Assembly (NCBI RefSeq): GCF_030704535.1
Contig: NC_081810.1
Span: 992,501 to 1,056,500 of the forward strand
DNA: 64,000 bases
Reading direction: 5' to 3'
Origin: Vitis vinifera
Taxonomy: Eukaryota; Streptophyta; Magnoliopsida; Vitales; Vitaceae
In this document: piece by piece, positions 1-64,000 of the stretch
How the letters are laid out: each line of letters begins with the position of its first letter
How positions within the stretch are numbered: position 1 is the stretch's first letter
Notes under the pieces: generated by a model
Told to the model about the DNA's origin: nothing
Databases searched by the model: none
Seen by the model: the letters and a program-made list of their open reading frames with translations, nothing else
Translations under genes and position numbers: made by a program

Positions 1-63
1 ACCCAACCCCTAAACCAGCGCAGTCGCCACTGGAAAGTTAGCCAGGTCTCAGTGGCAGATGCA

Positions 64-3000
64 TCATAGGAAGTAATCAGGTGTTCTCCGAGTTACATCA
101 GGCTCTCCCCTCCTTGGTGCTGGCTCAAACTGCAACAAAAACATACATTTCCATTTTCAAGCTTTTGGCAACAGGAAAAATAAAACTTAAGCTAATAAAC
201 CCTGCCTCAAAGGGGGTTATTTCTTGGATCATAAGAAACTGACTCAGATAACGATCCCGCCAGTAGCAGAAAGGCATTAAAAGGGGTTTTGATTTTGGTC
301 AGATCATAATTCATGCAACGAAATTGTATTCAACCCCTTCTGCCACAAGGCATGCTTCCTTCAAATATCAGACCCATGATTTAAAGGACCTCCTCCTGAT
401 ATAGGAGAGGCCTCCACAAGCTTCATGGCCAGAGGCAAAACTCCTTTCCAACACCATTGTGAAAAAGTGGATGGCGTGTACGTCACGTGCATGTGTGGTT
501 GAATGTATGAGAGAGAAAGAGATCAGGAAAGTATACCTGAATGAATGTGTGGCCCTTGCAATCATCAACTTCCAGGATGGAAGCCATGTTCCCACAGCGA
601 TAACAATAATTTGGTGCACTAAATATAGTAACCACCTTTTGCTCCTGCCATAATAAACACACAAACAGTCAATTCAAAATTTCATTTATTCCACTAGTGC
701 TTCGGTTATGTTTGGCTACTGGAAAGTCCTAAGGAAAAAAAATTTATTAAAGAAAATGTTATTCTCATGTTTAGTTGCAACATGAAAAATACCAAAGAAA
801 ATAAAATATAATAAAATTTTATATATTTTCAAATTATTTAATCTTTATATGGAAGAGTTAAAATAAGTTAAATGAGTTTGAAATAACATATAAAAATAAT
901 TATTAACTTTAAATCTATTTTGTTATTTTCTTTCACTTTTTATTTCCTCTTACTTTTCTTTTCCTTGCATTTTCCCCCAATTTTTCCGGGAACTAAACAT
1001 AACCTAAGAGGGAGGAAGCCTCAATAGTAGGGGAAAGTAGTTACATGGCCCCAGTTGAATCCCTCCATAACCAGTTGGTGAGCTCTAGCGATCAGCTTCA
1101 AGTTGTTTGTGTGATTAAATTGTTCAGATATGTCCTGTGAAAACAAAGCCAGTGAGACAGACTAACAAATTGTAATGTTTTTCAAGAGAATGAAAACCCT
1201 AAAAAGAAGGGGGGTAAAAAGAGAAGAATAAGAAACCTGGCCAAAAGTATATCCAGCACCCCTAGGCGAGATACCCCAACCACAGCGATCATCTGGGTCA
1301 GACCATAAAAGATCACACATGGGCCCCTCATGAGGAACTTCTTGAACACGGTCAAAATTGCGTATGTTATCAAGGGTCTCGATAGATGGGGACAACCCAC
1401 CATGCAGGCAAAATATTTCAGATTCAACCTTAAAAATTGGAATGAATATTGTTAGAATTGAGATATAAAACAGTACGAATATCAGAGCCCAACTAAGAAT
1501 ATTAACAAGAAAACGGCATTGTATAGCAAGAACTTCAAAAAAAAAAAAAAAAAAAAAGATTAAATAACCTAAACAATCAGAAACTGATAAAATGCCTACA
1601 AGGACAGCTTCAACTCAACTTCAAAGACATGCAGTTGGGTAATGCCAGACTCCCACAGCACATCTTTATAAAGTGATCCATGAATGGAAATACAACAGTG
1701 TTATAGATGGCACTATTGAAACCATGGGGAGTATAAAAGAAAATAGCACTCAAATCAAAAGGAGGCAAGTCTGCAGATAATTAAATGGAACAGGCCAGCT
1801 GACACTGATATTAGCAACCACACTCTGAAAATGCCACCAAATGATGCCAGTCATTCAAAGTTTTAATTTTCGGATATATCTTTTGTTGCTATTTTGAAAG
1901 ATATTTTTCTCCTTTCCAAGCATTAGATGGTTAGTACATTCACCCACTCAACTAAAAGCCCTCTGGTTTAGTACTTTGGACAGGAATCATTTGGCCATTG
2001 GTTACCACTTATTTTGGTAAATGATCAGCTCAACTTCAAAGGGAAATGCTCTCATTCTTTTTAGAGATCATCCAACTTCACTCTGGGCCCATAGCTATAA
2101 CGGTTTAATTGGAAATTTTATATTATCGTGTGCACCACAAGAATTGATGAGATATAGACATGACAGTGAGACCTGAATTGAGATGACTAAAGAACCATAG
2201 AAGATGGAAAATATGAACAAATACTAACCAATGCTGTCAGTGGGAAATAATCAAATAAATCTGTAAAGATCTTCCAAACATTAGCATTGCCATACCTGCA
2301 AGTCCACCAAGAACAAACAAATTAGCAGCATTTAAACATCACAGACTTGCACAGAGACATGAAGTCTAAGGGACGTGATATGAGATCACACAGAGGTGCA
2401 TCCCTCAGGAGGACTCGTATGTCTCTGTGCAAAATAAATTCCATTGAATAGAATGATATCACACTGTGTTTTAGAAAGCTTCCATTCAAACACATCAATT
2501 TAAGCAATATTTTGAATTTATGCAAAGAGATTCCAAACACAGGTCAGAAATTCTAAACACGAGTATTAAAATTTATTTCATCCTATTGAAACATGGGACC
2601 CAAGCAATAAGGATGCTAAAGAACTCACTTTCGTAGGCATTCATCGTAAAACCCATAAACTTGAGTGATCTGCAAGAAGACACATAAGCCATATTAACTT
2701 CGACCATATGATGCTAATAAAAAATCATTTAGAACCATCAAAAAACAGTTATAAAAGGCACTATAGAGCACAGAAAATGTGTAATATGCCAAAAACGCTG
2801 GACTCATATAAACTATATTTTCTACTTATGGGAAGAATGATCCTAGGAAATTACAAAATAAGCAATAAATAACCAGTTGGTTGACATGAAGAGCAAGCAT
2901 ATCGGATTAACACAATTAAAGAAGTCTACCTGTCGGCTTTCATGATTTCCTCTTAGAATAGTAATCCGTTGAGGATAGCGCACTTTTAGGGCCACCAGGA

Positions 3001-4172
3001 GCTGAATAAACGAGTCAGTTAGTACAATAATATTAGTTACAGCCTCAACTAAAAACTAGAGAAAGCAAATCGAACAAAAATCCCTGAAATTGTGTAATTC
3101 AGAGTAAATGGCCCATCCATATTATGGTGCAATCCACCTGAAAGCCAGCTCGGTTTCTTGAATAAATTTCTACTTGTTAACTTATTCACCCAAGGATCCA
3201 AATGACATGAATTCACTTTACTAAAAATGTTACAAAATGCAATCCTCATGTGCATATGCAGTTGCATAATATAAACATGCATTACATCTAGATATCAATT
3301 ATAAGAATCTATAATTGTGCCATCTTATGGAGACATGTGCAACCTCACATTCACATAATAAAAAACAGCCACCATAAGAAATTTTTGCCCCATCTCAAAG
3401 TGAATGTGCATTTCATTTCTGATACTCAGTTTCATCTCATGTTAATATTTTCTACCAATGTGTAAATATCTTACACTTGGTTTTAGCTTCTTTTCCTCTG
3501 GTTGCTCTCAGTAGATTAAGAAACTAGAAGCATAAAATATCATATCCATCTAGAGGTTTTAACCCTAAATATTGGATTAGATTATATGATAACCCCCAGC
3601 ATGACACTTTTCTACTGAAACACATTAAAAATTTAACCCACATGCAAGTACTAATGTCAATATGACAAGAGTTCATAGCACTTTGTAGCATGTGTACATG
3701 GTAATCCAGTTGCAATTATTTGACCATGTATGTTCCCACCGAAAGCTTTTCTAAATTAATCATTTCCAAGATAATATTGGCATAGCAACTCCTACTTACC
3801 GTGACAGTTTCAACAGAATAATAACCACGGTCGACATAATCTCCCATAAACAAGTAATTTGTATCTGGACACTGTTAACCAAGAAAATTGCAACCATAAA
3901 TACAATTATTAGTGAGAACATATAAAACAAATATGAAGAAATAATAGAAAAAATTAATATACATTTTTTCAAGCATATTTATGAATCCCATATAATCCCA
4001 ACAATGAGTTAGCTTAATCTAATGAAGCAATCCACCAAAGCAAGAAGAATGCCTCAACATATAAACCACAAACTTCATCATATAAATTAACTATAACAGA
4101 GCACACAAAAGTTTTATGCTTTGCAGTACTAAAATAGGGATTGAAGTTAAATAATAATAATAATAATAATAA

Positions 4173-4207
<35 letters not shown>

Positions 4208-7200
4208 TTTCTAAGAATACAGTGTATGACCAGCTGCCAGCTATAGCGCTGAGACGTGCTAAGCAAATGCACATACATACATATGGGTGGGTTCACTTGA
4301 TTTTTTTGTCCTTAGATATCTTGACTCACATGTGTGGGTGTAAACAGTCCGCGCACTCACCAAGGACAATATAATAGAAGAGAACTAATTGGATCTTTTG
4401 GGCACAAGTCCTCATTTGACAAGAGAATGTTATAGCTCAAGCATAAAAAGTTGCAAGGTCCAGCTTACACAGATGCCAATTGGGTAAGATACAGATCATC
4501 CACCTCTAGCAACCGTAATCTGGCTGGTGGTTAATCACTGTTCACACACCAAACATGAGGAAAATACAAAATGTATTAATCAGAGTAAATACCTTTCCTC
4601 CAATTCGGAAAAGCTCCGCTAGATCATGAAACTGGCCATGGATATCACCACAGATTGTCACAGGGCTTTTCACAGGCTGCATTACAAAAAAAAAAAAAGG
4701 GATCATTAAAAATTTCCCTAGATAACATTATTCATTAACTCAAAATGACGAGTAATGCATTATAAGATCAATACAGATCGGCATCCAAAAATCCATCATG
4801 CAAGAAATGCCAAACTTGAACAATATGCAGGTAGAGGAAAGCTTTAATTTCCCCTCAAATCAAACCACAGAGCCAGTAACATATTGCAGATCAACATCCG
4901 AATTTAGTACCTTTTTAAAACTAATGCCCAGGATAAAATTAAATTCAACCTTTCTCAATAAAAATCAACAATTTGTGCAGTATGTTACATTTAGAGTTTA
5001 TTCTGTAATTCTTCCTGAAATAACAAGAACACCTGTGTCAACAAATTACTCATCAAGCAAACCTTTAGTTCTTGCGCAAGGAACATGAAGTACTGTTACT
5101 TTGCAGAAGGATATTTTTCAACTTTGATACCAGATCTCAATAAAAACTTTACTTATAATAAATCAAAGTCCTCCTTCCACAAGACTAGAACACAAAAGAT
5201 AGCCTAGCCATTGGAACTGCTGTCATCATCAAAATGCAGTATCAGGTAGAACATCACCTTAGAACATCACACATCTTTCTAAAGCTATGACTAAAATTTG
5301 AACCATTTAGTTCAATCAGTTAACTGAAAAATTGAGAAAATCATTAACAAAACAACAGATTCAATAATGATATTTCCTTAAAAAATATCAGGAAAAAGAA
5401 ACAAACTGGCAATGGGATATAAAATTTCCTTCTGCAACATAGAAAAAAATGTGATGATACATAAAGCACTAGCTACCAGCCAAAAGACTCAGAGAAGTTA
5501 AAGATACCTGATTGCATGCTTTGTCATAGTCAATGTCAAGTTAGAAAGGCACTAGATATCAGTCTAAAGACTCAAATAAACTAAGCATGCCCATTTACAT
5601 GCTTTCCAACAGGCATCAACCAGTTAGCCCAGATGCTTCAACTAAGCATGCCTTTCATTATTATATACCTCAATCTCATAATGCTTGCAACTTTTTTTTA
5701 CTGTAGGATACAATGCTTGATTTTTGACATTGATATGCATCATAACAAAAAAATTTGAAAACCATTGGAATAAAATTGCAGAAATTGCACAATCTAACAC
5801 ATTCCCAGAAAAAAATATACAGCCTTGAGAAAACAAGTGAGAAAGCACAAAAGAATGGAAAGAAAAGGGGCATACCTGGACATTGCTTTCTTCCATTAAT
5901 ATCTCCTTAGCCTTCTCACAAAGCATCCTAACCTACACCAAAGAACCAAAATTATCATTGGTCAATCTAGTTTTGGCATCAATCCTTGAAAGAAAATAAA
6001 TGCATTCAACTGATTGAAAATTCGAGGCCATGATAATAAAAAGGTTCCTTTTTCTTTGGTTAGGAACAAATATCCTCAACAGCGGCAGAGAAAGACAAAT
6101 TAAAAAAGGTAAATTAAGAAGGCAGATGTTGCTAAGTATCAAATTACAACACCTTAATCAAAGATAAAAGGGATATATAAAAAGCATTCTTTTTGAAGTC
6201 AAACTAAACCTGCTGAAACCTGAAAAATTTAGTGTGGTTAGTCCTTAAAGAGCATCCCTTTGCTCCTTATCCTCCGTGACCAAAGAGAACCACCACACTC
6301 CACCCTATCCCCAACCTTGCACCCCATCAAACAAAATTAAATAAAATAAAAGGAAAAGCTCTCATGGCTTCCCTTCTCAATATTTTTTATTTTTTTATAC
6401 GCCTACTCAACATTTTGTAAAACTTAATTATGACAGATGCTAAACAAGTAGGCCAAGCCAACTTCATTTGAGCACGGTTCTGGGCAACTATGAAAGTGCC
6501 TGTGTTCTGTATGTGCATCTGCAATATTACAAACAATGAACAAGATCTTAAGCCCACTACATATCATATATCCTCTCCAAATGTGAAGATCAAGCACTAA
6601 CTAAAAATTAAAATCCTGACAGATATTTGCTTGCATAAGCAAAAGATGTTTGATACAAAGAAACAAAGTATAACTTTCCTAAGAAGGAAAGGTAATGTAG
6701 ATGAGGTGATGAAATGAAGAAAAATTCATCAATAAGATCTTGTAATTGCTTCTCACTATGGTAACAATGGGCAGTTCTTGAAAGACTTCTACTATCAATA
6801 TTAGGGATCAGAGGGATGAAAGCCCATTTAGCCTGGTCGTACAGCCAACCATTGGGCTAGAACACCACAATGAACTCCATGAAGTAATTCCCAGTGGTAA
6901 AATACTTCTTAAAATTATAGATAAATCCTGCCTCTTCAAAAGGTACATCATCACCTTTAACCATTTTATATAGTTTTTTTAAGGAAAATGGTGTTTGGAT
7001 CTTAAGAAAATTATCACATTATTGCTCACAAGATAAGTTAAGGCTAAAAAATGATGACAAGAAGGAAAAAAGGGTAACCTGGGACACTATGCATGTTGCC
7101 AAATGCATGCATCTAAATTTGAGACTTAAAAGTAATCATTGTTCAACAAAAACACAGGAGTGGTTATTCGGATAAAACATCAGGGGCAGGGGTTGGGGGG

Positions 7201-8687
7201 TTGGTCCTTTTTTTTTGGAGATGTTGGTGGGAAACATGTAAAAATTGGAACTTGTTAAGCAAATTAGTGAGGACTGCAATTATTGCAAGATGTTGAGAAA
7301 TTCATGGCATGGATTTTATGATGAATCTATAAAATGTCATATTTTACAAGGTTGATTTGAACATAACTCTAGTGCTTGATGTTTACATGCAAATGATATT
7401 AAGAAGCACCCGTATCTACCTCTTCTATGCCCACATGTGGGCCACATGTGCCTGCAGGTATGATGCATGTTTCAGAAAATAGGCAAATGACACGTGAAAT
7501 GCATGTGCATGTTAGCTGTTCGATATTTCTCTAAAATCAGAATTACATACCTTCACATAAATATATTGCTTGCAAAGATAGTAAAAGTTACTATAATAAA
7601 TAATATAAAATTATTGGTTTATCAGAAGGAATAAAGAATAAAATCTAAAATCTAATTTCTTACATTGCTCTCAATTCCAGAAATAAATAAATAAATTATG
7701 AGCTAGAATGCCTCACAAAAATATAATCCTTACTGATTAAATTAGAAAATTTAAAATATCTATGGACCACCATCATCAATATTTTCATGAAACAGAATTC
7801 ATTATTCATTAAAAGAAAAACATCACAGATAAAGACGATGATAGGCCCTTTTGCACGATATCAACATGTGTAAAAATAATTGCCTAAGACTTATCTCAAT
7901 TAAAGTTCCAGGCAATCAACCAACTCTTGTCCATGCAATCAATTTAGGCTTTCGCAGCATGAGCAATGCACTTAGTAAATCACTAACTAGTGAGCTCAAA
8001 TGGATAAAAATTAGAGAGATGTTCAATTTTATATATACACACACATAAAAGGCACTAGTTTCAGTTCTTCAATTCAAAAAAGAAATGAAAATGTAAAATA
8101 GAAACGATACTAATTTCTTAGTTCTCTGGTTTCACCCCATGAATCCGCTCACAAATCACAAAAACGAAGAACAGCTTCACAATAGACCAAATTTTCAAGG
8201 AAAAAAATAGAAGCTAGTGATTAAAGCATGGCAAAAATCAAAATTTTTCAAATTTTTTACAATTGTTAACGTTTCATTAGACTAAACCACCACCTGAATA
8301 ATCAACCCCTCAACGGATCTGACTCAATCGCCATCCAAATCTACCCCAAACCTCTCGATCTCCCACAAATCCACCACCGGATCGATTCAAAAAAAAAACC
8401 TAGTTCACCCAGCCCCGCAGATCACAGCCTTCCAAACCAAAACAGCACAAAAAGCCACAGCTCCTCCCACAAACGACACCCGAACCCTACCAAACCAAAT
8501 CAGATCCGGGACAAATCCACTACGAACAATCTCAGAACTCATCCGAAAACGAAAACGAAAACACACAATAACCAGAGATAAGAAATGGCACCTCCTGCTC
8601 CGACAACGGCTTGCACTGCATCAGCTGCGATATCTGCTCGTCGAGGTTGCCATGATTGTTCGACGAGGGAACCGGATCGAAGCTCAT
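64..8687 (-). CDS. PP2A-c: Serine/threonine protein phosphatase PP2A catalytic subunit, 11 exons
   Basis: Catalytic (C) subunit of the cytosolic/nuclear PP2A holoenzyme, which removes phosphate from Ser/Thr and works with scaffold A and regulatory B subunits. Exons on the minus strand: 8592-8687, 5876-5932, 4593-4676, 3800-3871, 2930-3001, 2629-2669, 2229-2295, 1237-1428, 1045-1134, 537-644, 64-129. All introns are GT-AG and the reading frame is continuous, giving 314 aa, the normal family length. Metal-binding phosphoesterase motifs are intact: GDIHG (61-65), GDYVDRG (89-95), RGNHE (120-124). The C-terminus is TPDYFL, with the tyrosine and carboxymethylated leucine that control holoenzyme assembly. 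The 11-exon structure fits plant PP2A subfamily II (PP2A-3/4 type). The start ATG is the only one upstream of the DEQISQL core. The gene is head to head with the helicase at 13566. The 3' UTR runs off the window start. Confidence 0.97.
702..1005. mobile_element. MITE-like element in PP2A intron
   Basis: About 300 bp of AT-rich DNA in the intron between PP2A exons 9 and 10. The left end reads GGTTATGTTTGGCTACTGG and the right end reads, in reverse, GGTTATGTTTAGTTCCCGG: 15 of 19 positions match, forming terminal inverted repeats. It has no coding capacity. I could not define a clean target duplication, so the superfamily (hAT-like suspected) is open. Confidence 0.5.
4150..4207. repeat. Compound microsatellite (ATA)n(GTA)n
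   Basis: About eight AAT/ATA units directly followed by about eleven AGT/GTA units inside PP2A intron 3 (3872-4592). A useful polymorphic marker candidate. The long Leu or Asn/Ser runs in translations of this stretch are artefacts. Confidence 0.95.
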
Positions 8688-8880
8688 CCTTCCTCCTCTT
8701 CCAGATCCAGAGATCGAGATCTCCTCCTAAACCCCACGCTTCCGAAACCCTAGGCCCCCACCCCCGGCGTCGCTGTCGCCGTCACCGTCGTCGTTCTAGA
8801 GAGAGCAAGTAGAGAGAGAGAGCAGCGAGCGGTGGTGGTGAAACCAATGAGTGTGAGAATGGCCTCTCTCGCTTTTTCTT
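8688..8880 (-). promoter_or_regulatory. PP2A 5' leader, CT-rich on the minus strand
   Basis: The DNA before the PP2A start codon is rich in CTCTCT on the sense (minus) strand around 8810-8825, typical of plant housekeeping 5' leaders. Composition changes abruptly to AT-rich DNA beyond about 8890. The transcription start cannot be fixed from sequence alone. Confidence 0.4.
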
Positions 8881-9353
8881 CGATCACCACTCCTTTTTTA
8901 ATTAAAAAATTAAAAATGAAAAAAAAAATGTTTTATAAACATTTTTAGGGCTATAATGAGAATCGTAGAGTTGGCGCGTGGGGCAAACCACCCAATTGGC
9001 AGAGATATTGGTGAGACGTGTTTTGTTGTTGGTGGTGAAACGATGTACTGCCATTGGAAGCGCGTGGTATTCTGGTTTCTGTTTTTGGTTTAACGTTGTG
9101 GACGTGAATGGTTGGGACTTGGGAGTGCTTATGTTTTGTTTGGCTCGCGAGAAAATTAGAAAATGGTTTTTTCTTCCCCTTTTTTTTCTCGGTCTTTTTT
9201 AATTTTTATTCTAAAAGTTTTTAAATATATTTGATATTTTACCTCTTCGTCTATCTAAAAATAATAATTAATTCTATATTATTACATTATAATTAATAAT
9301 TTAAAACTAATAAAATTAAATAATTCAATGAGGATAATTATAGCTTGTTTGTT

Positions 9354-9747
9354 AACTTAAAAATAATTATGAAAAATAATTTTTGAGATTAATTTTTGAA
9401 AATTAGTTTTAAATTTGTTGTCCATATTTTGTAAAACAAAAATAAACCTAAAATATTTTTAACTAATTTTTAATATTTTTAAATATATATTTAAAAATAA
9501 ATTTTATATCTTATATTTTTATTTTTAATTATTATATATATATATATATATTAGTGTAATTATTTTTTAAAATATCCCTTAAAAAAATAAAAAACGTTGA
9601 AAATAATTAAAATATATTATCTGAAAATATCTTATTCTCTATTTTTAATAACATAAAATAAAAAATTATTTTTTATTATTAAACATGTTTTCTTTACTTT
9701 TTATTCTTAAAAAAAAATTATTTTCAAATATAGTTATCAAACAAATT
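9354..9747. mobile_element. AT-rich MITE-like element
   Basis: Ends match as inverted repeats: left TTGTTTGTTAACT, right (reversed) TTGTTTGATAACT, 12 of 13 positions. The interior is about 400 bp of A/T runs with no ORF, including a short (TA)n. It lies in the divergent intergenic region between the PP2A and helicase genes. Confidence 0.4.
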
Positions 9748-10050
9748 TGTGTTATAAAACAAATTTAAAATATAATTCATAAAACAAACCTTAGATGCTT
9801 TTACGTGGAAAAGCATTTATTTGTTCTTATCAAGTTTCATCATGTGTTTGTCAATTTTAATGTTTTCCTCTTATGTCAAAAACAATTTAGGACGTTTCTA
9901 AAGTATGAGAATTTAATTTATATCAATGACATAAAAGAACATGAAATATGATTTTAATCTCTACATTAATATGAAAAATTTTTCTATCTCTTATCTCTCC
10001 GAACTATAATTAATACTATAAATGACCAATTTGATAAAATAATTTGATAA

Positions 10051-10313
10051 GGGTATATTGGTATCTTCATATTTTATATCATCCTCGTTAATTACGCAAT
10101 TTATATAGACTAAAACTTAATTTTTGGACCCGGTTATGTTCAAAACACAATTGTCCCTTCTTGTTATGGGTAGAACAAGACAAGTATAAAAAAACTCTGT
10201 CTTTACCAATCCTAAATGGGATTATTATTATTATTTTTATCTCTTTTATATGTTTCATCCTCAATAAATAATTTGAATATTGCCTTATATTATGTTACCT
10301 TGCATCACACCTC

Positions 10314-10356
<43 letters not shown>

Positions 10357-10767
10357 AATAACTAAAAATATGTCAAATTTATTTTCTTAAAAATGATATA
10401 TTTTTAGAATATATTTAAAAAAAATCTAAAAATAATAAATTTTCAGAATAATTATTACAAAAATTTAAGATCAGAAAGTTTGTCAAATATTATGGTAAAA
10501 AATAATTTTAAAGGGTATATTGATCTCTTCATATTTTATATCATCCCTATTAATTACGCAACTTATATGGACCAAATCTTAATTTTTGGTTCAACTATGT
10601 CAAAAACACAATTATCCCTTCTTACTATGGGTAGAACGAGACAGGTATAAAAAAAACTCGTGTCATTACCAATCCTAAATGAGATTATTATTATTATCTC
10701 AATTATATGTTTCATCCTCAAGGAATTTGAATATTGCCTTATATTATGTTACCTTGCATCACACCTC

Positions 10768-10830
<63 letters not shown>

Positions 10831-11857
10831 TAAAAATATAATTATTTATTTACTTTTCATGTTTGTTAACTATGTGTATAATTCAATAAAAAATATTTAT
10901 TTATTTATTTTTTACCTTTTCTATTCAACTCTAAGTACTTGTAAAAATATAATGAAATTATGAATGATAATAGGGTAGGTTTAGGACGAGTCACCCTCAT
11001 TCCAACCCGTCTTATTTATTTATGTTTATACCAACTCTCAAAAAAAAAAAAAAGGAAAAAAAAAAAGGGCGCCAGGTGCCATAAAATGTATTAGAACAAC
11101 TTATTTTTATTTTAAATATTTTTTATTAGGAATAATTATATTTTGAATCTAATTAGACCAAAAAATTAAGGTTTTGTTAATATAAATTAACCGTTTAAAC
11201 CTAAAACATAGAGAAAGTGTAAAAATTGAGAACAAGGATATGAATTTTTTATCTTTCTAAAAATGACATTCACTGTTTAATTTAAATTTTATTTTTTTTG
11301 TAAACCTCAATAAAATTTAATATAATTTAGTGATTTGAAAAAAAATACACAATTTTCTAAAAAAATAAAAATAAATTATTATTATTATTATTTAAAAATC
11401 AAACATCTTAGAAAATATATATTTTTAAAATCATGTATATAAAAAATTATTAAAAATATGTCAATTTTTTTTAAATGATATATTTATAGAATATGTTTTT
11501 AAAAAAATTAGTTTTCTAAAAATAATAAATTTTCAGAATAATTATTTAAAAAATTTAAGATAAAAAAGTTTGTTAACCATTATGGTAAAAAATAGTTTTA
11601 AAGGGTATATTAGTCTTTTCATATTTTATATCATCCTCATCAATTATGCAACTTATATGGACCTAAGTTTAATTTTTGGGCCCAACTATATCCAAAACAC
11701 AATTGTCCCTTCTTATTATGGGTAGAACGAGACAAGTATAAAAAAAACTCGTGTCATTACCATTATTATTATTATTATTTTTATCTTATTTATAAGTTTC
11801 ATCCTCGATAAGCAATTTAAATATTGCCTTATATTATGTTACCTTGCATCATACCTC

Positions 11858-11889
<32 letters not shown>
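10051..11889. repeat. Three-copy AT-rich repeat ending in (TA)n
   Basis: Three direct copies of a ~300-bp unit: 10051-10353, 10513-10824 and 11603-11889. Each begins GGGTATATT, contains CTTCATATTTTATATCATCC and TATGGGTAGAAC, and ends ACCTCAATTATATATA running into a (TA)n tract of different length. Copies 2 and 3 share longer flanks (about 10354-10945 and 11445-12005), so a ~1.09-kb tandem duplication is overlaid on a ~470-bp one. No ORF. Confidence 0.85.
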
Positions 11890-11892
<3 letters not shown>

Positions 11893-12236
11893 TAAATAAA
11901 AATAGATTTATTTATTTATTTTCCATATTTGTTAACTATATATATAATTTAATAATAAAATATTTATTTTTTATTTTTTCTATTCAACTCTAAGTACTTG
12001 TTATATCAACGAATTACTTTTAGTTAAATAAAAAAACTAAATATTTTAATATTTTTTATTTAATAAAAAAATAAACATCACCTTAATAATTTAATAGTCT
12101 TCCTTAATTATATTCTTATCCATTCCAATAAGTTATCAATCATTAGAATGCTTCCGCATAATCTTTCTATTAAAATATTTTTAGTGGAAGCCTTTTATCT
12201 AAAAAAAAAAAGAAAGTATTTTTGATAAATTTATTT

Positions 12237-12330
12237 AAAGTGTTTTTCTAAACACTTTGTAATTATTTTTAAAATTTTTAATTAAAGTGTTTTTCTAAAC
12301 ACTTTGTAAATTACTTTTAAAAATTTTAAA
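12237..12330. repeat. 47-bp tandem duplication with hairpin
   Basis: Two neighbouring copies of a unit starting AAAGTGTTTTTCTAAACACTTT, itself an inverted repeat (AAAGTGTTT with AAACACTTT). It lies roughly 400 bp upstream of the likely helicase transcription start. Confidence 0.6.
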
Positions 12331-12609
12331 AGTATTTTATAAAATTTATCAAACATTAAATTTATTTTAAGAACGCTTTTTAATTTAAAAACATTTCTCA
12401 AAATGATTGCAAAGCAGACTCTTAATGCAAGTGAAAAAGATATTATTTGGGATCGACTCTATTAATTTAGGAGGAGATATTTTTATCATAATGATTTAAT
12501 TTTGGTATCATGGAATAAGCTTATATTATAACGTAGGTCAGATAAATTTGAGAGAGAGAGAGAAAAAAATATAGGTATAGTCGTATTTGAGGGAGGTAGC
12601 GTAGGTGTA

Positions 12610-13565
12610 GCCGTAGGGGTATACAAATACGTACGGAGTCGGTTTTTATCTCTCTCTTTCAATTTGTTTTCCACTTGGGAAAGAAGAATAAAAGAAACTT
12701 GAAACTGAAGGGAAGATATTTTTAGAGAAAAAGGGGGAAAAGAAGGTGACTTCTCAACAAAGATTAGGGTTTTTGGATCTTTATTTTGCTTTGATTCTTC
12801 GCCATTCGCAGGGTTTCCTCCTCGTCCTCGGTCACAGTACAGGTGTATTTGAATGTCTTATCTTGCCTTCTGTTTTTTCCTTTTTTTTTTTTTTTTTTTC
12901 TTTCTCATTATGTTTGGACGGTGGGAAAATGGAGGGAAGGGAAAGGAGAAAAGATGAAAAGGAAAGGGAAATGTTGAGTGCGTGATGTTTTATCTTTTAT
13001 TTTGTTTTTGGTTTTTTTTTGTTGATTTTTTATATTTTTGGTTTGTTTGGGCAAATTGGAGGAGTCAGCTGAGGGGAATGGCCGGGATAGTCGAGTATTT
13101 TTTTCCTTCGGGATTCAAAATTGTGGGTTGGTTTGTTTTTTTGTTTTGTTATTCCTTTGTGCTTTATCGGGGATCAAATGAAGATTTAAGTGGGCAAGAC
13201 CATTTTGCCTTTAGTTTGTTGTTTGACATTCTGTATTTTCTGAATGGATCGGTTTCTTTCTTTCTATAGCAGATCGGTTTTTTTTTTTAAATGTTTGGTT
13301 GTGTTATTATTTATTTGCATTGTTTGTATTTTGTTAATTATGATTGTTTTGATTTTGAGTTATGAGATCGAGTTGTTTGATAATTTTTTTCTCCCTGAAA
13401 AGGGTTTTGATTTGTAGGTTGAAGAGAAGTTTTGGGACAGGGAAGGAATAATTGAATTATTTGGGTGTGGTAGTGGAGAAGTTTGTGGAAATTGGATTAG
13501 ATTAGGAGTTTGAGTTTAGTGTTAGGTGGAATTATAGAAGGATAAGAGTGGAATTGTGTTAGAGC
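12610..13565 (+). promoter_or_regulatory. Helicase promoter end, 5' UTR exon and 5' UTR intron
   Basis: A TATA-like TATACAAATA lies near 12619. A CT-rich leader follows, with a probable noncoding exon ending at 12842 (ACAG before GTGTAT). An intron 12843-13417 (acceptor TTTGTAG) leads to the second part of the leader, 13418-13565, which has no upstream ATG. The intron is T-rich, and leading 5' UTR introns are common in plant housekeeping genes. Splice sites are read by eye. Confidence 0.5.
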
Positions 13566-27965
<14,400 letters not shown>

Positions 27966-28415
27966 TATCCAGCCCTTTACAGCACTCAGTTTTATCTGAA
28001 ATATAGTGTGTCTAGGTAACTGTTGCAAACCCTTTCACTTCTTTTATAGGCTTGCTTTTTCACTTTGTTTTTGTCGTTTTTTCATTAGTGTTTCAGGAGA
28101 AAATTTACTAACCGGTTAAGGATTACCATGTAGCTTTCTTTGTCCTCTTTTTTCCTCCTCTTGGTTTTTGGCTGTTAGTTTTTGGTGGGTGATGGGTTGT
28201 AGAATATGTACTTTGGGGGTGGGGGAGAGATGGTGCCTTTCTAGGCCAAATATTTATGTTTACGACATATATCATATTCTTTTCAACCCAGTTTGGAGGT
28301 GGGAGGTTTGTTTGTTGAAGCTCTCATCCTCTATCATTCTAAGTTAGAGCTTCTTTCATTCTCTTCCCCTTTTAAATGTCCTTCAAGGCTGTTGTAATAA
28401 AGATACAAAACTCTT
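27966..28415 (+). other. Helicase 3' UTR
   Basis: Noncoding T-rich DNA after the stop codon. TAATAAAG at about 28393 is the best polyadenylation signal, and the 3' end should lie 15-30 bp beyond it. Confidence 0.5.
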
Positions 28416-28654
28416 TTTGTACAACGATGCTGTAGCTTAGGTGTCTGAAACTGCGCCCTATCATAAAGGGCAGGGGAGGATAAGATCAGCTGGTTCAGTA
28501 AATAAGTTTTAATGAAACGAAGAGGAGAATATCATGTTAGGTCATTGGATTCTGTGGCAGGTAGTTTTCTCATTGTTTGACTTAGAGTTGGTGATGCCAT
28601 CTTCTGTTAAAGGAGCCTTTTTAAGTCTGCATGGATTTATTTTTATTTTTTTGT

Positions 28655-28870
28655 AGGAAGTAGACAAAGAAAGCATGGAAAGCTGCTCTTTTATTCATAT
28701 TGTGGACTGTTTGGAATGAAAGAAATAGTTCTCTCGAAGATATGGAGTATATGGATCAAATGCTAAAATGTTTTTTTTTGTGTTTCTTTTTAGACTGGTT
28801 AAGGATGGACTTAAAATGACACAATAATGTCTATTATAACTTAGTTGATTGGTAGGGTTATTTTTATAAG
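28655..28870 (+). pseudogene. LINE ORF2 C-terminal remnant
   Basis: Reads KAWKAALLFILWTVWNERNS, then after a shift FFLDW.RM and a VDWLG-like end. This is the same block as IPLCIFWTVWKKRN...FLEWL near the end of ORF2 in the full-length LINE. It lies just downstream of the helicase gene and is broken by stops. Confidence 0.6.
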
Positions 28871-30880
28871 GGGTTTACTACCATTCTCTATTTTTGCTTT
28901 TGTCCTTTGGCTTCTTTGCATACAGTCCTTGTAATTTGATATGGCCCCATTTGATAAGTTCTGAGAAAGGTATCGGTGTTTCAATAACGCTTGGTGTATT
29001 TTAGCATTTTAGTTTTTGTGATTGTCAATAGAAGTTTGCGGAAAATGAGTGCACATCTCAATCGGGGTAGAATTTGGCCTTATTTGGACAGAGAGCACAA
29101 CCTCAGCCTCGGATGATATGGGTCGCCCCTCTATCTTATACCACCTAAATATCAAGGAGGCTGTGTTCTGCATCATTGTCAAAGGGCATTAATTCGGAGC
29201 CATCTCATACGTCTTATTATGAGACATTTCATATAATCTAAGTGCCGGACGATTTATGCAATTAGCTTATTGGGGGTTTTAGTTTTGGAAAAAGGGATGT
29301 CATTCTATGAAGATGTTGATTGAAAATGATGTGGAGGGGGGAGGAACCATTACTCCTCCACTCCTGTCTCCACCCACCCACTAAGACTATTTGGTTCTAC
29401 TTGGAGTTTTCTAGTCGTTTCAAAGTGCCAAAAGCACTTTGAAAAACATCTTAGATTCTAGCGTGTGGTTATAGATTTAGTTGTCTTGGATTTATGTTTT
29501 ACTGATTTTGTTGAAGTGTTTGTTTTTTTCTTTGAGTTCTCGAAGGAGTTCAACACCACCCTCACCACTCCCCAAACCGAAGTAAAAGGTTTTTATGTTA
29601 CTCATGTTTAGCATGTCAAAGGAATAAATATAGCCAGGATTAGCATCCTAAATCCTAAACACAAACTTCAAATCCTAAACCCTAAATGAGAGAGAAAATA
29701 GAACTTGTTTTTTCATCATTTTAGTAGGTAAAAATATTAATTAGTTATTATTAGAGTTTTGGGTGAATGACAGAAATTGAACTAGGTAAATATTTACTCG
29801 CATGATAGGTGTAACGATCTGGGCATAGTCTCAAAGAGAGGATCGGTAAATAGACATGTCTCTAAAAATGCAGATTACTCTGTGAAGCTTCATTGTTCCT
29901 AGGGAATGGCTTTGGGTGTTTTTTACACAACTTAGGTGGAGGACGAAGAAGGCTTCCTTCCAAGTTTCCAACCCACAATTGGAACTTTCATAAAATTTGT
30001 AGGTCTTGATCGCAAGTCTTGGTGAAATAGAGAAATTTCTAGAATTTTAGAGGAAAAACTATTTCATTTATAATTTTATTAAATAGAGCTTTTCTTGTGG
30101 AATAACAAAGAAGTTTTTAAGAAAAGCATATGGAACAATTATTAAAGCTAATTTTGATTATTTGCAAAAATGTTTTTTTTTTGGGTATAAATTAAAAAAA
30201 AAATAACTCAATAAATTAAATATTTTCTTGAAAATATTTTAACATATAAACTCACAATTAAGTTCCAACACCCAAAATAGCTCCACTAACCCTAAATTGG
30301 GGATGTTTACTTCATTTGATGGAAATGAAATCAATGGCTTGAATTTTCATTTATTTCATGAATGTTGTTGACCAAAATTTGAAATAAAAATAGTAGGTGA
30401 ATTTAGAAAATTCATTCTTTCATTTGGAGGAATTCATAGTTTTTTAGTCTTGCCCCATGGGAAACGCATTCCCTTTTATGAAGTTTCTTTCAACTAGAAT
30501 GAAAAGTTTTTTCTTAGGCTGCAAGTGATGCCAAGGACAAGTAGATATCAGATTAAAGAAAGTGGGTTTCCTATTTATTATTAAGTACCACACTTCCCAT
30601 TGATATTTCTATTGCTTTTATTATTTTCATGTGTAGTCAACGTTACATTAAATTTTTTTAAAAAGCCATGTGCCCATAAGCTTTTATTTTCATGCCCTAA
30701 CTCACAATCATATCTCTTTTATATCTCACATGGGTAGACCCCTTTCTCTAATCAAATCCAATAGCTTTAAAGATCTTTCAATGGTCTCAAAAGAGATCCC
30801 AAGTGAAACTAAATTAAAATTTTGAATCAGTTTACGTACACTTTGACTAATCCCACGGGCCCTGAAGTTAATGACCAAAA
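28870..30880. other. Intergenic, no gene seen
   Basis: AT-rich DNA with short broken ORFs only. No protein family, RNA gene or clear repeat was recognised. Confidence 0.5.
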
Positions 30881-30980
30881 TAAACTTTCAGTGGTCTTGA
30901 GGGGACTCGAATTGAAGATCATTGGGGAGCAAATCCAAGGTTGGATCAATTGAGCTACCCCTCAGAGTTTCGATAGATTT
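30880..30980 (-). mobile_element. tRNA-derived SINE-like stretch
   Basis: On the minus strand, GGTAGCTCAATTGATCC (A-box-like, 30943-30959) and CTTCAATTCGAGTCCCC (B-box-like, 30901-30917) lie ~40 bp apart. GAGGGG and CCCCTC can pair as an acceptor-like stem. The middle does not fold into a proper anticodon arm, so this is a tRNA-related retroposon head or decayed tRNA rather than a working tRNA. Confidence 0.5.
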
Positions 30981-31794
30981 ATGATATGGGTCTTATATTA
31001 TTTTATTTTTTAAAAACTAAGGGTATTTATGATTCATTTCTATTTCAATATCGAATAAGTTGAACGTTTAAGAACTTTATGAAATAAAAAAATAAAGAAA
31101 ATAAAATAAAAAATTTAAGCAAATTTTCAACCATTTAAATTCTTTCACCATATGTTTTATACTCATCGATGTCGCCATCTATCTGGAAACAAGTTAATAA
31201 AATACTAAATATTTATTAATTATACAATAGCCTAAGAATCCTCACCTTTCACATGGTATGTAAGCATCTTGATGCTACCTTATTCAAAGTTCATCTTTAT
31301 ATCTAAGTTGACCTTTGTCTCCACCATGTACAAGTCCTCGATCATATATGTTAGTCACGTTAGTGTTAGAATTGGTGTCACAATTGCAAACCCTAAATTG
31401 ATGAAAGGCTATATATTCCATAAAGAGCTTTTGAAAACACCATATTCTTGAATGGATAAACTTCCCGACACATCATATAGAAGCAATGGTCAAGCTATGC
31501 AAACATAAATTCCAAGACTGAAATAATGACCTTCGATTATTGAAAATTCGTTGGTTTGTAAAGTCTCATAGACATAGATGATACATTGTCTAAGAGACTT
31601 GTTCTATAAAAGTTTATTCGGACTAATCAAAAAATCGTTTTTTCAAACCATATTAATTTATTATAAAACTAATAATTTTGTGATCAAATTATCAATTTTT
31701 TTAGTGGGTAATTATCACTTGATTATGAATGGAGAAAGCCAAAAACTTCTGATTATAAAATATTTATGAACTTCAATCTCGTAGAGACAACTTC

Positions 31795-34010
31795 TCTATT
31801 TAGGTTCATCACCTAATAAGACAAAGTTAGACATCAACAAAGCGAGAAAAGTAAAAGTGAAGAAAAGAAAAAAAATATATCTTCCCACCGCTATCTTTAA
31901 TATAATGGTTAAGAGTTCTAGATCATTTCAATGCAAAAATTGAAAAGAAATGACGATGGACCTAACAAAACCAAATCTGTAGGGTTTTATTTTTATTTTT
32001 TATTTTACTAATATGAACTAAAATAAAATCAAATATATCCTCTTATCACTCATAATTGTTATATCATAAAATTTTTCAAACATTTTGACCCATTAAAATA
32101 ATATTTTGAAATTGAAAATTGAGTTAGAAAATTTGGATTATTGCATGATCATCCTAGCCGTCTAAAAGTGAAAATTTTTAGCACATAATATGATGACCTA
32201 TTTCATAGTTGGGCCAATTTGGCTTCTAAAGTCACAAATATGAATAGTGAAGTTTTAAACCCAGGTTTTGGGTTAATTTATTTACTTAAAACTAGGGTTG
32301 TGGATGATGACAATATGGACATTTGATCATGCATTTGAAAAAAATAAACTTTTACATCGAAGAACATATCATTTAATATTAAGAGTCTATCACTTGACTA
32401 ACGTTATTCGACATTAAACATTACAAATAAATGCTATAAATTATGAAACCGGGGTTAAGATTAACCTATGTACATAAATTGAGTGGTTACCATTGAATTA
32501 CACCGGGTTTATGAGCCTTAACCTCAACTTATAGAAGTGAGATGACATACTTAGCTTCATCACATAACAAAACAAAGTTAGATAACAGTAAAATGAGAAA
32601 AGTAAAAGTATAGTAAAAAAATATATATATTTCCATCACTATTGTAAGAAAATAGACATGTGAACAAATTGAATCATAATTTTGACGGAAGTAGATGAGT
32701 CAAAAGGGCTATTGTATTCGTTCACATCACAATATCTCACGAAGTCATGAAAAAACCCACAATTTCAATGCAAGAATCGTAAAGAAATAGTGATGGGCCT
32801 AACCCACAATTATAATTTGTTATAAATTTTTCCAATCAACTTGACCTATTAAAATAATATTTTAAAGTTGAAAATTGAGTTGGTGATGTTTGTGAAACTT
32901 ATTCTTGTATTAAAAAATTAGCATTTAATATCGGTGTATTAGTTTACATTTAAGGCTATTTGATATTAAAAGTTATAAGTACGAGAAACAAATTTTAATA
33001 AAGGTTTTGGGTTAATTTATTTACATAAGACTTAGTCTTGTGGATGATGAAAGTACGATGATTTTATTATGTACTCGAATAAATAACTTTATACATCGAA
33101 AAGAGGAAAATACCATTTAATATTGAGAATCTATCACTCATGATTAATCTTTTTTGATATTCAACATTACAAATAAGCATTGAAAATTATGAAATCAAGG
33201 CAAAGATTAACCTATATGCATAAATTAATATCAAAGGTAATGATAAATGAGGTGATTTTGTCGTATGTTTGAAAAAAGAACCCTATATTGAAAAAATAAA
33301 AACACCATTTAATAGTGGTAGCTATCACTAGGCTAAGCTTATTTTATACTAGACATTACAAATATGAATCATAAATTCTTAAACCAAATTTAAGGTTAAT
33401 TTATATACATAAGCCATGGTTGTAAGTGATGATAAATTGATGATTTTATGTACCCAAAAAAAAAAAACCTTCTAAATTTGAAAGGAGGAAAATCATGTCA
33501 TACTGTCAATCTATTATTCAATTGAACTTATTTAACACAAAATATTTTGAAACATAAATTCTTAAAGTGGAGTAAAGTCTAACCTATTTATATAAACCAA
33601 CGTTTTGATTAAATTAGTGTTTTGAGTAAAACCTATTTGTATAAACAAGGTTTTCATATAATAATAAGTTGGTGATTTTTTAAAAAAAGAAAAAGAAAAA
33701 GAAAATTTGTACGTCTATGCTCGACTACGTATATTTTACATCAAATGTTATGAATATAAAGTATAAATTCTTAATTCAAGATTAAGTTCAACCTATCCAT
33801 ATAAACTATACTTATAAATAATGTCAAGATGATGATTTTACGTGTATGAAAAAAAAGAACACTTTTACTTAAAAAAGAGGAAAAATTATTTAACATTGAA
33901 ACTTTATTACTCGTTTAAGCTTATTTAAAAACACACATTACAAACATGAATAATAAGTTCTTAATACCTATGTTAAGCTTAACATACGTACATAAATACG
34001 GTAGTAGTTA
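31795..34010. repeat. Decayed ~190-bp tandem array with ~740-bp higher-order duplication
   Basis: A degenerate unit contains AACCTAT.TACATAAA, GATGATTTTATGT, GAGGAAAA..CATTTAATATTGA, CTATCACT, ACATTACAAATA and ATAAATTCTTAAA in that order. The ACATTACAAAT-type anchor recurs near 32418, 33163, 33352, 33536, 33740 and 33933 (spacing about 185-205 in the last five). In addition 31795-32490 and 32535-33230 match each other in order over ~700 bp. No ORF. Confidence 0.8.
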
Positions 34011-35230
34011 TTGATTTTTATCTAGTAAATTATGGGCCCCGTTGGATTTTAAATCAAGTTAGGGTTAGGGTTTATTTAGTACCTCATTGAGTCATGGTGA
34101 TGGAAGTATGGGAGAGGGAGCTTCATGGGAAGGAAAGGCTAGTTTCAACCTCATTCATCATTTTTCTTTATTTTAGGTGCTTGTGGGGTTTGTATGAATA
34201 CTTAAGGATTAGTCAACCATTTCCTTTGAGGTAAATTTTCCCTTTCTCCATGGTTGATGACTTAATTTTTTAGTACTTTTCCCCAAATATTTTAATGAAA
34301 ATGAATTAGGTACAAATCCATTAGGCCCTTTAGTTTGATTTTTTTTTATTTAAAAAAAAACCACTCTAAATGATGTATTTTTTTCTTTTATTTTCCCCAT
34401 ATTTTTTAAGAAGTCAAAAACTTCACCAAAATTGATGAAAAATTCTTGCCCAATAAAGAAATTTATTTTTCTCATTTTCAAAAGAGGGAAATTAGGGTTC
34501 ATAATTGGTGAAGCATTTTCTTAATAAGGCAAAAATGTTGTTTTGAATGGACCAACTTCCTTTATATGATTTGCTTATATATATATTTTTTCTATAGATG
34601 GAAAAAATTGCTTTTAGTCACCCTAAATTTAAAATAGTGATTAGAAAAGGTTAGAAAAAACCAAAAGGAGGAAGAAAAACCAAAAATCAAAACTTTAAAA
34701 GCAATAAAACTTTTCTCCTTTAATCTTTCTCTTAATTCTTTCACTTTTTAAAAGTAAAAGTGAAGCATCTCAAAATACAATGCACATTTTATCCTTATCT
34801 CTAGTAGTTTTTTTTTTTTTTCCTTTAAAGAAATTGAATTTTAATTAGGGTTGTGATGAAAAATGGGAAAATACAAATATTATTTTATTGTAAGAAAAAT
34901 GGTTTTTCTCCTTTAATTTCAAACCCATTTTTATTTATTTATTTTAGAAGATTAAAAAAAAAAATCCTCTCCATACTAATGGATTTAATTATTTTTAATG
35001 GGTGGAATCCATTGAAGATGATGGAGTTCAGTTGCATCAAATCCATACTCCATCGGGTTTGACTTAGAAATGGAAAGGGTCTTCCTTTTGGTGTGTTGAA
35101 AATTATTTTATTTTAAAATAAATAATTTTGAAACAAAAATAATGCAAAAAAATAAAAATAAAATAATTTTATTTTAAGAATGTAAAAAATAAATCCCAAA
35201 ATAAGAATTAAAAAAATGAAAGTTGGTGAA
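34010..35230. other. Upstream region of the kelch gene
   Basis: AT-rich, with T and A runs. No gene is recognised; short ORFs such as the one at 34853 show no family feature. Confidence 0.4.
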
Positions 35231-35262
35231 GACCATGGGTCCAGCTGTAATCTTTATATCAG

Positions 35263-35348
35263 TTAGAGAGAGAGAGTTGAGGTCTAGAGAGAGACTTTTA
35301 GAGAGAGAAAGTTTGGTTTTGGAGAGAGAAAGAGAGAGAGAGGGGGGG
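35263..35348 (+). promoter_or_regulatory. GA-rich tract before the F-box/kelch gene
   Basis: Repeated GAGAGA blocks are separated by short spacers, likely in the core promoter or 5' leader. GA-rich elements near plant transcription starts can recruit GAGA-binding (BPC) factors; that role here is inference. Confidence 0.45.
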
Positions 35349-35624
35349 CTGTTTTGAAGTTGCTGCTACTGTTTGGTGGTGGTGGTGTTGTAGTTCTCCA
35401 ACTTCAAAGCTCATATTTTTGCCGTTATTTTTGTTTTTATTTTTTATTTTATTTTTGGGGGTTTTTTGGTTGTTTGCATTTGCAGAGAGGGAAAAAGACA
35501 AAGTTCTTCTTTTATTGTTGGATCAGATTTGATTGTTTGAAGCTTATACAGTGCTGATCTGAGCCTCTCTGAAGCTTTATTCAACCTTGTTTCTCAATTC
35601 TAAGTCTGACCCACAATTTTTTCT

Positions 35625-35642
35625 ATGAGCCTTTTCTTCTGA
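35625..35642 (+). promoter_or_regulatory. Five-codon upstream ORF
   Basis: ATG AGC CTT TTC TTC TGA ends two bases before the main ATG at 35645. The context of the upstream ATG is weak, so many ribosomes may scan past it. The short spacing could tune initiation of the F-box/kelch protein. Confidence 0.55.
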
Positions 35643-35644
35643 GG

Positions 35645-38600
35645 ATGGACCAAAGAGTTGAACAGTCTCCTAATGCACAAAGAGGGTTTCGAGTTCAAGC
35701 TCCTCTGGTGAGTCCATGTGTTTATTTTTACTTTTTCTGGTCTTTGAATTCTTCAATTCACTCGTTTCCGGGGGTACCCAGATGAAATTCTTGTTGAATG
35801 TGATGTTTTTTGTGGGAAATTTTGGAATTTTGGGAGCATGTTTCTGTGGAGATTGAGTAGGTTTCTTTCTTATATCGTGCAATTCTTCTTCTGGGTTTTT
35901 GGTTTCTTGAGTTTTGGAGATACCCTATTGAAATTCTTGACAAATGTGAAAATTTTAGGCAAATATTTGGGAATTGGATGATCATATAAGGTGATTGGGA
36001 TTGGCTTCTGTTTCTCTGTGATTAATTGTATCTTTCAGGGAGGCATCCAGATGAAATTCTTGTTAGATGTTCACTTTTGGGCAAACTTTTGGAAATTGAT
36101 TACCATATTTGTCCAAGGACCATCTGGATTTTGTTCTCTTGCAGTATTAGTTGATGGATGCTGAGTTTGGTGTTTTGGGGTTTTCATATCTAGTTTTACT
36201 ATGGAGGGACTGGTTTGAACTACTGCATTTGTTGTTGCAGTTTTATAAGCTTGGAGTTTGGGGTATGAAGAATGTGGCTTTATTTCTGGAGAACTAGAAA
36301 GATAGGTAACTAGGGATTAGGGAATTTTCTCATATATTCAATTTCTTGCTTCGAAGTTGAAATTATTAAACTTTTGGGTGAATTCTAGTGTGTTTATTAT
36401 CATGAATGTATCCGGCTTGTAGTCACCATCCTTTTATTTTGGTGAGAAATCAAGGCAGCTGCAGGGGAGAGGGTTGATTTCTGGTTGCTTAATTGAACAT
36501 GTGCCTTGTCCACAATTTTCTATTCATTTGTATAAAAATGATTGATTTACCATCTTGCAGACTGGGTCTTTAATTGCTATGGGCTTGATATCTATTGTAT
36601 CTTAGTGTTGAATGTTTTACTTTAGACCCACCTTCTTTTAGTTTCAAATGACTCTGGTTACTTGTCAATGCACCCTTTTCTTGAATTACCTATCCTCATG
36701 CACTTTTGTCTTGTTTATTTCTCATCAATGGTTCTACTTCTGGAGGATCTTCAACCTTCTGCCTTTTAGTGTTTCTGGCTTCTATTTGAACTGAAATTGA
36801 AAGATATTGAAATAATTCGATTCTATTCAATTTGAGATAAGAAGTCCTTATGTTTTGTTTTGGGTATTTGGTCAAAGATTAATTTGTTTCCTTCTTTGTA
36901 TCTCATTCATTATAGAGACATGAAGCATTGAGCACTGATGAAAATATAGCTGCATACATGTACCTAATTTGCATTAAGATTTTATTTTTTGGTAGCTGCA
37001 TGCTTGTACCTTACTTGTATTAAGATTTTGTCTGCACCTACATCAACTTCTATATTTTAAGCTTCTGTTTTGGGGGTGGGGGCATTAAGATAAGATTTCT
37101 AGGTCATGCAATGTTCATAATGTCCATCCCTTCTTCTTAAGGTTTTGCAATGGTACTGATTAATATCTGTTTGTGCTCAATTGCTTCTGGTATTTTTAAT
37201 CCCAATTTCTTTAGTTTAATAGCAGTTTTTGGTATGAAGGCAAATTTTCCCCTGTTGCCCTGGTTTGACTGTGCTGCTATGAGATGCAAAGTCCATGTTT
37301 CTATTTTATTTTTAGTTCTTATCGTCCATCTGATTTACTGTTTTCCAGGGAATTATGTAGTCTGACCATATGTATTTATATTTCTTCTTTTGCCTTCCTT
37401 TTCGAGTCATTCAATCTCTCTCTCTCTCTCTCTCTTGCTCTCTTCGTTTCTTCAACAGCATAAACTTCTGTATCAATATCTAGCAATTATCCGTAGTAAA
37501 AAAGTGAAGGAATGTCATAAAAATTAATGGAGCCTACCATACTAGTTATATTTGGTGAATAAGTTCCAGATGATGGAATCTTCTGTAGTAGCTTGTGGTG
37601 ATATAACATGGAACGAAATGATCAGATAGATAAAAAGATATTCCTTAGAGAACCTGTAGATGAACTTTAATTTCATGTGCTAGAACTGTATCAAAAGTGA
37701 AGTGTTGAATAAGAATAAAAAGTTGATGCAGTAATTTATTGCCTTTCTTGAAGACATCTGAACATCCATAAAATTGCACTAACTGTGGCATCACCCTGGA
37801 ATCTATAGCTAATTGGTTCACCCTTTCTCCTTGGTTGGTGCAAATCTTGATACTGTGCATAAGCCTGCTCATGGATACGAGTTTTTTCTTAAGGTGTATA
37901 TATTCAACTGTGAACATTTAATAAGGTCATCTGCTTCTCATATTTGTTTCTTGCTTATTATCATTATAGTTTTTTATGTTGCAGTCTTGCTATTTTTGCA
38001 TTCTAACGTGGAATGCTTTGCAGGTTGATTCTGTATCATGCTATTGCAAAGTAGATTCAGGCTTAAAAACAGTAGCAGGGGCAAGAAAATTTGTACCTGG
38101 ATCAAAACTTTGTATCCAGCCAGATATCAATCCTCATGCACACAAAAGCAAAAACTCTCGCAGGGAGAGGACCCGGTTCCAGCCGCCTCTTCTACCTGGT
38201 CTCCCTGATGATCTTGCCATTGCTTGCCTGATTCGAGTCCCTCGTGTTGAGCATAGAAAACTCCGTCTAGTTTGCAAGAGATGGCACCGGCTTTTGTCTG
38301 GGAACTTCTTTTATTCTCTTAGGAAAAGTCTTGGAATGGCAGAAGAGTGGGTCTATGTTATCAAAAGAGATCGTGATGGAAGGATCTCATGGCATGCTTT
38401 TGACCCCACCTACCAGCTCTGGCAACCACTTCCACCAGTTCCTGTGGAATATTCTGAAGCCCTTGGCTTTGGCTGCGCTGTTCTAAGTGGTTGTAACCTG
38501 TATCTATTTGGAGGAAAGGATCCAATGAAGAGATCTCTGAGACGGGTCATTTTCTATAGTGCTCGAACAAATAAATGGCATAGGGCTCCAGATATGCTTC

Positions 38601-39274
38601 GGAAACGTCACTTCTTTGGTTCTTGCGTCATAAATAACTGCCTTTATGTGGCTGGAGGCGAATGTGAAGGAATTCAGAGGACTCTCCGTTCAGCTGAAGT
38701 CTATGATCCTAACAGGAATAGGTGGAGCTTTATTTCAGATATGAGCACGGCTATGGTGCCCTTTATTGGGGTAATCTATAATGGAAAATGGTTCCTAAAA
38801 GGACTTGGATCCCACCGTGAGGTCATGAGTGAAGCTTATATTCCTGAAACCAATACCTGGACCCCAATCAGTGATGGAATGGTTGCTGGTTGGCGCAACC
38901 CTAGCATCTCTTTGAATGGACAGCTCTATGCATTGGACTGCCGGGATGGGTGCAAGCTCAGGGTTTATGACAGTGACACAGATTCATGGAACAAATTCAT
39001 AGATAGCAAGCTCCATCTGGGGAGCTCCCGAGCTCTGGAGGCTGCTGCTCTTGTCCCCCTTAATGGAAAGCTGTGCATTATACGTAACAACATGAGCATC
39101 AGTATTGTGGATGTTTCGAGTCCTGATAAACATGTGGAGAGTAACCCTCACCTTTGGGAAAATATTGCTGGGAAAGGTCACTTCAGGACTCTCGTCACAA
39201 ATCTATGGTCCAGTATTGCAGGGAGAAACAGCTTGAGGAGTCATATTGTGCACTGTCAAGTGCTCCAAGCATAA
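35645..39274 (+). CDS. F-box/kelch-repeat protein, At1g55270 (SAGL1) type
   Basis: Substrate receptor of an SCF ubiquitin ligase. Exons 35645-35707 and 38024-39274, GT-AG intron of 2316 bp in phase 0, 437 aa. The tiny first exon encodes MDQRVEQSPNAQRGFRVQAPL, and the next exon opens VDSVSCYCKVDSGLKTV, both diagnostic of the At1g55270 family as I remember it. The F-box is at about 76-120 (LLPGLPDDLAIACLIRVPR, then LRLVCKRWHRL). Kelch repeats follow from about 150, with LYLFGGKDP, LYVAGGECEG, YDPNRNRWS and WNKFIDS. The conserved end is HIVHCQVLQA. In Arabidopsis the relative SAGL1 is reported to limit cuticular wax and phenylpropanoid enzymes by targeting them for degradation; function here is by homology. 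Confidence 0.96.
37414..37434 (+). repeat. (CT)n microsatellite in the kelch gene intron
   Basis: About ten CT units in the 2.3-kb intron. Confidence 0.85.
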
Positions 39275-40171
39275 AAATCGGGTTTCACATTGCTTATTCT
39301 TGCTATAGAAATTTCTTCATTTTCTTCAATTATCATGATAGGGTTGTTCCATCCGAAATGTTAAAAAGAGTAGCTGCAGTTCATCAATATTGGGTTTCTG
39401 CACCTTCCCCAACAGAAAACTGCATTTACTCTTTGTTCATGTCTGATGCTTATCCCCATCCCCTTTTGGAGATAGAATCAACAGTGTTCTGCTACATGAG
39501 AGGATTAGTTTATGTTCACATCCAAAAAGGTTTTGCTTCACATCAGGCTTGAAGAGAAGGCAAAATGGAAAATAGGAATGCGGGGTGTGTCTTTTTAAAG
39601 CCAAGGCGAGAAATGTAGGTTTAGTGGAATCTCCATTTTCAACTCTCTTGTGAGAAATTCATTCTGGGAACCAATGGCATTTTCAACTTTTCAGATATTA
39701 AACATGTATTTACAAGGTATGGGCTCTGAGGCCATTTCTTTATTTTCATGAGGAGCAAGCATAATAGGCCTTTTGAACTTTGTAAATCTAGTCATTTGTC
39801 ACTGGAGTTGACCGTCTCTCTGATTGTGGGATCTTATATCTTAGTATTAAGTAGTCTCGGAGATGCTTTGTGAATATATACATGGGTTATTAAAGTTCTA
39901 AGTCAATGAACAGTTAGATTACATCTTTGTGGGTATACATCGAATTACCTTGCTTTTATGTTGGCTACTTGTTTGATCACATCTGAAGATTGTTTGGGTC
40001 ACTCTATAATATCATATTCATTGATTTTGCTTGTTTTTTAATGTTCTATTATAGGTCATATTTAATGTTTGAAGTTGTAAAAAGTTCCATTCATTAGCTC
40101 ATACTAGATAAGAAAGCATTAATTTTTTTGCTCAAATTTATTTTCCAATACATTCAAACTGTGCATATAAT
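39275..40171. other. 3' UTR of the kelch gene and convergent spacer
   Basis: Noncoding DNA between the kelch stop codon and the convergent DUF761 gene stop. Apparent ORF continuations (to 39552) are in another frame and show no family feature. Confidence 0.5.
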
Positions 40172-40435
40172 TCAAGTCCCTCGAGTGATCATCTCCTTGT
40201 AACGTTTGAACGACTCATCCCTCTGAATCTTCAGATGATTGTGGAAATTCTTGATGAAAGCTTCAGCCCGTTCGTTGATATCCCCTCCCTCATCCTCCAC
40301 CATCAACGATCCCCCCTTCCTCCCATTCTTCATAGCACAATTCTCATTGTCGTTCATCCTATTTCCATGCTTCATGTCATAATTCTCCTTTTCATTCATC
40401 CTCCGGCTCCCATAAACCTCTTCATAACGCTCCAT
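40172..40435 (-). CDS. Small DUF761-domain protein, 87 aa
   Basis: The C-terminal motif INERAEAFIKNFHNHLKIQR followed by ESFKRYKEMI is the hallmark of the plant DUF761 (cotton-fibre-expressed-like) family, usually found at the end of short, poorly understood proteins. The N-terminal half is hydrophilic and contains a 14-residue tandem repeat (RMNEKENYDMKHGN / RMNDNENCAMKNGR). Single exon. A TAG stop lies in frame 14 codons upstream of the chosen ATG, fixing the start. A TATA-like CTATAAATG sits on the minus strand at 40567-40575, ~130 bp upstream. Function unknown. Confidence 0.85.
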   Translation of the reverse strand: MERYEEVYGSRRMNEKENYDMKHGNRMNDNENCAMKNGRKGGSLMVEDEGGDINERAEAFIKNFHNHLKIQRDESFKRYKEMITRGT

Positions 40436-40566
40436 TACAACAACCCAGACGGTTTTGCAGAAAAGGGTGTTCTAGCTTGAGAGTGGGAGAAAACTGTTGT
40501 CAGATAGGGTTGAGGGAGAACAAGAGAGAATGGTTTGGATGTGCTTGGGAACAGCGCGATCCTCTA

Positions 40567-40575
40567 CATTTATAG
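40567..40575 (-). promoter_or_regulatory. TATA box of the DUF761 gene
   Basis: CTATAAATG on the minus strand. It predicts transcription starting near 40535, leaving a leader of about 100 bases. Confidence 0.55.
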
Positions 40576-40599
40576 CTACAAATGTCGGATTAGAAGCAT

Positions 40600-42384
40600 G
40601 AGTTTGATGTGGATTGAGGGAAAGAGAAGGGAAAAGACGACGAAAGTCTTATATTTTTAGGTAGTAAACTGGGCATAGAAGCATGGGTTTGGCATGGATG
40701 AAAGCAAAAGCATGGAGTAAAGAAGGTTGAAATGGTATTAAAATCTGGTTGATGATGCTTGAAAGGCATAATTGGAGTGAGGCCAAAACCAAAAGGTTCA
40801 AACTGAATTCCTTGTTTTATTGAGAAGCTTTATGGAATGGATTCTTCTTGGGGCTTTCCCTTTTTTTGGTGTTACTTTGAGAATTGCTCCAAAGTAGGAA
40901 AATATTCTAATAAATGAACGGATGACTCAAGTACGAGTCTAAGTAGAAACAAAATTAGGACCAGAGATTTTCCGGGTTCATTTCCAGGAAAGTTAGTTAG
41001 TTGTTTCCGTTTCTGGCCTTTGCTATGTGATTTCCTGGAGAGCTCTTTCCGATCGATTATTGATATTTCATACCATGTTTGGTATGTTTTAAATTATTTC
41101 ATATTTATATAATAAAATTAAATCAATGAAAAAAGTTTGAAGTACATGAAAATAATAATAATACCCACTTTAAATTAAGTTTTTTTTTTTAAATAAAAAT
41201 ATATTAATATAATGATTTAATAATATCCATGAGACATAAGAATCCTGAGTTCTTTTGCATAGCTTAAAATTATGACTTATCTTTATACCATACTTCAAAT
41301 TTCTTATAAAGAATGAAATATTTATATCTTTCTTTTCTAACATCTTATGTGAAAAATAATCAATTTTTGACATAAATGCCTTATATCATTACAAGTATTT
41401 ATGCATAGTTTTTAAAAAAACCATCATTTTTTAAAGGAAAGAGTGATGACATTTTTGTTGAAATGAAGTCAAAAGAGGATGAAAGGTTAAATTTCTAAAA
41501 CCAGGTTTTGGGTGATCTTTTTAATCAAACAACCCTTTTCAATATTGGTATTCCTAAATTATATAAATTTTGAAAATGTGTTGGGGTTTTCATCTAAAAG
41601 CCCAAACCCTAACTGCAGACAAAACTGCTACAAGAAAAACAACAAATTTAAGATAAACAATGTTTTCATAGTGTGATAAGTGATCAAAAAAAAAAAAGCA
41701 AGAGATTTACAAAAGACATATATGAGAGTAGTGGATAGTGGATACAAGTAATGGTATTATTTTTGGGATATATTTTAATATTACAACAATCTGATACTAC
41801 TTCCAAATCTGCATCTTTACTTCACCCAGTAATATGGACGAAACTGGAAACTTCAACCTCCCCCTGGCTACACCAACCTTCCATCATCACTCATTTAGGC
41901 TCCCCCTGCACCACAATTATCCTAACTTCAGCATCACTCTACAAGATAATAGCTTTTCCATCATGCAAAATATCATAAAACCCGAAACCCCAAACCCGAA
42001 ACTTTTCTTAAAATGGTTCTCAATGATTTCAAAACATCATTTTCGAAATTTGACAACATTTTCGAAAAAGGATTCTCAAATATTAGTCTTTTAGAACCAT
42101 TGTACTTGTTTTTAAGAACAAAATTTTACAACTTAACAATAAACAATAATCTATTCTCAGTGTTTTCAATTGTTTGTCAGCATGCTTTGAAAAAACACTT
42201 GAAACATGCTGCTAATGTATGTTCAAAAATCACCCCTTTCAGAACAAATTCTGAAAAAAAAAAAAAAAAAAAAAATCAAATGTTACTTTCAGTTGAGTTC
42301 AAGAATCCTTTGGTTATGCACATATATGGATAAACTTGGATGAAATCGATCTAAATACTAAACTTAGATTAATTCACAAATCGA
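40600..42384. other. Spacer, no gene seen
   Basis: AT-rich DNA with a 22-base A run near 42252. Short ORFs have no recognisable feature. It may include the 3' UTR end of the DUF538 gene to the right. Confidence 0.4.
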
Positions 42385-42870
42385 TCTGAATGCCAGAATC
42401 TGTCTATCATCTCGCAACTACTCAATAAACTTCTGAAAATTTCCAGGAAAATAATGACACCCACAAACAAACAAAGAAAAAAAGCATAAGAATCAATTAA
42501 AATGCTTGAAAAAAATTCCTCAAAACTGAGAATGATGCTTAATTTTTTTCTGACAGTAAACCCAGAAACGAAAATCTGTTTCTGACCCGTGATCTCACAA
42601 CTACTGGATGAGCTTCTGAAATTTTCCAGGAAAATACTAACACCCACAAACAAACATAGAATTGCATAAAATCAGTTAAAGAAACGAATCAATTAAAACG
42701 CTTGTTTCTGAAAAAGTGAATGGATTATGCTTAAGTTTTTTGGGACAGTTGACCCAGAAACCAAGATCTGTTTCTGAACTGGAATCTCACAACAACTGGA
42801 CAAGCTTCTGAAATTTTCCAGGACAATAGTAATACCCACAAACAAACGAACAAAGAATCACACAGAGAAT
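42385..42870 (-). repeat. Three-copy ~185-bp tandem repeat downstream of DUF538 gene 1
   Basis: Three copies anchored by CTTCTGAAATTTTCCAGG (or one-base variants) at about 42431, 42611 and 42805. Each also has CACCCACAAACAAAC and CCCAGAAAC..AATCTGTTTCTG. The unit resembles DNA just after the DUF538 gene 2 coding region (46980-47280), so it appears to be an expanded part of a shared 3' intron. Confidence 0.8.
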
Positions 42871-42968
42871 ATAAAAAACTGAGAAAAACCCAAAATCATT
42901 CACATCCCAAACGCAGCCAAACCCTCACATAAACAATTAATTAACAAATGGATTAATTCAGTTACCTC

Positions 42969-43427
42969 TCAGATAGAATCAATCAACGCCTTGGCCTTAC
43001 AGACGCGGACATTTTCGAACTGTTCCGCTGGAAGCGTCTCCGACAAGGCTCCGACGTGAAACTGGATGTAACCGGAGGCGGCATCAATTCCGGTGACGGG
43101 GACCCACAAGAAGAACTTCTTGGCTTGAATCCCGGTCACATCGGAGACCGACCCATAACTGAGATGACCCTTGATCTTCTTGTCGTAGTACACAAGGTCA
43201 TCAAACTGAACGTAGCAGGGGTGATCCATATGGACCTCGAATTCTCCATCCTCCGACAGAGAGTACTCCTTGACGGAGGAGGGGATCAGGCCCCGGGGGA
43301 AGCCGAAATGGGGGAGGAGGTCGTGGACGTCCTCGGTAGGGGGGATGGCGAGGTGGGTTTCGAAGAGGAGGGCCAGAGAGAGGAGGAGGAGAGAGATTGC
43401 GGCCATGGATGAATAGGCGGAAGCCAT
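42969..43427 (-). CDS. DUF538 secreted protein, gene 1 (152 aa)
   Basis: Member of the plant DUF538 family (SVB-like), small apoplastic or endomembrane proteins of uncertain function, some linked to trichome branching and stress. Signal peptide of about 26 residues (SLLLLSLALLFETHLA), then PPTEDVHDLLPHFGFPRGLI, SVKEYSLSEDGEFEVHM, CYVQFDDLVYYDKKIKGHLS and FFLWVPVTGI, all typical of the family. Start chosen at 43427 in the good context CCATGG; an ATG 45 codons upstream lies before the TATA-like element and adds no family sequence. The stop TGA lies three bases before a GTAACT donor, so the last intron would be in the 3' UTR. Paralogue of the gene at 46417, arranged divergently. Confidence 0.93.
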   Translation of the reverse strand: MASAYSSMAAISLLLLSLALLFETHLAIPPTEDVHDLLPHFGFPRGLIPSSVKEYSLSEDGEFEVHMDHPCYVQFDDLVYYDKKIKGHLSYGSVSDVTGIQAKKFFLWVPVTGIDAASGYIQFHVGALSETLPAEQFENVRVCKAKALIDSI

Positions 43428-43485
43428 GGATGATGCAGAGACTGGGTTTCCGTATGAGGCAAGATACTTAGAGACGGAAACAGTA

Positions 43486-43494
43486 ATATAGAGG
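43486..43494 (-). promoter_or_regulatory. TATA-like box of DUF538 gene 1
   Basis: CTCTATATTA on the minus strand about 60 bases upstream of the chosen ATG. Confidence 0.45.
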
Positions 43495-43569
43495 GATTGT
43501 GAGGGGCAAGATTGGAATAATGTTAGGTGGGTAGTGGACAACACAAAATTGTTAGGGTTCAAGCCCTCA

Positions 43570-46400
43570 CTTTCCTTTTTCCCTTCAAATATGTAAATCT
43601 CAAGTTAGTCTTTGATATGGAAATAACATTTTTCAGGTATTTTTTCAATGTCTCGAGTAATTTTATTTGGACCGGAGTCAGATAAGAATACCAAGAATAT
43701 GATCAAACTTACGAAAAATTTCATATAAGATATTAAAAATGTGATCCAAGTATGAAAAAATGTAACTTGAAAAAAAGTAATCTGTCTTTTTTCCTATCAC
43801 TTCTAATCCTAATTCTTCTACTTCTTTTTTTCAATAAAAATTAGACACCTAAAATCATGAAAATGTTTTTATCTTCTTCTTCCCTCTCGCCGTAATCGTA
43901 ATGCTAACCTTAACTTCAAAGAAAATACAAAATTAAAAGGGGTTATGTTCCCATCTTTCTTTTTTCATTCAAACGTCGTATTTTTTAAGTTTTGATATTA
44001 AGTAGAATTTTTTAGTTTGCGTTGAATGTCTTCATCCAATTTAAAAGACGCAAGTCATTAATACTTCCAAATGTTGTGGTCTATAAGAATATGAATATTG
44101 AACAAAAAAAAAAAAAAACATTCCAATTGTATAAAAAATATGATTAAAGGTTTGAAGAATATAAAAAATATGATTAAGGTGTTGAAAATATGAGTGAAAT
44201 ACGTGACCAATGGTACAAATAATGTGACAAAGATACAAAATCTTATCAATAACTTATGAGTATAACATCTTTGGTATCTTAAAATTTGACATAAAATTAT
44301 GAAAATGTTATTTTATTCTTCTTTTGCCAAATCTAACCTTGACACTTCAAAGAAAATAAAACATTCTCAAAGGTATTCATTTCATTCATTGGGTGTTGGA
44401 TTTTGTCATGTAATTTCTTTTCATGAAACCAAAATATTAAAAATATTTAATTAATTTGAGAAAAAAATGGCATTATTTTATTTTGTTTGTCTAAATTAAA
44501 AAAGAAAAAAAGATTTTTTTTTTATTTTTTATTTTTTGTGATTGAGTGATGTTAAATACACCCACATTTTCTATCTTCTTTTATTTTTTGTTCTATTTTT
44601 GTAATGAGGTGGGTGTAGAGAGTCATAAATTGTCGTGGCCATCAAAATTATAATTAATTCATCCCATTTGAGGGATTATTTTTCATTTTTTTGTGAAATA
44701 AATATATTTTTTATTTTTTTAATTATAAGTGATTGACTTGGTAGCTCTATACTAAATGAACTACGCTATAAATATCCAAATTATAATCTATGTATCATTA
44801 ACCATTTAGGCAAGATGGTCTAAAAGAATTCATTTGTTTCATTGATCATTTTTCATCTTTTTATGAAGAAAATGTATTTTAAATTAAATTTTTATTTCTT
44901 TAATTATAAGTGATTGGCTTAGGAAATACACTCATAATAATGTAATATAAATGTCAACATTATAATTTATATATAATTAGGTATTTAGGTAAGACCCTCC
45001 AAGCAATTCATTGATTATTTTTCATCCATTATGATTTTTTTTTTCCATTTGCTTTTAGGGTTTTAATTATAAGTGATTGACTTAAATGTCAACATTAATA
45101 TTTATATTATTAACTATTTAGGCAAAACCATTCAAGGAATTCATTTAGTTAATTGATTATTTTTCTTCTTTTACATCAAAAAAAGTGTTTTCATTAATTT
45201 CTAGGTTTTTCATTATAATCGAATCTTTGCTAAATTCTAGAAAATTCTTTCATATTTAGAAGTGGGTAATTTTGTTCTTTCATATTTTTTATTTTTATTT
45301 TAAAAGAATAAGAAGATCGGTCAAATCATAACAACTAAAAGTATATGAAACAAGGAAGGAGTTTATATAAGTTAAGTTTGATCGATTTTTGAAAGAAAAA
45401 TCGACCAAACTAACAATCGAACCAATTAGATTTTTAATAGAAAATTGAACTAAACCAAACCTTTTTAATGTCGTTTGGTTCGATTTGGTTTGATTTTGCT
45501 TGATTAGGTTTGACATAACATTAAAACTCATATTGGGCCTTAAGCCCAATTGATTAGGTTATTGATTTGGGTTTATATTAAAGGATGTCTCCATTGACCC
45601 TCTATCCCACCATAATAAGCCCAAAGGCCAGTTGGATTTGTTGTTGAAATTACTTGGGCTTGTTGAGGCCCTTATGACTTGAAGCCCAATAGGATTCTAG
45701 TTTAGGTTTGCATGCATGCTAACCCAAGTGTTTCTTCAAAACATTACCCTTACATTTTTCAAATGAACAATTTATTTGGCAATAATTGTATTCCAACTAT
45801 CCGATCAAAACTTAATTAATGGGTCAAAAAATACATCATCGTTCTTAATCTTTAAGTACGTTGGGCAGTGTTTTAACTCAAAATGTTTTTAATAGAAGTA
45901 TTTTCTTTTAAACTATTTTCAAGAGAATTATTTATCAATTGTTTCTTTAAAAAACATTATATGTGATTTTAAATTTTTAAAAAAAATATATTTTTAGATT
46001 AAAAACGTTTTATATAATCACTATCTAAAAACTCTTTCTTCCTTGTCATCATAAGAATAATTCTACCACCCTTTTTCGCACTAACTATCTATTTTTCAAA
46101 GTAGTTGTTCTATTTTTTCTTACCAAACCAAACATTTTGCAAGTTGAAAACCAAATGAAACACCTTCATCTTTTATTTGTATTTTTTGAAATAAAATAGT
46201 AAAGTGAAATGTACTTTTTACCCCTCTCCTTCTTCGAACCCTACCCATACCTCCGTCTCGTTTCTCCATGTCCCATTTCTTCCCATCTTCCCCATCATAA
46301 TTGAATAAATAAAGAAAAAAAAAACATAACAAAACAAAATCTTCTTCCGTTTTTACCCTCCGGACTCTCTCCAAATTACCTCTCTTCTTTCTGGCACTGC
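43570..46400. other. Divergent spacer between two DUF538 genes
   Basis: AT-rich DNA. At 45360-45520 there is an imperfect inverted repeat built of AACCAAACC / GGTTTGATT-type words (MITE-like). At 45530-45690 several TTGGGC/GCCCAA motifs cluster, including a near-palindrome TTGGGCCTTAAGCCCAA. No gene seen. Confidence 0.4.
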
Positions 46401-46416
46401 CTCAGTCTCTTCACCC

Positions 46417-46881
46417 ATGGCTTCCACCCCTTCCTCCATGGCTTCAATCTCTCTCCTCCTCCTCTCTCTGTCCCTCCTCTTCCAAACCCACCTCTCTCTC
46501 CCCCCCTTCGACGACTTCCACGACCTCCTCCCTCCGTACGGCTTCCCGAAGGGCCTCATCCCCTCCACCGTCAAGTTCTATTCCATATCAGAGTCCGGCG
46601 AATTCGATATCCACATGCACCACTCCTGTTATGTTCAGTTCAACAGACTTGTCTTCTACGACAAGAAGATTAGGGGCCGTATCGAATATGGGTCCGTCAC
46701 CAATGTCACCGGGATTCAAACCAAGAAGCTCTTCTTTTGGGTCCCTGTCACCGGAATCGATTCCGCATTAGGGTTCCTTCGCTTTCACATCGGTCCCTTG
46801 TCGGAGAAGCTGCCGGCGAAACAGTTCGAAATGGTCCCCATTTGTAAGCACAAGGTTTTGACTCAGGCCTTTGAGAGGTAA
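46417..46881 (+). CDS. DUF538 secreted protein, gene 2 (154 aa)
   Basis: Close paralogue of gene 1. Signal peptide (SISLLLLSLSLLFQTHLSLP), then FDDFHDLLPPYGFPKGLI, SVT-type β segments, CYVQFNRLVFYDKKIRGRIE, FFWVPVTGI, and the end HKVLTQAFER. The coding region ends with AG|GTAATT, a good donor that overlaps the stop codon. A strong acceptor (TTCTGATGCAG) lies at 47422, giving an intron 46878-47422. If spliced, the last codon becomes AGG followed by TGA; if retained, AGG followed by TAA. The protein is the same either way. Two ATGs are in frame (46417 and 46438); the first has the better context (CCCATGG). Confidence 0.93.
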   Translation: MASTPSSMASISLLLLSLSLLFQTHLSLPPFDDFHDLLPPYGFPKGLIPSTVKFYSISESGEFDIHMHHSCYVQFNRLVFYDKKIRGRIEYGSVTNVTGIQTKKLFFWVPVTGIDSALGFLRFHIGPLSEKLPAKQFEMVPICKHKVLTQAFER

Positions 46882-47422
46882 TTGAATTTCTTTCCCCTGT
46901 AATTTTTTGCTTGTTTGTTTGAATCTTTTGGTGTTTGGTTGCTTTTGTGACATGAATGATTGTGGGTTTTTCTTAGTTTTGTGTAATTCTTTGTTTGGTT
47001 ATTTGAGTTTGAATTTCCCACGAAAATTTTCAGAGGTTCCTGGTTTCGGGCTTTGCTGTCAGAAAAAAGAAAAATCTAAGCTTAATTCTTTCAAATTTTG
47101 AGAAAATTTCTTCGTCCATTTTGGTTTGTTCTCTTTTTAATTGATTTTGTGTAGTTCTTTGTTTGTTTATGGGCGTTAGAATTTTCCGGGGAAATTTTCA
47201 GAAATTTCGTTCAGTACTAGTGTACCACAGTGGGATCACAGGTGGAAGACAGATTTTGGTTTATGGGTTTTAATGATAGAAGAAAACTTTTAGCATGATA
47301 TTAGTGCTGAAAAATTAGGGTTTTTGATTGCCCTTTGGAGGATTATTTTTTTTTTAATGATTATTTTTCATAATGGAAGCTATTATCTAGAGGGTTACTA
47401 AGTTCAAATACTTCTGATGCAG
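46878..47422 (+). other. Probable intron at the stop codon of DUF538 gene 2
   Basis: GTAATT donor and TGATGCAG acceptor. The interior holds two diverged copies of the repeat that is present three times behind gene 1. The position matches the intron of gene 3 (after CRDHSKQVLQ), where it separates real coding exons, so the intron is ancestral. Confidence 0.6.
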
Positions 47423-47874
47423 GTGAACCCTAACTCATCCCCATGGCCTCCAGCCTCACATTTAGTTTAGATTTTTCACTTTCATTCACTTATGGGTAAG
47501 GACAAAATGGTAATTTGATTTCATTTAAATTATCAATTTGATCTAAAAGCTTAAATAATTAGATAATTGAAATTATTTGATATTATGTATAATGACTAGT
47601 TATGAAGGGACTTTTTTGATTTTATAGGTAGGTCTGATCTATTGCTCTTTCCTTACCCTAGGTCGGACCATAGGTACAACTTTTGTAACTTTGTCGAATA
47701 TTCGTAGATCCGATGGTTTGTATTTGAAAGGTTGCAATTTCTTAACTATTGTAGTTTCTACTCTAATGGTTTAATTTAATACATTCTTTGTTTTTACTAT
47801 GGGTGTTGTTGAAGCACAACAAAAAAGGGCTTAATGCATTGGTATTTTGTAAGAAACAAATCAAATTCAAAGTC

Positions 47875-48270
47875 ATAAGGGTCTATTTGGATATTGATTT
47901 TTTAACCCGTTTTCTCTTCTCAAAAACAAAAAAGTCAGGAAAATACGTTGAATACAAAAACCTGTTTTTTATTTTCTCTTTTTAATAATGGAAAATAAAG
48001 TGTTTTCGATAATATTTTTTAGTTATTTTCACTTATTTTTTAAAGATTATTTAAAAAAATAATTGTACAAATATATAAAATAACTAAAACTAAAACATCA
48101 TAAAAATTATTTTTAAAGTATATTTAAAAAAATTAAAAATAGAGTAAAATTATTTTATATTTTTAAATAGACTTTTGTTCTTATAAAATATGTGAAAACA
48201 ATTATCAAAAATTGTTTTTAAAAACTGTTTTTTATAACTATTTTCAAAAACGGTGATCAAACGGATCCTA
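47875..48270. mobile_element. hAT-like MITE candidate
   Basis: The left end AGGGTCTATTTGGAT and right end GATCAAACGGATCCTA form imperfect inverted repeats around ~395 bp of A/T-rich noncoding DNA. Related ends (CAAACGGNNCC) occur near 51780 and 59205. No clear target duplication was resolved. Confidence 0.4.
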
Positions 48271-48520
48271 AAATTTTCTTTTTTATTTTATCCTCCACTT
48301 GTCTCTTTCATAAAGATATTTAATAACTATTTTAATAAAAATGGCATGCACATTTATTTATTTACTCAAAATACTTTTGACGAGGGAGATACAATCAGGG
48401 ATAATTCAATTTTCCCCGAATTAACTAAAATATCTTCATATAAATACTTGATTAAAAAAAAAAACACTCACATGAAGAATGCAACAAATGGATGAATAGT
48501 GAAATTATTCTATTTAGTGT

Positions 48521-48822
48521 TTTTAATGGTACATTGGCTGATTTTATTTCTGGACATGGGTAATAGAATTTAGTTCCTACCATGGCCCGGTCCGATCCAA
48601 GGCCCAATGTAGCTTGGGCTTCGAGCTTTTGGAACCCATACAACTTTGGATTAGGATTCACAATTATTAAAAATTGATGAAAAATGTAATTACTTACCTA
48701 AAATGTTGTTCATCAATGTTTGAATTTGGACAGGATGAACAGCATATCTAAGAATGAGTTTTTCTAAACAAGGCTGACATTTACAAGCCAGGTAGAGCTG
48801 GGCCTTGGCCCAAAAATTTTCA
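48521..48822. repeat. Dispersed repeat, copy 1
   Basis: TTTTAATGGTACATTGG ... ACCCATACAACTTTGGATTAGG (48521-48655), then GAGCTGGGCCTTGGCCCAAAAA (48796-48817). The same elements in the same order and orientation occur at 51993-52192. The two copies flank the lipid transfer protein gene. Confidence 0.75.
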
Positions 48823-48859
48823 GCTTTTGGTCAAGGGGGCAAATTTACATATTTGCTTA

Positions 48860-49735
48860 AAAATTCTTTTGAAATTGAGTCCAAAAGACTTTAGAGTTTT
48901 AAAACGTATCTAAAATACAGTGTCATGAACTTTTTCTCTTATCTAATATGAAATATTAAAATCATCCCATGCAAACACAACATTCTAGTTGTCTTTTATA
49001 GGATTATGGGGTCAAATAAATAGACAGACACGTGAGACTAAATAAAATCTCACACTAGGCTTAAGGATTAATTTTGATAGCATTTGTACCAACCTACTCT
49101 CAACCTTATAGTTATTGTCCACTTTACTTAAAGGAGTCGATATCTACATGATTGAGAATAGATCATTATAAATGGTATTAAAGTTAATTCCCGACCATTG
49201 TGTTGCATAAAATGTCAATTAATATACAAATTAATTCAACCCATTTATTAAATGAGGTAGGCGTTATCTATGTAATTAACTAACGATGGACATTTGTGTT
49301 AAGTCATTTAAACACAATTATTAGAAAGATTGTATTCACACTGAATAGATTTTCACTATTTCTCACCTCAGTACAGCATAAACACACAATCCGAGCCGGG
49401 CCGACCCACTGCAAAAAGGAAGACTCAAATGGAATAAATTTTCACTATTTCTTACCTCCATACTAGATAAACACCCAATCCCAGATTCCCAGCCGCCCCA
49501 CCCACTGCAAAAAAGAAGACTCATCTTCTTACTTTAGATTGTGATCTTCATCAAAAGAGATATTTTCAATAAACTAATGATGGTAGCTCTTCCATGTTAG
49601 GGATGTGGTCATTTTGAATTGGTATGGAACAAATGAAAGCAAGAGAGAAACCGATCATAGAATAAGTATGCAACAGGGTATGAAGCTTATCAAGATAGTA
49701 AAGGTGACTGTGTGGACATGTTTTGCCTGTAAACA
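48860..49735. other. Spacer downstream of the LTPG gene, with an ~89-bp tandem duplication
   Basis: At 49343-49431 and 49432-49522 two adjacent copies share TTTTCACTATTTCT.ACCTC, TAAACACNCAATCC and CCACTGCAAAAA.GAAGACTCA. No gene otherwise. Confidence 0.65.
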
Positions 49736-50479
49736 TCAAAGCGAACTAAGCAGGAGGTGAGAAACAATCAAGAAGAGAAGCCCAAAAACCAGTTCTACTC
49801 CCACCCATCTCCTCCTCCGCCAGCCACCACTCCTCATCTCAGAGCTCGATCCACTGCTAGTCGAGTTGGCCTTAGCTGAAACCGCAGAGATCTAAATTTA
49901 GTTCAAAACAAAGGAAAAGAAATCGACAGAGAATTGATTCAGGTCTTTTACCGCTTGCAACTGGGGTGCTTTTGGTTGTAACCGTGCTGTTCCCGGACTC
50001 CTCGAATATCTTAGCATCAGGTGAGCCTGGTGGGAGTTGCAGAAGAGCTGGATCCAAGCCAGGCATATTCCAAAAACAGATCAAATTATGTGACAGACCT
50101 GAAAATACATTCACACATGTTCATATACATATGCGTGCTTACCAGGACACTCAGACATGTTGGCCGGTGTATTGCAGGCGGTGGGAAGGCTAAGAGCAAG
50201 CGTAGTATTGATCTTGAAGCCAAGATTCGGGTCGTCCCGATCCTTGATCAGTACGCATAGGCACTTTTTGCTCTTCTGCAGGACTTGTTTGAGCCCAGTA
50301 CAGCAGTCAAGAGTGGGGGCCTTCCCTTCACCCTGTACATAAGGAAGACAAGTAGCGAGGCCAACCAGCTGGTCTGCGCACTCCTGCCTATCCTTGGCGA
50401 AGTCTGCGCTTGCAGACATGAGCAGCATCATCACCAACAAGTCCAACAACCCCAGAATTCTCACATATTTTGAAGCCAT
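49736..50479 (-). CDS. GPI-anchored non-specific lipid transfer protein (LTPG)
   Basis: Secreted cell-surface protein expected to bind and move lipids (wax or cutin monomers, sterols) outside the plasma membrane. Exons on the minus strand: 50143-50479, 49952-50047, 49736-49875; GT-AG introns in phase 1; 190 aa. Signal peptide to about residue 25. The eight-cysteine motif is complete: C34, C44, C59-C60, C73-x-C75, C102, C111. Then LLQLPPGSPDAKIF, a Ser/Thr/Asn-rich linker (NSTVTTKSTPVAS, NSTSSGSSS) and a hydrophobic tail (VELVFGLLFLIVSHLLLSSL) as expected for GPI attachment. An Arg cluster (RRRR) lies just before the hydrophobic tail. The spacing and KDRDDPNLG segment recall Arabidopsis LTPG6 (At1g55260), from memory. 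It lies between DUF538 genes 2 and 3. Confidence 0.95.
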
Positions 50480-51985
50480 CCCAAGGTGTTTGATGTGTGC
50501 CTCAGAGAAAAACAGAGAAAAAGAGATACCTATGGTGGATGATCCATTTTTTTATGCCTTCGTTCCTTTTTCCTTTTTCTCTTTTCTTTTTTTTGATAAA
50601 ATGGTGAAAACCCCATAAAGGGACGGCCTCAAAAAGAGGTGGGGTTGAAATAATTGTGATGGAGGGTTTCGCATGTGAAGGCTTGATTTGTCGTCTTCAA
50701 AAGAGAAGGTATGGTATTCAAGGTACAAGCAACAAACACTTGGTCCACACACTTTGTATATAGAAGAATTGGAATGGGGTCTAGTGAGTAGCGCCCATGG
50801 TTCTACAATTTCTTTACCTTTCTCTACAACTCTCCATTTACTCCATCTAGCTGTCATGTCCTCATCACCACATTTAACAGTTGAAACCAATGTACGAGAT
50901 GCCTTCTCAAGTTGTCTTGCATTGGAATGGATTACCCGACAGATCTCCATAATTGCGTTTTGTAGTGCAGAGTTATGAAATGCACGATAAGCGGTTGGTA
51001 ATGTTGCACGTGTCCATTATCATTTAGCTAATAAGCTCGTGGAGACTAAGGTTCCATAATTGATCCCCATCAGGATAAATCTAACCCCTTCCCTTGTTTC
51101 CGCCTACGTATATGGGATATTTTAAGAAGTGAACATCTTTCTTAGTAGCAGGGTCGGGAGAAAGAATAGGAAAGATGATTTCACTATATTTTTGACCAGA
51201 AACAGGACCTATCACAAGAATATTTTTTTTAGTAGGGCGATGGTTCTGAAAAGACAGATTACCTTCTTGATATTGTGTTTGAAAAATTTGTTTAGAATAG
51301 GTGGCTTTGAATTAAAGGTGTGAGTGAAAACCTAAAAACTGATTCGGTTCAATCACAATCGATCAACCGCTTTGATTTTTGACACTGTAAAGGCCGACTA
51401 GTTTGAAATTCTGAAAATGATGTTATTGATTTGATTTTCAATTTGATTTTCTTATAACCCATGCAAACCAAATTGAATTGATATTATGTTTTAATTGTTT
51501 TAACTTGTTTTCTTAAAATTGTTTTAAAAAATAATAATACAAACATTTAAAATGAATAAAAATAAAATACAACATATAAAAATTATTTTTAAAAATATGT
51601 GAAAAAATATTTTAGGTTTTTAAACGAATTTTTGTTTTACAAAACATCAAACAAATATTTTAAAAAATTATTCTTAAAAAAAAAAAAAAAAACTATTTTG
51701 GAAAACAAATACTAAACAAAACCTTGTTGTTAAATGTGTTTTTTTACTTTTTTAGTTTTCTACATAATAGAAGACACCAAACGGGGCCTAAGGGACCCTC
51801 TTTCCACGTGGGTAATGTCAGAGTATTTCCCCCGTTTAGAGGCTAATTATTTATGGGGATCATGAAGATAAGAATGAATCGAAGGAAAGGACAAATTACA
51901 GTTGAGACTTGAGAGCATATTAAATTTAAGTAGTTGTGTTCATGTAGGTGGGACTTGGGAGACATTAATCCACACCTCTGCCCTG
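50480..51985. other. LTPG upstream region
   Basis: A T-rich block ends in TTTTTTTTGATAAAATGG (50585-50602), reminiscent of an antisense LINE tail but without flanking repeats. 51430-51797 is A/T-rich and ends CACCAAACGGGGCCTAA, like the MITE ends noted elsewhere. No gene seen. Confidence 0.4.
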
Positions 51986-51992
51986 CAGATAT

Positions 51993-52192
51993 TTTTAATG
52001 GTACATTGGATGATTTCATGTCTCGACTTGGGTCAGAAGATTTAGTCTCTACCCAGGCCTGCTTCGATCCTAGCCCCAACCTCGCTTGGGCCTCCAGCCT
52101 TTGGACCCATCCAACTTTGGATTAGGAATTCAAATAGCAATTACTAATTACCCATCATATCTACGCATGAGCTGGGCCTTAGCCCAAAAACT
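51993..52192. repeat. Dispersed repeat, copy 2
   Basis: Second copy of the repeat at 48521-48822; the internal spacing is ~100 bp shorter. It lies downstream of DUF538 gene 3. Confidence 0.75.
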
Positions 52193-52539
52193 GTTTTTCA
52201 AAAATACAGTACCAATTCTCCGAATCTCCATCCATCCAAGGGAAAGCAATGATATAGAAGTACCAAAACCAGAAGCTTGTGATATCAATATATATACCAG
52301 TGGAGGAGCTGAAAGAACAGTTCAATTGAGAAAAGAAGCCAGATAACATACCAGTATATACAACATCATCATATGCATACATTGTGCAGAGTTCACCTTC
52401 TCCACCCAAATCAATCTTCACATTTATTCCCGACACAGAAGACAACAGACTTGTACAAGAATCATAACCCAGTCTCATAGTTTCCTCCCACTGCAACTCT
52501 TTCTCACACCATCGAAGCATTTCGGTTTTTCGGTTTCGT

Positions 52540-53682
52540 CTATTCCGCCATTAACTTCTGCATTTCATCTACCTCATCGGGGAGCTGCTAATGACAAAAG
52601 AAAACCAGGATTCAAAGTTGTTCTACGCTGAAAGAGACACAGCCCTAGTAACATAGGTACAACCCTTGAATATCGACCACAGTGAGATGGGTTTTGTCGG
52701 GTCTGCGTGCCATCCCGTAACTAATGTAACGGGTTTGGGAAAATGTTATTATTTAAATATGACAAAGACAGGACGGATCCGAGAAATTTTCGTACCTACC
52801 CCCACCTTGTTTATTTATTATTATTAAAATTTTATTTTCTTTCTATTTTTCCATTACATATTTTCCCTAGATTTTCCTAAAACCAAACATAAGGTCAACA
52901 TACTCAAATTCCCACAAACCAATCAAAGACATTCAATGATGACCTTTTTTCTATTCATCAATGGAAGAAACACAAGGATTTTAATAATTGAACTTATCCA
53001 AACCCTTAACACCTACTTGTTTGATCCATGTGGCCTGCATGCCCACCTAACCATTCAACTTATTGCCAAAATACATAATAAACTTTCATAATGATAATTC
53101 AAATTTTCTTTTATTCTCGGTTTTTTTTTTCCCGATTCTTACGCACCTTTTATTTGAAATTTTCCAGGAAAATAGAATCAGTACCTGAAGAACTTGTTTG
53201 GAATGATCACGGCAAGAAACAGAGACTCCCTTGCCGCAAGAACGAATGGTTTGAAACTGCTGAACATCGAGCTTCTTGTTGATAAACCCCACCAGAAAAT
53301 ATATACTATTGGAGGGGGGCAGATCAACTTTGATCTCGTCAACATCGAACCACAGGAAGAATCTCTGGACCTCGATCCCCTTCAGATTGGTGATGGAGCC
53401 GTACTTGAGAGTGCCGGTGATGGAAGCTTCGTAGTAGACCAAGTAATCGAATTGTATGTAACACGAGCCCTCCAAACTGACCACGAATTCGCCATTTTCG
53501 GAGAGGGAATAGGATTTGACGGAGTCTGGGAGGAGCCCCCTTGGGAGGCCGAACTGCGTGAGGATATCGTAGACTGAGGGTTTTGGCGGGGTTGGGGCGA
53601 TGGAGAGCGGAGTTGCAGAGGCTGCGATGAGGAAAATTGAGATTAGGGCGAGGCCCAGATGAGATTTTGGGCGTCCGATCAT
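52540..53682 (-). CDS. DUF538 secreted protein, gene 3 (two exons, ~180 aa)
   Basis: Exon 1 53185-53682 (166 codons) and exon 2 52540-52584 or 52540-52587. N-terminal signal peptide (LGLALISIFLIAASATPLS), then PSVYDILTQFGLPRGLLP, SVKSYSLSENGEFVVSL, CYIQFDYLVYYEASITGTLK, FFLWFDVDEI, and CGKGVSVSCRDHSKQVLQ before the GTACTG donor. The second exon encodes LPDEVDEMQKLMAE, the usual end of longer DUF538 proteins. The acceptor is a tandem TAGCAG, so a Gln may or may not be added. The unspliced reading into the intron adds about 32 residues without family similarity. More diverged from genes 1 and 2 than they are from each other. Confidence 0.92.
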
Positions 53683-53939
53683 GGTTTCGGCGAGGATTCT
53701 AGGGAGAGATAGTGGGGGTTTCCTTCTTTCTGGGGATAGAAAATGTGTGTTTGGATGGAGAGAAAACTAGGGGGCTTTTGAGGAAGCTGAGAGGAAGCTG
53801 GAGGGGAGTACTTATTATTTCAACCCTGTCCGAATTACTACATTTTGTCCGCACATGCTGGGGAATGGTGCGGTGTGTGGAGGATCACATGTGGTCTTGT
53901 GCAACCTTATGATTAACAAACCTGGTATATTCAAGTTAT

Positions 53940-54640
53940 AATTTTTTAAAAATATAATTAAGATTTCATCAGGGCTAGTGATAGTAGTGTATTAGTCCAA
54001 GTGTGTATTAGTCCACCTAAACTCCATAAATGATAAAAACGATCTTAATTACATTTTATTCGACATATTTTGATTGTAATCAAATTTTTTCAGGATAAGT
54101 GATTATAAACTATCAAATAACAATGATTGTTTTGAATCATGTGATGATTGTATAATATCAAAACGTATCGATTAATCATTCATACAATATTCCAATGATT
54201 ATGATACAAGTGTATCGATTCATTCAATTACAAACTATCGAATAATATTGATGAAACATGCTTCAATGATTATGATAGAAGTGTATTGACTTAGGTAATC
54301 CAAAACTATTGAATAACATTAAAGACGTGCTTCAATGATTATGATAGAAGCTATCGACTCAAGTGATCACAAATTATCAAATACGTCAATTAAACATTCA
54401 TATAATTCGTTAATGATTGTGATGAAAAATTTTAAAGCGACAATAAAATTTGAAAAATTATCAAAATAAAACTTTAATACATTGACAATTATAACACTGG
54501 TGCATGGATACAAAAACATCAAGTAGATTGTTTCATAATAAATCAACAACAAATGTATAAAAAATAATGACAAACATAAGAATATATCATTAATTATGAT
54601 AAAAATATATCAATGCCAACAATCATATGTTTTGACAAAT
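53940..54640. repeat. Degenerate ~70-80-bp tandem repeat
   Basis: Units contain CAATGATTATGATA.AAGTGTAT, GACT(C/T)A.GT.ATC and AAACTAT(C/T)GAATAA. The CAATGATTATGATA anchor (or a close variant) falls near 54193, 54263, 54332 and 54411. The same words, equally degenerate, occur at 61240-61470. Confidence 0.7.
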
Positions 54641-55760
54641 TTATTAAAATAAAGCAAATTGATATTTAGACGACTCATCCATCATCCATCCATGTTATAA
54701 TATATGTCATTGAGGAATGGTTATATATACCTTTCATAAATGATATGACTAACTAAAAACATTTTTGTTAAGTATTGTAAAAAGAAAAAAAAAATATTTA
54801 TATTTTTAATTAATTAAGCCACCCTCCCAGCAATTAAGAGGTCTATTTGAAAAACACTAAAATTAGTTAAAGTGATAATTCATCTGTCTATCTATCTATC
54901 AATATATATATATATAAAATAAAGTTTTTATAAAATTAAGAATATCAAAATATTTATATTCAAAATATATTAAAAATAAAATAAAATAATTTTTTTCCTT
55001 CTATTTTATACATCACATTGTTTTAAATTTTGGAGAGACCCTCTTCTATTAGAAGGGATATCCTTTAGCATAATTCTCCACCCTACACCTTGAACACACT
55101 TTGATTTTTTCTTTTTCTTTTTTAAAGAAAAAAGCAATGATGGGTCAAGAAGAATTTAAGTCAATTGTGGTATCTTATTCATTAAGTAAATCACCACCTG
55201 CGTGTGAATCATGTGATTGATGCCAACCATGTGGATGAGATTTTATTTTTTTTATTCAACTAAGTAATATTTGACTATAAAAAAGTTCATCAAAATTAGA
55301 AACCCTAGACTTGATAAATTACTAAAGCCACAATTACTATACATTTATATAATACTAGTAGAGTGTTACATTCCATGTATATATAGTTGTAAAAAATTAT
55401 TATAAACTTTTATATTTTCTCATGGTAAAAATATAAATTATTATTATAATTAATTTTAGTTGTAAGATTATAAATAAAATAAAATAAAATTTAAAATTAA
55501 TTTAATTTATATGTTGGTTATAAATATATGTACATGTGAATATGTGTGTCAATTTTTTAAAAAATGTATATTTGAATAAAACAAATTGTGTACAAGAGAA
55601 AAAAAAACTTATGGACCGATTGGCTATGTTTTCATATACTTGTTTATATGCATGTGTTGACCTGTTTCGTCTATAAGTGAAGTTCATCGCTTTGGAAGAG
55701 ATGACACTTCAAAAGGTAATTAATGATGATAAAGATTTAATTTTATTATTTTAAAATCTG
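54640..55760. other. AT-rich spacer, no gene
   Basis: Long A/T runs, a short TCTA/TA microsatellite at about 54885-54918, and no recognisable coding or RNA feature. Confidence 0.4.
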
Positions 55761-55764
55761 GGGC

Positions 55765-56165
55765 CGGCGTGTGGGAGTTCAGGGGGAAGAAGAAAAAAAA
55801 AAGGAAAAAAAAGGGGGGGGGTCGGGATGGGCTGCCGGCTGGAAAATGGGAGGAGAAAGAGTGTGGGGAGTGAATGGGAGGAAGAAGTTGCAGAGAGCTG
55901 AGCGAATGGAGAGGGAAGCCGCAATGGGGGGTCGGCCACCTCTCTCTTCGGAATCCGGGTCGAGTCTGTGAGTTGGGGCGGTGGACAAAAAAAATCCAGA
56001 AGAATGGGGCCCAAGAGGAAAAAGAAAGGGAAAAAAAAAATAATAATAATGAAAAAACAAATAGAGGGGATAGGGGTATGGCTTGGACGTGGGGTGATGG
56101 GGGTAGGTAAGGGTAAGTGGGGAGAGAGAGGAGAGAGGTGAGAAGGGAGAGAAAAGAAAAAGAAA
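55765..56165. other. Purine-strand-biased, G-rich block
   Basis: About 400 bp whose plus strand is mainly G and A (GGAGGAGAAAG, GGGGGGGG, GAGAGAGGAG), sharply bounded by AT-rich DNA. The minus strand has a 162-codon ORF of Phe/Leu/Pro/Ser low complexity, not convincing as a gene. It could be a leader-like piece of a retroelement or a promoter fragment. Confidence 0.4.
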
Positions 56166-57640
56166 ATAATATAAAAATATATATAATATAATATATTAAT
56201 AAATACAAATAAAATAATTTATAAAATAATAAAAATTAAGAATTAAAGAGTGAATAAATCAAAAATAATTCTAATATAATTGTGTTTGAAATTGATTAAA
56301 AATTGAGTTCAAAATTAATGTAAAAATAAAAATAAGATAAATTTTGGGGTCTATAATTAGATAAAAAAATTTAAATTAAATTTAAGAGTTTTAAGAGTAA
56401 TTTATTGATAGATTATTTCTTTTAAAAAAATTTAAAATTAATTAAACACCTAGACTTTTAGTTTTTTGTAGTACTTCAAGTATATTATTTTAAAATATGG
56501 TAATGTATATATTAGATTAATTTGAATAATCATTTTTAATACTCGAGTTAGGATTATGTTAGGTTTTCTCAATTCAAATTTAATTTGAGTTAGACTTGGA
56601 TCAAGGTTAGGATAACTAGAGCCTAACCTCAACTTGATTTCATGTTTTTATAATATTTATAATGTATATTATCCTATATTATAATATTTATTTTACTTTT
56701 AGATTTTTAATGAAAAATATTAAATTATATATATATTTATATTTATTTTTTAGAAAGATATGTAAATATATATTGAAATTTTATCCTATTTAATATATAA
56801 ATTTTCATATAAATATATATATATAAAGTTTTTTAAAACGTATATTATAAATGAATTTTAAATTACATAACCTCATCAACCCGAATATAACTCGACTAAC
56901 TTGACCAACCTGAAATTAGATAATAGATGTTGGTTGGACTTAGCTAGATTGAGTATCTTGAATCAGAGGTTGAGTTGGATTGAATTTAAGTTGATTGTTT
57001 CTTAATTTGAATTAAACTTGGATTGACCATCAAATTGACTAATATGCCAAAGTTGCAACTCTAATAGTTATTAAAAAATTCTTAAAATTTATTAGAATAT
57101 GATTAAATTATTTAAATATTTTTGAAATTTTGTTTGGGTTTGTTATCGATATAATTTAAAACTTGACTTATTCACATATTTAATTGGAAATAAAATTTGT
57201 TTTTAATTTATTTTAAATAAAATATTACTTACCATTATCATTTTAAAATTATCGGTAAGAATTAGTTTTGACAGAAAAAAAAAAATCAATTATGCCTTTA
57301 TTTTGTAGTATATACTAAAATATTAAATTTTTTTAATAAAAAAATAAAATCTATCATCTATTATAATATTAAATCCATATTTGAGTAAAACATACCATCA
57401 TTTTTAATTAAAAAAAATATAATATAAAATTTTATGATAAATTTTATATTATATTAACTTGAATATTTTTATTTGAAGAAGGATTGAATAAGAAAAAGGA
57501 ATATATTTTAACTCCAAGAAAAAGAAAAAGTTAAGTGGGTGAAGTGACCGGCCAAAATTGAATTCATGAGACATTAAATGCGCTTAGAACTCTAAGCCGG
57601 GTCCAGTTGGTTGCCAAATTAGGGTTTAAGACTTATCTTT
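56165..57640. other. AT-rich spacer, no gene
   Basis: At 56530-57030 words such as AACCCGA, CCTAACCT and TTGAGTTGGATTGAATTTAAG recur in an imperfect fashion, as in decayed plant transposons. No ORF of interest. Confidence 0.4.
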
Positions 57641-57647
57641 TATTCAT

Positions 57648-57655
57648 TATAAATA
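57648..57655 (+). promoter_or_regulatory. TATA box of the F-box gene
   Basis: TATAAATA, 70 bases upstream of the ATG at 57725. It predicts a start near 57680 and a short leader. Confidence 0.6.
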
Positions 57656-57724
57656 TAGAATTCAAGACTTGATTTTGCAGAGAATGTGTGGTTGTGGGTT
57701 TTACGGAGGTTGACGAAGACAACA

Positions 57725-58708
57725 ATGGCATACTTACCTCTTCACATCATGGAGAACATACTCTTGAGATTGCCAGTGAAGTCTATGCTCCGTTGTAGGT
57801 GCGTCTGCAAAGCTTGGTGCATGTTAATTTCTCATCCACAATTCGCTAAAACCCACCTCCAACTACCCCAAACACAAGCCAAAACTCGATTATGTATCAT
57901 AAAGTATGAAGAAGAAAAGGATGATGCTTGTATGGCAGTTCGGGTCTCTACTAAAGACTGGGAATCAATTGGTGATGGTGATGGTGATGGTGAGTTACTC
58001 GATGGTTTTGATTATTCATTTGGTACGGCAAATCTCAAACACCATCTCCGTCTTTTGAATTCTTGTGATGGGTTGTTGTGTCTGGTCGACATGTTTGGTG
58101 AATTTGTCTTGTGGAACCCATCTACCAGGCAGTATAATCCATTACCACCAAATCCTAATGGTCCACAAGATACTGCGTATGGATTGGGGTATGACCCCTC
58201 TACCGATGACTACAAGATAGTGGGTTATCATAGCTTAGGGTATGAGACTATGGTGGATGTTTTCTCGTTGAAATCCCGTGAGTGGAGAAGATTGCAGGAA
58301 AGACATGGAAGTCAAGTCGTAAGTTCGGGGAAGGAAGCTGTCTTACATGGGGCAGTGCATTGGATAGCTCGTGATCTGAATCCAGACCATTACACAGTAA
58401 TAGTGGCTTTTGATTTTGAAAAAGAGGAGTTCCGGCAGATGACCGCTCCATGGGATGATGAATCTTACTATATATTGTCTGTGATGGGAGGATGCCTTTG
58501 TGCACAAGAAGCCATAGATGGAAGTAAGATATGGGTGATGAAAGAATATGGTGTTGAGGCATCTTGGACTAGGAATGATTTGGATGACAAATTCAAGTCC
58601 CAGCTACTCCTTCTCGATATGATCAGTGAGCGTCATGACTGGTTCAGATATGATACCAACGTACACGTGGAAACTCTAGTTTCACCTTATCCATCAAAGA
58701 ATGAATGA
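57725..58708 (+). CDS. F-box protein with FBA_1-type domain (CPR1/CPR30-like), 327 aa
   Basis: Single-exon SCF substrate receptor candidate. F-box at residues 3-45 (LPLHIMENILLRLPVKSMLR, CRCVCKAWCMLISHPQFAKTHL). The F-box-associated β-propeller-like region follows: LLNSCDGLLCLVD, LWNPSTRQYNPLPP, YGLGYDPSTDDYKIVGY, VDVFSLKSREWRRL, LHGAVHWIA, IVAFDFEKEEFRQM, LSVMGGCLCAQE, IWVMKEYGVEASWTR, and the typical end ETLVSP. The usual stretch between the SWTK-like motif and the final repeat is much shorter than in family members I know, giving a compact C-terminus. A GATGGT run encodes DGDGDGE near residue 83. Start at the M with context ACAATGGC; an upstream in-frame ATG at 57686 lies almost at the predicted transcription start. 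Confidence 0.93.
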   Translation: MAYLPLHIMENILLRLPVKSMLRCRCVCKAWCMLISHPQFAKTHLQLPQTQAKTRLCIIKYEEEKDDACMAVRVSTKDWESIGDGDGDGELLDGFDYSFGTANLKHHLRLLNSCDGLLCLVDMFGEFVLWNPSTRQYNPLPPNPNGPQDTAYGLGYDPSTDDYKIVGYHSLGYETMVDVFSLKSREWRRLQERHGSQVVSSGKEAVLHGAVHWIARDLNPDHYTVIVAFDFEKEEFRQMTAPWDDESYYILSVMGGCLCAQEAIDGSKIWVMKEYGVEASWTRNDLDDKFKSQLLLLDMISERHDWFRYDTNVHVETLVSPYPSKNE

Positions 58709-60460
58709 TAAGTATGGTGAGTTGTGTTGTTATTTCTAACATAGTTTCAAGTGTGTTCTGTTGTTAATGGATCAAAACATGTATAGTGGCAATGACGATA
58801 AATTAGCAGTTCAGTTACATGTATTTTATGCTTTGTTTTTTTTTTTTTTTCAAGGAATTTAATTAAAAAAAAGGGTAAGTATTTGAAGAACCAAATCAAA
58901 GGAAAAGAATTCTTTTTCGAAAATGGTTTTTGAAAACTGTTTTTTTGATGTTTTGTAAAACAAAAATCCATTCAAAAACTTAAAATGTTTTTAACCTATT
59001 TTAAATATTTTTTAAAAATAATTTCTATATTTGATACTTTATTTTTAATCAATTTTACATGTTTGTATGTATAATTATTTTTAAAGTAACCCTAAAAAAA
59101 CAAGTGAGAATAACTAAAAAATGTTTGAAAACATTTTGTTTTCTATTTTTAAAAATAGAAAACAAGTTTTTGGTTGTAAAACTGTTCTTAAAAACAGTTG
59201 CCAAACGGTCCATTCAATTCTCCAAAAGTTATTAATTCAAACCCAAATTAGTACCATAGTTTATTAACTTGATTTTAGGAAATTTCAGCAATATTTTGAA
59301 CCAAAATATGGAATTGAATTTTGAATTCCTAAGATTTGATTATTTAATTCAATGAATTTGGTTATTTAAATTTAACAACTTTTTCCAAAAGATAGAATTT
59401 ACTATTTCTTTTATTATATTTTTTAGTTGAAAATTAGTTTCCCCTTTTTCAGGAACTTATCCATAATAAAATATTTACTTCTAATTCTTTTTTATTTGAA
59501 GACTTGATTTCATAATTTCAAAATTGTGCCCCGGATTACCTTTTGAGTTACATGTCACTTATACAAGCCTACCCTAAAATTTGTTAAACTATGAAATTAC
59601 GATCAATTTAATAGTAATTTAACCCATTAATTTTTTTTATGTTTATAATATATTTTAAATTTAAATAGTAAATAAAACAAAATTTTATGATAGAAAAAAA
59701 TAAAAATAAATTTATATATCTTTCTAAAAATGAAAAAAGTATATAATATAATTTGATATTATTTTAAAGAAATTAAAAAAAATGAATATTATTAGGTAGG
59801 ATAATATATATTATAAATATTATAAAAACATTAAATTAAGGTTTGAACCAAAAGAAATATTTCAAATGATTACCTAAGTCTGCCTAAAAAGCTCAAGTTG
59901 CACCCTAATAAGACGCAAAAATAAAAAATAAAAATTGTACAAATAATAGATTTATAAGAAATATTTCAAATATATATATAAAGAAAAATAATTTAGAAAA
60001 AAATAGAGAGACAGTGAATTATTAAGTCTTTTGTGATATAAATGCAATATTTTATAACAATTTATGTATTAAAGATTATTTTAGAATTACCACAAAATAA
60101 GATTTTTAATTATTATTATTAAAATGAAAATTATCTTATATATTTAATATCAATATTTAAAAAAACAATTATTAAATTAAGAACTGATTAATTTTAATTA
60201 TTAAATTCAAAATGAAACGATTGGTGAAAATTAAATTCAGTTGTTTGGAATATAAATTTAATATTATAAAAAAATATATAAAAAATATTTTAGAATATAA
60301 ATGTGATATTATGAAAAATGTTTTATTTGATTAATTATTAATTTTATATATTAATGAATATAGAATAAATGTTTTTTAAAAATTAAATTATTTATTAAAT
60401 TTGTGAAACTTGAAACCGACTTAAACTTTATTATATCGAGTATGAATTAAAAATCTCCAA
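58709..60460. other. AT-rich spacer with MITE-like end
   Basis: At 58915-59215 A/T-rich DNA carries related words at both ends (GGTTTTTGAAAACTGTTT at left; AAAACAGTTGCCAAACGGTCC at right), resembling the element at 47875. The remainder to 60460 holds only A/T runs and no gene. Confidence 0.4.
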
Positions 60461-60469
60461 GTTACCAAT

Positions 60470-60545
60470 CGGCCCAGTTACAGCCCAATAGTTCAAAAAT
60501 TAGGCTAGCCCATGGGTAGCCCATAATTAGCCGAATGAACGTAGC
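60470..60545 (+). promoter_or_regulatory. Cluster of site II (TGGGCY) motifs before the UXT gene
   Basis: GGCCCAG, AGCCCAA, AGCCCATGGG and AGCCCAT lie within ~70 bp just upstream of the leader exon. In plants such TGGGCY clusters mark promoters of proliferation and translation genes bound by TCP factors. Confidence 0.55.
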
Positions 60546-61460
60546 CTTAATTTCTGTTTGGACAAAAATTAGGGCATCCAAATCTTCTCTTCCCCAGAGT
60601 CCAGACTCTGCTCTTCGGTCGATCTGTTTAAGATACCTCAATCACTACACGAAAGCATTCGGCTTCTCAGTACAAGGTACTGTTCCAATTTCTTTTCCCA
60701 ATTCAATCAATCTAACTTTTACGTTAGATACAATTGGTTGGATGCTGAGAAAATAATGAGAAAATGAAAGAAAATTCTGAATAGTAAATTTTTCATCGTC
60801 TAGGGTTCGAGAATACAGAAAATTGCACTTCACCTATGATTTCATTTGAGTTTTTTCATTTCTATATATATTTTTTTGGTTTCGGATTTTTGGCAGTTAA
60901 GAGAGTGGGAGAGATAACGTAGTAATCAAAATGTGGTTTTCTTTTATTTCTCTCCATTTTCCTGGGAACCAAACAGCCGGTCTGATTGCAATTAGAGTGA
61001 TTTATAAGTTGGATATGCTATTGCTGGAAGTTTTCAATTCTAGAGTTTTTCTTTGAACACCCGTGGATTTATTGCCAGTTTGAATTACATCTCAGACTGA
61101 AATTTTTGTGGTTTTCTTTTATTTTTCTGCATTTTCGTGGTAACCAAACAGACGGTCGGATTGTAATTAGAGGGCTTTGTAGATTAGATATGCTATTGCT
61201 GGACGTTTTCAATTCTAGAGTTTCTGTTTGCTACTATAATCATAGACTTCAAAAAATTATCAAAATGACACTATTTAGACGTTTAGACAGTACATTAATA
61301 ATGCAATAAAATTATATTTGCTTATCTAATCATAAACATGAAAAGTTATCAAAATGATATAAATATTTAAACAATATGTCAATGATGGTAATAGAAATGT
61401 ATCAGCTCAAGCGATCAAACTTCAAAAAAATCATCAAAGTAACACCAATCAGACATTTCA

Positions 61461-61536
61461 TGATGTATCAATCAATATTTTTTTGATAGGTAATAAGGAT
61501 TGTATTAAAAAGAAAGGATGATGTATCAATAAATAT
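61461..61536 (-). mobile_element. 40-bp LINE 3'-end insertion with 18-bp target duplication
   Basis: TGATGTATCAATCAATAT (61461-61478) and TGATGTATCAATAAATAT (61519-61536) differ at one base. They enclose a T run, GATAGGTAATAAGGATTGTATT and a short A/G remainder: the reverse of a LINE terminus. Confidence 0.85.
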
Positions 61537-61720
61537 CACTGAAAATATGACTCCTATAATGAATATAAAACTTTCACAAATGCTATAGAATAACTTACAA
61601 TAATCGCTGAATATTATAACAAGAAAGTCAGTAGCCTAAGCACAAATAAATTTTAGCTAGTGATATTTGAAGCCGGGACAATTGTGCTAAGGATAGCTGA
61701 AGTTGATAATGGGTACAGAG

Positions 61721-61779
61721 GCCACATTTATGTTATATAACTATTTATCTATATAAAAAAAAGGGTACAAAGGCCACAT
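61721..61779 (+). mobile_element. Short LINE-end-like insertion with 17-bp direct repeats
   Basis: GGGTACAGAGGCCACAT (61721-61737) and GGGTACAAAGGCCACAT (61763-61779) flank ~25 bp ending TTATCTATATAAAAAAAA, close to the LINE end TTATCTATC plus A tail. The bases after each repeat also resemble each other, so a simple tandem duplication is an alternative. Confidence 0.55.
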
Positions 61780-62028
61780 AAGTTGTATAGTTGGGCTGAA
61801 ATGGTAAAGGAAGCTTCAAAATTGCTTTGAAGGCTATATGGACAACTTATCACCCCAAAATGCCCAAACATACCCTTAATATGGTTTTTAAAAAGGGTTA
61901 ATGCAAAAGTGGAAGAATAATTTCCATCATTTAAAAACATGAAATATAACTTCTTTTGGACAAAAATACCATTCAACAATTTTTTAGTCCCTTTCTCACA
62001 TTAAATATTTTTTTGGTTAAAAAGTTTT

Positions 62029-62081
62029 AAGTGTAAAATGTCAAAATAGCCTATCAAAAAAAAGTGTAAAATGTCAAAATA
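62029..62081 (+). mobile_element. 13-bp LINE-end insertion with 18-20-bp target duplication
   Basis: AAGTGTAAAATGTCAAAATA is present at 62029-62048 and 62062-62081 without mismatch. Between them lies only GCCTATCAAAAAA, the LINE terminus CCTATC plus an A tail. Confidence 0.8.
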
Positions 62082-63523
62082 AGATTATGTGTAAGTTTTA
62101 ACACATAGAAGTTATTTTTGGTGCTATTTCATCTTTTTAATCAAATATTTGTTTTAAAAAATAAGATGTGGAGATTACCTCTAGGTGTGAATGGCTGAGG
62201 TGACCACATTAGGAAATGAGAAGAAGACACCAAAAGATGCCAAACTCCTAAACACTGTCTAAATTTGTGAAATAGAGGCTAGTCTCAGAATCCCTGAAAT
62301 CTCCAAATTTCCATCATCTGCAAGCCTGGATCAAGGGCCTGAGACTGTTATTGTAATCCCATCATCTACAATCCTTGATCTAACACTTGAATCTCCGTCT
62401 TGTGAAAATCCTAGGGCTGGCGGTGGAAGAAGTAGAAGAGAGATTGAAGTGAACGGTAGAAGAAGGCAACAGGGGTTGTTCTTATTATCACTGGTGAAGT
62501 TCCAGCTTCACAGACAATATTCGTATTTGGGTATGCACTATATCTATCTATCTATATATCGTTTTCAGATGATATTGGTATTTGGGTATGCACTATATAT
62601 GTCATTTTTTGGTTGCATCTATGATTTTCTTTTTGTTTTTCTCTTTTATTCTGAAACAAAGGTCTTGTAATTATAGTCTCCTTCTTGGTTTGATGTCACC
62701 CTTTACCTATCATTGTTGGTTTCATTCATGTGTGTGTGTGTATATATATCCATGTATTGTTTTGAAAAAATAGAATAGCTAAAAAGATTGTTATTGGTTT
62801 GATTTGAGTAGGGTGAGGATGAGATGTGGTTATGATCTTCTGTCAAACAGCTGAATATTGCGGATGGACCTATGTTTTTCTTCTTTTTAAGCTAGAATGA
62901 AGCTATTCTGATTATACTTTTCTTCTTGGTTTGATTTGAGTAGGTTATTGATATCAAAATAAGCGATATTATCATTACGTGGTTACATATTGTTCTTTGG
63001 TTGCATTTATGATTCTATTGAAGGGAAAACTTGGTGTTATAATCAATCACTCATTTTTGGGTTGATTTCACTAGGGTAGACTCACAGGATAGATAAATAA
63101 TCTATCATTGTTGTTCTTCTTCATGTAGGCTATATCTATGGTCTAGATGTTTGGATGCTGATGCTTCCTCTTTGTTTTATTTCTTTAATTATATAGGATC
63201 CCAATTATTTGTTATTTTTTTATAGTCTTTTAGCACCTTTGTATATACTCCCAGTGTAGTTGGGGTTTGCCCCCTTATTTTTTGGAAAAGGTGCTTGCTA
63301 ATATATGCTTTGTTTGCCTATGAGGGGGGAAAAAAAGAAAAAAAGATCATTGCCTTGTTGGTTTCTAAAACTTTATCTTGGGCAATTGACTCAATTCCTA
63401 TCCCCTTGGTGATGCACTTCCATTCCAATACATATGTGCTCCTTTTATAACTGGTGATGTTTATGTTTGTTTAATCTGGCTTGTCAAAATTGTAATTAGG
63501 TTTCATTGCTTAATAGGGTTGAA

Positions 63524-63615
63524 ATGGATGGCCTTATACAACAGAAAGTGCAAAGGTTTGAAGAATTTGTTGACCGCCGCTTGAAACCTGATCTTGTTCA
63601 TGCTATTGCTGAACG
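63524..63615 (+). CDS. UXT-like prefoldin-family protein, first coding exon (gene continues beyond window)
   Basis: The exon (63517-63615) encodes MDGLIQQKVQRFEEFVDRRL followed by KPDLVHAIAER, which matches the N-terminus of plant UXT homologues, small alpha-type prefoldin-like proteins with a long coiled coil that act with the R2TP/prefoldin-like complex. It ends in phase 2 before GTATAT. About 120 further residues should lie in exons to the right; none could be confirmed in 63616-64000. An ORF running past the donor reads into intron. Preceded by a 5' UTR intron. Confidence 0.85.
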
Positions 63616-64000
63616 GTATATATTTTATTCCCACACTTCCATTAAATTACACTTTACATAAATTACAATCTTGGGTTGTGTCTAGAGAGATTTTTGCTCT
63701 TGATCTGCTTGACCAGTTTTACAAATTTAACCATTCACTTGACAGTTGGCATGTGAAGTCTGTGGTCCAGATTGTTTGATACATTGAGCATTTAAATAGA
63801 CTTGAAACATTGTCCGTTTTTAAGTGTTTTTTTTTTTGCTTCTGATTCTAGCTGGTGTGAATTGTACTTTGCCAATACCTCAAGTTCCTCAAATTTTCAA
63901 TTTTTTCATTGGACTCCTCTTCTCAAGGATATCTGAAACCATTTGGATTCTGCAACAATATACCTAGTTTTGACCATATTTCAAAGGATTATAACTCAAA

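Follow-up and report, generated by a model that had tools for sequence, protein, structure and literature searches.

Three closely spaced pairs of direct repeats lie within 620 bp of each other near the right-hand end of the 64-kb stretch of DNA that we analysed (the window). Each pair encloses a short insert with a run of A at one end, and we refer to the inserts, in order of position, as D3 (minus strand), D2 (plus strand) and D1 (plus strand). The initial annotation had read all three as tiny LINE insertions flanked by direct repeats of 17–20 bp and had placed them in one intron. All three repeat pairs exist and their lengths are as described, with 18 of 19 (D3), 16 of 17 (D2) and 20 of 20 (D1) positions identical. 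The intronic location was not established: the only gene recognised nearby is an F-box open reading frame (ORF) that ends at 58708, and a Pfam scan of six further ORFs, out of the 38 listed at 58600–64000, gave one weak match (E 0.085) and no family that passed. A 53-aa ORF that matched designed PPR proteins (whole-sequence E down to 1.5e-21) was not retained as a PPR gene; none of its stretches passed alone, and we attribute the match to repeats in the target proteins. We take a reading frame near 63.5 kb to resemble the prefoldin-like protein UXT, which would mean that D1–D3 lie upstream of its coding sequence. A 124-bp stretch that immediately precedes the cluster is present twice (60932–61055 and 61107–61230) at a spacing of 175 bp and with 87% identity.

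The window also holds longer L1 elements that can serve as references; their type, together with the genes present, suggests a flowering plant. A full-length L1-type LINE of 6114 bp lies on the plus strand at 17386–23499 (17367–23518 with its duplications) and is bounded by a perfect 19-bp duplication. Pieces of its ORFs match DUF4283, RVT_1 and zf-RVT in Pfam and, below the Pfam cut-off, an endonuclease/exonuclease family. The frame for its reverse transcriptase is split among several ORFs, and the 3′ end of the element reads TTATCTATC-A(n). The element is flanked by an ORF at 13563–14324 that by eye resembles the beginning of a DEAD-box helicase and by a Helicase_C match at 27387–27965, and because it lies between these two helicase parts it is probably inside an intron. 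A 5′-truncated L1 of ~151 bp is found on the minus strand at 26155–26305 (26138–26322 with its duplications, perfect over 17 bp) and ends TTTCCTATC-A(n). A third L1 3′ end, TTATTACCTATC-A7, lies on the minus strand and includes the stretch that matches D3 (15556–15591); it has the CTATC terminus at 15575 and no flanking repeat was found for it within 8 kb. Apart from the tiny inserts, the CTATC-A(n) terminus is thus seen at three L1 ends: those of the full-length element and the ~151-bp copy, and the one at 15575. A sixth site, counting D1 and D3, is followed by only A4 (49080) and has no repeat of note.

D3 is a 39-bp insert on the minus strand (61479–61517) that consists of 33 nt alignable to L1 3′ ends followed by A6, the end reading TTATTACCTATC-A6. 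In the orientation of the insert, the upstream copy of its 19-bp repeat lies at 61518–61536 and the downstream copy at 61460–61478. The A-run is seven long; one A was assigned to the repeat and the remaining A6 abuts the duplication. For all three inserts, the border between tail and repeat is arbitrary by 1–2 bases where both hold A. The 33 nt aligned over their whole length to the end of the full-length L1, with 25 of 33 positions identical and one gap. When the alignment was compared with 3000 shuffles in which CCTATC was held fixed and with 3000 random segments of the window, one as good was obtained in 0.0003 of the shuffles and in none of the segments. The corresponding values were 0.0013 and 0.0003 for the L1 end at 15575, and there was no signal against the L1 end at 26171 (0.46 and 0.10). 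In the BLAST comparison, 61472–61505 matched 15556–15591 over 36 columns with 89% identity and an E-value of 4.6e-6. The body of D3 is homologous to two of the three L1 ends in the window. With its repeats, a tail flush with the repeat, the L1 terminus and this 33-nt body, D3 is well supported as a putative very short L1 insertion made by target-primed reverse transcription.

D1 is smaller still, and here the earlier description of 13 bases between perfect 20-bp repeats proved exact. The insert (62049–62061, plus strand) consists of a single G, the L1 terminus CCTATC and A6, and the two copies of the target-site duplication occupy 62029–62048 and 62062–62081. The A-run is eight long, of which two were assigned to the repeat, leaving an A6 tail that abuts the duplication. 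The L1 ends at 26171 and 15575 likewise have CCTATC, and the full-length L1 has TCTATC; the leading G corresponds to A, T and A in the three L1 ends. The L1-like part is only 6–7 nt long and therefore below the length for homology statistics. From its repeats, tail and terminus alone, D1 is supported as a candidate for a very short L1 insertion through target-primed reverse transcription. It could be imagined instead that inserts of this kind are longer L1 insertions that later lost all but their last bases through an internal deletion. At D1, such a deletion must end at the upstream repeat yet leave that repeat perfect, and the additional event appears unneeded; we regard it as the least probable of the explanations weighed here.

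We then considered whether the repeat pairs could have arisen by replication slippage or tandem duplication, with the spacer diverging later. For both D1 and D3, BLAST and an extension test (extension score 0 on either side) indicated that the likeness between the two copies ends where the repeat does, which is the pattern of an insertion and not of a tandem duplication that has drifted. The repeats of D1 are moreover perfect, so that a strongly diverged spacer would not be expected between them. This explanation does fit another pair in the window, at 36959–37029 on the minus strand (CTACC-A6, 21-bp insert), which we rejected as a further L1 case. There the likeness continues upstream of the repeat, with an extension score of 8 that was reached by 0.023 of random pairs drawn from 58.7–62.2 kb, and duplication is hence the better reading. 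A weak continuation past the repeat is also seen at D2, where slippage or duplication may apply as well. For D1 and D3, slippage or duplication seems very unlikely.

D2 had been singled out as ambiguous, and we agree. Its 17-bp repeats lie at 61711–61727 and 61763–61779 on the plus strand and enclose a 35-bp AT-rich insert (61728–61762). The A8 at the end of the insert is flush with the repeat, and it is preceded by CTATAT instead of the L1 terminus CTATC. In comparisons with the three L1 ends, shuffles gave 0.22, 0.031 and 0.37, whereas random segments of the window gave 0.024, 0.0037 and 0.081; these values come from six tests on an AT-rich insert. The weak continuation of likeness beyond the repeat was not significant (0.28). 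As the likeness to L1 ends is mixed and the extension is not significant, the origin of D2 appears ambiguous on sequence grounds. The claim of three tiny LINE inserts within 620 bp is therefore sustained for D1 and D3 as L1 insertions and left ambiguous for D2. The accompanying proposal that reverse transcription stopped almost at once fared likewise: it is well supported for D3 by 33 nt of L1 end and supported for D1 by the terminus, and it is not shown for D2, which ends CTATAT-A8.

How exceptional these configurations are was evaluated over all 725 runs of at least five A (A5+) on both strands of the window. Eight of these runs had a non-low-complexity repeat with a score of at least 12 within 120 bp upstream, after removal of six further rows as low-complexity (one of them scoring at least 13, none with CTATC). 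Five of the eight scored at least 13: D1, D3, D2, the pair at 36959–37029 and 12235–12311, which is a tandem array and was rejected as an insert. At this short range, the array ranked first among A5+ runs and D1 and D3 second and third. No A5+ run with a short-range repeat scoring at least 13 was found in 60 dinucleotide shuffles (2-kb blocks), which were scored without the low-complexity filter.

CTATC precedes five of the 725 A5+ runs, compared with a mean of 0.8 and a maximum of 4 per shuffle. When repeats were sought up to 7 kb away, a score of at least 15 was found for four of the five CTATC-A5+ runs and for eight of the 720 others (Fisher 2e-7), six other runs with such scores, none with CTATC, having been removed as low-complexity. 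At short range, the counts were two of five and two of 720 (Fisher 0.0002), or three of 720 if the tandem array was kept (0.0004). Because the motif was derived from the finding, this enrichment test is only partly independent, although two longer L1s show the motif on their own. A relaxed scan that allowed one mismatch in CTATC and a tail of A4 or more returned the known cases, the pair at 36959–37029 and an AT-rich pair at 54792–54960. The probability that two short inserts fall by chance within 620 bp of 64 kb is ~0.02, which means little given that the clustering of D1 and D3 was noticed after the fact.

The main rival to an L1 origin is double-strand-break repair with filler DNA, in which staggered nicks are filled in and joined to leave a short duplication around 13–39 bp of filler, whose likeness to an L1 end is either accidental or due to copying from an L1. 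According to PMC8355091, with Vaughn and Bennetzen (2014) as the plant source, there are hints from natural insertions in both humans and plants that tandem duplications arise when breaks made by nearby nicks on opposite strands are repaired. The window itself contains other spaced direct repeats that lack an L1 terminus, among a total of 34 pairs scoring at least 13 that includes D1, D2, D3 and the ~151-bp copy. However, filler DNA does not predict CTATC immediately before a repeat-flush A-run in both D1 and D3, nor the presence of repeats at four of five CTATC-A5+ runs, and the body of D3 matches L1 along its whole length. We consider break repair unlikely for D1 and D3.

D1 and D3 are thus likely to be extreme 5′-truncated insertions of plant L1-clade LINEs, and the best reading is that they form the lower tail of ordinary 5′-truncated L1 insertions. 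From the repeats, the position and orientation of the A-tails, the L1 terminus and the match between the D3 body and L1, we infer the steps that would have produced them, from the nick and its use for priming to early termination and the joining of the ends. The L1 endonuclease would nick one strand at the target, and the poly(A) tail of an L1 RNA would anneal at the nick. Reverse transcription would then copy the tail and stop after only ~6–7 nt of the L1 3′ end at D1 and 33 nt at D3. The resulting short cDNA would be joined to the other strand, cut 19–20 bp away, and fill-in would duplicate the target. The human L1 endonuclease prefers TT/AAAA, according to PMC2912911. Out of six positions, the nick-site context fits this preference at four in D1, five in the ~151-bp copy, three in D3, three in the full-length element and one in D2. 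By chance, 10% of 6-mers in the window fit at four or more positions and 32% at three or more, and the contexts at D1 and D3 lend little support to the L1 reading.

In their poly(A) tail, target duplication and common 3′ terminus, D1 and D3 resemble 5′-truncated L1-clade LINEs of flowering plants. Truncated LINE copies are given as 100–1,000 bp long by Ohshima (PMC3747384), whereas D1 and D3 measure 13 and 39 bp. Extreme 5′ truncation as such is already known in kind from disease genes of humans, in which simple poly(A) insertions have been described (PMC3219598). That paper cites three such insertions from an earlier list; insertions of this type are ascribed to the human L1 endonuclease and resemble D1 and D3 in being tail-only or nearly tail-only products. 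It also reports one ~120-bp poly(T) insert, which may be a processed pseudogene or what is left of an Alu or L1 after severe truncation. That insert is long and its source untraceable, whereas D1 and D3 keep 6–33 nt of the L1 terminus and have tails of ~6 nt. D1 and D3 are new cases at the very short end of L1 insertions. In a literature search over titles and abstract openings, none of the matches listed described plant LINE inserts shorter than 50 bp, which is no proof of their absence from print. The Kojima survey of human and chimpanzee (PMC2912911) counted only insertions of 50–10,000 bp, so that inserts of the D1 and D3 type fall below its cut-off.

We see roughly even chances that target-primed reverse transcription by plant L1s often breaks off before it has passed the first tens of nucleotides and thereby leaves a large unannotated class of 10–50-bp inserts with 15–20-bp duplications. 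Such inserts could be found because the CTATC-A(n) terminus is kept across diverged L1 copies. If they are common, the lengths of L1 reverse-transcription products would become measurable down to near zero, revealing the rate of immediate failure, and tiny L1 inserts would explain some of the short direct repeats that go unannotated in plant genomic sequence.

Other repeats and genes in the window were noted in passing. Three repeat pairs at 10461–11762 have a constant spacing of ~1.09 kb, which suggests a diverged duplication or terminal repeats. A tandem array with a 71-bp unit, present in 3.3 copies, occupies 54157–54383. Of three DUF538 genes, those at 42969–43604 and 53086–53766 match the Pfam family, and the one at 46330–46881 is similar to these by eye only.
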